This document shows, piece by piece, positions 1-64,000 of a stretch of DNA of 64,000 nt. The notes under the pieces were generated by a model, which was given only the letters and a program-made list of their open reading frames with translations, did not search any database and was not told the DNA's origin. Position 1 is the stretch's first letter; the number at the start of each line of letters is the position of its first letter. This stretch comes from Verrucomicrobiales bacterium (lineage in GTDB: Bacteria > Verrucomicrobiota > Verrucomicrobiia > Verrucomicrobiales > DEV007). Where the stretch lies: assembly GCA_029213265.1 (NCBI GenBank), contig JARGNG010000013.1:1-64000 (forward strand), written 5' to 3'. A program made the position numbers and the translations under genes.

Positions 1-3000
1 CCATTTGCTTGGCGAGATTGTCTCCAATGAGAGGCAGATAGACCCGGTCGAGGAGACGGTTGCGTACAAAGGACGACATCACCTTCGGCTTGAACTCCTC
101 CAGCCGCATTTCCTCGCGCCGTGTTTCAATGAGGTCGACTTTCGATTTCTGGTATCGGGTAAATGCCGGAACGATGTCTGTTTCGAAGTCCTCCAATCGG
201 CGAACAAAGTGTACAAAATCGAGTTCCAGCTTCCCGGATTCAATGCGTGCATGCTGGCCGGAGAGGCCCTCCAGGGTGCGATGGGATTGAACGGCTTTTA
301 CAGCCAGCTTGGAAAAGGAGTTGGAAGCAACGAGCCAGGCCGCTTCGAGTTGGGCCTCGTCATCCCATTTTCCCCCGAGCACCGAGCCGGTCCATTCGAG
401 AGCGACTTCGTATCCAATGACGGGACGGTCCTCAAAAGATTTCATCACTTCCGCAAATGGCTTTTCGAGCCGCTTGCCTGTGATTTCATGCGAAAAGGCC
501 TGGTAGCAGGACGCCGCCACTTCCGAAATGACCGGCGGATCACCGGAGACCAACTGCTCAAACCAATAGTGGGCGGCCCGTGCCGGTGAGGCGTCCGCGA
601 AGAGTTCAGTCGTGCCGTCGAGGCTCTCGTGAAATTTTTGAAATGCTATCGTGAGACGGTCCACCGGTGTCGAGGTTTTCCCGGTCGTATCAAATTTTCC
701 GCGCAATAGCGAAACGGAGGCGATCCGTTCTTTGACATCTTCTCTCCAATCGTCTTCGCCATACCCCCAGGCGAGCCGGGCCAGAACGCGGTCGACTGGA
801 GAGAACCGAAGCAGTCCAATTCCCGCATCGATTTCGATCAGGGCATCGAGAATCAAAAGGGCATCTTCGTCATGAACCCCTTTCGTGTATCCCTCCTCGT
901 AGCGACTCGACATGAAGGTCTGTAGAAGACTTTTCCTGCTGTCGTGATCGGCTTCGGCCCAGCTCGGCTCCACCGATTTCCACTCCCCGGAGCGGAAGAA
1001 TTTCCAGGCAAGAAACTCGGCACGGTAGACGTCCGGATCTTCCGAAACCACGCTCATCGTCGCGACGGGTCCGGCCGAGAGCAGGATCTCGTCTTTGATC
1101 TCTTCGAAGAACTCAGTCCCTGAAAGGTGAAAGGCGGGACCTCCATCATGAGGCACGATCGACAACTCCAGTTCCTGCTGATTGACCGTAAATTTCTTCC
1201 CGCCAAACTGGATGACATTCGTTCCGTCGACGAAGAGCTCTTTGCGATCCTTGAGCTGGCGAACCGCGTCATCGCGCACCGTTTTCAATCGGGTCCGAAC
1301 GTCGTCTGCCTTGACCGTGTCGCCCAGTTCGGTGAGTTCATCGACAATGTCCCTCACCTTCTCGACCATGAGGTCTCCGGCGAGATATCCATTGATCTCG
1401 GAAATCTCCTCCAACTGACCGACCCGGTGCTGGATTGTTGTCAGGATGCGCCCCGCAGAACGATGGAGCGTCGATGTGCGCTGGCTCTGCCGCTCCAGCA
1501 ACTGCACCTTCCGCGTCTCGAAGGCATTGTAGATCTCGTCCCGCTTCTCCACGATCTGAGCCACGTACTCATCGAACTCTGCGAACTTTCCTTCCAACTC
1601 TTCGAGCTGGATCATCGTGCGGGAAAGGTAGTCGTCACACTTCTCCGGCGTATCGCAGAGATCGAGAAAATTGACGACCGACTGACTCAGCAACTGTATC
1701 TGAGCACCGAACTGCGCTTCGCCCTCCACCTTCGCGAGCTCGAGGCGCCGGTTCTTCAGGACGGCACGAACATTGTTCAGCTTCGAGTAGATCCCCGAGA
1801 TATCGTCGATGATCTTCGTCGTCTCCGTCGCATCCTCGATCCGAAGGTTGCCAACGATATCAATGAGCATCTCCAGTTCCGCGCCCGCCTTGTCGAGTTC
1901 CTCCCGAACCTGTTCGGCCTCGGCAACTTTGCTGACGCCTGCCACTTTCGCCTCCTGTTCCGCGATCCGGTCGCGGTAGGGATTGAGAGCTCTCTCCCCT
2001 AACAAAAACTGAACGCAATCGGCTGAGACCCGCTCCGTCGTTTCGACAATATCATCTTCGAGTGCGGCGATTCGCTCCTCGTCATGGTAGCGAAGATCGC
2101 GCAAACCAATGACTTCCCCGCGAACGGTGCGCAGTTGTGCGAGGCTCTCGACAAATCCGAAAATATCATCAGGACGTAATCCCCGGGCGTGCCGGGCAGT
2201 TTCCGAGGCGCGATCACCGACCTCTTTCATCTGCTTCGCCGTCGAAGCCCGCAAATTGGAAACTTTCTCAAACTCGGAAATCGCCGAGTCCGCGGCTCCT
2301 TTGATTTCGGCGAGAGCGGACCGCAAATCCCGGGCCTGTTCATCGCCCGCCCAGAAGTAGGTATCGATAATATCGCCCGACTTACTCGCGAGGTCGTGGT
2401 AGAGCCCTTCGTAGGAATCCTCTTTTCGGAGAAGATTCAAGATCTCATGGCACTCGGCCATGCACTTCACGATGTCAGCATTCCCGACTTTAAAGAGAAA
2501 GCTGTCGCGATGCTCACCCGTCGTCTGCAACTCCGTCGTAAACGGGGTTTGCCAGACTTGCAGCGCATGATGTTTCTGCGCTTCGTCCCCGTCCCGGAAA
2601 TAGACCAGTTCGCCATCGTCGAACAGCGTATAGCCGTTGCAGACGATGGGCGTTTCAACACTCTGCGTGATGAGATTGTAGGACATCAGGATGTAGTGCC
2701 CCGAGAGTCGATTGTAGAACACAAAGAGAAAGTCCTCCCCATTCGGAGAAGCGATCCGCCGTTCGAACAGCATATCGCGCAGTTCATTCTGAAAGCGCTT
2801 GATCTCGCCAGTTTGCAGATAGTAGCCGTCCGAAAAAATCAGGCCGTGATCCTCGGGCAGAAAGACGCAGGAGTTCGCGATCGAATCGATTCGCGTCACC
2901 GTCTTCGTTTTCTCGTTGTAGACGAGATGCCGGTAGAGCTTTTCCTGGTAGGGCAGGATGCGGAGCAGAATGAGGCTTCCGACAATGGCGTAGAAGACTT

Positions 3001-3772
3001 CGGCGTCATCGAGAGTCTGATCCTCGTTCGTCACGGCCTCCTCATAGATCCCTGCGCCGGACTCGGTGTTGTCTTCAATTTTGATCGTGAGGTCACCGCC
3101 TACCGTTTCGACAAAGAGGCGATCTTCGATCGAAATATGAGGATGCAGTCCCTCCCGGAACATTCCGCGATGGGCGCGCTTCCAGACGAAGTCCTGCTGC
3201 GCCGGAAACTCGTATTCATGGTCAAAACGATTGCCAATGTATTCGAGTTCCCCTCCGCCCTTGAGCAGCCACTTGAAACACTTCAAATCCTCGACCGCTT
3301 TCCCGACCCGGAAAGCCATGTAGAGGTGAGGCCCGATCACCATGAACTTCACGAAAATCGTGTCGCGATAGTATTTGTAGAGGTAGGCAAAATCCTCCTG
3401 AAACCCGGGATCTTCAAGAGGGCCACCTTTCGCTACGGCAAAATGATGCTCCCCGGGGTCATACTGGTAGTGATCAAAAACGTCAGCCACATCGGTGACC
3501 GACTTCAAGCCCATCTGGACGTTGTATCCAAACAGGAGTTTTCCGCCTCCGATCGCTATGATATCCCGCGCGACGCAGTTGTATTCGGTCGAGATCCGCT
3601 CGGTCGCAACGAGGCTCGGCTCGACCGCCCCGAACACTTCCTGACGGTCCCCGTTGAGCTGACTGAGGCGCCCCTGCAGATCCTCGCCGTGCTTTTGCAA
3701 GCGGCGGCGGAGAACCTCGTAGGTACCTCCCTCAAGCTGATCGGGTGCGGGTGATGGTGGCTCTTCTGACAT
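1..3772 (-). CDS. DUF3686 DNA repair ATPase-like protein, partial (3' end off window)
   Basis: An open minus-strand frame starts at ATG 3772 (MSEEPPSPAPDQLEGG) and runs without a stop through position 1, giving about 1257 visible residues of a longer protein. It lies 21 bp after the flotillin gene, which follows a YqiJ-like gene; this three-gene order is the usual setting of the large DUF3686 'DNA repair ATPase' family, and the residue texture fits that family: a beta-rich N-terminal half (phrases such as DHGLIFSDGYYLQTGE) followed by a long charged helical, coiled-coil-prone stretch at about residues 480-830. The AAA+ ATPase motifs expected near the C-terminus would lie beyond the left edge, so no Walker motif can be checked. 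The biochemical role is unknown; linkage to a flotillin suggests a membrane-associated complex. Long plus-strand frames over this region are antisense shadows. Confidence 0.75.
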   Translation of the reverse strand, partial: MSEEPPSPAPDQLEGGTYEVLRRRLQKHGEDLQGRLSQLNGDRQEVFGAVEPSLVATERISTEYNCVARDIIAIGGGKLLFGYNVQMGLKSVTDVADVFDHYQYDPGEHHFAVAKGGPLEDPGFQEDFAYLYKYYRDTIFVKFMVIGPHLYMAFRVGKAVEDLKCFKWLLKGGGELEYIGNRFDHEYEFPAQQDFVWKRAHRGMFREGLHPHISIEDRLFVETVGGDLTIKIEDNTESGAGIYEEAVTNEDQTLDDAEVFYAIVGSLILLRILPYQEKLYRHLVYNEKTKTVTRIDSIANSCVFLPEDHGLIFSDGYYLQTGEIKRFQNELRDMLFERRIASPNGEDFLFVFYNRLSGHYILMSYNLITQSVETPIVCNGYTLFDDGELVYFRDGDEAQKHHALQVWQTPFTTELQTTGEHRDSFLFKVGNADIVKCMAECHEILNLLRKEDSYEGLYHDLASKSGDIIDTYFWAGDEQARDLRSALAEIKGAADSAISEFEKVSNLRASTAKQMKEVGDRASETARHARGLRPDDIFGFVESLAQLRTVRGEVIGLRDLRYHDEERIAALEDDIVETTERVSADCVQFLLGERALNPYRDRIAEQEAKVAGVSKVAEAEQVREELDKAGAELEMLIDIVGNLRIEDATETTKIIDDISGIYSKLNNVRAVLKNRRLELAKVEGEAQFGAQIQLLSQSVVNFLDLCDTPEKCDDYLSRTMIQLEELEGKFAEFDEYVAQIVEKRDEIYNAFETRKVQLLERQSQRTSTLHRSAGRILTTIQHRVGQLEEISEINGYLAGDLMVEKVRDIVDELTELGDTVKADDVRTRLKTVRDDAVRQLKDRKELFVDGTNVIQFGGKKFTVNQQELELSIVPHDGGPAFHLSGTEFFEEIKDEILLSAGPVATMSVVSEDPDVYRAEFLAWKFFRSGEWKSVEPSWAEADHDSRKSLLQTFMSSRYEEGYTKGVHDEDALLILDALIEIDAGIGLLRFSPVDRVLARLAWGYGEDDWREDVKERIASVSLLRGKFDTTGKTSTPVDRLTIAFQKFHESLDGTTELFADASPARAAHYWFEQLVSGDPPVISEVAASCYQAFSHEITGKRLEKPFAEVMKSFEDRPVIGYEVALEWTGSVLGGKWDDEAQLEAAWLVASNSFSKLAVKAVQSHRTLEGLSGQHARIESGKLELDFVHFVRRLEDFETDIVPAFTRYQKSKVDLIETRREEMRLEEFKPKVMSSFVRNRLLDRVYLPLIGDNLAKQM

Positions 3773-3793
3773 CAAAAGTTTCTGTCAGGAGAA

Positions 3794-5821
3794 TCAGGAG
3801 ATCTTCTTCAACACTTTACCGGCCTTTTCATCGGCGATTCCAAAACGTTTCGCGGCGCCAAGGAGGCCTGCGATCTTCTCCTGCACCGAACTGTCCTCCG
3901 CCTCGGAGCCGAGGCGGGTTAGGAGCGCGGCAACGGAGAGATTCTTGAGGTCTTCCGAAGACACCCCGAAGTCCTGAATCCAGGCATCCAACTGAGACTT
4001 GAAGTACTCGGGATCCCCGTTGAAGAAAGTTTCCTTCACATCGGTGAGAGTGGCGCTGTTGTCGACGAGACGATCGACCGCTTTCCCCTGGGTAATCGCC
4101 TGCGTGATGCGATCGAAGAACTCGGTTTCTCCTCCGACAATGTCGATCTTCGCACTCTTGAGGGCCTCGGAAAGAATCTCGGAATGCTTTGCGGCAATTG
4201 CGCGGCGCACATCGATTTCTGCCAGTTCGACAGACTTGTCCTTCTCCAACTCGAGTTTGAACTCCTCGTGGTCCTGGCCCGCCTCGTTGAATTTCTTCAT
4301 CGCGTCGGCCTTGGCATTGATGCCCTTCGCCTCTGCGTTCGCCTTCGCTTCGATCACATCCGCTTCTCCAACTCCGGGAGCGGCGGTCTCTGCGATGATC
4401 CCCTCCGCGAGAGTCTTCTTCGCCACGGACAGTTTCTCCGATGCGGCCTGCTCGGCTTCCGCGGAGATCACGACTTCCTCAGCTTTCAACTCGGCGGCCT
4501 GCTTCCCGGACTCAGCGAGACGAACCACTTCATAGAGCTCCTGATCGGCCTTCAATTCCGCAGCCTGCTTCCCTGCTTCGGCCTCCTTGATCTTGCTGAT
4601 GAGGGCCTCTTCGGCATCTTTCTCAGCGAGCGTCACCGCCACCTGCTTCTCGCGGTCAGCTCCTGCAAACGCTTCCGTATCAAGAATCTTCTGCTGCTCC
4701 TCCACGACACTTTTCTCGACCGTGACGCGCTCCCGGATCACATCCTGGATGTTCTTCTTCTCGATTTCGACCGACTTCTCTTTTTCAATGTCCTTCAGGG
4801 TCGTGACGCGCTCGCGCTCGATTGATTCGAGCTCCTGATCGCGCTTCACCCGCTCCGTCTCGACGGCGTCGGTGCGCTCCTTGTTGCGAAGAGCCACGAT
4901 CACTTCCCGCTCCTTGTTCTCGGTCGCGATTTCGACCTCCTCTTCCGTCGTAATCCGGGCGCGCTCCGACTTGAGCAGTTCTTCCTGCTGAATCTTCTTC
5001 GACTCGGCCTCTTCGCGGGCCTGGACAGAAAGGACCTCACGCTGCTGCTTGGCTTCCGCCTCCTCCTGCTGACGCTCCAGCTCGAGAATTGCTTCGCGTG
5101 CTTCGACGTCCTGCTTCTTGATGACCCGCTCTTTCTCACGAAGGATCGAGTTGGAAAGTTTGGCCTGATCTGCGGTGAGATCGGTAATCTTCTTGATACC
5201 CTCGGCGTCGAGAATGTTATCCGGATCCAGGCTCGTCATCGGAGTCTGCTCGAGATAGTCGATCGCACAGTCATCGAGCACGAAGCCGTTCAGGTCCGTT
5301 CCGATCACCTTGATGATTTCATCCCGGAAGGTGTCCCGCTCCTGGTACAGCTCGATAAAGTCGAATCGCTTACCAACCGTTTTGAGCGCTTCTGAAAACT
5401 TCGCATCAAAGAGCGTGCGAATCTCCGGTTCGCTCGAAGCGCGCTCGCAACCAATCGCCTGAGCCACCTTGAGGACATCCTGCTTTTCATTGTTTACCCG
5501 GACAAAGAAAGCCACCTCGATGTCAGCCCGGATGTTGTCTTTACAAATGAGGCCGTTGTTGGCGGTTCGCTTGATTTCGATTCGCTTCAGCGAAATGTCC
5601 ATTTCCTCCCTCCGATGGAGAATCGGGTAGACCATAATTCCGTCGAAAGCGACGCGAGTCCCTCCCACTCCCGTGACAAGGATCGCAGTTCCCTTCTTCA
5701 CCTTGCGGAAGAAGCTTGCGTAAAACAATCCCACTCCGAAGAGCAGGAGGACCACGATCAAAATGACCGATACAATTAAAGACGACCCGAATTCAAACAG
5801 GGCCAGGCAGGGATTCATCAT
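3794..5821 (-). CDS. Flotillin family (YqiK-like) SPFH membrane protein
   Basis: A 675-residue protein. A single transmembrane segment at about residues 12-35 (SLIVSVILIVVLLLFGVGLF) is followed by an SPFH/band-7 region (about 40-215) and a very long charged coiled coil rich in Glu, Lys and Arg (about 215-560). The coiled coil carries a short internal duplication, with AGKQAAELKADQE followed by SGKQAAELKAEE. Flotillins form oligomeric rings or microdomains in the bacterial inner membrane; the YqiK class is usually preceded by the OB-fold protein YqiJ, as here. It starts 33 bp after the yqiJ-like gene and ends 21 bp before the DUF3686 ATPase, so the three genes probably form one operon. Two consecutive ATG codons (5821, 5818) are possible starts. 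Confidence 0.9.
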   Translation of the reverse strand: MMNPCLALFEFGSSLIVSVILIVVLLLFGVGLFYASFFRKVKKGTAILVTGVGGTRVAFDGIMVYPILHRREEMDISLKRIEIKRTANNGLICKDNIRADIEVAFFVRVNNEKQDVLKVAQAIGCERASSEPEIRTLFDAKFSEALKTVGKRFDFIELYQERDTFRDEIIKVIGTDLNGFVLDDCAIDYLEQTPMTSLDPDNILDAEGIKKITDLTADQAKLSNSILREKERVIKKQDVEAREAILELERQQEEAEAKQQREVLSVQAREEAESKKIQQEELLKSERARITTEEEVEIATENKEREVIVALRNKERTDAVETERVKRDQELESIERERVTTLKDIEKEKSVEIEKKNIQDVIRERVTVEKSVVEEQQKILDTEAFAGADREKQVAVTLAEKDAEEALISKIKEAEAGKQAAELKADQELYEVVRLAESGKQAAELKAEEVVISAEAEQAASEKLSVAKKTLAEGIIAETAAPGVGEADVIEAKANAEAKGINAKADAMKKFNEAGQDHEEFKLELEKDKSVELAEIDVRRAIAAKHSEILSEALKSAKIDIVGGETEFFDRITQAITQGKAVDRLVDNSATLTDVKETFFNGDPEYFKSQLDAWIQDFGVSSEDLKNLSVAALLTRLGSEAEDSSVQEKIAGLLGAAKRFGIADEKAGKVLKKIS

Positions 5822-5854
5822 ACAATATAGGTAGGTTTAGGATTAAAAGTTTTG

Positions 5855-6502
5855 TCAGAGCGAACGCACAATATAGATATCTGCGTCTTCTTCTTTGGAT
5901 ACAACGAGGACGGGATCTCCCTTTTTGAGGGCAGTCGCGTCGTTCGAAATTCGAGCACGAAGGATCAAACTTCTCTCCGCAGACTCAATCTCGACCTCTC
6001 CGAACTCGGAGTCGAGCGTAGAGGATCGAACGACCCCGCTCGATCCGAGGATCTGCACCGGGGTTTCCGAAGTCCGGATCAATTTCATGACCGGTCGCAA
6101 GGGAATGATGAGAAGACGCGTAATGACAAAAGCTCCAATGACAACCGGAATGAGCAATAGCGTCGCCCTCCCGCCATCGAAGCCGGGATTGAAATAATGA
6201 TTTCCTCCCACGTTCAAAGCCCACAGAAACACGGAGAAAAGGGAAATCACGAAGATCAACGGCGCGTCGGAAGCTCCTACAATGGTGAGAAGAGCATTCA
6301 TGAATCCCCCTCCGCCGGAATCTTCACCGCCATCGCCTCCCTCCAGGTCAATCCCGTCGGTCTCTACGCCACCCACTCCGTCAAGAGCCTCCATATCGAC
6401 AAGGCCGAGAAGACCAATGATCCAATAGGCTCCGATCACTCCCAACAAGATCGTGAAGGGGAGGTTTACGGGTAATATGGATTCGCGTAGCAGTTCAATC
6501 AT
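5855..6502 (-). CDS. YqiJ-like OB-fold membrane protein (NfeD-related)
   Basis: 215 residues from the chosen ATG at 6502 (MIELLRES), which has GAGAAAGG nine bases upstream; an in-frame start at 6529 adds nine residues and lacks such a site. Three hydrophobic segments are visible (NLPFTILLGVIGAYWIIGLL; a second around LIFVISLFSVFLWAL; a third LLLIPVVIGAFVITRLLIIP), with a Gly/Asp/Glu-rich loop between the first and second. The C-terminal ~75 residues are beta-rich, as in the soluble OB-fold of YqiJ/NfeD proteins (ILGSSGVVRSSTLDSEFGEVE). Such proteins partner flotillins and are thought to control their assembly. It is the first gene of the cassette with the flotillin and the DUF3686 ATPase. Confidence 0.8.
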   Translation of the reverse strand: MIELLRESILPVNLPFTILLGVIGAYWIIGLLGLVDMEALDGVGGVETDGIDLEGGDGGEDSGGGGFMNALLTIVGASDAPLIFVISLFSVFLWALNVGGNHYFNPGFDGGRATLLLIPVVIGAFVITRLLIIPLRPVMKLIRTSETPVQILGSSGVVRSSTLDSEFGEVEIESAERSLILRARISNDATALKKGDPVLVVSKEEDADIYIVRSL

Positions 6503-6645
6503 CGTTAGCGACCTTTCTCGGCAGAGCATGCTTCGTTGCGGGCCCGGCGTTCAAGTCGAAAAGTAGTGTTTCGTTTTTCCGGAAGATTAATCAATGCCTC
6601 CGGAAGCACGTTCGAAGACTAGATGAGAATTTTCACTTTGCCCGC

Positions 6646-6668
6646 TACAAACGATTGAATCTTTTGTA
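6646..6668. promoter_or_regulatory. Inverted repeat TACAA-N13-TTGTA upstream of HTH gene
   Basis: TACAA at 6646-6650 and TTGTA at 6664-6668 are separated by 13 bases, in the 226-bp gap between the yqiJ-like gene and the CII-like HTH gene. The same arms with the same 13-base spacing occur at 12592-12614. The arrangement could be an operator for the adjacent HTH regulator, but five-base arms are short and chance cannot be excluded. Confidence 0.25.
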
Positions 6669-6728
6669 ACGCGTCAGGGGCACTCCCTGCTTGTGTTTCA
6701 GATTTCCATCGCGCAAGATACCCAACCT

Positions 6729-7208
6729 ATGGAGTCGCATGAAGTTCTGAAAAAAGCGTTCGATGACGCAGGCACCAGCCCGAAAGAGATTGCTTCGGAG
6801 CTCGGCGTTTCGCTGTCACTGGTTTATAAGTGGGCCCAGCCCAATTCCGAGACCGGCTCCGGAAGCCGAAACCCACTCGATCGAATTCATACGATCATCG
6901 AGTTGACCCGCGACCCCGCCATTGTTGAATGGCTCTGTCAGAATGCCGGCGGCTATTTTGTCAGGAATCCGAAAAGCACCTGCGAAAAGGGATACGAAGT
7001 CGTGCCCGCCACCCACACCATCGTACAACAGTTTGCCGGTCTCCTCGACGTAGTCTCCAAGGCGGCGCAGGACAACAACATTGATCCCCAGGAATCCGCT
7101 GAAATTCGAGTGGTCTGGGACAAGCTGAAATCCTACTGCGAAGGCTTCGTTCGCTGCTGCGAAGAGGGCGATTTCGAACAAATCCAGAAAGATCTGGAAG
7201 TCTCGTAG
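6729..7208 (+). CDS. CII-like (phage regulatory family) helix-turn-helix protein
   Basis: 159 residues from ATG 6729 (MESHEVLKKAF); a GTG at 6693 would add 12 residues. The N-terminal ~35 residues form a helix-turn-helix (SPKEIASELGVSLSLVYKWA), followed by NPLDRIHTIIELTRDPAIVEWLC and a helical C-terminal half. This pattern, an HTH plus a segment resembling 'NPLDRI...WLC..AGGYFV', resembles the phage CII/CP76 regulatory family. No phage structural or integration genes are nearby, so it is probably a resident chromosomal regulator rather than part of a prophage. It stands alone, upstream of and co-directional with alr (14 bp gap), and may share its transcript. Its target is unknown; an inverted repeat lies upstream at 6646-6668. 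Confidence 0.65.
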   Translation: MESHEVLKKAFDDAGTSPKEIASELGVSLSLVYKWAQPNSETGSGSRNPLDRIHTIIELTRDPAIVEWLCQNAGGYFVRNPKSTCEKGYEVVPATHTIVQQFAGLLDVVSKAAQDNNIDPQESAEIRVVWDKLKSYCEGFVRCCEEGDFEQIQKDLEVS

Positions 7209-7222
7209 CGTAAGACTTCCAA

Positions 7223-8356
7223 ATGCCAATTCCGTCCATCGACGTGTCCGCGCTCCGATGCCGGGCGCAAATCGATCTGTCCGCTCTGCGCCACAATGCG
7301 CAGATTTGTCAGGGTTTAGCCGGGGAGAGCACCGGTGTCATGGCGATCGTTAAGGCCGATGCCTACGGTCACGGGCTTGAGCGGATTGTCACGGCAGTCA
7401 ATCACGAGGTCGACTGGCTCGGTGTCGCCAACGTCCGCGAAGCGGAACGCGCCCGCCTCGCATCTGCCTCGGATATTCCGATTCTGATCCTGAGCCCAGC
7501 CACTCCCTCCGAGATTGAGCCTATCGTCGCCGGACGTTTTTCCGCCTCCGTTTCCACACTGGAGGAAGTGACCGCGTTCAATGCTGCAGCGGGAAACTCG
7601 CGCAGCCGGGCCAACCTCCATGCCGTCGCCGATACCGGCATGGGGCGCATGGGAGCCCTCCCGGAGGAATTTCCGCATCTCGTCAAAGCCATTCAGGAAG
7701 CGGAGCATTGTGAGTTAATGGGAATCGAAACCCATTTTCCTTCCGCAGACGAAGACGAAGAATTCACTCAGGAACAGATCGGGAGGTTCGCGAAACTGAT
7801 CAAACCCCTGGATCTCCCACCGGAAGCCCAGATCCACCTGGGAAACAGCGCCGGTCTGATTGGCTTCCATCAACAGACCCCGTTCGCCACCCTCGCCCGC
7901 CCCGGACTGGCGCTGTATGGTATCGATCCCTTTTGCGAGGGGGCCAACCTGATACCGATTCTCTCGCTCCATTCCAAAGTCACGCTGGTCCGGGACATCC
8001 CCGAAGGAACCAGTATCAGCTACGGGCGCACGTTCATTGCAGAGCAACCCATGCGAGTAGCGACCCTGGGAGTCGGCTACGGGGACGGCTATCCGAGACA
8101 CCTGTCGGGCAGGGACGCCGAGGTGCTCATCGGCGGAAGACGCTGCCGTCTGCTCGGCCGGGTAACCATGGATCAGATCGTTGTCGATATCTCACATCTC
8201 GAAACCAAGGTCGCTCCCGGTGACGATGCCGTTCTCATTGGAACGCAGGGAGGAGAAACGATCACGGCGGCTGAACTGGCCGGGAAGGCCGACACGATTC
8301 CGTGGGAAATTCTCACGGGAATCACAAGCCGCGTCGATCGCGTGTATCTGGATTGA
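7223..8356 (+). CDS. alr: Alanine racemase
   Basis: 377 residues, the usual length for this PLP enzyme that interconverts L- and D-alanine for peptidoglycan synthesis. The PLP-binding lysine is K44 in VKADAYGHG, and the second catalytic base is Y267 in ISYGRTF. Family segments are clear: ADTGMGRMG, HLGNSAGLIG, RPGLALYGIDP, LGVGYGDGYPR and GRVTMDQIVVDIS. An N-terminal TIM barrel (about 15-245) is followed by a beta domain. It follows the HTH gene by 14 bp and converges on recF, 26 bp from that gene's end. Confidence 0.97.
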   Translation: MPIPSIDVSALRCRAQIDLSALRHNAQICQGLAGESTGVMAIVKADAYGHGLERIVTAVNHEVDWLGVANVREAERARLASASDIPILILSPATPSEIEPIVAGRFSASVSTLEEVTAFNAAAGNSRSRANLHAVADTGMGRMGALPEEFPHLVKAIQEAEHCELMGIETHFPSADEDEEFTQEQIGRFAKLIKPLDLPPEAQIHLGNSAGLIGFHQQTPFATLARPGLALYGIDPFCEGANLIPILSLHSKVTLVRDIPEGTSISYGRTFIAEQPMRVATLGVGYGDGYPRHLSGRDAEVLIGGRRCRLLGRVTMDQIVVDISHLETKVAPGDDAVLIGTQGGETITAAELAGKADTIPWEILTGITSRVDRVYLD

Positions 8357-8382
8357 AGCAACTTCAGCTGCCTTCAAAAAGT

Positions 8383-9453
8383 TCAGGAAACGACGGATCC
8401 TTCGACATGGAGGCGATTCGCCGAGTCAAATCGCTCATCGAGCCAGTCCAGATGTGTCGTCGTGATCAGTTTTTGTGATTCCTCCGGCCACGCAGACATC
8501 AGCGCATTGCGCCGGTCCGGGTCAAGTTCTCCAAAGACATCGTCAATCAGCATGATGGGAGGCTGATCACGGGCGTCGAGAAAAAGTCGCGTCTGCCCCA
8601 GCTTCAGCGCCAGCGCGAGGGTGCGTTGCTGCCCTTCGCTGGCAAATTTTGCGGCGGGCATTCCATTCAATTCCAGGGAAAGGTCATCGCGATGCGGACC
8701 CGCCACGGTCTGGCGACGGCGGAACTCTTCCTCGCGGCGGCTCAACAGGGTGGCGGCAAGATCGTCGTCCTCACCTGCGGCGCTTTCGTAGACCAATGCC
8801 AGGGTTTCCCCGGTGCCGCTGATGAGTGACTGTGCTTCTGCTGCCTTGGGTTTGAGCGATTCGATCAGCTCCCGCCGAAACGATGTGATCATTCTCCCCT
8901 GCTCGTGCAGGATCCGGGTGTAGGCATCGATCTCCGCCCACTTTGGGGAAGCATCCCGTTTCAGGAGAAAATTCCGGGATCGAAGCGCCTTTTCATAGAC
9001 TTTCGTCGCCTCGCGGTACCCCGGGTACATTTGCGAGGCCATGAAATCGAGGTAACGCCGACGTCCGTCTCCACCACCGCGCACGAGGGCGAGGTCGTCG
9101 TTTGCCATCCAGACCACGAGAGCGCTGTGGCGAAGATAATCCGCGCTGCGCTTTTGCGTTTCTCCATCCACCATCAGACGTCTGCCTGACTCCCGATACT
9201 GCATCCGCAATTCCGATGACTCCCCGCCTTCCAACTTTCCCCCGACGGCGAATGCCTTTTCCGAAAACCGGATCAAATCGGCGAGGGCGGAGGCGCGTGG
9301 ACTCTGCAACCGCAGCAGCACGCAAACCGCCTCCAGAATCGAAGTCTTCCCCTGCGCATTGTTTCCATGAAATAGCGTCATTTCCGAAGGAATGCTCAAT
9401 GAGAGCGCCTCAAAACAACGAAACTGATTCAGGGTGAGCGAGCGGAGATACAT
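8383..9453 (-). CDS. recF: DNA replication and repair protein RecF
   Basis: 356 residues. RecF is an SMC-like ATPase that acts with RecO and RecR to load RecA at single-stranded gaps. The Walker A motif is GNNAQGKTSILE (from residue 30), the signature-like segment is SEGQQRTLALALKLGQ, and Walker B plus D-loop is MLIDDVFGELDPDRR. The opening MYLRSLTLNQFRCF is typical. It is not beside dnaA/dnaN here. The gene is followed convergently by alr, and its upstream leader contains short degenerate tandem repeats (9467-9519). Confidence 0.95.
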   Translation of the reverse strand: MYLRSLTLNQFRCFEALSLSIPSEMTLFHGNNAQGKTSILEAVCVLLRLQSPRASALADLIRFSEKAFAVGGKLEGGESSELRMQYRESGRRLMVDGETQKRSADYLRHSALVVWMANDDLALVRGGGDGRRRYLDFMASQMYPGYREATKVYEKALRSRNFLLKRDASPKWAEIDAYTRILHEQGRMITSFRRELIESLKPKAAEAQSLISGTGETLALVYESAAGEDDDLAATLLSRREEEFRRRQTVAGPHRDDLSLELNGMPAAKFASEGQQRTLALALKLGQTRLFLDARDQPPIMLIDDVFGELDPDRRNALMSAWPEESQKLITTTHLDWLDERFDSANRLHVEGSVVS

Positions 9454-9466
9454 GAAAGAGAAACAC

Positions 9467-9519
9467 CCTTACGGGACGCCCCATGTGGGAGCCCCATACG
9501 GGAGAACCATATGGGAGTC
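9467..9519. repeat. Degenerate 13-bp tandem repeat (about four copies)
   Basis: Successive units CCTTACGGGACGC(C), CCATGTGGGAGCC, CCATACGGGAGAA and CCATATGGGAGTC lie immediately upstream of recF. The shared core is CCATANGGGAG. The repeat is in the gap between recF and the divergent-upstream sulfatase gene. The function is unknown; it may be simple slippage or a leader feature. Confidence 0.6.
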
Positions 9520-9597
9520 CCGCAATCAACAGGGTTTGTTCAGGGATTCAAGAGGGTTTGATGCCGGAAGTGGAAGCTTGGGCTGCGGTGGCCATCC

Positions 9598-11022
9598 CTA
9601 AAACACCGGCTCGATCATCTGGGTATCGTACTCCTCCCAGATCTCGATGAGCTCTTCAATCTTCTCTTTCTCCACTTCGGCCAGGTCGTTGGTTTCCGGG
9701 AGATCGCTGGCGAGATCAAACAACATCCACGGTCCCGGGCCACCTTTTCGCCTTTCCCGAACAAGCTTCCAGTCCCCCTTTCGCAGCGCCGCCTGATCAC
9801 CGACACGCCAGAAAAGATTCTCGTGTGGCTCCCCTTCGGTTTCCCCGGTCAGATATGGCATCAGATCCACTCCGTCGTAGTCCTGCTGCTCTTTTAATCC
9901 GGCGAGAGCGAGACTGGTCGGAAACAGATCGAGGGACGTGACCGGCTTCTCATACACACCGCCGGCCGCCAGCTTTCCGGGGAACTGCAGCAAAAATGGA
10001 ACGCGAATTCCGCCCTCGAACAGCCGTCCTTTCTCTCCCCGCAGGGGAAGATTGCTGCTCGTCAGCTCACGGGTGGGCCCTCCGTTGTCGCTGAAGAAAA
10101 CGATCATGGTATTGTCGAGAACCCCCTGCTGCGTCACGGCATCGAGAACTTTGCCCACCCCATCGTCCAACTGCCCCAGCATCGCCGCAAAAATACGACG
10201 CTGGATGTCGTCGATCCCTGCATATTTTTCCATGTAGGCATCGTCTCCCTGCAGAGGGCTGTGTACCGCATTGTAGGAAAGGTAGAGAAAGAAGGGGCGC
10301 TCCTTCCCGCATCGATTGATGAACCCAACCGCCTCCCGGGTGAACGCGTCGGTCAGGTTCTCCGGCTCATCGATTGGCTGACCGTCCCGATAGATGGGAT
10401 TGTCCGCATCGTAGTCGGGCTCGTTGCGGCTCGTATGAGTGGAGAAAATGAGCCGGCCATCCTCCGAAGTCCACCGCCCCGACTTTCCACCCGGAAGTGA
10501 CTTGCGACGCAGCCACGTCGTCATTCCATCGTAGGGATGAGGACGGAAATAGTGCCCTTCGTGGAGAAAGCCGAAAAAGTTGTCAAAGCCGCGTCGGATG
10601 GGATTGAAATGAGCGGTTCCCCCGAGATGCCACTTTCCAATCATCGCCGTGCTGTATCCCGCCCTGTCCCGGAGCAGATCAGCGAGGGTCTTTTCCGATA
10701 CCGGAAGGCCGGCATCCGGATCCTCGTTCCGGGGGCCGATCGGATTGAATTCAAACCCGAATCGAGTCTGGTAGCGACCCGTGATCAGCCCCGCGCGGGA
10801 GGCCGCGCAAAACGGAGCGGAAACATACCCGTCCGTCATTCGAATCCCGTTCGCGGCAATGGAATCGATCCTCGGAGTCGGAACGTCCGTATCGGGATTC
10901 TGACAACTCAGCTCCCCATAGCCAAGGTCGTCGGCGATGATGTAAATGATATTCGGCAGGTCCGCCGAAAAAGCAGAAGTCGAGAGAAGAAGCGAGAAGA
11001 CACAAAGAAGACCGGTGCGCAT
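9598..11022 (-). CDS. Secreted sulfatase (arylsulfatase A family)
   Basis: 474 residues with a signal peptide (MRTGLLCVFSLLLSTSAFSA, cleavage near residue 20). The metal-binding IIYIIADDLGYGELS opening and the formylglycine motif CAASRAGLITGRY (C72, the C-x-A-x-R form) place it in the type I sulfatases. Further matches are TAMIGKWHLGG, FFLYLSYNAVHSPLQG and VFFSDNGGPTRE. The enzyme hydrolyses sulfate esters, probably on algal or animal polysaccharides, and needs a formylglycine-generating enzyme not seen in this window. It is one of three sulfatases here and stands alone, 150 bp from the next gene. Confidence 0.93.
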   Translation of the reverse strand: MRTGLLCVFSLLLSTSAFSADLPNIIYIIADDLGYGELSCQNPDTDVPTPRIDSIAANGIRMTDGYVSAPFCAASRAGLITGRYQTRFGFEFNPIGPRNEDPDAGLPVSEKTLADLLRDRAGYSTAMIGKWHLGGTAHFNPIRRGFDNFFGFLHEGHYFRPHPYDGMTTWLRRKSLPGGKSGRWTSEDGRLIFSTHTSRNEPDYDADNPIYRDGQPIDEPENLTDAFTREAVGFINRCGKERPFFLYLSYNAVHSPLQGDDAYMEKYAGIDDIQRRIFAAMLGQLDDGVGKVLDAVTQQGVLDNTMIVFFSDNGGPTRELTSSNLPLRGEKGRLFEGGIRVPFLLQFPGKLAAGGVYEKPVTSLDLFPTSLALAGLKEQQDYDGVDLMPYLTGETEGEPHENLFWRVGDQAALRKGDWKLVRERRKGGPGPWMLFDLASDLPETNDLAEVEKEKIEELIEIWEEYDTQMIEPVF

Positions 11023-11171
11023 CCGTAACTCATGACGGAGCGGGCCACCAAATCAAGGGGCGATTTCGTAAACCAAAGGCGGAAAGTTCGATCTCCTGCT
11101 CCGTCCACGGCGACGCCTATCTGCCACATCCCCGGACAGAGAGGGATCGCTGCCTTCCACCCGTTCCGCCG

Positions 11172-12479
11172 CTACTTCTCCCAAACCGCCGGCAAATCCG
11201 GCAGCGTCTCCGATAGGATTTCGTAGATATGCCCGCATTCCGACTCACTGAGGTGGGCAAACTCCGGAAACGAATCGGGCCGTTTCAAGATTCCGTGGAG
11301 TTTCTCCAGAATAATCGTCCGAATGCGATCGGGCAGTTGGGCAAACGCATCTGAGTAGATCAGATGGCTGCAGCGATACTTCATGAGCCGCTCGTAGAGC
11401 CGGAAATCACGCAGAGAACGACCCTCTTTCGATTTTACCCGCCCTTCGGCAAAGGCCGCCAAAAAATCGGCACCGCCTTCGACGCCCCCGGGAAGACTGA
11501 TTTCCTCCACGTAGAGCATGTGCTTGAGAACCCGCTCAGCCAAATGATCGAGAATACGCTGGTTCGTTTCCGACAGCGGCGCGTCCGGCGATTCACCGAA
11601 GGCTTTCTGCATTTCACGATGACGATGAAGCGTCGACCGGGTCGTCAAATTAGCCTCGACCAGGGCGTTGTGGACGCCGACCTGGTGCTCCAGGGTCATC
11701 AGGGCAACGACATCACTTTTCCCTCCGTTCAAATAGGGTTCTGAATCGAAAAATTCCCCCAGCGAAGAAACGGGCTTGTCCGTCATCGGGTGTATCGTCA
11801 CTTCGACATCCCGCCTCTTTGCGGAAGCGAGACTGTTTCCCATGTGAGCAAGCTCTTCCACCTCACCCGTCACGTACCAACCACCCCAGCGCTCCTCGAT
11901 CGGACTGTCCTGGCGGGTATGAAAGGTGCCCGCCTGAAACAGCGGCTGCCCGGAATCCTGTGGAAACACCGAACGAACCATCAAACCGGGAAGGTTTTGA
12001 TTCGATGAACCCGCGTGGCAATTGAGACAGGAACGGTCCCGGACCAACTCAGGTGGCTGATTCGGCCGACGGGAGGTGAGTTTCACAAGGTGAAAGACCA
12101 TTCCCAGTTTCTCGTCGAAGGAGGTGACCTCAATTTCCCCTCCCTGAACCCAGCCGACATAGGCGTTGTCCGAAAAATAGATTGCCCGCGGCGTGCGGGG
12201 GGAGATGCGACTGTTCTGAGCACTGGTCTTGGAAAAGACGAGGATCTGCGACTCGATCGGAACATCGAGTGCTTCAAGAAACGCCGTGAGAATCTCCCGA
12301 TCCGAACCGGTTGCCAACTTTCCGCCCTCCTTCGCCTGATCGATCAATCGGGTGATCGGTGTGTCCGCCTCCGTCTCATGGTAGTGAATCGGAGCTCGTT
12401 CGTACAAGGGCTCAAAGGCTGCCAGCGGAGCGACCGCAAGCATCCCGATTGCAAGGAAGGAGAGTCCCAATCGATTCAT
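11172..12479 (-). CDS. Secreted single-heme c-type protein of unknown function
   Basis: 435 residues from the chosen ATG at 12479 (MNRLGLSFLAIGML), which begins a clear signal peptide; an upstream in-frame start at 12509 would add ten residues before it. One CXXCH haem-binding motif is present (RSCLNCHAG, about residue 152), in a segment RDRSCLNCHAGSS followed by PGLMVRSVFPQDSG. No second haem motif is visible. The remainder is helical and His-rich (LEHQVGVHNALVEAN; HRHREMQKAFG). It resembles uncharacterised PVC-group secreted proteins; a redox or peroxidase-like periplasmic role is a guess only. It diverges from the DUF4126 gene. Confidence 0.7.
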   Translation of the reverse strand: MNRLGLSFLAIGMLAVAPLAAFEPLYERAPIHYHETEADTPITRLIDQAKEGGKLATGSDREILTAFLEALDVPIESQILVFSKTSAQNSRISPRTPRAIYFSDNAYVGWVQGGEIEVTSFDEKLGMVFHLVKLTSRRPNQPPELVRDRSCLNCHAGSSNQNLPGLMVRSVFPQDSGQPLFQAGTFHTRQDSPIEERWGGWYVTGEVEELAHMGNSLASAKRRDVEVTIHPMTDKPVSSLGEFFDSEPYLNGGKSDVVALMTLEHQVGVHNALVEANLTTRSTLHRHREMQKAFGESPDAPLSETNQRILDHLAERVLKHMLYVEEISLPGGVEGGADFLAAFAEGRVKSKEGRSLRDFRLYERLMKYRCSHLIYSDAFAQLPDRIRTIILEKLHGILKRPDSFPEFAHLSESECGHIYEILSETLPDLPAVWEK

Positions 12480-12591
12480 ATCTCTCTTAAAGTAAGGCGA
12501 AAGCAGCAATTTACCTCCTACACGATACCGCCCCCTCCCCCTGCATTTCCTGCCTTTCCCTATGCAGTTTTTGCCGAATTTCCCCTGTGAT

Positions 12592-12614
12592 TACAATTCG
12601 CACGTCCGTTTGTA
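12592..12614. promoter_or_regulatory. Inverted repeat TACAA-N13-TTGTA in divergent intergenic region
   Basis: TACAA at 12592-12596 and TTGTA at 12610-12614, extended by one flanking A/T pair on each side, lie between the divergent haem protein gene and the DUF4126 gene. The arms and the 13-base spacing match the site at 6646-6668. It is a candidate operator; the support is only this match. Confidence 0.25.
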
Positions 12615-12684
12615 ATAGGGGATTGGCATTTTCTATCGTCCAATGATGCAGCCAAACCTCTGAACCTCCCACCCCCTTATTCCT

Positions 12685-13785
12685 ATGGAAATCCTCGAAA
12701 CACTCGCCGTCGCGCTCGGGTTCGCCACCCTCGCGGGACTCAATCTCTACCTCGTCGTTCTCGTGACCGGCCTCGCCATCAATCAGGGCTGGGTCGATGT
12801 CTCCGCGACCTACCCCGACCTCATGGTCCTCGGTGACCCCGCTGTGATCACCGCCGCCGGAGTCTTCTTCTGCCTGGAATTTTTCTCCGACAAAGTGCCC
12901 TGGGTCGACTCGCTCTGGGACTCGGTCCACACCCTGATCCGCCCCGTTGGTGGTGGACTGCTCGCCATTCACACGCTCGGGCCGACGGAACCTGCCCTGG
13001 AAGTTGTCATCGCCATGCTCGCAGGGGGAACCACTCTCGTTGCTCACAGTTTCAAGTCGGGAACCCGCCTCGCGATCAACGCCTCGCCGGAACCCTTCTC
13101 CAATGTCGCCGCCAGCATCACCGAGGATGTCGCGGTTCTCGGTGGACTCGCACTCATGAGCGTGAGTCCGATTTTCGCCGCCGTCCTGTGCATTGTCTTT
13201 CTCGGTGTCGCTCTCTTCCTGACACCGAAGCTTTTCCGCCGGATCAAGGGCTTCTTCTGGCTCGTTGCCAACAAATGTTTTGCACTGGTATCACCGCCGG
13301 ATGAGGAACGCCTCCTCTACGCCGGGCTCTCGTCCTCCGAAAATCAGAAACTCGGATCGGTTCTCAACGGGAGAAAAGCAGATCCGTCCTGGTCAGCAAA
13401 AGTGCTGGTGGGACGCTGCAAGAAGTTCCCCGGCTTTACTACGATGACTTTTGGCCGCCTCGTTGCCGAAGACCACAATCCGGGAACGCTTCACTTTGTG
13501 GGGCGCCGGATGTGGCGCCATTACCATACGGAGCTCTCTCTGGACGGTCTCGAAATCACGCAGGAGCCACGCTTTTTCAGCGAGGACATCGTCCTCTACG
13601 ATTTGGCAGGCACCAGCAAGCTGGTCCTCCGTCTCCCTTCCGGACACCACGCCATGGCAAACAAGATCGTCGAAAGCCTGATCATGAGTCGCGATCGCGA
13701 TCTCCCGATGACGGGCGACCGGGTGCTCCTCGCTGAACACTCGTCCGAATCAACCGTCGACAGAACGGAGACAGCTGATGTTTAA
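12685..13785 (+). CDS. DUF4126 family membrane protein with soluble C-terminal domain
   Basis: 366 residues from ATG 12685. The first ~195 residues are hydrophobic with several membrane segments and match the DUF4126 pattern: ETLAVALGFATLAGLNLYL, FFCLEFFSDKVPWVDSLWD and a glycine-rich IRPVGGGLLAI. The last ~170 residues (KCFALVSPPDEERLLYAG onward) are soluble and mixed alpha/beta, an addition beyond the basic DUF4126 domain; this part may be a separate domain but I do not recognise it. A rho-independent terminator follows at 13847-13886. The function is unknown. No operon partner. Confidence 0.8.
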   Translation: MEILETLAVALGFATLAGLNLYLVVLVTGLAINQGWVDVSATYPDLMVLGDPAVITAAGVFFCLEFFSDKVPWVDSLWDSVHTLIRPVGGGLLAIHTLGPTEPALEVVIAMLAGGTTLVAHSFKSGTRLAINASPEPFSNVAASITEDVAVLGGLALMSVSPIFAAVLCIVFLGVALFLTPKLFRRIKGFFWLVANKCFALVSPPDEERLLYAGLSSSENQKLGSVLNGRKADPSWSAKVLVGRCKKFPGFTTMTFGRLVAEDHNPGTLHFVGRRMWRHYHTELSLDGLEITQEPRFFSEDIVLYDLAGTSKLVLRLPSGHHAMANKIVESLIMSRDRDLPMTGDRVLLAEHSSESTVDRTETADV

Positions 13786-13846
13786 CCTTTCTTTTGGTTG
13801 TTCCTGAAAAGGATCCGTGTCCTCCGGGGCACCACCCTCCCTTGGT

Positions 13847-13886
13847 AAAACCCGCCGCGCCCTCTGGGTCGGCGGGTTTTGCTTTT
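13847..13886 (+). terminator. Rho-independent terminator after DUF4126 gene
   Basis: An 11-bp perfect stem AAAACCCGCCG / CGGCGGGTTTT (13847-13857 and 13870-13880) encloses a 12-base loop and is followed by GCTTTT. It lies 61 bp after the DUF4126 stop. Confidence 0.85.
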
Positions 13887-13974
13887 CTGGTGAATGCACG
13901 AATTTCAACGGGGTTCGAGTAGCGGGACATTTGCAATTTCCATCAACAAACGATGCGACTACCGTTTTCGAAAC

Positions 13975-14832
13975 ATGAAGCTATTTGTCACTACGGGGAT
14001 GTTATTGACGAGCCTGCTACTGGTCGAATCCAACGGCCAGGACAAGCCAACCGAACAGGATCTGCAATCCGCCTCCCACTACCGTCCACACCAGTCGAAG
14101 GGGACGCCCCTCGAGGGACTCCGCGTTGCCATTGACGTAGGACACAGCAGGGAGTCCGTGGGAGCGCTCAGCGCGCGGGGAATCGGCGAATTCTATTTCA
14201 ATGCGGAAACCGCAAAAGTCGTTAGCCGGGTCCTCGAAGAAGCGGGAGCCATCGTCATCCTGATCAACGGCGACGGCATGACCACCGGGCTCGCCGAACG
14301 CGGTGCTTCCGCCATGAAGGCGAAAGCCGACTGCCTCATTTCCATTCATCACGACTCCGTGCATGACCAATACAAAAAACCGTGGACCTATGAAGGGAAG
14401 AAGCACCTTTTCGCAGACAATTTTCGGGGATACAGCGTCTTTAGCTCAAGCCTGAATCAACGGGCTGACTCCAGTCGCACTCTCGCTCTGAACATTGGCG
14501 AAGCGCTCTACGAGACAGGTCTGCGCCCCACCTATCATCACAACGAACCCATCGAAGGCGAAAACAAGGAATTCGTCGACCAGCGCACCGGGGTCTATGA
14601 ATTTACGAATCTGGTGGTTCTAAAGTCATCGCCCATGCCGGCCATCCTGCTCGAATGTGGCGTCATCGTTCATCGCGACGAAGAATTGCTCGTCCAGCAA
14701 ATGTTGTACCGGGAAATGATTGCAGGAGCTCTGGTGAAATCTTTGTCGAAAAGCGCTCAGGCCGGAACGGTTGGAAACAGGAAAGGCAAAGGCGGATTCC
14801 TGAAGCGGCTCTTCGAAAGGTGGTCGAACTGA
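13975..14832 (+). CDS. N-acetylmuramoyl-L-alanine amidase (Amidase_3 family), secreted
   Basis: 285 residues from ATG 13975 (MKLFVTTGMLLTSLLLVES), chosen because it opens a signal peptide; the frame is open further upstream. Zinc ligands and catalytic residues of Amidase_3 are visible in order: His in IDVGHSRES, Glu in RGIGEFYFN, His in LISIHHDSV and the late Glu in AILLECGVIVHRDEE. The enzyme cleaves the amide between muramic acid and the stem peptide in peptidoglycan. The C-terminus is basic (GNRKGKGGFLKRLFERWSN). Motifs differ slightly from the textbook DAGHGG and SIHAD. It is a single gene between a terminator and the tRNA. Confidence 0.85.
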   Translation: MKLFVTTGMLLTSLLLVESNGQDKPTEQDLQSASHYRPHQSKGTPLEGLRVAIDVGHSRESVGALSARGIGEFYFNAETAKVVSRVLEEAGAIVILINGDGMTTGLAERGASAMKAKADCLISIHHDSVHDQYKKPWTYEGKKHLFADNFRGYSVFSSSLNQRADSSRTLALNIGEALYETGLRPTYHHNEPIEGENKEFVDQRTGVYEFTNLVVLKSSPMPAILLECGVIVHRDEELLVQQMLYREMIAGALVKSLSKSAQAGTVGNRKGKGGFLKRLFERWSN

Positions 14833-14950
14833 ATTGAATCGGCCCTTGGGGAGGACTTGCACCCCCTCGTGAATTCCGCTTTCTTTCCCGCGGCCGCTTC
14901 CGTCGTGTTCAATCTGACGAAATAGTCTGGCGTTGCCAAGGGTAGGAAAA

Positions 14951-15032
14951 TACCGGGGACAGGACTCGAACCTGCACACCAAAAGGCACTTGATCCTAAG
15001 TCAAGCGTGTCTACCAATTTCACCACCCCGGC
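14951..15032 (-). tRNA. tRNA-Leu (TAG anticodon)
   Basis: An 82-base cloverleaf on the minus strand. The acceptor stem is GCCGGGG / CCCCGGT with discriminator A, the D-arm contains GGTAGAC, and the anticodon stem-loop is CTTGA-CTTAGGA-TCAAG with anticodon TAG at 14998-14996. A variable arm with class II character and the T-arm GCAGGTTCGAGTCCTGT follow. No CCA is encoded. Confidence 0.97.
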
Positions 15033-15066
15033 GTCGTGGGAGGTAAATTGGCATCAGACGCGAATT

Positions 15067-15615
15067 TCACAAGTCCCCGTTCGCTTTCGTTTTGAGCCGT
15101 TTGGCGACGGCCTCCGCCTGCTTTCGATGAAGCTGAAGGTGGAAACCGAACATGCAGTTCCACTTGTGCGCATCGAAGGGGCCGAAGAGAGGGTGATCCG
15201 CTTCCGGGGTCCCGCGCAGGCGGGAATGGCCGGCCACCTTCCTGAGGTGCTCGTCGACCGACTCCTCGAAGGCAGCGACCTGATCCGGTCCGGAGTCGCC
15301 GGCGGGCAGCACATCGTGCTTTACGTCAAAATCCGGGTCCGGCTCCGGACCTTCGCCGAGGGCGAAGAGGACTTGCTCCGTGATGCGATGGTTCACGATC
15401 GTGTTGTGCTCCAGAATCTGGAAGAGGGACCAGGATCTCATTTCCTCATCCACGCCAAGAAGGGCCGGGATTTCTGCAGAGGCGGCACAAAGTTCATCAC
15501 CGAGACCCCTGCAAATTGCCAGGGTGCGATCGCACTCCACCCGGATGAGCCGGTCTGCGGCGGCACGCGAGGTGGCCAGGAACTTAAAACGGACGATTTT
15601 CTGAATAAGTGACAT
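15067..15615 (-). CDS. DinB-superfamily-like protein
   Basis: 182 residues from ATG 15615 (MSLIQKIVRFKFLATSRAA); another ATG at 15672 would add 19 residues and no start is decisive, since GGGAGG lies only one base from the chosen ATG. The helical sequence carries spaced histidines (SLFQILEHNTIVNHRI and DAHKWNCMFGFHLQLHRKQAEAV), as in the metal-binding four-helix DinB/YfiT superfamily, whose members include thiol-dependent transferases. The assignment rests on those His patterns and length. It diverges from the SNF2 helicase across a gap containing a palindrome (15709-15731). Confidence 0.6.
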   Translation of the reverse strand: MSLIQKIVRFKFLATSRAAADRLIRVECDRTLAICRGLGDELCAASAEIPALLGVDEEMRSWSLFQILEHNTIVNHRITEQVLFALGEGPEPDPDFDVKHDVLPAGDSGPDQVAAFEESVDEHLRKVAGHSRLRGTPEADHPLFGPFDAHKWNCMFGFHLQLHRKQAEAVAKRLKTKANGDL

Positions 15616-15708
15616 GCCTCCCGGATGAGTCGTGAATTGCTCCGATAGCTTACACTTCCTCCACTTCTGCATGGAGTATTCGCGTTAAATCTCCTTTTCA
15701 ACTGAACA

Positions 15709-15731
15709 GGGTTGAATGAGTGACTCAACCC
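15709..15731. repeat. Dispersed palindrome GGGTTGA-N9-TCAACCC, copy 1
   Basis: Seven-base perfect arms around a nine-base centre, between the divergent dinB-like and SNF2 genes. Related copies occur at 31163-31185 and 50808-50830 in the same orientation. It overlaps the alternative GTG start of the helicase, which supports the later ATG. It could be an operator or a transcribed hairpin. Confidence 0.6.
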
Positions 15732-15755
15732 GATCAAGTTACCGGCGCTCTCCTC

Positions 15756-18700
15756 ATGTCCAGTTCTGTTGCTCTCAGTCGAAAATTTCTCTCCGATGCC
15801 GGTGGCTGGAAAGAGATGAAAGAAGCCCGCGCGATTCACGCCGCGGGTCGCATTGACGAGGCGTCCTACGAGAAGGGAGTGCTCCAAGGGCTCGTTCGGG
15901 ACAAAGGAAAGACATTCCGGACACGGCTGGAGATTTTTTCCTCTACCGACATGGAGAATCACTGTCCCTGCTACCGGGCGCGCCAGGAGGGAATCATCTG
16001 TGCCCATGCGCTTGCGATAGGACTGGAGTTTCTCGAACCCACCGAAGCGCCCGCCACGACTCCCGGGAAAGGCGCGGTTCCCGCAAAGGAGAAAGCGCCC
16101 CCTCTCAGTCCCGACTGGCCGAAACTGCGCGAGCAGGCTGACGCTGATACGCGATCCGCCACCCTCCACCTCGTGCTGCCTCCGAATCTTCCCGATGCCT
16201 GGGCGAAAGGACGCCTCACGGTGGGAGTGGAAATCGAGATCGAAGGCGAGCGCAGTCTTCTCAAGGCCGCATCCGCCAGCTCGCCCCTCTTTCTCGATGT
16301 GGCCGACACGGCATTGTATCGCGTGCTTCAGCAAATCTCCCCCGAGGCCGTTCCCGGAATGATGGCCCTTTCAACGGATGATCTTTCCCGCATCTTTTCC
16401 GCCATCCCCGGCCACGAGGGGATCTCACTCGGGCGGAAGGAAGCACTTCGCATTTCCTACCTTCCCCATCGACCGGCACTGAGACGAAAACGCGGCCTCC
16501 GGTTTCATGTCGAATGGGAGGAATCGGTCGCCCCGCTTTTCTCGGGGGCGGGGACCTGGGCGCGAACGGAAACGGATCTGATTCAACCGGTCGCACCCGG
16601 TCTCGACAGTCGCTGGCAGTCGGTATTGATTGGAGGGCTGACCCTCGATCCGGCCGATTTCCCGGAGGCATTCGCTGAGCTGCAGCAGCATTTTGCAATC
16701 GACGAAATCGAGGTTTCGCGCCTCCGGGCAGAGGTGCTCTTGAACCTCGAGGGGTCGCTCAACCACCTTGATGCGAACCTTTCCTTTCGATACGGGGGGG
16801 AGGAAATTCCGGCAGCGGTCGACCGGCCTTCGGTTCGGGAGAACGCCGGAGGGCTGGTTCTCGCCGATACGCCGACGGAATCGGCGGCCATCGCCGAACT
16901 CGAATCGATTGGTTTCCACCGACGCGGCAACGACGGGCGCTGGGTGTTGAAAGACAAGAACGCCATTCTCCAGTTTCTCGCTCATGGGTATCCGGGATTT
17001 CAAACGCGCTTTCAGATCGAAACCGGTGAGCGTTTTGACCATGCCCTCGGACAGGTCGAGCCGATCGAAACGAAACTCGATTTTCGAACCGGCGGCGAAG
17101 ACTGGTTCGCGATGGAGGTGGGCTTCGGCACCGCATCCGGGGAAACCGTTTCCCGGCAGGAAATCGAGCGCCTTCTCCAAATGGGGCAATCGAGCAAGCC
17201 AATCTCCGGTGGCAAGGTGGCGGTGCTCCATACGCAACTTGCCGGCAGCTTCGAAGCCATTCTGAGTGACTGCGAGCCGGAGCAACTGCAACCCGGCACC
17301 TATCGGATCGACCAGTCCCAGGCGGGCTATCTCCGCGAAACCGCGGGTGACTTCGCCTTCCAGACCTCCGGTGAGGTCCCCTGGCAAACGACCTCGGAGG
17401 AAATCGAATTTTATGAGCTGTCGGAGGGCCTCGAGTCCACCCTTCGTCCCTACCAGCGGGAAGGCGTCGCGTGGATGCAGGGACTCGCATCTCAGGGAAT
17501 GGGCGGCATTCTCGCCGACGACATGGGACTGGGAAAGACCCTCCAGACGCTCTCCTTTCTCTATTCCGTCGGTGGCACCACGCTCGTGGTTTGCCCATCT
17601 TCTCTCGTTTTTAACTGGGTCGAGGAAGTAGCCAAATTCACGCCGGAGCTGAAGGCGGTTGCGATCGAAGGTCCGAACCGGGCGAAGACATTGAGCGAAA
17701 ACGAAGACGCCCAAATCTTTGTGACCAGCTACGCGCTGCTGCGTCGCGACGAAGAGGTCTGGAAGGCGCGGGAATTCGATGTCGTCATCCTCGATGAGGC
17801 GCAGCATATCAAGAATCCGGAGGCACAAGTCAGCAAGGCCGCGCACCGTTTGCAGGGAACCTACCGTTTTGCCCTGACGGGGACGCCGATCGAAAACTCG
17901 GTGCGCGATCTCTGGTCGATTTCGCAATTCGCCCTACCCGGCTACCTCGGGCGTCGCAATGAATTTGCGGAACGCTTTGAAAAGCCGCTCTCCTCCAGCG
18001 AGCCCTCTTCCTCCGTTCGCGAACGACTCTCCCGACGACTTCGCCCCGTCATTCTCCGTCGAATGAAGAAGGACGTGGCGAAGGATCTTCCCGACAAGAT
18101 CGAGCAGGTCGTTTACTGCGATCTCAAACCGAAGCAGAAAGAAGTTTACGAAAAGCTGCTTCGCGAAAGCAAAACTTCTCTCCTCGAAGCAGAGGGCGGA
18201 AAGCAGCGAATGCTCGCACTCACCGCGCTGCTGCGGCTGCGGCAAACCTGCTGTGATCTGCGTTTGTTAGGATTGTCGGACGTCGCAGACGAGGATGCCT
18301 CCGTCAAAGCGGATGCACTCGGAGAACTGCTCGAAGAAGCCATCGACGGCGGACATCGGGTTCTGATTTTCAGTCAGTTTGTCGAGATGCTGCAGATTCT
18401 CGTTCCGGATCTCGCCGCCAAACAGATCGACTTTTGCTACCTCGACGGGCAGACCAAAAACCGTGGCGAAGTGGTGAAACGATTTCAGGAAAAGGACATT
18501 CCCGTTTTTCTGATCAGTTTGAAGGCCGGCGGGGTCGGACTGAACCTGACCGCGGCGGATACCGTGATTCATGTCGACCCGTGGTGGAACCCGGCAGTCG
18601 AAGCTCAGGCAACCGATCGGGCTCACCGGATCGGCCAGTCGAATGTGGTGACCAGCTACAAGTTGATCACGCGGGGGACGGTCGAGGAAAAGATCCTCGC

Positions 18701-18797
18701 GCTTCAGAACCGGAAACGGGAAATGACGGAGTCTCTCCTCTCCGAGGCCGGCGATACCAGCCTGAACGGAGACGAGATCATGAGTTTGTTCGAGTAG
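15756..18797 (+). CDS. SWIM zinc-finger SNF2-family helicase
   Basis: 1013 residues from ATG 15756 (MSSSVALSRKFLS); a GTG at 15720 would add 12 residues but lies inside a conserved palindrome. A SWIM zinc finger is near the N-terminus (HCPCYRARQEGIICAHALA), followed by ~450 residues without a recognisable motif and then the SNF2 motor: Walker A DDMGLGKTLQTL, DEAQH box LDEAQHIKNPEAQ, TGTPIENS and, in the second lobe, DPWWNPAVEAQATDRAHRIGQ. Bacterial SWIM-SNF2 proteins are ATP-driven DNA translocases of uncertain role, perhaps in transcription recycling or DNA repair (RapA-like logic). It ends 59 bp from convergent hflC. Confidence 0.93.
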   Translation: MSSSVALSRKFLSDAGGWKEMKEARAIHAAGRIDEASYEKGVLQGLVRDKGKTFRTRLEIFSSTDMENHCPCYRARQEGIICAHALAIGLEFLEPTEAPATTPGKGAVPAKEKAPPLSPDWPKLREQADADTRSATLHLVLPPNLPDAWAKGRLTVGVEIEIEGERSLLKAASASSPLFLDVADTALYRVLQQISPEAVPGMMALSTDDLSRIFSAIPGHEGISLGRKEALRISYLPHRPALRRKRGLRFHVEWEESVAPLFSGAGTWARTETDLIQPVAPGLDSRWQSVLIGGLTLDPADFPEAFAELQQHFAIDEIEVSRLRAEVLLNLEGSLNHLDANLSFRYGGEEIPAAVDRPSVRENAGGLVLADTPTESAAIAELESIGFHRRGNDGRWVLKDKNAILQFLAHGYPGFQTRFQIETGERFDHALGQVEPIETKLDFRTGGEDWFAMEVGFGTASGETVSRQEIERLLQMGQSSKPISGGKVAVLHTQLAGSFEAILSDCEPEQLQPGTYRIDQSQAGYLRETAGDFAFQTSGEVPWQTTSEEIEFYELSEGLESTLRPYQREGVAWMQGLASQGMGGILADDMGLGKTLQTLSFLYSVGGTTLVVCPSSLVFNWVEEVAKFTPELKAVAIEGPNRAKTLSENEDAQIFVTSYALLRRDEEVWKAREFDVVILDEAQHIKNPEAQVSKAAHRLQGTYRFALTGTPIENSVRDLWSISQFALPGYLGRRNEFAERFEKPLSSSEPSSSVRERLSRRLRPVILRRMKKDVAKDLPDKIEQVVYCDLKPKQKEVYEKLLRESKTSLLEAEGGKQRMLALTALLRLRQTCCDLRLLGLSDVADEDASVKADALGELLEEAIDGGHRVLIFSQFVEMLQILVPDLAAKQIDFCYLDGQTKNRGEVVKRFQEKDIPVFLISLKAGGVGLNLTAADTVIHVDPWWNPAVEAQATDRAHRIGQSNVVTSYKLITRGTVEEKILALQNRKREMTESLLSEAGDTSLNGDEIMSLFE

Positions 18798-18856
18798 CGG
18801 AACCCGTGAGGCTTTCAGAGGGCTGTTCCCCCGGGTCGAAACACGTACGGTTTCCG

Positions 18857-19891
18857 CTATTGGTTTCCGGACGAAACGGGCGGCTTCCTTGAGACGGGAG
18901 CATCCACAGCATCGACCGAATTACTCGGCACGAGCGGCTTCACGGATTTGAGATACTTGAAGAGATCACTGTCCGTCGTGAGGACCACGGTGCTGCCACC
19001 CAGCATCTCCTGGTAGAGCTCCAGGGTTCTCGTGAACTCGTAGAATTCCGCCGCTTCAGGGGACTGGTTGTAGGCGTCCGCATAAATCTGGGTCGCTGTC
19101 GCATCGGCGGCTCCCATCGTTTCCTGAACGGTCTTGTAGGCCTCTGACTCGATCTTGCGAAGATCGCGCTCCATGTCGCCAAGAATCTTAGCGGCTTCCC
19201 CTTCTCCCTCGGAACGGAATCGTTCTGCGATCTGCTGACGCTCGGAAATCATCCGCTCGTAGATGCGCTCCTGGACACTCTGATTGTAGTTGATCCGCTT
19301 GAACCGGATGTCGAGCAGCTCGATTCCGAACTCCTGCAGCTTTGCTTTGGCCGTTTGATAGATGTCCTGCTCAAGCGCGGAACGACCGCGACGAATCGGG
19401 ATGAGTTTCCCGAGCGAGCCGGTCATGTCGGCCTCGGCAATGTCTTCCTCCACCTGCGGGGTTCGCTCCTTGGTCGTCCGAATCACCTCGATGAGTTCGT
19501 GCTTCGCAATCGAGTTCCGCGCTTCCGAGCCGAGAATGTCATCGAGGCGCGACTGGGCGCTTCGCTCATCCCGCAGTTTCTGAAAGTAACGGAGAGGGTC
19601 GACAATCGTCCAGCGGGCATAGGTATCGACCTGAATGTAGGTCTTGTCCTTGGTTGGCATTTCGGTGGCCCGCCCGTCCCATTCGAGAATGCGCCGGTCA
19701 AAGCGGTTCACTTTCTGGAGAAAGGGGACCTTAAATTTCAATCCCGGCTCTGCGATCGGCTCCCCGACCGGATCTCCGAACTGCGTGATGATGACCTGCT
19801 CGGTTTCCAAAACCGTGTAGAGGGCACCTGAGGCGATCATCAAAGCCACGAGGGCGATGATAGCGGCTAAACATCCAAATCCTTTTTTCAT
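18857..19891 (-). CDS. hflC: HflC, SPFH protease modulator
   Basis: 344 residues from ATG 19891 (MKKGFGCLAAIIALVALM); a TTG six bases earlier is less likely. One N-terminal transmembrane segment is followed by an SPFH domain (TEQVIITQFGDPVGEPIAEPGLKFK, GLKFKVPFLQKVNRFDRRILEWDG). HflC pairs with HflK in a periplasmic-facing complex that encloses and regulates the membrane protease FtsH. It lies 25 bp after hflK on the same strand. A C-terminal tail (SVDAVDAPVSRKPPVSSGNQ) is likely unstructured. Confidence 0.92.
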   Translation of the reverse strand: MKKGFGCLAAIIALVALMIASGALYTVLETEQVIITQFGDPVGEPIAEPGLKFKVPFLQKVNRFDRRILEWDGRATEMPTKDKTYIQVDTYARWTIVDPLRYFQKLRDERSAQSRLDDILGSEARNSIAKHELIEVIRTTKERTPQVEEDIAEADMTGSLGKLIPIRRGRSALEQDIYQTAKAKLQEFGIELLDIRFKRINYNQSVQERIYERMISERQQIAERFRSEGEGEAAKILGDMERDLRKIESEAYKTVQETMGAADATATQIYADAYNQSPEAAEFYEFTRTLELYQEMLGGSTVVLTTDSDLFKYLKSVKPLVPSNSVDAVDAPVSRKPPVSSGNQ

Positions 19892-19916
19892 AATCAAATT
19901 TTCTTTCGGGTTTCGT

Positions 19917-20906
19917 TTAGCGGGTGGGCAATGCAGAAGGGGTTAACTGAAGAAAGGGAAGCACCTGGCTGGCGCCTTCATCGATCACGACTTTCTTTTC
20001 AATCTGCGGCATGACGAGCTCCATGGACTCGAGGTAAAGACGTCGCCTCGTGACTTCGGGCGCTTTTTCATATTCGGCGAAGAGTGCATTGAATCGATTC
20101 GCATCGCCCTCTGCCTCGTTGATACGCTGTGTCGCATATCCTTCCGCCTCACTGATCGTTTTCTCCGCCTCACCACTTGCTTTCGGGACGGCGCGGTTGT
20201 ATTCCCCGTTGGCCACGTTGATCGCTTTTTCTTTCTCCTGCTGGGCCTGGTTTACTTCGTTGAAGGAACCCTGAACCGGCATGGGCGGATTCACATTCTT
20301 GAGCTGGACCTGATCAATCGAGATTCCGAGTTCATAGAGGTCGACCAGCTCTCTTAGCTTCTGGTTGCACTCTGATTCAATCTCCTGTCGACCGATCGTG
20401 ATCACCTCGTCGACGGTCCGATCCCCAACGACCTGACGCATGATGGACTCACTCGCATCGCGCAGGGTTGCATCCGCGTTTCGCACTTTAAAGAGATACT
20501 TCCCCGGATCGGAAATCCGATACTGAATGACCCACTCAACGAGAGCGGAGTTCAAATCTCCGGTCACCATGTTTTTCTCCAACTCCATTTCGCCGGGACT
20601 GACGTATTGGCTGGCGTTGGAATTTCCCGCTGTGCCAAAACCGAATTCCTGCTTCTGCTGTCGGCGAACCGGAACGGTGATGACTTCGTCGATCCCGAAG
20701 GGGAGCTTGAAATGAAGACCGGGGTCCTTCGTATCGACATGTTTACCAAATCGCAGGACGATACCGGCCTCCTCCACCTGCACGGTGTAGAAAGAGGTGA
20801 ACGCTGCGGCAAGGAGCAACATGGCCGCGGCGATTCCCAGGATCGCTTTCCCGTTCACATCGGGTGTTTTTATTTCAACTACTTCGTTTCCAATCTGGAT
20901 TCGCAT
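19917..20906 (-). CDS. hflK: HflK, SPFH protease modulator
   Basis: 329 residues. A transmembrane segment at about 20-42 (AILGIAAAMLLLAAAFTSFYTV) is followed by the SPFH domain (EEAGIVLRFGKHVDTKDPGLHFKLPFGIDEV) and a C-terminal coiled coil with KTISEAEGYATQRINEAEGDANRF. Upstream partner of HflC in the same operon; together they regulate FtsH. The usual proline/glycine-rich N-terminal tail of proteobacterial HflK is short here. Confidence 0.92.
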   Translation of the reverse strand: MRIQIGNEVVEIKTPDVNGKAILGIAAAMLLLAAAFTSFYTVQVEEAGIVLRFGKHVDTKDPGLHFKLPFGIDEVITVPVRRQQKQEFGFGTAGNSNASQYVSPGEMELEKNMVTGDLNSALVEWVIQYRISDPGKYLFKVRNADATLRDASESIMRQVVGDRTVDEVITIGRQEIESECNQKLRELVDLYELGISIDQVQLKNVNPPMPVQGSFNEVNQAQQEKEKAINVANGEYNRAVPKASGEAEKTISEAEGYATQRINEAEGDANRFNALFAEYEKAPEVTRRRLYLESMELVMPQIEKKVVIDEGASQVLPFLQLTPSALPTR

Positions 20907-20987
20907 GCGCGAACAGTAACGGCAACCCCCGCAGGTTCCAGTTACAATTCAGATAAGAAATTCCACTGGCGCGATGAACCGACCTAC

Positions 20988-21851
20988 TTACTGAGGGAGA
21001 GCCACCCCGCCCTGGATCGCGGCAATGACCCGAACACTGTCAGCGATGGCGCGGACGTTGTGCACCCGGAAAATATCGGCATGCGCGACCAGCCCCCGGA
21101 CAAGGCAGGCAATCGTCCCGGCGTCGCGGCGTGCCGGCTCGTCAATTTCGAGAACGTCACCGATCACCGTTTTCCGGGAAATGGGCAACAACACGGGAAG
21201 TTCATATTGAGTGAGTCGTTCGAGATCCCGGTAGATCGCAAGGTTGTCCTCTTTCTGCTTCGCGAAATCGATTCCCGGATCGAGAATGATCCGGTCATCG
21301 CTCAGACCGATGCGCCGGGCCCGCTCGAGTCGGTCTTCAAAGAACTCTTCCAGAGAAAGCCAGACATCCCGGTATTGCTGCATCGTGTGGGGAACCTTCG
21401 GAAGTCCGACCGTGTGCATGATGAGCAGGGACGCATCGAACTCGTAACAGAGTCGGGCATTGGTGTCGTCGACCAGTCCTCCGATGTCATTGATAATCTG
21501 CACCTTTCCCGTCTTGAGCACGGCTTCGACGATCTTCGGACGCCAGGTATTGACCGAGAGAAGTGGAGGCCAAATCTGCAATTCGTCCCGGGGCGCCATC
21601 TCCTCGCAGGCAGGAGCAAAGGCATCGAGAAATGGCATTAGACGCGCGATTTCCTCGTCTTCACTGATTGCCTTCCGGTTGGTCCGGGCGCTTTCCGCTC
21701 CGACATCGATGATATCCGCTCCATCCCGCACCATCTGCAGTGCCTGACGCAGCGCTTTTTCACTGTCGAGCGTTCCGTCTCCGGAAAAGGAATCGTCATT
21801 GATATTGACGATTCCCATGACCCGGGGAAAGGCCTGTAGCAGTTGCTTCAT
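20988..21851 (-). CDS. folP: Dihydropteroate synthase-like protein, divergent
   Basis: 287 residues with the pterin-binding barrel layout. Dihydropteroate synthase joins 6-hydroxymethyl-dihydropterin diphosphate and p-aminobenzoate in folate synthesis. The motifs are altered: MGIVNINDDSFSGDGT where MGIVNVTPDSFSDGG is usual, DVGAESAR in place of DIGGESTRPG, then NDIGG, LDPGIDFAK, PISRKTVIG and RVHNV. These keep the order of the family. The start overlaps the stop of the upstream sulfatase by four bases (ATGA), an unusual coupling. The enzyme may be a bona fide folP or a diverged paralogue. Confidence 0.8.
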   Translation of the reverse strand: MKQLLQAFPRVMGIVNINDDSFSGDGTLDSEKALRQALQMVRDGADIIDVGAESARTNRKAISEDEEIARLMPFLDAFAPACEEMAPRDELQIWPPLLSVNTWRPKIVEAVLKTGKVQIINDIGGLVDDTNARLCYEFDASLLIMHTVGLPKVPHTMQQYRDVWLSLEEFFEDRLERARRIGLSDDRIILDPGIDFAKQKEDNLAIYRDLERLTQYELPVLLPISRKTVIGDVLEIDEPARRDAGTIACLVRGLVAHADIFRVHNVRAIADSVRVIAAIQGGVALPQ

Positions 21852-23236
21852 GCCGCGTTCTTTTCCTTTTTCTGCGTTTGTTTTTTCTCGCGCTCCTGAC
21901 TCTGGCGGCTCATCGAAGCCCGCTTTTTCTCCTGAACCGGATCCGCTGCTTTTGTAACGGCACGATACTTTTTCATTTCCTTTCGGAAGGCTTGGAGACG
22001 CTCTGCCGCCTCGCCACGAGCGCTTTTTGCGAGATTGTTCTTCTCTTCGAAATCGACGCTCGTGTCATAGAAACGGCCATCGGAATAGTATTTGTATTTC
22101 TGATCGCGAAGATGCTCCGAAGCCTTTTCCCGATCTCCATCCCGATGATACCAGCAGTAGATATACGGCTTCTTTCGCTCCCCCTCACCGATCAGGGCGG
22201 GAACCAGGCTCACGCCGTCGAGATCATACGAATCCACCTTTTCCGGCGCCACTTCGGCCAACTCGACAAAGGTCGGAAAGAGGTCGGAAAAATCGACCAG
22301 CTCCTTACTCTCGGATCCCGCCTCGATCGTTCCGGGCCAGTTCGCGATGAAAGGCACATGAGTCCCGCTGTCTTTCGGACTCCCTTTGCCGCCCCGGTAG
22401 GTGCGCCCCATGAACTCGGAGGTGATCTCGGTCGCGGTTCCGTTGTCTCCCGTAAAAATCACGAGCGTGTTGTCCTGCAGGCCGAGTTCTTCCAGCTTGG
22501 AAACGACCTTGCCCACCATCTTGTCGGTGTAGGCGACGTCATCAGCCCAGTATTTCTGACTTCGAAAGCCTCCCGGTTCGGAAACTTTGTCGCGCCACAT
22601 GGTCGGGTCCCAGTCTTCACTGTCGGGCGTCGGAACAAAGGGCCAATGCGGAAGAATCATCGGATAGTAGACGAAGAAGGGTTTCCCTTCGTCGCGATTT
22701 TCGAGAAAGGAATTGATGTAATCGGTCACGAGATCAGGACCGAACTCGCCGTTCTTGAAATCCTTTTCCACTCCGTCGATCTCCAGTCCCGGATTGGGAT
22801 AGCGGCTCGGCCGACGGGTCAGCTGCCAGAGGCAGACTTTTTCAAAACCGAAATCGACGGGACCCTGGAACCCGCCCTCCAACTGCCACTTTCCGGCGAT
22901 ACAGGTTTGATACCCGGCATCCCGGAGCGCATTTCCAAAAGTGACCTGGGCCGGGTCGAGAATCCCGAATTTCACGTAGTTCCGGTTGTTGTATTTCCCG
23001 GTCATGATCTGGACCCGCGACGGAGTGCAGATCGGCTGCGCATGGGCATGTAGAAAACGCATCCCGCCAGCGGCGAGCTTGTCGAGGTGGGGGGTGGAAT
23101 ACATCTCGCTCCCGTTGGCACCAATGCACTCATAGCCCAGATCGTCGGCCATGATCATGACAATATTGGGCCGCTCAGCCGCGAGGACCGATAACGGAAA
23201 GAGAATTCCGAGGCAGGCAGAAAAGACGCGAGTCAT
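21848..23236 (-). CDS. Secreted sulfatase (arylsulfatase family)
   Basis: 462 residues with a signal peptide ending near VLAAERPN. The metal-binding MIMADDLGYECIG opening and the formylglycine motif CTPSRVQIMTGKY (C70) are intact, together with IAGKWQLEGG and VIFTGDNGTATE. The C-terminus is a charged tail rich in Lys, Gln and Glu (SQEREKKQTQKKEKNAA) that resembles a low-complexity extension. It overlaps folP by four bases, so the two are transcribed together. The substrate is not predictable from sequence. Confidence 0.93.
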   Translation of the reverse strand: MTRVFSACLGILFPLSVLAAERPNIVMIMADDLGYECIGANGSEMYSTPHLDKLAAGGMRFLHAHAQPICTPSRVQIMTGKYNNRNYVKFGILDPAQVTFGNALRDAGYQTCIAGKWQLEGGFQGPVDFGFEKVCLWQLTRRPSRYPNPGLEIDGVEKDFKNGEFGPDLVTDYINSFLENRDEGKPFFVYYPMILPHWPFVPTPDSEDWDPTMWRDKVSEPGGFRSQKYWADDVAYTDKMVGKVVSKLEELGLQDNTLVIFTGDNGTATEITSEFMGRTYRGGKGSPKDSGTHVPFIANWPGTIEAGSESKELVDFSDLFPTFVELAEVAPEKVDSYDLDGVSLVPALIGEGERKKPYIYCWYHRDGDREKASEHLRDQKYKYYSDGRFYDTSVDFEEKNNLAKSARGEAAERLQAFRKEMKKYRAVTKAADPVQEKKRASMSRQSQEREKKQTQKKEKNAA

Positions 23237-23275
23237 TCATCTGAGTGGACGAAATCCCACTTGAAAGAGCAATGC

Positions 23276-23302
23276 AAAAAGCCGGAAAATACTTCCGCTT
23301 TT
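23276..23302 (-). terminator. Rho-independent terminator after tyrS
   Basis: Read on the minus strand, AAAAGCGGAA pairs with TTCCGGCTTTT (one bulged G), followed by a T run. It is 76 bp downstream of the tyrS stop, upstream of the next co-directional sulfatase gene. Confidence 0.7.
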
Positions 23303-23377
23303 GCTTGACCGGGAGAGCAAGTCCGGGCCGGCCGATCTTCGATTGCTGGAAGCGTACCGGGAATCGAAAGACGCCCG

Positions 23378-24544
23378 CTAGAGCTTCACCCTGACGCTGC
23401 GCTTCTTGTTGAGCTTCAAGACCTGTCCCGCAGACAAGGCCGGCTCACTCTTCGGGTCGGTTTGTTTTTCCCCGTCGATTTGAATGCTGCCCTGCTGAAT
23501 CAAACGACGAACATCGCCCCCGGATTTTGGCTCTTCGATCGAGGCGAAGGCAGCCTGCACGATCCCGAGCAAATCTGAACGGTCCGATGGCGGGGCAAAC
23601 CCGGGAAGCTCCACCTCCTCCAGATTTCCGCGGTTGTTCCAGTTGGAAAGAGCCTGCTCAGCGGCTTCGGCGGAGTGGTAACGAGTCACGATCTTCGCGG
23701 CGAGGGATTTCTTTGCTTCGAGTGGATGCGCATCCGCCGGAATTTCTTCCCCAAGGAGGAGAATGGAGTAGCGCAACATCAGCTCATCGGAAACACTCAT
23801 GACTTTTCCGAACATCTCGCCCGCCGGTTCCGTGATGCCGACATAGTTATCGAGGCTCTTGCTCATCTTTTTCACGCCGTCGAGGCCTTCGAGAAGCGGC
23901 ATGCACATGACAACCTGCGGCTCGAGGCCTTCACTCTTCTGCATGTCGCGACCGACAAGAATATTGAAAAGCTGATCGGTTCCGCCGAGCTCCACATCGG
24001 AACTTACTTCCACGGAATCCCAGCCCTGAACGAGGGGATACTGGATCTCGTGAAGGCGAACCTCCTCGTCGTTCGCAAGGCGGTTCTTGAAGTCCTCCCG
24101 ATGCAACATCTGCTGCATCGTGACCCGAGCGTTCAATTTGATGACGTCGGTAAAAGACATCTTGTCGAACCACTGACCGTTAAAAACAACTTCGGTCTTT
24201 TCCTCGTCGAGAATGGCGAAGGCCTGTTCCTGATAGGTCTTGGCATTCACCAGAATCTCCTCCCGGGAAAGAGGCGGACGGGTTTTGGATCGACCGGTCG
24301 GGTCCCCGATCTGGGCTGTGAAATCCCCGATGATAAGGACCGCCTGGTGGCCCAGTTCCTGAAACTGGCGAAGCTTCTCGAGAACAACGCTGTGGCCGAG
24401 ATGCAGATCCGGCGAGGTAGGATCGACACCCAACTTGGCACGCAGGGGCCGTCCGGATTCGAGCTTCTTCAGCAGCTCCTTTTCGCTGATTAAATTAGCG
24501 ACACCACGGGTAAGGATCGCGAGCTGTTCTTGGGGGGATTTCAT
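23378..24544 (-). CDS. tyrS: Tyrosine--tRNA ligase
   Basis: 388 residues from ATG 24544 (MKSPQEQLAILTRG), where the family normally begins; an upstream ATG at 24592 adds 16 residues and overlaps the preceding stop by four bases, so it cannot be excluded. The class I signatures are HLGH (residues 48-51) and VKKMSKS, with ADLQ-equivalent region GGTDQLFNILVGRDMQ. An S4-like RNA-binding domain closes the protein (GDVRRLIQQGSIQIDGEKQ). It charges tRNA-Tyr. It is last in a minus-strand run after truA and the AraC-type gene, followed by a terminator at 23276-23302. Confidence 0.96.
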   Translation of the reverse strand: MKSPQEQLAILTRGVANLISEKELLKKLESGRPLRAKLGVDPTSPDLHLGHSVVLEKLRQFQELGHQAVLIIGDFTAQIGDPTGRSKTRPPLSREEILVNAKTYQEQAFAILDEEKTEVVFNGQWFDKMSFTDVIKLNARVTMQQMLHREDFKNRLANDEEVRLHEIQYPLVQGWDSVEVSSDVELGGTDQLFNILVGRDMQKSEGLEPQVVMCMPLLEGLDGVKKMSKSLDNYVGITEPAGEMFGKVMSVSDELMLRYSILLLGEEIPADAHPLEAKKSLAAKIVTRYHSAEAAEQALSNWNNRGNLEEVELPGFAPPSDRSDLLGIVQAAFASIEEPKSGGDVRRLIQQGSIQIDGEKQTDPKSEPALSAGQVLKLNKKRSVRVKL

Positions 24545-24588
24545 GACGGGCAAAGAGGGCGGCAAGAAACATGGCACCGCACCGATGA

Positions 24589-25545
24589 TCAAGCCTCTTC
24601 TTTGTTGTCCGACCCTTTCCCGACGGGGGTCTCCTTCCGGGCATCCTCACCAGCTACCAGGCTGAACTTTTCCCGATAAACCTGCGGGGTGATGTCGAAG
24701 ACGGCCTCGAACTCACGGCTGAATTCCGAGGTCGATGCAAATCCCACCTCTTTGGAAATCCGGCGGGGCTCGTCCCCGGTCGAGAGGAGGCGGCACGCCG
24801 CGTGGAAGACACGACGCCGGTGAGAATAGTCATTCATGCTCATCCCGGTGAGATCTTCAAATGCGTCTTCGATCGCTTTTTTCTCAAAGCCACCGCGCGG
24901 CATCTTCGCCGGATCAAACGGTGCCGCCCGGAGAATTGTCGATTCGATTTCATCGAGAGCGTGTTTTGCCTCGGGAAGGATTTCGATCTCCGAAACCCCG
25001 CGCCAGAAGCGAAGGTGCTCATCGGTCAGAAGCGTCATCAATTTGAGAACCGAGATGCGGGCAACCGGCTCGAGCTGACGTTTCTCCTTGAGAAGCCCCC
25101 GAAGATATTCGAGCTCGCTGCGAACGCGGGAGGCCCCTTCGTTTTTCGTTGTAAAGACGTGGAGATTGTCCTCGCGCGGGTAGCGAAACCACGACTGATC
25201 AAAAAACAGGGTGAGGAGATTGGGGGAATTCGCGATCAGCTGGTATTCCTGCGTAAGCCATTCCGGCAAAAAGCGGAGACGGGTCAGGACGACCTCCTCG
25301 GGCTGTTTAACGGTATGCCTGTGACCGGGATTCACAACAACAACCGCTCCTTCCCGGACCGCCTGGGTACCGACATCGGTTTCGTGGAGAAATGTTCCCT
25401 CCTGCACAAAGAAGATTTCCGGAAAGTTGGTAGCCGGAAACTCATACTCATCGATGAGATAAAAGTTCGTCAAGCGCACAGGCCAGCGTCCCGAGTTTTC
25501 GATCCGGTTGTCAGTAATCGACGATTTTTTGAAAAACATTGCCAT
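24589..25545 (-). CDS. AraC-family transcriptional regulator
   Basis: 318 residues. The N-terminal ~100 residues look like a cupin-type AraC arm (FLHETDVGTQAVREGAVVVVNPGHRHTV), then a linker and a C-terminal double helix-turn-helix (residues ~215-290: KKAIEDAFEDLTGMSMNDYSHRRRVFHAACRLL and EVGFASTSEFSREFEAVFDITPQVYREKF). Regulated genes are unknown; the tail is charged (EDARKETPVGKGSDNKEEA). Its stop overlaps the alternative tyrS start. Confidence 0.9.
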   Translation of the reverse strand: MAMFFKKSSITDNRIENSGRWPVRLTNFYLIDEYEFPATNFPEIFFVQEGTFLHETDVGTQAVREGAVVVVNPGHRHTVKQPEEVVLTRLRFLPEWLTQEYQLIANSPNLLTLFFDQSWFRYPREDNLHVFTTKNEGASRVRSELEYLRGLLKEKRQLEPVARISVLKLMTLLTDEHLRFWRGVSEIEILPEAKHALDEIESTILRAAPFDPAKMPRGGFEKKAIEDAFEDLTGMSMNDYSHRRRVFHAACRLLSTGDEPRRISKEVGFASTSEFSREFEAVFDITPQVYREKFSLVAGEDARKETPVGKGSDNKEEA

Positions 25546-25575
25546 GGCCGGAAGGCGAGGTGTTCGTCAGGTCAT

Positions 25576-26379
25576 TCAGGGTTTCGGAAAAAACTCCGGA
25601 GGATAGAGGACCCGCTCCAGACTGAGCCCGTCCGCCGGTGCACAAAACGGAGCCTTTCGGTCACGATCCGCACCTTGCAGGAGAGCGATGATTTCCGGAG
25701 GAGGAAATTTACCCTCTATACAATACACTGCTGAGCCGACAAGGAAACGAACCATTTTATAGAGAAATCCATTTCCGCAAAACCCGATTTTGATCGAGTC
25801 AGCCTCCTCCCGATCCACCGTCACCGAGGAGATCACCCGAATTGTGTCGCGACTCTCGTCCTTTCCATCGTTCCGGTTGGCAGAGAAGGAGCGGAAATCG
25901 TGGGTTCCTTCAAAAAGGCGGGCCACCTCTTCGAGGCGACCGTCCGGATCAAATCCGCGACGATGCCAGGCCAAACCGGCAAGTAGCGGCGGCAGAACGT
26001 CGCCCGTCTCGATCCGGTAGACATAGCACTTTCCCTCTGCGGAAAAGCGGGCATGAAAATCGGCCGGAACAGCCTCGCAATTCAGGATCCGAATTGCGGC
26101 GGGGAGATTGGCATTGAGCGCTTTTTGCCACTCCACCGGACCCATCCGCCAATCCCCCGGCACATCAAAGTGAGCCACCTGCCCTGCTGCGGAAACGCCG
26201 GAGTCAGTCCGCCCCGATCCCTGAACCGTCGCAACACCGGGACAGATTTTCGTAGCGGAGGCCTGAAGATGATCCTGGATCGTATTTCCCTCCGGTTGGC
26301 TCTGCCAGCCATCAAACCGGCGTCCGTCGTAGGCAACGTCGATGCGGAAGCGCTGAAAGTGGGAGGCAGGTTCGGACAT
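25576..26379 (-). CDS. truA: tRNA pseudouridine synthase A
   Basis: 267 residues. Catalytic aspartate D59 lies in GSGRTDSGVSAAGQVAHF. Other TruA signatures are RFRIDVAYDGRRFDGWQSQ, VYRIETG and FLYKMVRFLVGS. The enzyme forms pseudouridine at positions 38-40 of the tRNA anticodon arm. It lies 30 bp upstream of the AraC-family gene and diverges from the M23 peptidase gene. Confidence 0.96.
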   Translation of the reverse strand: MSEPASHFQRFRIDVAYDGRRFDGWQSQPEGNTIQDHLQASATKICPGVATVQGSGRTDSGVSAAGQVAHFDVPGDWRMGPVEWQKALNANLPAAIRILNCEAVPADFHARFSAEGKCYVYRIETGDVLPPLLAGLAWHRRGFDPDGRLEEVARLFEGTHDFRSFSANRNDGKDESRDTIRVISSVTVDREEADSIKIGFCGNGFLYKMVRFLVGSAVYCIEGKFPPPEIIALLQGADRDRKAPFCAPADGLSLERVLYPPEFFPKP

Positions 26380-26536
26380 GGAGGGCCCAATATCGGGCAG
26401 ATTCCGTTTTTTTCACCGAAGGATACAAACCGATTTCCTCCGGGGACGGCCGGGGTTCCGTTGCATTTCAGCCTCACTCATCCGTTGCCAAATTCACACG
26501 ATTGCCTTCTATTCGGGAGGCTTTCCCCCTTCGGTT

Positions 26537-27352
26537 TTGAAAAAGATTCCCTATCTCGACATTCAGCAGCACCTCAAAGAGTGGCACCACATCGTCCTGC
26601 CCCTGTTCTTCATCATTGCGGCGGTCCTGCTCATTCTTTTTCTAGTGATCCGTACCGGGGAGAAACCCGTCGTCTACGATTGGGATCCGGAATCTCCCGC
26701 GCGGGTCGGATTGCTCAATGCGGGGAACGATGCTGTTTTTGACCCCGCCTTTGCGGTCCCCTCCCCCATCGAGATGGTCCTCGCCCCGACCGTCGATCAC
26801 TTTGATTCCCCTGTCGGAAGCCGGCTCGGAGCACTGACTTACAATGCGCAGCCCTTCCTGACAGATCGACATCTCGGGGACGACTTCAACGGGATCGGGG
26901 GATGGAACTCCGACCTCGGAGACCCGGTTTACGCGGTTGCTGATGGGTACGTGCTCTCCGCCGGGTGGCCCGGCGATGGCTGGGGAAACGTCATTACTCT
27001 TCTCCACGAAATCGAAGACGGCCCGCAGATCCAGACCTTTTACGCTCACCTCGACACCATGACGGTACCCGTCGGGAAGCAGGTTCGCCGCGGCGACAAG
27101 ATTGGAACGATTGGCAATGCGAACGGAAACTACCTGGCTCACCTACACTTTGAACTCCGCACTTCGCCTTCACTCGACGTCGGAGGAGGCTACGCTGATG
27201 AAAAGCTCGGGCGCCTCTCCGGTGAGCTCGCCCTGAAAAAGTGGCGATCCCGCAATGACGACCAGCTGGTCCCTGCCCCCGTCGGAACGCCAATCGAGCC
27301 CGGCGCCTTCCAACTCGACGTCGACGACGGGGAAGGCACCCCGTCCAACTGA
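26537..27352 (+). CDS. M23 family metallopeptidase (LysM-less), membrane-anchored
   Basis: 271 residues if it starts at TTG 26537; the frame is open up to ATG 26378, which would overlap the divergent truA start, so the start is uncertain. A membrane segment near residues 16-38 (IVLPLFFIIAAVLLILFLVI) precedes a LytM domain with the zinc motif HLGDDFNG (H-x3-D type) and LAHLHFELR (HxH type), plus GWGNVITLLHE. It cleaves peptidoglycan cross-bridges. The stop overlaps the next ATG by one base (TGATG). Confidence 0.85.
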   Translation: MKKIPYLDIQQHLKEWHHIVLPLFFIIAAVLLILFLVIRTGEKPVVYDWDPESPARVGLLNAGNDAVFDPAFAVPSPIEMVLAPTVDHFDSPVGSRLGALTYNAQPFLTDRHLGDDFNGIGGWNSDLGDPVYAVADGYVLSAGWPGDGWGNVITLLHEIEDGPQIQTFYAHLDTMTVPVGKQVRRGDKIGTIGNANGNYLAHLHFELRTSPSLDVGGGYADEKLGRLSGELALKKWRSRNDDQLVPAPVGTPIEPGAFQLDVDDGEGTPSN

Positions 27353-28083
27353 TGGACTCGACCTCGGCCATCATTGCGGCGGCGGCCATTTTGTTCGCTG
27401 CCTCCTACCTCCAGTCGGCGACGGGCTTCGGAGGAGCCATTTTCTGCATGGCGCTCCTCCCTCTCGTGATCCCGATCTATGACGCGATTGCATTCGTCTC
27501 CGCCTCCAGTTTCCTCGTGCTCGTGATGGTCATCTTCGCAAACCGCTCCGGGCTCTCCCTGAAGAATGCCGGGCCGCTTTGCATCGGAATGGTGATCGGA
27601 ATTCCGATTGGCTACTACTCCCTTCGACAGCTCGATGGCGAATTCATCAGGCGAACTCTCGGTGCGATTCTCATGATCATTGCCGCAGCTGAGTTTCTAC
27701 AGGGACGCTTCGCGAATTGGAAAATACCGGAGAAAACGGGAGCTCTATTCGGGATCGTGGGCGGTGTTCTCGCAGGCGCGTTCAATGTCGGCGGCCCCCC
27801 TGTCGTGGCCTACGTCTACTCAAGGAAATGGTCCAAGGTCGAGATGGTCGCCATTTTGCAGGCAGTCTTTATTGCCGGTGTGATCGCCCGGAACCTCCTT
27901 ATGCTCGGGGCAGGAGAATTCACGATCGACCTCATTAAAATGGTCGCCTGGGCTACTCCCGCCGCTGCGATCGCAGTTTGGCTTGGAAAACTCACTCTCG
28001 ATCGGCTCCCTCTCCCGATTCTGAAACGCATCGTCTTCTGCCTCATTTTCCTGATCGGGTTGAAATATCTGACCGGATGGTAG
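27352..28083 (+). CDS. TauE/SafE family sulfite exporter-like permease
   Basis: 243 residues with about eight hydrophobic segments typical of the TauE/SafE (DUF81) family. The opening region SYLQSATGFGGAIFCMALLP and the internal repeat-like segment GGVLAGAFNVGGPPVVAYVYS match the family's paired glycine-rich motifs. Family members export sulfite or organosulfur anions. Its coding region begins in the stop of the M23 gene, so the two are translationally coupled. Substrate not deducible. Confidence 0.88.
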   Translation: MDSTSAIIAAAAILFAASYLQSATGFGGAIFCMALLPLVIPIYDAIAFVSASSFLVLVMVIFANRSGLSLKNAGPLCIGMVIGIPIGYYSLRQLDGEFIRRTLGAILMIIAAAEFLQGRFANWKIPEKTGALFGIVGGVLAGAFNVGGPPVVAYVYSRKWSKVEMVAILQAVFIAGVIARNLLMLGAGEFTIDLIKMVAWATPAAAIAVWLGKLTLDRLPLPILKRIVFCLIFLIGLKYLTGW

Positions 28084-28135
28084 GGCTTTTCAAAACCCCC
28101 GTTTCTGTGGTAAAAATAGGAAATCACATCTGTTC

Positions 28136-28672
28136 ATGAAACCTCTTGCCATCGCCTTCTGCCTCTTCTACGCCGCCTGCTGCATTCATGAAACCTTCGG
28201 CCAACAGGTGAAGGAAGTGGTCAAACCGATTCCTACGCTGAAAAAGGAGGAGGCCCCGGAAAAGCCAAAGGAAACGGCCCAACCGAAAACCTATGTCGTG
28301 CAGTCCGGTGACAATCCCTGGTTGATTGCCAAAAAGCATGGCATCGAACTCAGCGCGCTGCTGAAGGCGAATGACATCAAGGATCCCAAAAATCTGAAAA
28401 TAGGGGACCGCCTCACGCTCCCGGAGGGAGTCGCTTCCAAAAATGCACCGAAACCAGAAGCAAAGCCGGTCGCCAAACCCGTGGGGAAGCCGGTATCCCA
28501 GCCTCAGTCGGGAGACGACTGGGAAATGTACACGATCAAAAAAGGTGACAACCCCTGGACGATCTCCAAAGCTCTCAAAGTCAATCACCAGAAGATCATG
28601 AAGCTGAACGAGGGTCTCGATTTCACGAAGCTCAGTATCGGTCAGCAGATCAAAGTGCCGAAGAAACAATAG
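28136..28672 (+). CDS. Secreted protein with two LysM domains
   Basis: 178 residues: signal peptide (MKPLAIAFCLFYAACCIHETFG), a Pro/Lys-rich linker, a LysM domain at about 51-97 (YVVQSGDNPWLIAKKHGI...IGDRLTLPEG), a second Lys/Pro linker and a second LysM domain at about 125-178 (YTIKKGDNPWTISKALKV...IGQQIKVPKK). LysM domains bind peptidoglycan N-acetylglucosamine. No catalytic domain is present. It is a plus-strand gene that ends 66 bp from the convergent CNT transporter gene. Confidence 0.92.
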   Translation: MKPLAIAFCLFYAACCIHETFGQQVKEVVKPIPTLKKEEAPEKPKETAQPKTYVVQSGDNPWLIAKKHGIELSALLKANDIKDPKNLKIGDRLTLPEGVASKNAPKPEAKPVAKPVGKPVSQPQSGDDWEMYTIKKGDNPWTISKALKVNHQKIMKLNEGLDFTKLSIGQQIKVPKKQ

Positions 28673-28737
28673 TGGCAATCAAACCCGCTTCGACTGCCCC
28701 GCTCACGCTCGCAACTTCATTGCGACGGCGCGCCCTG

Positions 28738-30042
28738 TCACGACATTCCGAAAAACATCCCGGCGATGCTGGCGGTCAGCAAGCTTGCTACGGTACCGCC
28801 AACCATTGCCTTGAAACCGAGGGCAGCGAGGTCCCCGCGCCGCTCCGGGGCAAGGGCCCCGATTCCGCCGATCTGAATTCCGATCGAGCTGAAATTCGCA
28901 AAACCACACAGGGCAAAGGTCGCGAGGAACATCGTTTTCGGTCCGAGGCCGCCCGCGTCATTGATTTCTCCCAACTGGAGATACGCGACAAACTCGTTCG
29001 ACACCATTCTCGTTCCCAGCAACTGCCCGAGTTGCAGAATATCGCCGCTCTCTGCACCGATCGCGATGGCCAGCGGAGCGAAGAGAAAACCCAACAACGC
29101 CTCCAGCGACAAGCCCGGAAACACTCCGCCGCTCGCGGAGTGAACCCAGTCGTCGAGATACCCCCCGTCCTCCCCTTTTCCCAATCCGCCGAACCAACTG
29201 AAAATCGCATTGAACATCGCGATCACGGCGACAAACACGATCAGCATGGCCGCAACATTCAGAGCCAGCTTCAATCCCTCGGTGGTTCCCTTGGCGAGGG
29301 CGTCGAGCGCATTGCTCCCCGCTTTTTCTTTGGGCACAAATAAATCCTCCCGGATCTCTTCCTTTTCCGGCACGAGAATCTTGGCGACCAGAAGAGCCGC
29401 CGGCGCATTCATCATCGAGGCTGTTAAAAGCTGCCGTGCGATCGCGACCTGAGTCTCGACCTCACCGCCCCCCAGGGTGACAACATACAATCCAAACACG
29501 CTTCCCGCGATCGTCGCCATTCCCCCGGTCATGAGCGCCATGAGTTCCGAACTCGTCATGCGATTGATATAGGGGCGTACCACAAGTGGCGCTTCGGTTT
29601 GCCCCACAAACACATTCGCTGCTGCCGCGAGACTTTCCGCTCCGGAAAGCCTCATGAGCCGCTTCATGACCCAGGCGAAACCGAAAACGATCCACTGCAA
29701 GACACCCAGGTAGTAGAGCAGGGAAGTGAGCGCGGCGACAAAGAGAATCGTCGGAAGAACCTTGAACGCGAAGCCATAGATGCTCGCATCAATCAGGGTT
29801 CCAAACATGAACTCAGCTCCGACATCGCTGAATCCTAATAGTTTCACGAACCCACTCGAAACCCATTCCACAAATCCACCGAAAGGAGTCGCGAGAATGA
29901 AGACGGCGAGCAGGATTTGCAGAACGATACCACCTCCCACGAGACGCCAGTTGATGTCGCGACGATGATTGCTCAACAGCACGCAGACACCGAGGAGAAC
30001 CATGATCCCGATCAATCCGCGAACGACGTGTTCCATCATCAT
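28738..30042 (-). CDS. Concentrative nucleoside transporter (NupC/CNT family)
   Basis: 434 residues with many membrane spans. Family segments include VFVGQTEAPLVVRPYI, the helix with MTGGMATIAGSVFGLYV and, near the end, GFANFSSIGIQIGGIGALAPERR. CNT proteins import nucleosides with Na+ or H+. Three consecutive ATG codons (30042, 30039, 30036) could start it; 30042 gives a four-base overlap (ATGA) with the upstream oxidoreductase stop, indicating an operon. Confidence 0.95.
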   Translation of the reverse strand: MMMEHVVRGLIGIMVLLGVCVLLSNHRRDINWRLVGGGIVLQILLAVFILATPFGGFVEWVSSGFVKLLGFSDVGAEFMFGTLIDASIYGFAFKVLPTILFVAALTSLLYYLGVLQWIVFGFAWVMKRLMRLSGAESLAAAANVFVGQTEAPLVVRPYINRMTSSELMALMTGGMATIAGSVFGLYVVTLGGGEVETQVAIARQLLTASMMNAPAALLVAKILVPEKEEIREDLFVPKEKAGSNALDALAKGTTEGLKLALNVAAMLIVFVAVIAMFNAIFSWFGGLGKGEDGGYLDDWVHSASGGVFPGLSLEALLGFLFAPLAIAIGAESGDILQLGQLLGTRMVSNEFVAYLQLGEINDAGGLGPKTMFLATFALCGFANFSSIGIQIGGIGALAPERRGDLAALGFKAMVGGTVASLLTASIAGMFFGMS

Positions 30043-31145
30043 GACATCGCAATTTCACGCCCCCCGTCTCGTGCCGACTTGAGGCAGGCATCGAGAACCA
30101 GTTGCGTTTTCAAAGAAATCTCCGGCCAGTGCAAATCAGGTTTTCCACTGAGAACCAGGTCAGCAAAATTACGAAACAACTTGGTCTCCTGAGAGGTAGG
30201 ATGACTGTCCGAAACTTCGCGAACAGCTACGCGGCGTGTGTGCCGCTCCATGTGGAACTGACAGAGATCGACGTCAAAGTGGGCCTGCTCGACCTCAAAT
30301 GAAACTTCCGAGCCGTGATAGGGCAGAACAAAATCATCCATCTGGATGTGGCCTTTCGTTCCGCTGATATTGACCCACTGTTGATTCTCCGCTTCGAAGC
30401 TGCAATAGAAGCTCGCAGTCACTCCGCTCGAAAAAACCATCTCGCTCGAGAGACTGATCGGAACGGACCCGGGACTGTCAGAACGCCCCGACTCGCGGAT
30501 CATCCGGCTGCGGATCGACACCGGCATCTCGTAGTTCAGGGTCCAGAGAATGATGCGGATGCAATACCATCCGAGGTCGCCAAGACTGCCGAGCGGCTCG
30601 AGTCCGGAGTGAACCCGAATGTTGTCTTCAAAAAAATCATCCGGCGCCATGAAACTGAACTGGCTTGCAATGCGTTTGAGATCACCCACCGCGGTCCCTG
30701 AATCCAACTCGGCTCGGAGAGCCGGAAGGCGGTCGCTGTGCATAAACATGACGCCGTCCATGAACTGAACACCGGCCTTGCCGCAGGCTTCCACCATTTC
30801 CTTCACTTCCCCCGCATTCACTCCACAGGGTTTCTCCGAAAGAACGTGTTTCCCGGCAGCAGCGGCCTGCAGCACGTAGTCCTTTCGAACCCCCGTCGGA
30901 AGCGGCAGATAAACCGCATCGATGTCGTCGGAGGCGAGCATCTCCTCAAAACTCCCCAGTGGACGCGGGGCGGGATCGTGGGGCACCTGTGCCTGATTCT
31001 CCGCAATGTACTGCGCAGCACGCTCCTTCGTCCGGCTTCCGACTGCGACGAGTTTTCCGTTACCGGAATTCTTGATCGCCTGCCAGTTTTTCCGGGCAAT
31101 TCCAGCCGTCCCCATAATGCCCCAACGGCAGATTGAATCGTTCAT
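30039..31145 (-). CDS. Gfo/Idh/MocA family oxidoreductase
   Basis: 368 residues from ATG 31145 (MNDSICRWGIMGTAGIARKN). The Rossmann fold N-terminus GIMGTAGIARKN and the family EKP motif in AAAGKHVLSEKPCG are present, followed by an alpha/beta C-terminal domain. Such enzymes oxidise or reduce sugars and inositols using NAD(P). Overlaps the CNT gene by four bases; the pairing suggests nucleoside or sugar-derived substrate use. A palindrome (31163-31185) lies 17 bases upstream of the start. Confidence 0.92.
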   Translation of the reverse strand: MNDSICRWGIMGTAGIARKNWQAIKNSGNGKLVAVGSRTKERAAQYIAENQAQVPHDPAPRPLGSFEEMLASDDIDAVYLPLPTGVRKDYVLQAAAAGKHVLSEKPCGVNAGEVKEMVEACGKAGVQFMDGVMFMHSDRLPALRAELDSGTAVGDLKRIASQFSFMAPDDFFEDNIRVHSGLEPLGSLGDLGWYCIRIILWTLNYEMPVSIRSRMIRESGRSDSPGSVPISLSSEMVFSSGVTASFYCSFEAENQQWVNISGTKGHIQMDDFVLPYHGSEVSFEVEQAHFDVDLCQFHMERHTRRVAVREVSDSHPTSQETKLFRNFADLVLSGKPDLHWPEISLKTQLVLDACLKSARDGGREIAMS

Positions 31146-31162
31146 GCAGTGGATAGTCAAAA

Positions 31163-31185
31163 GGGTCTGGTTACCGACTCAACCC
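31163..31185. repeat. Dispersed palindrome, copy 2 (imperfect arms)
   Basis: On the minus strand GGGTTGAGTC is followed at the same spacing as copies 1 and 3 by CAGACCC, so the centre and one arm are conserved while the second arm has changes. It is in the gap before the Gfo/Idh/MocA gene and just after the zincin gene, and a CTTTT run follows, so a terminator role is also possible here. Confidence 0.5.
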
Positions 31186-31209
31186 TGTTGGGTCATCGAT
31201 GGTTATTTG

Positions 31210-32397
31210 TTAGCGAAATTCGATACGAATTCCGCGGGAACGCCAGTTTTTTCTGACATCGGCTTCCAGTTCGTCCCAGGTCCGTCCGGCGAGAAGGGGC
31301 TCATGGATCTCGGGGAGCTTCTTTCCCTCCTTTAGAGCTTTCAGGAAATTCTTGATGTTGGCGGCATCCTTTTCCCCGTCCATGTGAAAGAAATAATAAA
31401 CGAGAAGAGCGCCGAACCCGTAGTTGAAACCCGCATTGGCGAGAAAAGAATCGTATTCCTGCGTCATGAATTCCTTAAGGTCGGGTGCCGTGAACTCTTC
31501 TCCGAGAGCCCGTCCCCCGGTGTTGTCTTCCCCGTAGGCGGTAACGTAGGCTTTCAATTTCTGAAGATCGTCGACGTTGAATTTTCCGGAGCGATAGCCA
31601 CTGTGCGCGATGTATTCCGCCATTCCCTCGGTGAACCATCCGCGCGATCCCAGTGCGTAGTATTCCTTGTCGGTGATCTGGTGGGAAATCTCATGGGACA
31701 GCGTCGTATTTTCCTTGTCGTAATCGACACTGAAATTGCTCCCGACCTTTTTCACTCCGAGACTGGTGAGAGGAACGAGGATATCGCCCTCGCCGCCGCG
31801 GCTGATATAGACTCCGGCAGAGGAGGGCGGTCCACCCGCGGACTCATAGCCGGCGCGCGACTCAAAGAGATGAATCTTATGCCGCTCTTCTCGAAACGGT
31901 TTCACCATCCCGAGGGGAAGCTCGCGAACATACTGATTGGTCGCTTCAAAGAGGAGCGAGAATCGTTTCACCACCGAGGTGTTTAACTTCACATCGCAGA
32001 TGAATTCGTAGTGATCACTGGCGTAAATGTATTCCCCGGACTCCTCGTCTTCCTTGATGACTTCAATTTCCTGGCTCACGTCCGCAGAAATACTTTTGGG
32101 CCACGGATCGTCCCAGTTCGGTTTGATCGCTGAATCGCCCGCCGTATCAGTCGGGGCGCTCTTTTTCCATTCTTTGATGAACGCCTGATCTTCCACGGAC
32201 AGACTGGCAATTGGAACCGGGAAGTTTTGCCCGCTCATGTTGAGGACGGCTTTGTCGCCCTCGACATCCACAAGCTCGGCTTTGATTTCTTTTCCGCCGC
32301 TATTGGTCCAGCTCCGGACCTCTGCCTGCAAGTGAGTGAGTGATCCAAAAGCTACCGCGAGGACGGAACAAAGGGGAAGAATTCTGCGTCGTGTCAT
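31210..32397 (-). CDS. Secreted SHD1-domain zincin metallopeptidase
   Basis: 395 residues with a signal peptide (MTRRRILPLCSVLAVAFGSLTHLQA). An SHD1 domain occupies about residues 27-77 (SWTNSGGKEIKAELVDVEGD and FPVPIASLSVEDQAFIKEW). The C-terminal half has the gluzincin signature HEISHQITD followed by EGMAEYIAHSG, giving two zinc-binding His and a downstream Glu, as in DUF1570-type peptidases. SHD1 domains are common in PVC secreted proteins. Substrate unknown. Followed by a co-directional oxidoreductase gene after 64 bp. Confidence 0.82.
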   Translation of the reverse strand: MTRRRILPLCSVLAVAFGSLTHLQAEVRSWTNSGGKEIKAELVDVEGDKAVLNMSGQNFPVPIASLSVEDQAFIKEWKKSAPTDTAGDSAIKPNWDDPWPKSISADVSQEIEVIKEDEESGEYIYASDHYEFICDVKLNTSVVKRFSLLFEATNQYVRELPLGMVKPFREERHKIHLFESRAGYESAGGPPSSAGVYISRGGEGDILVPLTSLGVKKVGSNFSVDYDKENTTLSHEISHQITDKEYYALGSRGWFTEGMAEYIAHSGYRSGKFNVDDLQKLKAYVTAYGEDNTGGRALGEEFTAPDLKEFMTQEYDSFLANAGFNYGFGALLVYYFFHMDGEKDAANIKNFLKALKEGKKLPEIHEPLLAGRTWDELEADVRKNWRSRGIRIEFR

Positions 32398-32456
32398 GGG
32401 TTTTCGAGCTTATGGTGAATTGATTTTTGCTGCAAGTACTATAGGCAGGCGCTGTC

Positions 32457-34373
32457 ATGGAGAAAGAAGAGGCATTGTTGGAACATTTCGGTCACCCGGA
32501 ATTCCGCCCCGGACAGGAGGCGGTGATTGATGTGCTCCTCGAAGGCCGCTCTGCACTGGCGCTTTTTCCGACGGGGGCCGGGAAAAGCCTCTGCTATCAA
32601 CTTCCCGCGCTCCTTCTCGAGGGGCTCACCCTGGTGGTGTCTCCGCTTATCGCCCTGATGAAAGATCAGGTCGAAGTTCTCCAATCCAAATCCATTTCCG
32701 CCGCGCGTCTCGACTCGACTCTGGAGCGAAACGAAATCGAAGAGATTTACCGCCAGATGGAGAAGGGCTCACTCAAGCTGCTCTACGTCGCCCCGGAGCG
32801 ACTCGCCAATGAAGGTTTTTTCCGCCGACTGCGCCGCTGCAAAATTTCGCTCCTCGCCGTCGACGAAGCACACTGTATCTCGGAATGGGGCCATAATTTC
32901 CGTCCCGATTATTTGAAACTCGCGCAGATGGCGAAGGATTTGAAAATCCCCGGGGTGCTGGCTCTCACGGCTACGGCGACCCCACGAGTGGCGGCTCAAA
33001 TCTGCGAACGGTTCGCCATTGCAAAGGAGGACCACATCCAGACCGGGTTCTCCCGCCCCAATCTCTCCTTCCGAATCCATCCCTGCGACGAGCCCGATCG
33101 CGATGAGCGCCTCGTTTCTTTGGTGAAGACTCACGAGCCGGATGCGTCAACGATCGTCTATGTGACGCTCCAGCAAAGTGCTGAACGCGTTGCGGGAGTG
33201 CTCAGCCGCGCCGGGGTGAATGCCCGCGCCTACCACGCCGGGATGAAAGACGAGCATCGCGCCGAGGTGCAGGACGGATTTATGGGGGGCTCGATTGAGG
33301 TTGTCGTTGCGACGATCGCCTTCGGCATGGGCATCGACAAAGCGAACATTCGGCATGTCTATCACTACAATCTCCCGAAATCGCTCGAGAACTATGTGCA
33401 GGAGTCGGGACGGGCCGGACGCGACGGACAACCTTCCACCTGCACCATCCTTGCCTGTGCCGATGACCTCACTGTCCTCGAAAACTTTATCTACGGCGAT
33501 ACCCCTTCCCCCTCCGCCCTGAAATCGCTCGTCGAACATGTCCTCCTCCAGGGAGAGAATTTCTCCATTTCCCGCTACGAACTTTCCCAATCCCGCGACA
33601 TTCGCCCGACCGTGGTGACCACTGCCCTGACCTACCTCGAGTTGGACGGGATCATCATTCCGCAGGGTCCCTTCTACGGCGGATACAAAGTGCAGCTTCT
33701 CCGCAAATTCGAAGATGTTCTTTCCGGACACACTCCGGCGCGCCAGGGTTTCCTGAAACGTCTCTTTGAAACCGGCGAGAAAGGATGGAAGTGGCACACC
33801 TTCGATATCGCGGAGTCCTCCTTCGCAACCGGAGAATCGGAGGAGCGGATCCGGAAAGCAATCGGCTACCTCGCCGACATGGGGGATGCAATCGTGCAGC
33901 CATCCAAACTCCGCCACTCCTACCGGGTCGGAAATGAGCAGGGCGAATCGGTCGCCTCCCTCACCAAAATGCTCACCGAAAAGTTCGAGTCACGGGAAGC
34001 CGGGGAAGTCGAGCGGCTCCATCTCGTTACTGAGCTCTGCGAAACTCCGAAATGCCTTCCGCAGCAGCTTATGGCCTATTTCGGCGAATCTTCCGGGCCC
34101 TGTGGATCCTGCAATGTTTGCGAAGGCGACCATGCCGGAGGTCCGCTTCCGGGGGGCAAACGGATCGCCATCGATCGGGAAATGGTGGAGATCATTCACG
34201 ATATGCGCGGGCTCAATCATGCTGCACTGAAGCAGCCCCGCCAGCTCACCCGCTTTCTTTGCGGTCTCTCCAGCCCGGCAACGACACGGGCCAGGCTCAG
34301 TCGCCATGAATCCTTCGGATCGCTCCAGGAGGTTCCTTTTCAGGATGTGCTCGAACATGTCGAAGCGCTCTGA
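32457..34373 (+). CDS. recQ: RecQ family ATP-dependent DNA helicase
   Basis: 638 residues. Helicase motifs: GHPEFRPGQEAVIDVLLEG (motif 0), Walker A LFPTGAGKSLCYQLPA, DEAH box VDEAHCISEWGHNFRPDY, TATATP and QESGRAGRDGQ. The zinc-binding cysteine cluster (CETPKCLPQQLMAYFGES, CGSCNVC) sits at about residues 527-557, some 180 residues after the helicase core, with a winged-helix-like region between. That differs from E. coli RecQ, where the zinc domain follows the core directly. No HRDC domain is evident. It is a 3'-5' helicase in recombination repair. Confidence 0.95.
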   Translation: MEKEEALLEHFGHPEFRPGQEAVIDVLLEGRSALALFPTGAGKSLCYQLPALLLEGLTLVVSPLIALMKDQVEVLQSKSISAARLDSTLERNEIEEIYRQMEKGSLKLLYVAPERLANEGFFRRLRRCKISLLAVDEAHCISEWGHNFRPDYLKLAQMAKDLKIPGVLALTATATPRVAAQICERFAIAKEDHIQTGFSRPNLSFRIHPCDEPDRDERLVSLVKTHEPDASTIVYVTLQQSAERVAGVLSRAGVNARAYHAGMKDEHRAEVQDGFMGGSIEVVVATIAFGMGIDKANIRHVYHYNLPKSLENYVQESGRAGRDGQPSTCTILACADDLTVLENFIYGDTPSPSALKSLVEHVLLQGENFSISRYELSQSRDIRPTVVTTALTYLELDGIIIPQGPFYGGYKVQLLRKFEDVLSGHTPARQGFLKRLFETGEKGWKWHTFDIAESSFATGESEERIRKAIGYLADMGDAIVQPSKLRHSYRVGNEQGESVASLTKMLTEKFESREAGEVERLHLVTELCETPKCLPQQLMAYFGESSGPCGSCNVCEGDHAGGPLPGGKRIAIDREMVEIIHDMRGLNHAALKQPRQLTRFLCGLSSPATTRARLSRHESFGSLQEVPFQDVLEHVEAL

Positions 34374-34398
34374 GACAGCGAGGCTCTGTTCAGGCCTT

Positions 34399-35382
34399 TT
34401 AAGCCAGCACCTCACAGAGCACTTCCAATCCGCCGTCTTCCTTTGAAATCGAGAGAAGTCGACTGCAGCCGGTTGGAATGAAATTCAGGAATTCCGTTTT
34501 CCCTTTCACTTCCGACAGGAACCCATAAGCACCGAGCGCCTGCATCAACCGCTGCGAGGCACACTGCGTGAGTCGTTTCCGAAAGCCCCGCTCATCGATC
34601 GTCGGATCGATTTGCTGCTTCAGGGAATAGTAATAGCGAATCAAATCCTCCCGCTCCTCGGAAGTGAAAACGGTGTAGGGATCGTAGACGAGCGAGGCGA
34701 GGTCATACTCACCGAGCCCCCATCGCAAGCCCTGGTAGTCGATCAGAAAGGTATCGGTTCCTGACACCATTACATTCGTGCTTTGAAAGTCGCGGTGAAG
34801 CAGAGCACGGGGCCGTCCTGCCAACTCCTGTCGAAGAGCTTTCAGGGAGTCCTCTTTTCGCAACGCTTCCGCAGCCTCCGCCGAAACGAATCGGACGACA
34901 TACTGATTCAGGAAGTAGTCCTGCTCCCATTCGTAGAGCGCTTCGTCGAAAGACAACTCCAGCTCCGGCAGATCTTCGGGAGCCTTGTCTTCGGTGATCT
35001 GATGCAGAAGAAACACGGTCCGCAAGGCGGAGTGGTAGGCTGGCCGGCGGACCGTTTCCCAGTCCTGACCGTCAAGGTTGCCCAAATCGATCTCACCGAG
35101 ATCCTCCACCCAGAGAAGGTTCAACGCTTCGTCCCGACCGTAGATCTCCGGGGCCGGCACCTCATGTCGATTTAAAAAGTCCGTGATCGTTGCGAAGCGT
35201 GCGTTGTCAGAACGGTCATTCGAGTAGTGCATCGCAATGACATTCTCCCCCGTCGCGCCATTCCTCATACGAACGAACATGCGACCGGATCCCCCTTTCT
35301 CGATCACAGACATGCCGATGTGGGCGTCTCTCCAATCAGGAAGCACCCTGCGGGTTTCGGATTCTATCTCAGCCAGTTCCAT
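34399..35382 (-). CDS. Aminoglycoside-phosphotransferase-fold kinase, AmgK-like
   Basis: 327 residues from ATG 35382 (MELAEIESETRRVLPD). The kinase signatures are HRDFQSTNVMV (catalytic Asp) and LIDYQGLRWG (metal-binding Asp), with the N-lobe segment IEKGGSGRMFVRMR. This layout (COG3178) matches AmgK, which phosphorylates anomeric N-acetylmuramate/N-acetylglucosamine in peptidoglycan recycling. The AmgK partner MurU is not adjacent here, so the sugar substrate is an inference. It converges on recQ and diverges from the metallo-beta-lactamase-fold gene. Confidence 0.75.
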   Translation of the reverse strand: MELAEIESETRRVLPDWRDAHIGMSVIEKGGSGRMFVRMRNGATGENVIAMHYSNDRSDNARFATITDFLNRHEVPAPEIYGRDEALNLLWVEDLGEIDLGNLDGQDWETVRRPAYHSALRTVFLLHQITEDKAPEDLPELELSFDEALYEWEQDYFLNQYVVRFVSAEAAEALRKEDSLKALRQELAGRPRALLHRDFQSTNVMVSGTDTFLIDYQGLRWGLGEYDLASLVYDPYTVFTSEEREDLIRYYYSLKQQIDPTIDERGFRKRLTQCASQRLMQALGAYGFLSEVKGKTEFLNFIPTGCSRLLSISKEDGGLEVLCEVLA

Positions 35383-35486
35383 AAAAACGATCACGCACCA
35401 AACCACGAAACGGTCCGCGTAAAAGTCATTTTAATCTCGTTGCTTCGACTTTTCCGAACCGCTATCTTTACCCCCTTCTTACGATC

Positions 35487-36479
35487 ATGCCTGACGATTC
35501 TTTCAAAGAAGCCCCCGATCCTGGTCCTCCCTCCAGCGGGAACAACGCGAAAAGAAAGCGGTTCACTACCGAAGGAAGACGCGTTGGCATCGTTCCCGAA
35601 AAGGGCTGGGCCATGCGGAACTATAAGTATCTCAGCAGCAGCCTCTTACCTTCCATCATACGAAAAAGGGAAGCCACCGGCAGCGAAATTGCCCCGGTTT
35701 TCAAAGATCTCGCCGAGGATGAAATCGAGGTGGTCTGGATCGGCCACGCCAGTTTTCTGGTTCGAACGCCCGGCTTCAATGCGCTCATTGACCCTGTATG
35801 GGCAAAGTGGATGGGACCGTTGAAACGTCATCGGGATCCGGGGATCGATATCGAACATCTCCCCCACATCGACCTCGTTCTCATCACGCACGCCCATTTC
35901 GACCATCTCTGTCGCATGACCCTGAAGCGGATTGTCGATGGCTCCCAAACCGTAATCGTTCCCCGGGGCGTTGGCGGCGTGCTTCGCAAACTTCCTGTAA
36001 ACGAAGTCCACGAAATGTCGGACTGGGAGACCCACGGTTTCAAAGGGGCGGAGATTCATTTTACCCCGGCGCACCATTGGGGGGCCCGCTACATTCACGA
36101 TACACACAAGGAATTCGGCGGCTATGTGATCAAGACACCGGGACACAGCGTCTATCACTCCGGCGACTCCGCCTATTTTGACGGATTTGTCGAAATCGGA
36201 GAGCGCCACCAGATCGATACAGCGCTCCTTCCTATCGGAGCCTACGACTGCCCCAGTGGACGCGAAGTACACATGAATCCTGAGGAAGCAGTGAAAGCCT
36301 TTCTAGACCTCGGCGCCGGAAAAATGATCCCGATGCATCATGCCACATTTCCGATCAGCAATGAGCATCGCGAAGAACCCATGATCCGACTCCGCGAATC
36401 CATACGCGCGCACCATATCGAAGACCGGGTCGTTGCCCCCGGGGAAGGCGAGCAGGTGATTCTTTCCTCAAAAGCGTGA
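35487..36479 (+). CDS. Metallo-beta-lactamase-fold hydrolase, NAPE-PLD-like
   Basis: 330 residues. The metal-binding motif ITHAHFDHL (HxHxDH) and downstream AHHWGARY, GDSAYF and PMHHATF histidines and aspartates follow the order of the NAPE-PLD/RomA-like MBL hydrolases, as does IGHASFLV near residue 84. Such enzymes hydrolyse phosphodiesters; substrate unknown. It is monocistronic and converges on the O-antigen-ligase-like gene. Confidence 0.88.
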   Translation: MPDDSFKEAPDPGPPSSGNNAKRKRFTTEGRRVGIVPEKGWAMRNYKYLSSSLLPSIIRKREATGSEIAPVFKDLAEDEIEVVWIGHASFLVRTPGFNALIDPVWAKWMGPLKRHRDPGIDIEHLPHIDLVLITHAHFDHLCRMTLKRIVDGSQTVIVPRGVGGVLRKLPVNEVHEMSDWETHGFKGAEIHFTPAHHWGARYIHDTHKEFGGYVIKTPGHSVYHSGDSAYFDGFVEIGERHQIDTALLPIGAYDCPSGREVHMNPEEAVKAFLDLGAGKMIPMHHATFPISNEHREEPMIRLRESIRAHHIEDRVVAPGEGEQVILSSKA

Positions 36480-36493
36480 GAGAAGAACGACCG

Positions 36494-38584
36494 CTAATCC
36501 CGGTCTTCTTCCTCTTCCGGAGTCTCCTCCTTCGGCGAATCCTCTTTCCACTCCTCAGGTTCAGGAACGGCCTGACCGGCCAGGACCCGCTCCTGGATTC
36601 CCGCTTCCCGAATGCGGCGCTCCCTGCCTGGTTCCGTTGAATCCTCTTCCGGCTCCCAGCGAATGCCGTTTTGCATCGCAATGAACTTCCATTCAGAAAT
36701 GGTCTTGAGCCCCTCCTCGGCAGCTTCCCGGTTTGCAAACGCCCCTGCGGAAAGCGATTTGCGGAAGGCTCTTTCCGCTTCGGCAACTCTGCCGTGGCGA
36801 AGATGATGCTCCGCCTCAGCCTGCATCAGGTTGCCATAAAGAGGCGCCCACTTTCTTGCACTTTCCAAGCGAATTCGCGCATCTCCGGTGCGACCCAGTT
36901 CGTCGAGGACAGCAGAGTGCCCTATCGCTGCAAAGACATCCTGTGGATAGAGCTTCCGGGCGCGCGAGAAATAGATCTCCGCCTGCTCCAGCGCTTGTCT
37001 CCGTGCCGGGATCGACAGCTCGGGAGTGATCGCTGCTACCTGAGCATGGGCGCTGAGGCTCTGTGCATAGGGATTCACAGGGTCAAGCGCGCGCGCGGCA
37101 TTCAGGTGCCGCATCAGTTTGAAGTCCTGCGAATTATCTTCGAAAGCGATGCGGGCCTTCTCGTAGTGGTACTCGCTCTGCGAATAAATCACGCCGAAAA
37201 TGAGCATCACAATTCCGCAGGCAAACGAAACGGTTCGGGTCGCGAAAACGAGATTTCCACCCGGAAAAACAGAAGTCCAGGTTCCGGGTCGCGTCGCGGA
37301 AGACATCGGGTCGGGCGCGGCCAGAACCGCCAGGAGTATGGCCGAAACGAGGGCAAAGGTCGGAAGATGAAGCGTGAAATCCACCATTGCGGCAGCAAGA
37401 AAGGCAATCAGGCAGGAGAAGGCGCCGAGAACAAACGCGAGATGCTCGGACTTCTGCAACAATTCGCCCCTCGCCGGTGTAAACTCCCGATATCCTTTGA
37501 TGAAGCGATAGCCCAGTGCGAGATGCATTCCCAACACGGCGAGAACGAAAAGGAATCCGACAATCCCGTAGTCACCGAGCACCTGGAGCAATTCGTTGTG
37601 CACAAACTCAGTTTCCCCGATCCCGGGCGCCAATTCCTCAGGGCGAAATACCCGGCTGTAGATATAGGAAGCGCGGCTTCCTGCTCCCACCATGGGCGCT
37701 TCCAACATTTGTCGAACTCCCGCCTCCCACATTAGAGGAAGGCTCGCATTCCCCTGTTCCGTCAGGAGGTCACGACTGAGCACTTTGCTGATCGGCCCGG
37801 AAAACGCGATCATTCCGACCGAAGCGATCAGAGTGACACAAGTCGCAATGATGGTTGCTTGGGAGCGCACGTTCGGCTTGAACCGATTCCAAAGTAGGAA
37901 AGTGCTCAGGGCCAGAAACACCGACATCCCGGCCACAAGAGACAACCAACCGACAACGCTTCCCGCGAGCATCATCCCCAGGCCCGAGATACACGCCATC
38001 GCCATCCAGACACTCCGCATGAGCCGGTTGTTCTTTCCAAACAGGGCGAAACTGAGCCAGAGCGGAACCGTCGCGCCGAGAAACGCGGCATAGTGATCGG
38101 CCTGATTGAAGAGTCCCCCAACCGTGGTTGTCGACGTTCTCTCATAGCCCGGTATGAGCCAGATACCGGAGCCGAAGACCTTCTGCAGGAGAGCAAATAC
38201 CACATTTGCGATCACGAGGGCAGCCAGGGTAAGGCGGACTGCCAGACGCCTTTGGCTGTTGCCGCAAAGAATCAGGAACCCCGCATACGCAAGAAAACAG
38301 GCAACCGCGAGAGCGACATCTTCTCTCGCAAAATAGGCAACGGGCGAATCGAGCGAGCGCAGAATGACGTAGCTCATCAGTGCAAACACCATCACCACCG
38401 TCCAACGCGGCAGGGCAAAGGTGGTTTTCTCAAAGAGAAAGGTGATCATGAGCACCCCCGAAACGCCCATCAGCAAATAGGCAGGCCAAATGAAAGTCAT
38501 CGCAGTCGACGTGCCTATGATGCAGGTAAGGAGAAATCCCACCAGAAAAAGGGCCACAATCAATGAACGCCAGTGCGCTTTCAT
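36494..38584 (-). CDS. O-antigen ligase/polymerase family membrane protein with TPR tail
   Basis: 696 residues. Residues ~1-470 have about eleven hydrophobic segments with the Wzy_C/RfaL-type periplasmic loop GLFNQADHYAAFLGATVPL and ETEFVHNELLQVLGDYGIVG. After the last span, residues ~490-630 form TPR-like helices (NPYAQSLSAHAQVAAI; FAAIGHSAVLDELGRTG; NLMQAEAEHHLRHGRVAEAERAF), and the C-terminus is an acidic low-complexity tail (EDSPKEETPEEEEDRD). The protein probably polymerises or ligates surface polysaccharide. No glycosyltransferase cluster surrounds it. Confidence 0.88.
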   Translation of the reverse strand: MKAHWRSLIVALFLVGFLLTCIIGTSTAMTFIWPAYLLMGVSGVLMITFLFEKTTFALPRWTVVMVFALMSYVILRSLDSPVAYFAREDVALAVACFLAYAGFLILCGNSQRRLAVRLTLAALVIANVVFALLQKVFGSGIWLIPGYERTSTTTVGGLFNQADHYAAFLGATVPLWLSFALFGKNNRLMRSVWMAMACISGLGMMLAGSVVGWLSLVAGMSVFLALSTFLLWNRFKPNVRSQATIIATCVTLIASVGMIAFSGPISKVLSRDLLTEQGNASLPLMWEAGVRQMLEAPMVGAGSRASYIYSRVFRPEELAPGIGETEFVHNELLQVLGDYGIVGFLFVLAVLGMHLALGYRFIKGYREFTPARGELLQKSEHLAFVLGAFSCLIAFLAAAMVDFTLHLPTFALVSAILLAVLAAPDPMSSATRPGTWTSVFPGGNLVFATRTVSFACGIVMLIFGVIYSQSEYHYEKARIAFEDNSQDFKLMRHLNAARALDPVNPYAQSLSAHAQVAAITPELSIPARRQALEQAEIYFSRARKLYPQDVFAAIGHSAVLDELGRTGDARIRLESARKWAPLYGNLMQAEAEHHLRHGRVAEAERAFRKSLSAGAFANREAAEEGLKTISEWKFIAMQNGIRWEPEEDSTEPGRERRIREAGIQERVLAGQAVPEPEEWKEDSPKEETPEEEEDRD

Positions 38585-38857
38585 ATTCGAATTACAAACA
38601 GGGTCAGACGAATTATGCAGTAATTTAAGAAAAACTAAAATCTTATTTTACTTAAATATTATGGTGTTTTTATCCCGTGTGGGTTTTTTCGATCTTTTCC
38701 CATTCCCGATTGTGGTTGCTTTTCCGGTCCAAATCTAAGAAACTTCCGCTTGAAAGCGTCGTAGAGGGGCCGGTATTCCCGCAGGCGCAATGGTTCCCGG
38801 ATCATCGGGGGCCAAAAGCTTTCCGGCTGGCGCGTATTCAACGGAGATTTTCAAATA
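38585..38857. other. AT-rich intergenic region, no clear gene
   Basis: 273 bases between divergent genes. The part nearest the O-antigen-ligase-like gene (about 38585-38680) is strongly AT-rich, consistent with promoter DNA for the minus-strand gene. A minus-strand reading frame at 38659-38841 (60 codons, opening MNTRQPESFWPPMIREP) was seen but has no recognised family. Confidence 0.4.
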
Positions 38858-39748
38858 ATGAAGTGGTTTAGCCTTTTACTGGTATTGTTCTCTTTCTCCT
38901 TCCTGGTGGAGAAAGCCGACGCGCAAATTCAGGTCGAGCTGAAGATGGATCGCAAGATCTACGTGGCTCACGAGCCTATTACCGGGGAGCTTACCATCGT
39001 CAACAGAGCCGGGCGGGATCTTGTATTCGGCGACTCAGGAGGACTGAGCTGGCTCGACTTTTCGGTTACTGACAGTCGCGGACATCTCGTCACTCCGGTT
39101 CAAAATCATCTCAATGAGCGCCCCATTGTCCTCGCCTCCGGCCAGGTCTACCGTCACAAAGTGATCATCAACCGCTACTATCCGATGGCCAGCATCGGGC
39201 TTTACCGGGTCAAGGCGGTGGTCACCTTTCCCCAGATTAATCGAGTGTTTCAGACTCAGATTCAGAGTGTCCAAGTCACGGACGGTCAGCCAATGTGGAG
39301 CCAAATTGTCGGGGTGCCCCAGGGATATGCAGATGCAGGGCGAAACCGCGAATATTCCCTCATGACGTATTACCACGGTTCCCGCGGAAAATCGCTCTAC
39401 TTCCGGATGAAAGACAGCGACACGGGGATGGTCTACAAGACTTACCCCCTCGGAAACTACATGACGCTGAGAAAACCGGTTCAGTCGATCGACCGGCAGA
39501 ACAGTCTTCATATCCTCCACATGAGTGGACCTCAGCAATACAAATACACCGTCATCGGAATCGACGGAGATCCGATCAGACAGGAGAACCTCTATGAGAA
39601 AGGGACTAATCGTCCGGAACTCAAGACGACCGATTACGGAGAGGTTTCCGTGATCGGGGGCATTACCGAAGAGGAAAAACAAACTCCCTACGAACAGACA
39701 GAGTTTCGCCGACTGTCCGAGCGACCACCTGGATTGCCGAGTTTTTGA
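38858..39748 (+). CDS. Secreted protein of unknown function
   Basis: 296 residues with a signal peptide (MKWFSLLLVLFSFSFLVEKADA, cleavage before QIQVE). The mature N-terminus looks like an Ig-like/CARDB-like beta domain (VELKMDRKIYVAHEPITGEL, TIVNRAGRDLVF), compatible with a macroglobulin- or bacterial adhesion-type domain but not assigned. No catalytic motif. The C-terminus is acidic and polar. Upstream and downstream gaps are AT-rich. Confidence 0.75.
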   Translation: MKWFSLLLVLFSFSFLVEKADAQIQVELKMDRKIYVAHEPITGELTIVNRAGRDLVFGDSGGLSWLDFSVTDSRGHLVTPVQNHLNERPIVLASGQVYRHKVIINRYYPMASIGLYRVKAVVTFPQINRVFQTQIQSVQVTDGQPMWSQIVGVPQGYADAGRNREYSLMTYYHGSRGKSLYFRMKDSDTGMVYKTYPLGNYMTLRKPVQSIDRQNSLHILHMSGPQQYKYTVIGIDGDPIRQENLYEKGTNRPELKTTDYGEVSVIGGITEEEKQTPYEQTEFRRLSERPPGLPSF

Positions 39749-39908
39749 TTTTCTCCGGGCCCCTCCCGCCTCCTTCGGAAAGGAAAATCGCTGTTTTTCC
39801 GGATAATTGACGAAAACATCCCTGAACGGTTAACTCACTCATAGTAAGATGTTTAAGTGGATTTTTATTTCTCAATCCTGGGAAACTTCGAATTTTTTCC
39901 AGATTTCT

Positions 39909-39944
39909 TTTGAACATAGCTGTTCAAAGTTATACGTATAACTT
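39909..39944. promoter_or_regulatory. Compound palindrome upstream of response regulator gene
   Basis: Two perfect inverted repeats sit back to back: TTTGAACA-TAGC-TGTTCAAA at 39909-39928, then an 18-base perfect palindrome AAGTTATACGTATAACTT at 39927-39944, sharing two bases. They lie in an AT-rich gap 37-72 bases before the response regulator start. The symmetry suggests a dimeric protein binding site or mRNA hairpins in the leader. Confidence 0.6.
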
Positions 39945-39980
39945 AATGATTTGTTTTTCTTAACAACTCGGTAAGATACC

Positions 39981-40502
39981 ATGGAAAATCGAATGTCCAC
40001 TCACCCTCATCACTCAATCCCACCGGTTTTGCCCCCGGCGAATTGCTTTACCGTTCTGGTAATTGATGACCTGCCGCAGAATCGGATGATTCTGGGGAAA
40101 TTCCTCAAAACAGCCGGTTATGCCGTAGTCGAAGCTACCAATGGCGTTGAAGCGCTCGATCTGCTCAGGGACGGCCATGTTCGCCCTGACCTCGTTGTTA
40201 CCGATGTGGAGATGCCTGTGATGGACGGAATTACGCTCGTCGAACAGATTCGTTACCTCGACAACGCAGTTGCCTCTGTTCCGATCATTACCGCATCCGG
40301 CAACGCCGATGAAGACATGCGCCGTGACTCCCTTGCCGTGGGAAGCGACGTTTTCATGACGAAGCCCTTTGACCTGCGCGTTCTCGGAAGAGAGATCGCG
40401 ACCCTGCTCAAGGGCAGCCGTCGTCCCGGCTCAAGGGAGCAGCTCAAGGACTCTGCTGTAGGCGGAAACAGGATCGATCAGGGATTGAAGATCAATTCCT
40501 GA
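39981..40502 (+). CDS. Response regulator receiver protein (stand-alone)
   Basis: 173 residues from ATG 39981; ATG 39993 is an alternative. A CheY-like domain spans about 24-145: acidic pair D29-D30 (VLVIDDLPQNRM), phosphorylation site D75 (VVTDVEMPVMDG), then IITASG and MTKPFD. No DNA-binding output domain follows; the C-terminal ~28 residues are polar. It probably signals through protein contacts. No histidine kinase is adjacent. A compound palindrome lies upstream (39909-39944). Confidence 0.92.
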   Translation: MENRMSTHPHHSIPPVLPPANCFTVLVIDDLPQNRMILGKFLKTAGYAVVEATNGVEALDLLRDGHVRPDLVVTDVEMPVMDGITLVEQIRYLDNAVASVPIITASGNADEDMRRDSLAVGSDVFMTKPFDLRVLGREIATLLKGSRRPGSREQLKDSAVGGNRIDQGLKINS

Positions 40503-40616
40503 AAACCGGCCTGAAAAGGTTTGGCTTTCCCTTTCGCGGATCGGGCGTAGTTTCTGCGTCCACCGTGTTTCGAATTTATTCGACGGAACCGGTGTTCACT
40601 TTCACCACCTGTCGAC

Positions 40617-42523
<1,907 letters not shown>

Positions 42524-42530
<7 letters not shown>

Positions 42531-44713
42531 TCTTTCAAGCCAAGATTTTCCAGCATCTCGCTGATCCCGGTTGTCGGCATTTTGCAGGCAAAACTCTCGC
42601 AAACATAAGCGGTCGCTTTTCCGTCCTCGGAAACCTGCGTTTCGGTGAACGGAGCAAGCTTCGCAAGCGCCTCCGCATTGTCCCCTGTGCGGTATAAAAT
42701 GACTTTGTTAGGAAGGTAGGGCTTCTGCAATGCTTTGACCATGTGATCGGCTTCCTCGCCACTGATCACGATCTCCCTGGATGGCCCGAATTGAAAATCG
42801 AGCCAAACCAGAGCCAGTGGGTAGACCATGGAATTCTGTCCCAGTTCAGCGGAGAATGCCCGGACCAGTTCATCTCCGCGCGTCGCAAAGTGGGGCTGCC
42901 CCGTCATTCGATGAAGGCGAAGAAGATTTCCGATCGCGGCCGCGTTTCCACTGGGAATCGCCCCGCCATACAGTTTCTTGGCACGGACAATGAGCTGCTC
43001 TGCATCGTCTGCGATTGTAAAATAACCGCCCTCCTGCTCGTCCCAGAAAAACTCATCCATCATTGCCTGAAGCTCGATTGCTTTCTCTAAATATCGTACT
43101 TCGAACGTCGCCTCGTAGGTATCGAGCAACCCCCAAATCATGAAGGTGTAATCCTCGAGGTGGGCCGTTAACCCGGCCTCCCCCTGGCGGTACCGCTTGA
43201 GAAGGCGACCGTCCCCGGTGGTCAGTTTATCGAGCACAAAGTCAGATGCCTTTGCCGCCACTGACTTGTATTCCTCGTCTCCCAATACCTGGGCCGCCCG
43301 GGCAAAGGCCGCAATCATCAGCCCATTCCAGTCCGTCAGGATCTTATCGTCTTTCTGCGGATGAGTTCGCTTCTCCCGAACTTCGAACAATTTCTTCCGA
43401 AGCGGCTCGATTCTCGCCAGGGCCTCGTCGAGCGGATCCTCTTTCAGGTGTGGAATGTTCGCCCCCGTTTTCTCACGAGTCGACTCCTCAAGAAAGTTCC
43501 CCTCGTCCTCAAAATGAAAGGTCTCCAGAAAAAACGCGGCGTCCTCCCCGCCCAACACTTCGCTGATTTCCTCACTGGTCCAGACATAAAACTTTCCCTC
43601 CTCCCCTTCGCTATCGGCATCTTCCGCAGAGTAGAATCCACCTTCCGGGCTTGTCATTTCGCGCTGGACATAGGACAGAATTTCCCGGGCTGTTCGGGCA
43701 TACTTCTGCTTTCCCGTTACCTGGTAGGCTTCAAGGTTCGCTATCGTCACGAGCGCCTGGTCATAGAGCATTTTCTCAAAATGCGGAACGAGCCAGTCGG
43801 GGTCGGTTGCATAGCGGTGAATACCATATCCGATCTGATCGTAGACTCCGCCACGCCTCATCTCGGTGAGTGTTTTCTCCACCATTTCAAGCGCCTGTGG
43901 GTTGCCGGTCCGATGGTGATATCGAAGCAGGAAGAGCAGATTCGGAGGAACCGGGAACTTGGGTCGAACCGCGAAGCCTCCCTTCTTCGAATCATATCGC
44001 GACACAAACTGCTCGAAGGCCGTGTCGAGGACTTCCACGTCGAGATCCCCACCCGGCGAAGCCCCCATCATCTTGCCGACTTGGGCGGAAATATTCAACG
44101 CGGTCTCTTCCACTTCCTCCCTTCGCTCAACCCAGGCTTTGCGCAATTCTGAAACAACCCGCTTGATACCGGGACGACCGGCCACGGACTCTTTCGGAAA
44201 GTAAGTTCCCGCGAAGAAGGCATGCTTGTCAGGGGTCAAAACCACCGTCATGGGCCATCCGCCGCCCCCCGTGATCCCCTGCGTGATCTGCATATAGACG
44301 TCGTCAATGTCGGGTCGTTCCTCCCGATCGACCTTTACTGCAATGAAGCTCTCGTTGATCAGGGCCGCGACTTCCTCATCTTCGAACGACTCGTGTTCCA
44401 TGACATGACACCAGTGGCAGGTCGTGTAGCCGATACTGAGAAAGACCGGCTTGTCCTGCTTTTTCGCCTCGGCGAAGGCCACCTCTCCCCACGGACGCCA
44501 ATCGACCGGATTTCGGGCGTGCTGGAGAAGATAGGGACTCTGCTCGAAGACGAGGCGATTGAACTCCTTTCCTCCATCTTCCGGCAGCTTCGCGAGTTCC
44601 TCCTGCGACGGCAGAGGTTTGCGAACATGTCCTTCTTCCGCATTCATCATCCAGCCACCATGCACGCAGAGAAGGGAGAAAACGACAAAGAATCGCGGTA
44701 ACAATCGAGGCAT
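42524..44713 (-). CDS. YyaL/DUF255 thioredoxin-domain protein, secreted
   Basis: 729 residues from ATG 44713 ([20 protein letters not shown]), which opens a signal peptide; the frame continues upstream to 44770. A thioredoxin-like domain contains the CHWC motif (residues 99-102, [20 protein letters not shown]), and the family's long C-terminal half follows with an (alpha/alpha) barrel-like sequence such as [18 protein letters not shown] and [15 protein letters not shown]. The biological role in bacteria is not established. It follows msrA by 67 bp, a plausible reducing partner of periplasmic thiols. Confidence 0.92.
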
Positions 44714-44780
44714 GCAGTCAGTGTTGCATAGTTCGAGTAGGGACACTACCCCCGAATGGCGTCGAGCCAATCCACCCCGT

Positions 44781-45488
44781 TCAAACCCGACTTGCTACCA
44801 TCGCCTTCAGATCTGAGGGCAGGTCATAACGATCGATCTCAGCTTCGAGTAGACCTTGCACGTCTCCGACTCCCGAAAAGAGAATTGCGTTGAGCCGGGT
44901 AGCCACCGTTGAGTCTGCCAATGACTTCACATCCGGATACGTCGCCTCGAGAAACGCACGAAGCTCGCGAAATTGAGTCAGATAGTATTTCTGATGATAT
45001 CCTTCTGCGTAGGTAAACTGCTTCACCGGAATAATCTCCGTTTCGACCCTCTCCCCTGCCGCAACGAGTTCATCCCGGGAAGCTTCTGCGGCCTCCTGCT
45101 GGGCTTCGTTTCGATAAAATACGGCATGCCAGTATTGGCGCCTGGGATTGTTAGAGGAAGGCCGATGACTCTTCCAGAAGATCCGAAGTAGATCGCGGTA
45201 GGAAATTACTTCCGGATCGTAGTCAAACGACACGGCCTCGGTATGGTCGACCAAATCGTAGTAGGTGGGTGCTACCTTGTCCCCTCCGCAGTACCCGGCG
45301 CGAATACGAAGAATTCCATCAAGACTCCCAAACTGAGAGTCCGGCCCCCAGAATCACCCGAGGCCGAAAGTGGCGGTTTCGAACTTCCGCTCCGAGGTCT
45401 CGCAATCGAGCGTTAGAGAGGCGGCGGAAACAGTTCCGTCCTCCAAAGGTAAGGGGATGGTATCGGCAGATCTGGATTTGGTGAACAT
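44781..45488 (-). CDS. msrA: Peptide methionine sulfoxide reductase A, selenocysteine-containing (UGA recoded)
   Basis: Read from ATG 45488 ([18 protein letters not shown]) the frame runs 235 residues if the single in-frame TGA at 45356-45354 (codon 45) is read as selenocysteine. The context is [16 protein letters not shown], where MsrA has the catalytic Cys (GCFWG). Downstream sequence continues the family without a break: [36 protein letters not shown], and EGYHQKYYL. It reduces methionine-S-sulfoxide residues. Without readthrough only an N-terminally truncated fragment (start TTG 45254) would be found. A SECIS-like hairpin follows at 45322-45342. No selA, selB or selC is in the window. It lies 51 bp after DUF1552. 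A nonsense mutation is the alternative, but intact family sequence on both sides argues against it. Confidence 0.85.
45322..45342 (-). promoter_or_regulatory. Putative bacterial SECIS element of msrA
   Basis: On the minus strand GGACTCTC (45342-45335) pairs with GGGAGTCT (45329-45322), eight pairs including two wobbles, around the five-base loop AGTTT. The loop starts 20 bases after the UGA and has G at its second position, matching the general bacterial SECIS rule of a hairpin with a G near the top, about 16-37 bases after the UGA. Confidence 0.65.
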
Positions 45489-45539
45489 GTAGAAAGATTA
45501 CGTCAGAAAGAGCGGAAAAGTCGAGCCGTAGAAGCTCTC

Positions 45540-46871
45540 TCACGCAAGCACTTCGCTCAGGTCTCCGGTGCTGTCGGAAAACGCCTCTTCCGGAACCCCT
45601 ACGCTGTGGAGCATCGTAAGCAGCAGATTCGACATCGGCACATCAGCTCCCAGCTTTATATGCTGACCATTTTTCATTCCGATTGCCTTTCCCCCAGCGG
45701 TCAACATGGGGCAATTGTTATTGTTGTGCGTGTTGCTGTTGCTCGTTCCGAAGAGAACCACGGTGCGATCGAGCAGGGTCTCGTCCCCTTCCGGGGTCGA
45801 CTTCATTCGGTCCAGGAAACGTGACAACTGCTGCGCCAGAAACCGGTCCCACTTCCCCAGTGCTTCGGCTCCGCCCTTTTTGTTCCATCCATGAGCCAAG
45901 CCATGCATATTCTTGGGGAGCCCGAGCAATTCCGGAAACTTCCCTGCGATGGAGGTGGCTCCGTTCATGTTTCCGATCTGGTAGGTCGCGACACGCGTCG
46001 AGTCGGTTTGAAACGCGAGATAGATCAGATCGTACATGGTGCTGATGTACTCTTCGGGCGTGTTCTCATCGGCGTCGAGAAACAAACCGACCGTGTCCAC
46101 TTCCGGCTTGGGCACATCGAGCCACGCCTCCGATCGCTCCACTCGTTGCTCAATCGAACGGACCGAATCGAGATACTCATCAAATTTTTCCTGATCATGT
46201 TTCCCCAGCTTCTTTCGAACTGACTTGGAATGCTCCAACACGAGGTCCAGCATCGTGCCGGAACTCATGAGTTCCTTTCGCTGCCGCTTCAGGGAGTCTT
46301 CGTTCGCTCCGAAAAAGCGATTGAAGATGACTCGCGGTTTGTTCAAAGCCGGGATCGGCTGGCCGGTTCGGCCAAAAGAAAGCGTACTGGCACGGGTCGG
46401 CTCCCCCACTCCACCGTCGGTCGAGAGACTGAGGGATCGATAGCGAGTCGCTTCGCCGAATGCCTCCGCCGCGACCTGATCCGCAGACACAGAATTTTTC
46501 AACTCGCCCGGCTTCAGCTCCGCCCCTGTCAGAAAAATGTCGGCGGTGTCATGACCGCCCATTTTTCTTCCTTTCAGATGGGAGAGCCCCTCTATTATGG
46601 TGAGGTTCTCGCGATGAGCCTCAAGCGGTTTCAGGCTCTCGTTGAAAGAAAAGTTTCTTCCCCCTTCTCCATTGGGGAACCAACGCCAGCTGGAACCTTC
46701 CCCGCCCTCTTTCGGAAGACTCGCTCCGTAGGGAAAATATACGGAACAGAATCTGCGGGGCCGTGGCGACGAAGCCGCCTCAAGCCCCATGCACTCCAGC
46801 AAGGGAAGGCCGAGTGAAGCTCCCGCACCGTGGAGAAATGTTCGTCGATTCAGATACCAGGATTTTTTCAT
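45540..46871 (-). CDS. DUF1552 protein, twin-arginine secreted
   Basis: 443 residues from ATG 46871 (MKKSWYLNRRTFLHGAGASLG); the RRTFLHGAG twin-arginine motif is followed by a hydrophobic stretch, so it is probably exported by Tat. The family pattern is clear: RFCSVYFPYGASLP, EGLSHLKGRKMGGHDTADIFL and LFGTSNSNTHNNNNCPML. DUF1552 genes in planctomycetes and verrucomicrobia usually follow a DUF1592/1588 haem protein gene, as here (10 bp gap). The function is unknown. Confidence 0.92.
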   Translation of the reverse strand: MKKSWYLNRRTFLHGAGASLGLPLLECMGLEAASSPRPRRFCSVYFPYGASLPKEGGEGSSWRWFPNGEGGRNFSFNESLKPLEAHRENLTIIEGLSHLKGRKMGGHDTADIFLTGAELKPGELKNSVSADQVAAEAFGEATRYRSLSLSTDGGVGEPTRASTLSFGRTGQPIPALNKPRVIFNRFFGANEDSLKRQRKELMSSGTMLDLVLEHSKSVRKKLGKHDQEKFDEYLDSVRSIEQRVERSEAWLDVPKPEVDTVGLFLDADENTPEEYISTMYDLIYLAFQTDSTRVATYQIGNMNGATSIAGKFPELLGLPKNMHGLAHGWNKKGGAEALGKWDRFLAQQLSRFLDRMKSTPEGDETLLDRTVVLFGTSNSNTHNNNNCPMLTAGGKAIGMKNGQHIKLGADVPMSNLLLTMLHSVGVPEEAFSDSTGDLSEVLA

Positions 46872-46881
46872 CTGCTTGCGT

Positions 46882-49314
46882 CTATTTGGTGTGGAAAAGC
46901 TCACTCGAAACAATTTTCGAAATCAAGTAGCGAAGACGGAAATCGTTCTTCGAAAAGTCCGAGGAAATTTCATCAACATCTGCCTGATCAGTCAATTCCA
47001 GTGATCTCCCGAGCGCATAACTGGAAAGACGGGAAACCAGAGCCCGGCCAAACTGATCCTTTCGCTTCTTCAACAAATAGGATTTCAGGCCTACCATTCC
47101 TTCCACCATCTCGCCATCGGGGAGCTCGGCGTCCGCTTCAATGGGCAGCTCGTACCAGACCTCGCGTTTCTTCGATTGCGGATCCTTGCGGCGTATCTTC
47201 TCCCTCCACTGCCCGATCGCGTCGTAGTTTTCCATCGCAATACCCCAGGGATCAATTCCCCGATGACAATCGGCACAGGACGGGTCTTCGCGATGATGCT
47301 CCAGTTGCTCCCGAACGGGCAATTTTGCCATGTCGGGGCTTTCTCCGTCCAACTCCGGCACATTCGGCGGCGGGGGTGCAGGCGGATCGTCGAGCAATTG
47401 ATTCCGAAGCCAGACGGCCCGGAGAATCGGATGAGAATCCTCGCCGGTTGAATTCCCGAGAAGAATCGATGCCTGAGTCAGAAGCCCTCCGCGACGAATC
47501 CCTTCGGCAAGTTTGACTCTTTCAAAAGTCGTCCCGCCCGGACCACCCTCCACTCCGTAGTGCCTCGCCATGGGCTCGTTCAGCATGACAAAATCGGAGT
47601 CGATAAAGTTTAGCGCACTGAGATCTTTTCGCAGCACTTCGGAAAAGAATGCCCGCGTCTCGGCCTGCATATGGGGCTTCAGGGAAGTGTCGAAATCCTC
47701 GTAGTATTCCGGATTCACAGCGATCCGATCGACGCTACTGAGATCGAGCCATTGACTGGCAAACTGCTCTACAAACCGATCTGACCGCGGGTCGTCCAGC
47801 AATCGTCCTGTTTCCTGCCGCAACACTTCCTGCTTTCTCAGATCTCCGCTTTCCGCGAGGCGGATGAGCCGCTCGTCCGGCATTGTATTCCAGAGAAAAT
47901 AGGACAGGCGGGACGCCAGCTCAAACTCATTGAGCGACCGTTTTTCCTCCTCACCCGGCTCGATCAGATAGAGGAAGTCCGGCGAAATCAGGGTCATCGC
48001 AAGCACCTCCCGCATCGCAAGCTCAAATCGCTTCACCGTCGGACGAACTTTTCGATAGAACCGCATCAGGAATTCCACCTCCACCGCTTCGACGGGGCGA
48101 CGGAAAGCACGCTTCGCAAATCGAGCCACCACCTCCCTCGCGTAGGCTTCTTCATTTTCCTCGCGGAGACTCGACTCGAATAGAATCCTGCGATGAGGTT
48201 CCGGCGGCCAACTCGAAAAGACAGGAGCGGTAAATGAAAAGGACTCAATCACGACCTTGGGGAAGTTCGGATCCTCTACGTAAACCTGCTTCGTTTTCTT
48301 TTTTCCTTTCGCGTTGGTGTCCGTGACTTTTTGCAGCGATTGGAATTCTTCCCCGTCTTTGTAGACATTGCTGATCCAAGTCAGCATGCCCGGATACTTG
48401 CTTTGGGAACGACTTTGAATCGGGAAGCTTTCCATCCGCCCGCGAAAGACAAACTCCCTCGCTTCGTCACTCGTCACATCAACGATCGCCACATCTTCGG
48501 CGGGAGCCTGCGTGTCGGCCCGATAGCCAAATCGAACCTTCATCCGGGGAAATCCTTTTCCTTCAACGAGCTCGGCCCGGGCCCGGATTCTCATTTCAAA
48601 TTCCCCTTCGTCCGGAAACCCGGGGATTCTCGCTACAAAGCTCCCCACTCGGCCGAGGCGGTTGGTATAATTCCCCTTTCCCTTATCAGCCACCGTCTCT
48701 TCCGAAGAGTGCAGGGAAACCTCCGGCCGCCCGGAAGTCACAATCGCACTCTGAAGCCCTTTCCTGGCCGCTTCGAGATAGTATTCCAACTGCATTGGAG
48801 ACATCGATAAAACGGCACCATTGTTCTTGAATCCTTCGGGCGAGACACTGTCAGGAGGAAGGTTGGAAATATAATCAAGATCCAAACCTAACAAATCAAC
48901 CATCGTATCCTGATACTCAGACCGGTTCAGGCGCCGGACTACGGCACGCCCGCCAGTGCTCTCCATTTCGGAAATGGCGAGGTCGATCTGCCCCTGAATC
49001 CACCCCGTCAAAAGCGCCCGGCCCTCCTGGGAAAGTGGCGGCTCGTCTTCTGGCGGCATTTCTCCCAAATGCAGCGCATTCAACGCATCGTGCCAGGTTT
49101 CCGCGGCAGCGCGTTCCTGAATCAGATCCGTCGGAAGGGTATCAAAACGAATGTCTGACTTCTGCTTTTCGGGACCATGACAGGAATAGCAATGCTCCTT
49201 TAAAACCGCCCGCACCGCAGCATCCATTTCCGCAGCTGCCGGCGGGGAAAAGAGAAGACAAAGAAAAACAACGATCACAAAGACTCTCAAGCTATCAAGA
49301 AACACTCTTTCCAT
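46882..49314 (-). CDS. DUF1592/DUF1588-type c-haem secreted protein
   Basis: 810 residues with a signal peptide (MERVFLDSLRVFVIVVFLCLL) and one CXXCH haem motif near the N-terminus (CYSCHGPEK, C42-H46). The multi-domain order typical of this family is visible: DUF1587 (RLNRSEYQDTMVDLLGLD), DUF1595/DUF1592 (SLNEFELASRLSYFLWNTMPD), DUF1588 (IRRGGLLTQASILLGNSTGEDS, VWLRNQLLDDPPAPPPPNVP) and DUF1585 (YLISKIVSSELF). Together with DUF1552 it probably forms an envelope redox or substrate-processing pair characteristic of this phylum group. Confidence 0.93.
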   Translation of the reverse strand: MERVFLDSLRVFVIVVFLCLLFSPPAAAEMDAAVRAVLKEHCYSCHGPEKQKSDIRFDTLPTDLIQERAAAETWHDALNALHLGEMPPEDEPPLSQEGRALLTGWIQGQIDLAISEMESTGGRAVVRRLNRSEYQDTMVDLLGLDLDYISNLPPDSVSPEGFKNNGAVLSMSPMQLEYYLEAARKGLQSAIVTSGRPEVSLHSSEETVADKGKGNYTNRLGRVGSFVARIPGFPDEGEFEMRIRARAELVEGKGFPRMKVRFGYRADTQAPAEDVAIVDVTSDEAREFVFRGRMESFPIQSRSQSKYPGMLTWISNVYKDGEEFQSLQKVTDTNAKGKKKTKQVYVEDPNFPKVVIESFSFTAPVFSSWPPEPHRRILFESSLREENEEAYAREVVARFAKRAFRRPVEAVEVEFLMRFYRKVRPTVKRFELAMREVLAMTLISPDFLYLIEPGEEEKRSLNEFELASRLSYFLWNTMPDERLIRLAESGDLRKQEVLRQETGRLLDDPRSDRFVEQFASQWLDLSSVDRIAVNPEYYEDFDTSLKPHMQAETRAFFSEVLRKDLSALNFIDSDFVMLNEPMARHYGVEGGPGGTTFERVKLAEGIRRGGLLTQASILLGNSTGEDSHPILRAVWLRNQLLDDPPAPPPPNVPELDGESPDMAKLPVREQLEHHREDPSCADCHRGIDPWGIAMENYDAIGQWREKIRRKDPQSKKREVWYELPIEADAELPDGEMVEGMVGLKSYLLKKRKDQFGRALVSRLSSYALGRSLELTDQADVDEISSDFSKNDFRLRYLISKIVSSELFHTK

Positions 49315-49357
49315 GAAACGGACAGTTCCGCATCAACGTATGCCGAATAGTCTCAAC

Positions 49358-50740
49358 TCAGCCGAACATCGCCCTGCAAATGATCACGGCGGCAATGACG
49401 CCAGCCAGATCCGCACAAAGCCCTGCGGCGAGAGCGTGGCGAGTCTTCCGGACCGCAACCGAGCCAAAGTAAACGGCAAGCACATAGAACGTGGTCTCGG
49501 TCGATCCGAACATGGTCGCAGCGGTGTATTTGATCGTCTCGGAGATTCCTTCATTTGTCAGGATTTCAACGAGCACGCCCTGGCTTCCGCTCCCGCTGAG
49601 AGGTCGCATCAATGCCATCGGCACCAGTTCGGCCGGAAATTGGATCAGATCCAGAACCGGACGAAGGAGGTTCTGAAAAAGAAACAGAGCCCCGGAATTC
49701 CGGAGGATTGCGAGAGCGGCCAGCATTGCGACAATGAAGGGCATGATTCGCACGGCAACGTTCCATCCTTCCTTCGCCCCCTCAACAAATTCCTCGTAGA
49801 CAGGAATGCGTTTGAGCGCCGCGAAGACAATGAAAAAGACGAGGACAAAGGGAATTGCGGCAACGGAAATCGCCGAAAGAGCCCGCTGTCCCATCGTCCT
49901 GGTCTTATCGAGATCCTCTTCTTCCAGCGAAGCGCCTTCTGCGTCGAGCTGGATCGCGACTTCCCGAAGCCCCAGGGATTCCTGAATCGCAATTCGCTTT
50001 TCAGGAAACATCTCGAGGAAAAGAATGCCCGCAAAGACGACAAAGACAGTCACCAGGATAACTTTTCCCCGTCCGGAAATTTTTCGACTTTGAGTATCTC
50101 CCTCCTTTTCCGCTTCCTCCGCCGTTCCGGAGACTGCCGAAACCCGGTTGAAGATCGGCATTCTTTCGAAAGTCTTGACCGCCAGTATTGCGACAACGGT
50201 GGAGCAAAGCGTTGCTCCGATCGTGGTACCCACAATCGCATAGGGTTCGGCAATTCCCTGGGCCGCGAGGAGACCGATCGCAGTGGCCGGAATCAGCGTC
50301 ACGGAGCTCGTGTTGATCGCGAGAAAGGCACACATCGCGTTGGTTGCAGTGCCTTTGTTAGGGTTGAGCTCATCGAGATGCTGCATCGCTTTGAGTCCCA
50401 GCGGGGTCGCCGCATTTCCCAATCCCAGCATATTGGCCGCCATATTCATGACCATGGCGCTCATGGCCGGATGATCGTCCGGCACCTGGGGAAACAGCCG
50501 GGACATGACCGGTCGCACAAAGCGGGAAAGCGCCTGGATCGCACCGGACAGTTCGGCCAGCCGCATGATTCCGAGCCAGAGCATCATGATGGCACTCAGC
50601 GGAATCACGATGTTCACCACCCCCACTTTGATCATCGAGAACATTCCTTCAACGATCCCGTTTGCCCCGGTCAATTGATCGAGAAGCGCCGCAACGATGA
50701 CGCCCACGACGATCATGCCCATCCATATCCAGTTCAGCAT
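49358..50740 (-). CDS. Fused SpmA-SpmB nucleoside-recognition-domain membrane protein
   Basis: 460 residues from ATG 50740 (MLNWIWMGMIVVGVIVAAL); an ATG at 50776 is possible. The N-terminal half matches SpmA (AANMLGLGNAATPLGLKAMQ, FLAINTSSVTLIPATAIGL) and the C-terminal half SpmB (GLLRPVLDLI-like FQNLLRPVLDLIQFP, MRPLSGSGSQGVLVEIL, GSTETTFYVLAVYFG). In spore formers these are separate proteins; here they are fused in a non-spore-forming lineage, with a charged linker at about residues 215-285. Likely a membrane transport or permeability role; substrate unknown. It diverges from a sulfatase across a gap with a palindrome. Confidence 0.9.
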   Translation of the reverse strand: MLNWIWMGMIVVGVIVAALLDQLTGANGIVEGMFSMIKVGVVNIVIPLSAIMMLWLGIMRLAELSGAIQALSRFVRPVMSRLFPQVPDDHPAMSAMVMNMAANMLGLGNAATPLGLKAMQHLDELNPNKGTATNAMCAFLAINTSSVTLIPATAIGLLAAQGIAEPYAIVGTTIGATLCSTVVAILAVKTFERMPIFNRVSAVSGTAEEAEKEGDTQSRKISGRGKVILVTVFVVFAGILFLEMFPEKRIAIQESLGLREVAIQLDAEGASLEEEDLDKTRTMGQRALSAISVAAIPFVLVFFIVFAALKRIPVYEEFVEGAKEGWNVAVRIMPFIVAMLAALAILRNSGALFLFQNLLRPVLDLIQFPAELVPMALMRPLSGSGSQGVLVEILTNEGISETIKYTAATMFGSTETTFYVLAVYFGSVAVRKTRHALAAGLCADLAGVIAAVIICRAMFG

Positions 50741-50807
50741 GGGCCTATCTAACGACAGGTCGGCAGGAAGAGGCAACCTGTTTGTTCATTTCAACAAAGA
50801 CGCAACC

Positions 50808-50830
50808 GGGTTGAATGACCGACTCAACCC
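50808..50830. repeat. Dispersed palindrome GGGTTGA-N9-TCAACCC, copy 3
   Basis: Perfect seven-base arms around nine bases, followed by another GGTTGAG, between the divergent SpmA-SpmB and sulfatase genes. The minus-strand reading, GGGTTGAGTC then TCATTCAACCC, matches copy 1 best. A second short inverted repeat TTTGTT-N6-AACAAA lies at 50781-50798. Confidence 0.6.
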
Positions 50831-50913
50831 GGTTGAGTCTCCCATCAAGTGAGAACTGAGGCCCATTCGAAACAAGCTTCCCATCCTTCGGTCCCGTGTC
50901 ATATTCGGTCCCG

Positions 50914-52350
50914 ATGAAACGCTCCCGTATTCAACTTTTTCTTGTCGCGACGATCGGCTTTCTTGCATCGTTTGCGCAGGCCGACGAACGCCCCAACTTC
51001 GTTTTCTTCATCACCGATGATATTGGATGGAATGATCTCGGTTGCTACGGAAATACATTTGTCAAAACGCCTCACCTCGATGCGATGGCGGAGCAGGGAC
51101 TGCGATTCACGAATGCCTATCTTACGATCAGCAGTTGCAGCCCTTCCCGATGCAGTATCATTTCCAGTCGCTACCCACACAACACGGGTGCTCCCGAGCT
51201 CCATACTTCACTTCCTGACGATCAATTCCGGTTTCCGAAGGCACTTCGCGATGCCGGCTACTACACGGTTCTTTCCGGGAAGAATCACATCGCCAAACTG
51301 GCGGAAACTTTTGAAACGATTTCCAGAGGCAAAGGCCCCGGCAAGTCCGATGACTGGGTTCAACTCCTGAAAGATCGCCCCAAAGACAAACCGTTCTTCG
51401 CCTGGTTCGGTTCGGCGGATGCCCATCGGGACTGGCAAATCGATGACAAAAACCACGTTTACGATCCAGAGAGGATTGAAGTCCCGCCCTTCCTTTTTGA
51501 TGGCCCGAAAACCCGCCAGGATCTTGCCGACTACTATCACGAAGTTTCCAGGACCGACACCACCATGGGCGAGCTCGTTGCCGAGCTGAAACGACAGGGC
51601 ATTGAAGACAATACCTACGTCATCTACATGACCGACAACGGACGTCCCTTTCCCCGCTGCAAAACCCGGCTTTACGACAGCGGAATCAAATCGCCTTTCC
51701 TGATGGCCTGCCCGGGAAGGTTGAAACCGGCCGTGGTCGAATCACTCATCAGCAGCATTGATGTGGGCCCCACCATCCTGGAACTGGCCGGAGTGTCCCT
51801 CGACGAGAGAGCTCAGGGTGTCAGTTTTGTCCCGATCCTCAAAGATCCCAAAGCGACCGTGCGTGAGGTCGCCTTCGCCGAACAGAACTGGCATGTGTTC
51901 CAGGCTCACCAGCGCATGGTACGAACGGGAGACTTCCTCTACATTCGCAATGCCTTTCCCGACAAGCTCGCCGTCAGTATGGAAAGCGACCCGACCTTTC
52001 CCTCCGGAGAGGAACTCTGGAAAAAGCGGGCGACCGGAGAGCTGAACGATGATCAAAAGGACATTTTTCAGAAACCCCGCCCGAAGGAGGAATTGTATCA
52101 GGTCAGCGATGACCCCTATCAGTTCACGAATCTAGCCGGGAAGGAAGAATTTGCAGAAATGATGGAAGACCTTCGCGGGATCCTCCATGACTGGACGCAG
52201 GCCACCGGAGATACCGTCCCGGAGAATCCAACGCCGGACCGCCAACGCCTCGACGGGAAGAAGTTCCCCGGCCACAAGCATCAGGAAATGCCGGGAGCCG
52301 CCGCGGGTGCCACGAAAATCAATGCTACGGGGCCCGTCAAACTACCCTGA
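50914..52350 (+). CDS. Secreted sulfatase (sulfamidase-like)
   Basis: 478 residues from ATG 50914 (MKRSRIQLFLVATIGFLASF), which opens a signal peptide; ATG 50896 is a possible start. The formylglycine motif is CSPSRCSIISSRY (C75), with NFVFFITDDIGWNDLGCYG, LSGKNHIAKL and VIYMTDNGRPFPRCKTRLYDSG. This pattern is closest to the heparan N-sulfatase-like branch. It ends 69 bp before fabD. Third sulfatase of the window. Confidence 0.92.
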   Translation: MKRSRIQLFLVATIGFLASFAQADERPNFVFFITDDIGWNDLGCYGNTFVKTPHLDAMAEQGLRFTNAYLTISSCSPSRCSIISSRYPHNTGAPELHTSLPDDQFRFPKALRDAGYYTVLSGKNHIAKLAETFETISRGKGPGKSDDWVQLLKDRPKDKPFFAWFGSADAHRDWQIDDKNHVYDPERIEVPPFLFDGPKTRQDLADYYHEVSRTDTTMGELVAELKRQGIEDNTYVIYMTDNGRPFPRCKTRLYDSGIKSPFLMACPGRLKPAVVESLISSIDVGPTILELAGVSLDERAQGVSFVPILKDPKATVREVAFAEQNWHVFQAHQRMVRTGDFLYIRNAFPDKLAVSMESDPTFPSGEELWKKRATGELNDDQKDIFQKPRPKEELYQVSDDPYQFTNLAGKEEFAEMMEDLRGILHDWTQATGDTVPENPTPDRQRLDGKKFPGHKHQEMPGAAAGATKINATGPVKLP

Positions 52351-52419
52351 CCCACGATCCGAAAAACCATCGAAAATCGTTGCACAGCAAGGGATACGGG
52401 ACCAAGTAGGGCCGGAATT

Positions 52420-53352
52420 ATGGGAAAACGCGCAGTACTACTTTTCGCAGGTCAGGGAGCTCAATCCGTCGGTATGGGCAAGGATCTGTCCGATCAATTC
52501 GATGTCGCCCGCGAGCTCTTTGCTCAGGCGGATGATCAGCTCGGTTATGCCTTGAGCGACACCATGTTCAACGGGCCCGCGTCGGAGCTGACCCGCACCT
52601 CGATCTGCCAACCCGCGCTCTACACTCACGGTCTGGCCTGTCTTGCGCTGCTGAAGTCTCAGGTTCCGGATCTGGAAATCGCCGGGGTTGCCGGGCTTTC
52701 CCTGGGGGAGTTCACGGCCCATGCCGCCGCAGGAACTTTTGATTTTGCAACCGGCCTGGACCTTGTCGCCAAGCGTGGGTCTTTCATGGAGGAGGCTACC
52801 AGCGCGACCGAAGGCTCGATGGCAGCTCTGATCGGTGGAGAGGAAAGTGATATTCGCCGTCTTGCCGAAGAGTGCGATATCGATGTCGCAAATTTCAATG
52901 CGCCCGGTCAAATCGTCGTCTCAGGGGCAAAGGAGGGAATCGCGAAGGCGGTTGCCTCTGCGGAAGAATACGGAATCCGGATCGCCCAGGAGTTGGAAGT
53001 CGCCGGAGCCTATCACTCCCGTCTGATGATGCCCGCGCAGGAAAAGCTGGCTGCCGTTCTCGCCGAGCTGGAACTGAACACGCCGTCCCTGCCGGTAACC
53101 TGCAACGTGGAAGGCCGCGAAGTCAGCGAAGCAGCAGACATTCGCAAAACACTCGAAGCGCAGGTAAGCGGCTCCGTCCGCTGGAGCGATTGCGTGCAGC
53201 ACTTTATCGATCAGGGCGAAGAGCTTTTCATCGAGCTCGGCCCCGGCCGTGTTCTCGCCGGGCTGATGCGCCGGATTGATCGCAAAAAGACCGCTCTCAG
53301 CTTTTCTGACATGGAAGGGCTGGAGAAGACGATCAAAGCGCTGCAGGCGTAA
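52420..53352 (+). CDS. fabD: Malonyl-CoA--acyl-carrier-protein transacylase
   Basis: 310 residues. The catalytic serine S94 lies in GLSLGEFTAH (GxSxG), with the N-terminal LFAGQGAQSVGMG and the catalytic His in GAYHSRLMMPAQ, plus ELGPGRVLAGLMRRI near the end. It transfers malonyl from CoA to acyl carrier protein for fatty acid synthesis. The other fab genes are not nearby. It converges with sanA (7 bp between stops). Confidence 0.96.
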   Translation: MGKRAVLLFAGQGAQSVGMGKDLSDQFDVARELFAQADDQLGYALSDTMFNGPASELTRTSICQPALYTHGLACLALLKSQVPDLEIAGVAGLSLGEFTAHAAAGTFDFATGLDLVAKRGSFMEEATSATEGSMAALIGGEESDIRRLAEECDIDVANFNAPGQIVVSGAKEGIAKAVASAEEYGIRIAQELEVAGAYHSRLMMPAQEKLAAVLAELELNTPSLPVTCNVEGREVSEAADIRKTLEAQVSGSVRWSDCVQHFIDQGEELFIELGPGRVLAGLMRRIDRKKTALSFSDMEGLEKTIKALQA

Positions 53353-53359
53353 GCCAACC

Positions 53360-54007
53360 TCACATTCCGGCAATTCCGGCAATCCCTTCGGTCGGATTCC
53401 AGATATAGAGGTCCAGAATTGCTTTCACTCTTGCGAAATACTCCCTCATTCGGACGCGGCTTGAGGAGGTATAGGCGACCGATTCACTCCTCAGTGCCAC
53501 GGCACGGATTCCGAGGCGATCCTCAATGAAAAGGGCACGCCCTACGTGAAAATCGTCAGAAATAATCACAAACCGATCAAATCCGAAGATCGATTTGGCC
53601 CGCTCTACCGAATCCAGAGTCCTCGCTCCTTTGTCATCCGACAAAATACTTTCTTCAGGAACGCCGAGTTTCTTCAACGCATCGATCATGTCCTCGGTCT
53701 CATCGTAGTATCGACTGTCACGATATCCACTGACGAGTAGCTGTTTTACTTTGCCCTCTTGAAACAGCTTCGCAGCCGCCGAAAGCCGATTTTGAAAATG
53801 CTGATTGGGAGTGTCGGGAGCCACCTTTTTCGAGGTCCCCAAAACCAACCCGATCGGGTGTGCCTCGATTTGTTCCGTAGAAGCGTAAACTCGTCCGTGA
53901 GTGGACAGGACAATCCACAAATTGCACACCACCACCAATGTCAGTCCCAGAAGAATTGGGAACAGGACAAACCAGAAAAACTTGGAGAGCTGCCGTTTGC
54001 ACGCCAT
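53360..54007 (-). CDS. sanA: SanA-like (ElyC/YdcF family) membrane protein
   Basis: 215 residues from ATG 54007 (MACKRQLSKFFWFVLFPILL), chosen because the membrane segment then sits at the N-terminus as in SanA; the frame is open to 54058. Family matches: IGLVLGTSKKVAPDTPNQHFQNRL, LLVSGYRDSRYYDETEDMIDAL, ARTLDSVERAKSIFGFDRFVIISDDFHVGRALFI and YFARVKAILDLYIW. SanA-type proteins affect envelope integrity and vancomycin tolerance at high temperature in enterics. Confidence 0.88.
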   Translation of the reverse strand: MACKRQLSKFFWFVLFPILLGLTLVVVCNLWIVLSTHGRVYASTEQIEAHPIGLVLGTSKKVAPDTPNQHFQNRLSAAAKLFQEGKVKQLLVSGYRDSRYYDETEDMIDALKKLGVPEESILSDDKGARTLDSVERAKSIFGFDRFVIISDDFHVGRALFIEDRLGIRAVALRSESVAYTSSSRVRMREYFARVKAILDLYIWNPTEGIAGIAGM

Positions 54008-54096
54008 GGTTGGGGAGTACGAATCACGCCCGAAAGGGGACGCTATCGACATCGTCAATCTATCCTGAAATTTGCGATCAATAAACCTTTCTTATT

Positions 54097-55836
54097 ATGC
54101 GGACAATCCTCCGAGTCCTATCCTATCTGAAACGCTATCCCGGCCTCGCCGGTGCGCAGCTGGCCTGCGCCGTCCTCATGACGTTGCTGGTCATCGTGTT
54201 TCCCACCGTTACTAAACTGATCACAGGGGAGGTCATTCCCCAGCGCCAGTTTGATCGTCTCGTTCCTTTGGCCCTGTTGGCCGTGGGAGCTTTCTTTCTT
54301 ACGAATTTGTTCAACGCTCTCCGCATCATTCTCAACAATACGTTCGAGCAAAAGGTAATCTTTGATATTCGCTCCGATTTGTATCACAAAATTCAGCGCC
54401 TCCCCATGCGCTGGTTCGACAACAAACGGACCGGTGATGTCATGACGCGGGTCACCGAAGATGTGACCGCGATGGAGCGAGTCCTTATCGATGGGATCGA
54501 ACAGGGTGTCGTTGCGGTGCTCCAGGTTCTGGTCGTCGGGACATTCCTTTTCCTGGAGGATGCCCGACTCGCCGCCATCGCCATGATTCCGATGCCCTTT
54601 CTTTTCTTCGGTGCCTGGGCCTACACCCGGACGGCTCCCGAAAGGCACCGTCGGGTTCGCAAAGAAACCAGTTCAATGAATTCGCTTCTCCACGACAATA
54701 TTGACGGGATCCAGCAGATCAAAGCCTTCACCCGCGAGGAAGCGGAGCATGCCGCTTTCAATGAATCAAGCAACCGGCTCCGTGAAGCCACGCTGCATTT
54801 GATGAAAGTCTGGGCTGCCTACAATCCGAGTATGGAGTTCCTCCGCAATGTCGGCTACGTGCTCGTGATCGGATTTGGAGGGTGGTGGGTCATGCAGTCA
54901 CCGACGGAAGCGGATCTGGAAAAACAAATCGGTGTGTTTGCCGCCTTTCTTGTCTCCCTCGGGCTATTCTATGAGCCGATCACGAGGCTGAATGGTCTCA
55001 ATCAGATCGTTCAGGCGGGGCGGGCCGCCGCAGAGCGCGTTTTTGAAATTGTCGATGCCGAAGAAGAGCCGGACGTAGATGAAGGCATCGACTTGAAGAC
55101 TCCGGTGGAGGGTCGCGTCGAGTTTTCAGATGTGAAATTCTCCTATGGAGACGACATCGCCACCCTGAAGGGCGTTTCCCTGCGGGCAGAGCCGGGACAA
55201 ATGGTTGCCCTGGTCGGCCACACCGGCGCCGGCAAATCAACCATCATCAATCTGTTGACCCGCTTCTATGAAGCAGACGAGGGAATCATCTCGATCGACG
55301 GTCAGAATGTTGCGGAAGCAAAGAAGAGCTCCCTTCGCGAGACGATGGGCTACGTCACGCAGGAGAGCTTTCTCTTCAATTGCAGCGTCCGGGAGAACCT
55401 TCTCGTTGCTCGCGAAGAGGCAACCGAGGAGGAGATGTGGGAAGTGCTGCGCGCCGCCAATGCCGAGAAGTTTGTTAAGGCACTTCCCGAAGGTCTCGAC
55501 ACCAATGTGGGAGAGCGGGGAGTGAAACTATCCGTGGGAGAGAAACAGCGTATTGCCATTGCGCGCGTCATTCTGAAAAATCCTCCCATCCTGCTTCTCG
55601 ACGAAGCCACTGCCAGTGTCGATACGGAAACGGAAAAGCTGATTCAGGAAGCTCTCGAAAAACTCATGACGAATCGTACGAGTTTTGTCATTGCTCATCG
55701 TCTTTCCACCGTTCGCAATGCAGATCGGATCTATGTCCTCGACGCCGGAAGAGTCGTCGAAGAGGGCGGCCACGAAAAGCTGATCGAGGAAGATGGAATT
55801 TACGCCATGCTCTGTCGCCAGAGTCTCATGACGTAA
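54097..55836 (+). CDS. ABC exporter, fused permease-ATPase (MsbA/lipid-exporter type)
   Basis: 579 residues. Six N-terminal membrane spans (residues ~15-300) with the coupling-helix segment FDIRSDLYHKIQRLPMRWFDNKRTGDVMTR, then an ATPase domain: Walker A GHTGAGKSTIINLL, signature KLSVGEKQRIAIARV (usual LSGGQ here LSVGE), Walker B ILLLDEATASVD and the H-loop in VIAHRLSTV. Half-transporters dimerise; substrate probably a lipid or a hydrophobic compound, not deducible. Confidence 0.92.
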   Translation: MRTILRVLSYLKRYPGLAGAQLACAVLMTLLVIVFPTVTKLITGEVIPQRQFDRLVPLALLAVGAFFLTNLFNALRIILNNTFEQKVIFDIRSDLYHKIQRLPMRWFDNKRTGDVMTRVTEDVTAMERVLIDGIEQGVVAVLQVLVVGTFLFLEDARLAAIAMIPMPFLFFGAWAYTRTAPERHRRVRKETSSMNSLLHDNIDGIQQIKAFTREEAEHAAFNESSNRLREATLHLMKVWAAYNPSMEFLRNVGYVLVIGFGGWWVMQSPTEADLEKQIGVFAAFLVSLGLFYEPITRLNGLNQIVQAGRAAAERVFEIVDAEEEPDVDEGIDLKTPVEGRVEFSDVKFSYGDDIATLKGVSLRAEPGQMVALVGHTGAGKSTIINLLTRFYEADEGIISIDGQNVAEAKKSSLRETMGYVTQESFLFNCSVRENLLVAREEATEEEMWEVLRAANAEKFVKALPEGLDTNVGERGVKLSVGEKQRIAIARVILKNPPILLLDEATASVDTETEKLIQEALEKLMTNRTSFVIAHRLSTVRNADRIYVLDAGRVVEEGGHEKLIEEDGIYAMLCRQSLMT

Positions 55837-55945
55837 CACAGCAGGTATTGACTTCCCGTGGGAAGCGAAAGCAGGGAAGGAGTGACTGGACTTGGAATCG
55901 GTACGATCCGGTTTATTCTCGGAGGGGAGCAGGACTTCTGTCGCT

Positions 55946-56950
55946 TCAACGTTCGAGTGGAACACTCACGATTCGATCCGCAGACTGAGTCAACTCCCGG
56001 GCACTGAAGATCCAGACAACGAGACTCTTGTTGTCCCAATACCCCGGGTTCTCCGTAGCATGGAAGAAGAGCTTCTTTCTTGCCTGCACGAGGCCGGAGC
56101 CCCTGACTCCAACAAGATCGACCGGAGTGCCCAGAGAAAAGGAGAGTTGATCGGCCAATCCGGCACCCTTGCAGTGCATGCCCGTTTCTTTCCCCTCGTG
56201 AAAGACGAGAGTGTGGCTGTCGCCGAGAATCAGAGTCCTGCTTTTCGGATCCGGTGCGACTCCCGGAGTGCCATTCTTGAGGACGGGCCGGATCGAGAGT
56301 GATTCCGAAGAGACCTTTCCTTCCCATTCACTGTCTTTGATTTGATCCCCCGTAATGGAGAGGGTTTGCGCCTCTCCAAGCTGGATCGAGTCACTTTCGA
56401 CCGGCTCCATCGCCTGATTTTGCAGAATGAGTTCTGCGATTCGCTCTATTGCCAGGGGGGAAAAGTGGGCATCCTGCTGGCAATACCATTGCACGGATTC
56501 CTCCCCGGCTCTTGCTCGCAGAAATTCGGTTTCGAGATCAATCACATTCACCCCCGCCTCCAGCAAGGTCTCCAGAAACGGCACCATTGAATGCGCATCA
56601 CCGGGGCGGAAATCTGAATCCAGCTTGTCGGGATAGATCGCTCCCTTCGGCGGGACCGGGATCACGACAAGGCGAATATTCCGCTCCAACAACATCTCGT
56701 TGAATTCGATAATCGAGGGGACCGGGTCGCTCCCGTTCTTTGCCACTTCGTTCCACGGCTTTTCCCAAAACTTGCCGGTCGAGAGGTGGCGAAGTTCTTT
56801 CACGAGGAAGAACCAGTCCTGATCCTCACCGCGAACATTCGACTTCTCTTCGATCTGCGACGCCGCCGCCCCTGCGAAGGCGTCTCCGCGATCTTGCGCC
56901 GCAAGCGACAGTCCGGAGAACGGAAGAATGAGGAGCCAAAGAAACTTCAT
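55946..56950 (-). CDS. AlgX/AlgJ-type SGNH-like O-acetyltransferase-related protein
   Basis: 334 residues with a signal peptide (MKFLWLLILPFSGLSLAAQ). The AlgX/AlgJ-like SGNH features are visible: LLERNIRLVVIPVPPKGAIYP, CQQDAHFSPLAIERIAELI (Asp-x-His) and LILGDSHTLVFHEG (nucleophile Ser in GDSHT). Such proteins O-acetylate exported polysaccharides such as alginate. The usual partner MBOAT membrane acyltransferase is not adjacent, so it would need a distant partner. It lies 16 bp after the M32 carboxypeptidase gene. Confidence 0.82.
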   Translation of the reverse strand: MKFLWLLILPFSGLSLAAQDRGDAFAGAAASQIEEKSNVRGEDQDWFFLVKELRHLSTGKFWEKPWNEVAKNGSDPVPSIIEFNEMLLERNIRLVVIPVPPKGAIYPDKLDSDFRPGDAHSMVPFLETLLEAGVNVIDLETEFLRARAGEESVQWYCQQDAHFSPLAIERIAELILQNQAMEPVESDSIQLGEAQTLSITGDQIKDSEWEGKVSSESLSIRPVLKNGTPGVAPDPKSRTLILGDSHTLVFHEGKETGMHCKGAGLADQLSFSLGTPVDLVGVRGSGLVQARKKLFFHATENPGYWDNKSLVVWIFSARELTQSADRIVSVPLER

Positions 56951-56966
56951 CGCAAATCACCCCGGA

Positions 56967-58454
56967 CTATCTCAGGTAGCGCTCCCGCAAATGGCGGGCC
57001 AGCGCGTCCGCGTTGGCGGGCGATCCAGCCGCTTCGGCAATCAGATCATCGGGAAGGAGCACGCTCCCCCGCTGGTGTATCCGCGTTCGCATCCATTCCA
57101 GTAAGCCGGAAAAATCACCCTTCGCCACGCCCTTCGCAATCGACTCATCGCCGTTTGCCGCATCAGCGAGATGTGCGGCGTTGATGTTCCCCAGGCTGTA
57201 GGTCGGAAAGTAGCCGAAGATTCCCATGCTCCAGTGAATGTCCTGCAGGCAGCCGTTCGCATCCTCGTCGACCGACATGCCGAAGTATTCTTTGAAGCGG
57301 CGATTCCATTCCCCGGGTATCTCCTCCACTTTGAGATCACCGGCGAAGATGGCTTTCTCTAATTCAAAACGAAGGAGAATGTGGAGGTCGTAGGTCACCT
57401 CGTCAGACTCAACCCGGATGTAGCTCATACTCGCCTGGTTCACCGCTTCGAACATTTCATCGACGGTGACGCCGGTAAGGTTCGGGAAATAGTGAATCGC
57501 ACGGGGCAGCCACCTATCCCAGAAGGCCCGGCTGCGCCCGACATGGTTTTCCCAAAGGCGGGACTGTGATTCGTGCACGCCAAGCGACACCGCATTGCCA
57601 ACGGGCTGCCCGTGATGATCCGTATTCAAGCCCTGCTCATAGAGTCCGTGTCCGGCCTCGTGAAGAACTCCGAAAAGGGAGCTCCGGAAATCTTTCTCGT
57701 CATACCGGGTCGTGAGGCGAACATCGTAAGGTGCCATACCGGAGCAAAAGGGATGGACCGCGGTGTCAATCCGACCGGCATCAAAATCGAATCCCATGGA
57801 TTCCGCGACTTCGCGATTAAAAGCCTCCTGCTTTTCGATCGGGTACTGACCTGACAACTTCGATCCGTCGAAGCGATCACGGGCTGTCGCCTCTTCCACA
57901 ATCGGAACCAGTAACTCACGGAGACTTCCGAGCGTTTCGTTCAAACGGCGGGTCGTTGCGCCGCGCTCGAACTTGTCGAGGAGAGCATCGTAAAGCTGAT
58001 CCTCGTAGCCAAAGCATTCGGCCTGCTCACGACAAAGAGCAATCATGCGGGTCAGGGAAGGAGCAAAAAGTGAAAACTCTGACTTCTCGCGCGCTTCAGC
58101 CCAGGAGGTTTGCGCCAGGACTTTTTCCTGCGCCATTTCCTCAACGAGTCGTTTCGGAACACGGGTTGCCTGGTCGTACTGGTGACGCCATTCACGGAGA
58201 TTCGCTCTCACTTCTGCACCCGCCTCTTCCGAATCGAGTGCGCCTTCCACTTCGGTGATCCAGTCTCCCACTTCCGGTGAGGCGAACTTCTCGTGGAGCC
58301 ATCCGCTGAACCAGGCCATCTGTCGTCCCCGATATTCCACGCCTCTTCGCGGCATGAGCACTTCCTGGTCCCAGCCAAGTAAGGCCTGAGTATCCCCGAC
58401 GAGTTGCAATTCATCACTGAGAGTGAGGAGGGACTGATAAGAGGGGTTCTTCAT
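56967..58454 (-). CDS. M32 family metallocarboxypeptidase
   Basis: 495 residues, family-typical length. The zinc motif HEAGHGLYEQG (HExxH) and the following HESQSRLWENHVGRSRAFW (third ligand Glu) are intact, as are DVRLTTRYDEKDF and SFMSYIRVE-like MSYIRVESDEVTYDLH. M32 enzymes remove C-terminal residues and are cytosolic. Upstream of the AlgX-like gene by 16 bp. Confidence 0.95.
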   Translation of the reverse strand: MKNPSYQSLLTLSDELQLVGDTQALLGWDQEVLMPRRGVEYRGRQMAWFSGWLHEKFASPEVGDWITEVEGALDSEEAGAEVRANLREWRHQYDQATRVPKRLVEEMAQEKVLAQTSWAEAREKSEFSLFAPSLTRMIALCREQAECFGYEDQLYDALLDKFERGATTRRLNETLGSLRELLVPIVEEATARDRFDGSKLSGQYPIEKQEAFNREVAESMGFDFDAGRIDTAVHPFCSGMAPYDVRLTTRYDEKDFRSSLFGVLHEAGHGLYEQGLNTDHHGQPVGNAVSLGVHESQSRLWENHVGRSRAFWDRWLPRAIHYFPNLTGVTVDEMFEAVNQASMSYIRVESDEVTYDLHILLRFELEKAIFAGDLKVEEIPGEWNRRFKEYFGMSVDEDANGCLQDIHWSMGIFGYFPTYSLGNINAAHLADAANGDESIAKGVAKGDFSGLLEWMRTRIHQRGSVLLPDDLIAEAAGSPANADALARHLRERYLR

Positions 58455-58477
58455 ACGAACAATACTGGATCATAAAA

Positions 58478-58509
58478 ACGCCGGTTCCCCGCAAAGGAGC
58501 AACCGGCGT
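58478..58509 (-). terminator. Rho-independent terminator after protease-like gene
   Basis: A perfect nine-bp stem ACGCCGGTT / AACCGGCGT (58478-58486 and 58501-58509) with a 14-base loop. On the minus strand the second arm is followed by TTTTT. It is 22 bp after the stop of the gene at 58531. Confidence 0.85.
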
Positions 58510-58530
58510 AATAAGAGAATCTTCGGAGCC

Positions 58531-59325
58531 TTATTTGGCGGCCTCGCGAGCGAGATTGGCCATAACCTGAATCGATCCAGCGGAAAGAGTTCCGAGAACA
58601 CCGGAAGGATTTCCTTCAATGATCCGGACAACGGTGAGCCCAATCGGCTTGCCTTCGAGGGTGAAAACGGGAATTCCCTGGGCCGTTCCCACACTGGTAA
58701 CGAAGAAGGTGCGATCTCCCTTGTAGACGCCTGTCACGCGACCGACAACAACAGTCGGCATGTAACCATACACTGCGGAAGCGCGGGAAAGCCCGACCAC
58801 TTTGTCCGCCTCCTGCGCTGTCGCTGCAAACTGGGAGAAATCCACTTTGTCGAACTTCTTGTTCAGTGCCTTGGCTTCTGCAGCATCGGGCATGATAAAG
58901 GCAATATCTGCTTCCGCGTCCTGACGAACCACTTTTCCGTGAAGCAGCGTCGAGTCGCCGTAGCTGATTTCGACCTCGGAGAAAACTGTCTTGGCTTCTT
59001 TGATCGTCACAACCTTGTCATCCATTTTCGCCTGCTGACCGGAAAGGCCGAGGCTGGCATCGATCGCAGAGTTGGATACGACAATCAGACCGTCATCGCC
59101 AATGGTGACCCCCAGAGTACGTCGCTGCTGGTCGCGTGGCGGGAGAGGCTCGCCTGAGGTGGTTGCCTCGAGCTTTCCCTTGGCAGTGATCACGACGAGG
59201 GAGGCCTTGTGCTGCTCAAGCAGTTTGCGGGACTGTTCCGCATCAGTATCCTGAGAAAATGTAGTTCCAAGAGTTGCCAGCGAAAACGCGGCGATCAGTG
59301 AAAAAGGAGCGAGGCTGAATCTCAT
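58531..59325 (-). CDS. Secreted trypsin-like-fold protein, probable pseudoprotease
   Basis: 264 residues from ATG 59325 (MRFSLAPFSLIAAFSLATLG), which opens a signal peptide; the frame is open to 59364. The sequence follows the HtrA/trypsin-like beta layout (VVITAKGKLEATTSGEPLPP, TLGVTIGDDGLIVVSNSAID, DIAFIMPDA), but where a GNSGGP active-site serine motif is expected it has SVGTAQGIPVFTLEGKPIGL, with no catalytic Ser. The His of the triad is also not evident. It may act as a binding protein. Terminators lie on both sides. Confidence 0.68.
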   Translation of the reverse strand: MRFSLAPFSLIAAFSLATLGTTFSQDTDAEQSRKLLEQHKASLVVITAKGKLEATTSGEPLPPRDQQRRTLGVTIGDDGLIVVSNSAIDASLGLSGQQAKMDDKVVTIKEAKTVFSEVEISYGDSTLLHGKVVRQDAEADIAFIMPDAAEAKALNKKFDKVDFSQFAATAQEADKVVGLSRASAVYGYMPTVVVGRVTGVYKGDRTFFVTSVGTAQGIPVFTLEGKPIGLTVVRIIEGNPSGVLGTLSAGSIQVMANLAREAAK

Positions 59326-59416
59326 AGGTGTATCAGGGTATCGGAGGAGGTGAGGAAAAGGCAAAGTTTAGAGGGAGGCGGTGGTTTTCCAAAGCCAATT
59401 TTCCTATAAAACAAAA

Positions 59417-59456
59417 ATGTGACATTCGGACTGTTCAAGAACGCCGAATGTCACAT
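59417..59456 (-). terminator. Rho-independent terminator after rpsD
   Basis: A perfect 13-bp stem ATGTGACATTCGG / CCGAATGTCACAT (59417-59429 and 59444-59456) with a 14-base loop; on the minus strand a TTTTTGTTTT run follows. It is 25 bp after the rpsD stop, closing the ribosomal operon. Confidence 0.9.
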
Positions 59457-59481
59457 CTTTGGAAAATTGCTGGGTTCGAAA

Positions 59482-60093
59482 TTAACGGGAATACAGCTCC
59501 ACAACGAGCTGAACATTCACCATCGTATCAATCTCGTCTGCCTCTGGAAGACGATCCATAGTACCGGAAAGATTTTCGCTGTCGAAAGTAAGCCAGTCCA
59601 TGAGAGGACGGGCCGAGCAAAGATCAACGGCACGAAGCCCTAGCTGTTGAGAGCGGCTTCCTTCGGCAACAGTGATCGTGTCACCGGGCTTAACGCTGTA
59701 GGAAGGGATATCAACGCGGCGGCCGTTCACATGAACATGACCGTGACCGACGAACTGACGTGCGGCTCGACGGGTGTTACCCAGACCGAGACGATAAACG
59801 ACATTGTCGAGACGAGTCTCTAAAAGCTGCACGAGAATATCACCGGTAATGCCGCGGCGGCGCTGAGCCTCCGCGAAGTAGCGGCGAAACTGCTTCTCCA
59901 TGATGCCATACTGAAAGCGAAGCTTCTGCTTCTCACCCAGAGCAATCGAGTAGTCACTATGCTTACGGCGGGCGCCGCGAGCTCCGTGCTGACCGGGAGG
60001 ATAAGGGCGACGCTCAAGCGCTTTTGAGGGACCAAAAAGCGGTACGCCGTAGCGGCGGGAGATTTTGTCGGTGGGACCAGTGTTTCTTGCCAT
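59482..60093 (-). CDS. rpsD: 30S ribosomal protein S4
   Basis: 203 residues, normal for S4. Opens MARNTGPTDKISRRYGVPLFG and lacks the zinc cysteines of some S4 forms. The S4 RNA-binding domain (LETRLDNVVYRLGLGNTRRAARQFVGHGHVHVNGRRV) is present. It assembles the 16S 5' domain and in many bacteria represses its own operon. Last gene before the terminator at 59417-59456, with no rpoA after it. Confidence 0.98.
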   Translation of the reverse strand: MARNTGPTDKISRRYGVPLFGPSKALERRPYPPGQHGARGARRKHSDYSIALGEKQKLRFQYGIMEKQFRRYFAEAQRRRGITGDILVQLLETRLDNVVYRLGLGNTRRAARQFVGHGHVHVNGRRVDIPSYSVKPGDTITVAEGSRSQQLGLRAVDLCSARPLMDWLTFDSENLSGTMDRLPEADEIDTMVNVQLVVELYSR

Positions 60094-60120
60094 CTTCTCA
60101 GAAAGGTAAAATTGATTCGA

Positions 60121-60723
60121 TTAGACGCGACGAGCCTTCTTAGGTCGGCATCCATTGTGAGGGACGGGAGTGACATCCATAATGCGGGTCACTTCGATTC
60201 CAAGCCCCTGAACGGCGCGAACTGCGGACTCGCGTCCGGCACCGGGACCCTTGACGCGAACTTCGGCCTGCTTGAGACCGTGAGACATGGCCTGTCGGCA
60301 GGCATCCTGTGCTACAAGCTGCGACGCGTAAGCGGTGCTTTTCCGCGATCCGCGAAAGCCCATCTTACCTGCACTGGACCAGCCGATCACGTTGCCCTTC
60401 GGGTCGGCAACCGTTACGATGGTGTTGTTAAAGGAGGCGGAAACGTGAACGATTCCGACACTGATGTTCTTGGAACCCTTTGCTTTGATGACCTTGGGAG
60501 CCTCAGCACCTTCCGCGCCCTCCAGCTCAAGGAAGATATCCTCCGCCGTGCGAGGCTTCTCCTTCTCTTTCCTCTCCTCGGGAGCAGCCGGCGCAGCGGC
60601 CGCTTCTTCAGCGGGAGGTGCATCATCAGCCGCTTTCTCCGCAGCAGGAGTTTCTTCGGTGGACTTCGCAGCAGGTGCTGCAGCTTTCTCTTCCACTTCT
60701 TCGGGTTTTTCTTCTTCAGCCAT
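60121..60723 (-). CDS. rpsK: 30S ribosomal protein S11 with long N-terminal extension
   Basis: 200 residues. The conserved core ([41 protein letters not shown] and [12 protein letters not shown]) begins at about residue 83; ordinary S11 is near 129 residues. The first ~75 residues are an Ala/Glu/Lys/Pro-rich acidic extension ([20 protein letters not shown] onward) preceding [20 protein letters not shown]. The extension is in frame with an ATG at 60723 and codon use does not look broken. S11 sits on the platform of the small subunit. Confidence 0.97.
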
Positions 60724-60746
60724 CTGTTTAAATAAAAGTGATAGAA

Positions 60747-61115
60747 TTAGCGGACCACACCTACCGTCTTACGCTTCCCTTTGCGTGTCCGGGCATTCGT
60801 TTTGGTGCGCTGCCCACGGGCGGGAAGTCCACGGCGGTGGCGATATCCACGGTAGCAATTGATCGAAGCGAGGCGCTTCATGTGACCCTGAATGTCGCGG
60901 CGGAGGTCACCTTCAATCATGACGCTTCCTCCCGTGATCGCACTGGCGATCCGTCCAAGTTGTTCGTCGCTCAACTCTCCGGTACGGATGTTCTTATCGA
61001 CTCCGGCTTCCTCAAGAATTTTTGCGGAAGTTTTCGGTCCGATTCCGTAGATGTAAGGAAGCGATGCTTCGATTCGCTTCTCATTCGGGATTTCGACTCC
61101 AAGTAGGCGTGCCAT
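60747..61115 (-). CDS. rpsM: 30S ribosomal protein S13
   Basis: 122 residues. [22 protein letters not shown] and the C-terminal [22 protein letters not shown] are standard S13. It contacts the P-site tRNA and the 50S subunit. It lies between rpmJ (38 bp upstream) and rpsK (23 bp downstream) on the minus strand. Confidence 0.98.
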
Positions 61116-61153
61116 AACTAAATAAATTGTTTCGAATCAGTAAGAGGAACCGA

Positions 61154-61267
61154 CTATCCCTGACGCTGCTTGTGGCGTGGGTTTTTGCAAATTACGCGAA
61201 GAACGCCCTGGCGCTTGATGATGCGACAGTCGCTGCAGAGTCTTTTTACAGATGGCCTAACTTTCAT
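61154..61267 (-). CDS. rpmJ: 50S ribosomal protein L36
   Basis: 37 residues, read from ATG 61267: [20 protein letters not shown] onward, ending PRHKQRQG. The zinc ligands are Cys11, Cys14, Cys27 and His32, so this is the zinc-binding L36 form. Short genes like this are often missed. It heads the rpmJ-rpsM-rpsK-rpsD transcript. Confidence 0.97.
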
Positions 61268-61566
61268 AGGGACAAATAGGGTGTCAGTCTTTCGTTTGGG
61301 GAAATTGGTTTGTTTGCCGTTTCCGGCGGTAACTAAGGTGGTAATTTTCAGACCACGTTTTGGTCTTTCGCTCCCCTGCCCGAGTCCTCCCTGCCAAAAT
61401 TCGGCGCGAGGACGGAATTGGTATCACAGTTTCGGCTTTTCGCAACCGGTGTTTCGGAGATAGCTCCAATTTTTAGGGAGAATTTTTAAAGTTTTTGGCG
61501 GTCTCGTGATTACTAGGGGGAATTCGGACCGGAAGTGGGTGAAAACGGGGTTGGTCCTGGACTTTT
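61268..61566. other. Intergenic region between map and rpmJ
   Basis: 299 bases without a supported gene; infA, often found here, is absent. It contains a small inverted repeat (AGACC-N7-GGTCT at about 61350-61366) and AT-rich stretches near 61480-61500. It probably holds the promoter and leader for rpmJ-rpsM-rpsK-rpsD. Confidence 0.5.
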
Positions 61567-62382
61567 TTATGCAGCTGCAGTGGAATAGCTCCGCTCCCTG
61601 GGAGTCAGGATTTCCGCCTCACCACTTGTAATCAAAACAGTATGTTCAAAGTGGGCTGAGAGTTCACGATCTTTCGTAATTACAGTCCAGTCATCGTCGA
61701 GAATAAGAACGTCTTCCGTCCCGGCGTTCACCATCGGCTCAATCGCAAGAACCATTCCGGCCTGAAGGCGGGGGTTCTTGAAACGGCGGATTCGCATTTC
61801 GTCCTCGTCCCAGTAGTTCGGGACCTGCGGCTCTTCGTGAAGTTGGCGTCCAACTCCGTGACCGACGAATTGCTTCACCACCGTGTAACCGTGAACCTGA
61901 ACACATTCCTCCACAGAACGGCAAACCGAAGAAAGGAGCTCACCCTCCCGGGCATTGGAAATCGCGGCATAGAGAGATTCTTCGGTCGATGCCAGAAGTG
62001 CTTCTGCCTCTCCGCCAATAACTCCAACAGGAATGGTCTTTGCGTTGTCACCGATCCACCCGGCTGGCGTCTCGATGCCAACGTCAATTTTAACAATGTC
62101 TCCTTCGTTGAGAACGCGGGTTCCACCAATTCCATGCACGACCTCTTCGTTTACAGAAATACAGATATTTCCGGGGAATCCCCTGTAGCCAAGAAAGGCA
62201 CTGACACACTTATTTTCAGTGACCAGATCCGCTGCCGCCTGGTCGATCGTACCCGTGGTAACCCCCGGCGCCACCATTTCGGCACACTGCCGGAGGATGT
62301 TCGCAGCAATCGAACCCGCCTCGCGAAGTCCATCCAACTCACTACCGGAGCGAAGTTGAATTCTGGATTTCCGCTTGGCCAT
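61567..62382 (-). CDS. map: Methionine aminopeptidase, type I
   Basis: 271 residues. Metal-ligand segments in order: VKIDVGIETPAGWIGDNAKT (two Asp), GHGVGRQLHEEPQVPNY (His), LAIEPMVNAG (Glu) and FEHTVLIT (late Glu). It removes the initiator methionine of nascent proteins and acts co-translationally. It follows secY by 18 bp in the spc operon. Confidence 0.97.
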   Translation of the reverse strand: MAKRKSRIQLRSGSELDGLREAGSIAANILRQCAEMVAPGVTTGTIDQAAADLVTENKCVSAFLGYRGFPGNICISVNEEVVHGIGGTRVLNEGDIVKIDVGIETPAGWIGDNAKTIPVGVIGGEAEALLASTEESLYAAISNAREGELLSSVCRSVEECVQVHGYTVVKQFVGHGVGRQLHEEPQVPNYWDEDEMRIRRFKNPRLQAGMVLAIEPMVNAGTEDVLILDDDWTVITKDRELSAHFEHTVLITSGEAEILTPRERSYSTAAA

Positions 62383-62400
62383 TCCAATCCCAATCAGAAC

Positions 62401-63912
62401 TTAACCGCCCTTGGCGATCTGATAGTAAACGATTCCGCCAATGAGCAGAATGGCGGCGATAACCAGCAGCCAGAGAATTTGATTTCCACCCGCGGCAGCA
62501 CCTTGTCCACCCGGGCGATCGAAACGTCCCCGGATGCGGCCTTTGCGAAGAAACCCATCGTAGTGGCGCTGAATAAGATGAGTCTCAATCTGACGCATCA
62601 CGTCAAGAAGAACACCCACCATAATGAGGAGTCCCGTCCCGCCAAAGAACTGGGCCGCCAACGGAGGCACACCCATCAGTGCGGTGAGAATGGGGGGGAG
62701 AATCGCAATGATCGTAAGGAAAATCGCTCCAGCAAAGGTGAGGCGACTCATCGTGCGATCCAGAAACTCCGCGGTCGCTTTACCAGGGCGGACTCCGGGA
62801 ATGTATCCACCGTTCTTCTTCAAATCGTCTGCGATCTGGTTCGGCTGGAACATGGTTGCAACCCAGAAGTAGCTGAAGAAAAAGATCATCAGACCGGTGA
62901 GGCCGTAGTAAAGCACACCGCTTCCACCACCACCGAGCGCGAGTGAAAGCTCACGTGCCCAAAGCTTGTCCGGAAAGGCCCAACCGATGATCTGGGATGG
63001 AAACATGAGAATCGCCTGAGCGAAAATGATCGGCATAACACCGGCGTAGTTCACCTTGAGAGGCATGTGCTGCGACTGGCCGCCATACATTTTGCCTCCG
63101 CGAACCTGCTTGGCGTAATTGATTGGAACCCGGCGCTGGGCCTGCGTAATCGCAATGACCGCAGCAACAACGAAGAAGAGGAAGGCGATGAGAGCCACCA
63201 ACTGGAAGGATCGGAGCGGATTGTCTCCTGCGGAGGCCACATAGGTATTCCAAACCTGGAAGAGGGCACCGGGCAGTGCGTAAATAATGTTCACCGTAAT
63301 GATGATGGAAACTCCGTTCCCGATTCCACGCTCAGTAATCTGATCTCCCAGCCACATGAGGAACATGGTTCCAGCAGTGATGATAATGACCGTGGTAATG
63401 ATAAAACCAATCCCTCCGTCGGGAACGAGCTCCCTCGTCGACTGATTCGCAATGTCGCGGAGAAACGGATTGGCCTCCGGCTGCACTAGTGACTTGGCCA
63501 ACATCCACCCCTGGAACAAACACAATACCAGCGTCAGAAGACGGGTATACATGCTGATTTTCTGCTGCCCACCCTCTTCGCGCCGAAGCTTACTCAAAGA
63601 AGGGACCACCGCAGAAAGAAGCTGCGTCATAATCGACGCACTGATGTAGGGCATGATCCCAAGAGCAAAAAGCGCTGAGTTCTGGAGGCCACCACCGCTG
63701 AATACATTCATCAGGGCGAGCACGGCGGTAAGACCTCTGCTGTCCTGAGATTGCTCCTGAACCTGACCGTACCATTCCTGAAGCACATTCGCATCCACTC
63801 CGGGAAGCGTGATGACCGCCCCGAGACGGACGATCACGACCACAAGCAAAGTGAAAAGAATCCGGGAGCGCAGCTCCGGGATCTTAAAAGTGTTGGCGAA
63901 AGCGGATATCAT
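62401..63912 (-). CDS. secY: Protein translocase subunit SecY
   Basis: 503 residues, ten membrane spans. MISAFANTFKIPELRSRILFT start, ITLPGVDANVLQEW, GIMPYISASIMTQLL, the loop RRVPINYAKQVRGGK and GVRPGKATAEFLDRTMSRL are diagnostic. It forms the Sec channel for membrane insertion and export. Upstream of map. Confidence 0.98.
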   Translation of the reverse strand: MISAFANTFKIPELRSRILFTLLVVVIVRLGAVITLPGVDANVLQEWYGQVQEQSQDSRGLTAVLALMNVFSGGGLQNSALFALGIMPYISASIMTQLLSAVVPSLSKLRREEGGQQKISMYTRLLTLVLCLFQGWMLAKSLVQPEANPFLRDIANQSTRELVPDGGIGFIITTVIIITAGTMFLMWLGDQITERGIGNGVSIIITVNIIYALPGALFQVWNTYVASAGDNPLRSFQLVALIAFLFFVVAAVIAITQAQRRVPINYAKQVRGGKMYGGQSQHMPLKVNYAGVMPIIFAQAILMFPSQIIGWAFPDKLWARELSLALGGGGSGVLYYGLTGLMIFFFSYFWVATMFQPNQIADDLKKNGGYIPGVRPGKATAEFLDRTMSRLTFAGAIFLTIIAILPPILTALMGVPPLAAQFFGGTGLLIMVGVLLDVMRQIETHLIQRHYDGFLRKGRIRGRFDRPGGQGAAAGGNQILWLLVIAAILLIGGIVYYQIAKGG

Positions 63913-63951
63913 GAAAGAGGGCGTCGTAGAAGTGCTAAAGGGCTTTGTCAG

Positions 63952-64000
63952 TCAGAGGGCAATGTCTGGTTCGAATACGTAAGGGGCTTTGGCGGGGAAT
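63952..64000 (-). CDS. C-terminal end of an upstream gene, possibly rplO
   Basis: A minus-strand frame enters from the right edge and ends at TGA 63954-63952: the last 15 complete residues read FPAKAPYVFEPDIAL preceded by the window edge. By synteny the gene before secY is usually rplO (ribosomal protein L15), but so few residues cannot confirm it. The gap to secY is 39 bp. Confidence 0.4.
   Translation of the reverse strand, partial: FPAKAPYVFEPDIAL

What the first reader, a model, noticed from the sequence alone, without database searches (positions are those of the whole stretch)
44781..45488. MsrA with an in-frame UGA at the catalytic cysteine: candidate selenoprotein
Seen: an MsrA gene whose only open reading frame from a standard start lacks the catalytic motif; extending it upstream through one TGA (45356-45354) gives a complete 235-residue protein with TGA exactly where GCFWG has Cys, and intact family sequence on both sides. 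Established: some bacterial MsrA proteins use selenocysteine there. Inference: this is a functional selenoprotein of a verrucomicrobial lineage, and ordinary gene calling would record it as a truncated msrA.
Basis: partly seen in the sequence, partly recalled or inferred. Interest (0 to 1): 0.85.

Follow-up and report, generated by a model that had tools for sequence, protein, structure and literature searches.

The report
Selenocysteine MsrA in Verrucomicrobiales bacterium
A gene that looks broken by a stop codon is almost certainly an intact protein-repair enzyme carrying selenocysteine in its active site; related bacteria share the arrangement, and this type of enzyme was already known elsewhere.

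Summary
On the minus strand (44781-45488) one in-frame TGA (45356-45354) sits at the catalytic codon of a full-length MsrA (GUFWG, 235 aa; Pfam PMSR 2.9e-36). The interpretation also holds. The same genome has selA, selB and selD within about 8 kb and a UCA tRNA-Sec; its selD carries its own TGA at codon 17. In the family, all 16 readable copies of this subtype, the window's included, have TGA at this codon (15 of 74 genomes). Of 58 loci from named genomes, 50 are UGA, 6 Cys and 2 begin after the codon. A hairpin after the UGA fits the four published bacterial SECIS constraints. Sequence and predicted fold put the protein next to the proven selenoprotein MsrA of Clostridium oremlandii, including its special C-terminal helical domain. 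So this is a new member of a known kind. One departure: C. oremlandii MsrA has no cysteine besides Sec, whereas the main Verrucomicrobiales group (48 of 48 rows) has Cys at position 67 and/or 110, possible resolving residues. That pattern is suggestive, not significant once relatedness is allowed for. Nothing was tested at the bench.

The parts
44781..45488 (-). msrA coding sequence with one in-frame UGA, 235 aa plus TGA stop
   Evidence: against L061, codons 1-44, 46-138 and 155-235 show pN 0.21/0.15/0.18 and pS 0.94/0.84/0.82 (one pair of sequences, synonymous sites saturated)
45354..45356 (-). Sec-UGA, codon 45, catalytic residue of GUFWG
   Evidence: same column in all 15 rows of alignment A1
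45322..45342 (-). Predicted SECIS hairpin: 9-bp stem, GUU loop 20 nt after the UGA
   Evidence: conservation
45288..45290 (-). Codon of Cys67 (GYCGG), candidate resolving cysteine
   Evidence: the role is inference
45237..45239 (-). Codon of Glu84, aligned with proton-donor Glu55 of C. oremlandii MsrA
   Evidence: Register of the alignment; invariant in the 41 rows of A2; role of Glu55 from PMC4479559 passages
44784..44987 (-). C-terminal helical domain (about residues 168-235)
   Evidence: AlphaFold2 helices 168-172, 174-183, 187-191, 194-204, 210-221, 225-234; alignment to C. oremlandii MsrA runs to its residue 202

Best explanation
The gene encodes a selenoprotein methionine-S-sulfoxide reductase of the C. 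oremlandii MsrA type. SelA makes Sec on the UCA tRNA with SelD's selenophosphate. SelB, bound to the hairpin just after the UGA, delivers it to codon 45. Sec45 attacks methionine-S-sulfoxide with Glu84 as likely proton donor, giving a selenenic acid, which is reset through a thiol: glutaredoxin, a second enzyme molecule, or in this lineage possibly Cys67. Shown here: the frame, the conserved UGA, genes for the whole Sec machinery, a SECIS-like hairpin, the protein family and the predicted fold. Inferred: that Sec is actually inserted, the enzyme activity, and how the enzyme is recycled.
For: Full-length MsrA across the UGA. selA, selB, selD and tRNA-Sec in the same genome; selD itself has TGA17 in SSCAGUASK followed by a hairpin with loop GGUCU. 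UGA in 16 of 16 readable family copies, the window's included (15 of 74 genomes), and in 50 of 58 loci from named genomes, the rest being 6 Cys and 2 cut off before the codon (this set overlaps the family set). Of the 15 genomes, 14 have selA over the cut-off and G065 a 91.7-bit C-terminal piece, against 47 of 74 overall (p 6e-4 to 9e-4, not corrected for relatedness). Hairpin energies summed over 46 distinct Sec sequences: -459.8 kcal/mol against -325.6 (sd 18.4) for synonymous recodings. A hairpin with G in the first two loop places 18-21 nt from the codon: 48 of 50 distinct Sec sequences, against 2 of 6 Cys homologs, one of these two not stable at +1.0 kcal/mol. Ser51 is UCC/UCU in 52 of 52 Sec genes against 31% of their other Ser codons. 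AlphaFold2 pLDDT 94.5; the seven best solved matches are C. oremlandii MsrA chains, TM 0.85-0.86 by target length and 0.74-0.75 by query length, 42% identity.
Against: No protein-level evidence. Taken alone, the window's hairpin is not exceptional: 10.5% of synonymous recodings fold as well, and 68 of 200 shuffles of the 39 nt from the UGA on do, though none of 200 does for the 71-nt stretch around it. The codon null treats related sequences as independent, and only 4 of 15 sequences fall below 0.05 singly. A strict uninterrupted stem meeting all four published constraints occurs in 17 of 50 distinct Sec segments (the window's does). Plain folding energy does not separate Sec from Cys genes: means -10.0 (46 UGA), -9.7 (4 TGC), -7.6 (2 TGT), and one Cys homolog (L115) can form a similar hairpin at -6.1. 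Two Cys MsrAs exist in the genome, so this is not the cell's only MsrA. A ribosome-binding site was not tested for.
Confidence: 0.95

Rival explanations
1. The gene is a nonsense-mutated msrA pseudogene, or the TGA is an assembly error.
For: A gene caller would see a truncated ORF from a TTG start; intact Cys MsrA paralogs exist.
Against: The same TGA is in 16 of 16 readable family copies and in 50 of the 56 named-genome loci that reach the codon; purifying selection on both sides of the TGA in the pair tested; no other disruption; Sec machinery present.
Confidence: 0.01
2. The UGA is a regulated stop or is read as another residue, so that mostly a short peptide is made with some full-length product.
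For: UGA read-through by other means is known in some bacteria (recalled). The hairpin of the window alone is not stronger than chance.
Against: The position is exactly the nucleophile where Cys stands in homologs; the genome has tRNA-Sec, SelA, SelB and SelD, and a Sec-type SelD; the nearest solved relative is a proven Sec enzyme.
Confidence: 0.03
3. It is a Sec protein of MsrA fold that acts on something other than peptidyl methionine-S-sulfoxide, while the two Cys MsrAs do the housekeeping repair.
For: Active-site loops differ from ordinary MsrA (compared by eye); two Cys paralogs are present.
Against: Its closest solved relative shares the subtype and reduces methionine sulfoxide (PMC4333827, part 1 of 4 read); Glu84, Tyr76, Gln118 and Tyr119 are invariant in 41 rows.
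Confidence: 0.08

Closest known systems
Selenoprotein MsrA of Clostridium oremlandii (PDB 4lwj, 4lwk, 4lwl, 4lwm, 4u66)
   Same: Sec in the GCFWG position; aligned active-site Glu, Tyr and Gln; C-terminal helical domain, essential in CoMsrA (PMC4333827); 42% identity over about 200 columns, TM 0.85 by target length
   Different: CoMsrA has no Cys besides Sec16 (PMC4333827); the window protein has Cys29 and Cys67 and about 29 more residues at its N-terminus
Ordinary Cys MsrA (E. coli 1ff3; own-genome paralogs at G000:C120 and C118)
   Same: PF01625 fold and active-site motif
   Different: Cys instead of Sec, longer active-site loops; own-genome copies are 37% and 39% identical and match only the catalytic part; E. 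coli chains have TM 0.60-0.67 by target length
Selenoprotein SelD of the same genome (G000:C141)
   Same: In-frame UGA followed by a hairpin with G in the first loop positions
   Different: A different protein; loop GGUCU 32 nt from the UGA

Membership tests
Bacterial selenoprotein gene | In-frame UGA aligned with a catalytic Cys of homologs, conserved in relatives | tested here: met
Bacterial selenoprotein gene | selA, selB, selC, selD in the genome | tested here: met
Bacterial selenoprotein gene | SECIS hairpin: loop 3-9 nt, upper stem 4-16 bp, G in first two loop positions, 16-37 nt from UGA, MFE <= -7.5 (PMC13188914 passages) | tested here: met
   Window: -10.5 kcal/mol, 20 nt, loop GUU, 9 bp. 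The strict unbulged form is met by 17 of 50 distinct Sec segments
Bacterial selenoprotein gene | Selenium found in the protein | not testable with these tools
   Needs proteomics or 75Se
MsrA (PF01625) | Profile match over the curated cut-off | tested here: met
   125.5 bits vs 23.7; TIGR00401 111.1 vs 108.1
MsrA (PF01625) | Reduces methionine-S-sulfoxide | not testable with these tools
   No assay
C. oremlandii-type selenoprotein MsrA | C-terminal helical domain | tested here: met
C. oremlandii-type selenoprotein MsrA | Active-site Glu55, Tyr47, Gln89, Tyr90 of CoMsrA | tested here: met
   E84, Y76, Q118, Y119 by the register; invariant among 41 rows
C. oremlandii-type, '1-Cys' class | No Cys other than the catalytic residue | tested here: not met
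   Window has Cys29 and Cys67; 48 of 48 rows of the main group have Cys67 and/or Cys110

The most novel reading that the evidence does not exclude
The Verrucomicrobiales branch turned the 1-Sec MsrA into a Sec/Cys enzyme: Sec45 is resolved inside the molecule by a cysteine that has shifted between two sites (110 in most of the group, 67 in the window's lineage), allowing recycling by thioredoxin rather than only by glutaredoxin or through dimers as in C. oremlandii.
Probability: 0.3. Interest if true: 0.5.

Novelty: new member of a known kind. Interest (0 to 1): 0.36.

Why it matters
It shows that selenium-dependent protein repair is spread through Verrucomicrobiales (Akkermansiaceae, Rubritalea and Roseibacillus among the record titles), and that a standard ORF list misses its catalytic part. 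The paper searches showed me none that describes it for this phylum, though Sec MsrA was already counted among marine selenoproteins (PMC2398784 passages). The two alternative cysteines pose a concrete, testable question about how a selenoenzyme of the 1-Cys type may gain a resolving residue.

Tried and rejected
Pseudogene and assembly error: rejected by the conserved UGA. AlphaFold2 on the single sequence gave pLDDT 37.6 and was discarded; it was repeated with a 41-row alignment. No model coordinates were found among my files, so the distance from Sec45 to residues 67 and 110 was not measured. Cys67/Cys110: among 48 rows of the main group, 24 have only 110, 16 both, 8 only 67, 0 neither; naive p 0.002, but only 2 tree-independent pairs on starred branches and 4 on all, so no significance. 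The group was defined afterwards, by motif UFWG and tree place (support 95/79, not starred); L108, L110 (UFWH), L122 (UFWT) and the Dehalococcoidia row L112 have neither Cys, which speaks against a universal need. Conserved redox neighbours: in the ten largest clusters printed the window appeared only with msrA itself. A codon-score scan for further in-frame TGA genes in the window gave no usable candidate. The NCBIfam hit to the VPGUxxT thioredoxin-like model is far below its cut-off and also hits a Cys MsrA; dismissed. Rows L063 and L111 begin after codon 45 and were left out of the tree and the hairpin counts. The phylum search used E <= 1e-40 on a sample of 387 genomes: 7 with a match, 2 of them UGA (own and G313), 5 without stops and matching the catalytic part only; weaker Cys relatives would not show at that threshold.

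Papers seen as passages: PMC13188914, PMC12013277, PMC9312934, PMC2398784, PMC3281104, PMC4807772, PMC4479559, PMC6316033. PMC4333827: part 1 of 4 of the whole text. Others: search listings only. Kim et al. 2009 (PMC2671064), cited by these as the description of Clostridium Sec MsrA, is not held and may name further taxa.

Full report
What is there. On the minus strand the frame from ATG 45488 to the stop at 44781 contains one TGA, codon 45, at 45356-45354. With it read through, the protein is a complete MsrA: Pfam PMSR, residues 38-172, 2.9e-36. The TGA stands at the catalytic position of G(C/U)FWG. Without it, the MsrA ORF listed in this frame starts at a TTG and has 157 residues.

Is the UGA real and kept? 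In the window's family, 74 genomes were searched with the protein. Sixteen matches in 15 genomes, the window's included, carry the in-frame TGA. A further relative (G020, 298.5 bits) begins at a contig edge after the codon. Fifteen of the 16 align with TGA in one column, and the sixteenth, a second copy in G052, has it too (UFWT). The other matches score 103 bits or less, have no internal TGA (one, in G016, runs over a TAA) and mostly end before residue 191, short of the helical domain's end, as ordinary MsrAs do. A scan of named bacterial and archaeal genomes gave 58 loci (many are the same organisms as): 50 UGA, 6 Cys, 2 truncated before the codon. Of the UGA rows, 49 are Verrucomicrobiota by title or, for L096 titled only 'Bacterium', by tree place; one is a Dehalococcoidia. 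The Cys rows are Carnobacterium jeotgali, Halorutilus salinus, bacterium UBA2219 and three more distant MsrAs from Acidobacteriota and Deltaproteobacteria. Against its nearest relative L061, nonsynonymous differences are 0.15-0.21 per site and synonymous ones 0.82-0.94 (saturated), before and after the UGA alike. Both parts are therefore kept as protein.

Can the cell insert Sec? Its genome (5.87 Mb, 93.5% complete) has selA (514.7 bits), selB (281.4, or 307 with its C-terminal piece) and selD (379.2) within C141:30439-38748, and tRNA-Sec on C79 (61.5 bits against a gathering score of 47; ARAGORN anticodon tca). selD carries its own TGA at codon 17, a second likely selenoprotein. Over the family, selA exceeds its cut-off in 47 of 74 genomes, among them 14 of the 15 with UGA-MsrA; the 15th, G065, has a 91.7-bit C-terminal piece. 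The chance of this is 6e-4 to 9e-4 depending on how partial hits are counted, not corrected for relatedness.

SECIS. The RNA after the UGA forms a 9-bp hairpin with a GUU loop 20 nt away, -10.5 kcal/mol (fold), fitting the four constraints quoted in PMC13188914. For the window alone this is weak evidence: 10.5% of synonymous recodings fold as well and 68 of 200 shuffles of the 39 nt do, though 0 of 200 do for the 71-nt stretch, z -3.15. Across 46 distinct Sec sequences the summed energy is -459.8 against -325.6 (sd 18.4) for synonymous recodings, treating relatives as independent. The Ser51 codon in the 5' arm is UCC or UCU in 52 of 52 Sec genes, against 31% of their other Ser codons. A hairpin of 4 bp or more with G in the first two loop places, 18-21 nt from the codon, is found in 48 of 50 distinct Sec segments and in 2 of 6 Cys homologs: L115 at -6.1 and L114 at +1.0 kcal/mol. 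The strict unbulged form with all constraints is found in 17 of 50. Plain folding energy does not separate the classes (means -10.0 UGA, -9.7 TGC, -7.6 TGT).

Which MsrA is it? The best solved relatives by sequence are C. oremlandii MsrA entries, 1.2e-50. An AlphaFold2 model from a 41-row alignment has pLDDT 94.5 and pTM 0.90, with the C-terminal helices. Foldseek puts seven C. oremlandii MsrA chains first, TM 0.85-0.86 by target length, 42% identity; E. coli chains 1ff3, 6yev and 7ot4 reach 0.60-0.67 and S. meliloti 4gwb 0.78 over a shorter chain. CoMsrA is a proven Sec enzyme, 20-fold more active than its Cys form, reduced by glutaredoxin and needing the helical domain (PMC4333827), and it can work through dimers (PMC4479559 passages). 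The window's genome has one glutaredoxin match, with CPWC.

What differs. CoMsrA has no cysteine besides Sec (PMC4333827). The window has Cys29 and Cys67. In the main Verrucomicrobiales group of 48 rows, 24 have Cys only at the position of window Pro110, 16 at both 67 and 110, 8 only at 67 (the window among them), none at neither. On the whole tree site 110 needs 5 changes and site 67 needs 7, but only 2 independent comparisons rest on starred branches and 4 on all, so the complementarity does not reach significance. Rows outside the group (L108, L110, L112, L122) have neither. I read it as a hint of an added resolving residue, at 0.3.

Verdict. A selenoprotein gene with near certainty, new as a member and, in the papers I could search, for this lineage, but of a known kind. 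The genome's other two MsrAs are ordinary Cys enzymes, so the Sec enzyme is an addition, not the only repair enzyme of its type.

Noticed in passing
L021:1390-2448 (-), G000:C141: selD of the same genome looks like a selenoprotein gene itself: TGA at codon 17 (SSCAGUASK) followed by an 8-bp hairpin with loop GGUCU.
   Followed up: partly
L122:942-1508 (G052:C28:7441-8007, -): One family genome has a second, divergent UGA MsrA with active site GUFWT, 43% identical to the window protein; two other rows read SUFWH and GUFWH (L108, L110).
   Followed up: partly
L112 (DUFA01000116.1), L113, L114: A Dehalococcoidia bin carries the same UGA MsrA type, while Carnobacterium jeotgali (L113) and Halorutilus salinus (L114) carry Cys versions.
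   Followed up: partly
window 42524-44770 (-): The gene directly downstream of msrA encodes a DUF255 thioredoxin-like protein (PF03190, 3.8e-74); whether it serves MsrA is unknown.
   Followed up: no
window 45540-49314 (-): Upstream lie a DUF1552 gene and a DUF1592-type (PSD/PSCyt) gene, a pair common in Planctomycetes and Verrucomicrobia (recalled).
   Followed up: no
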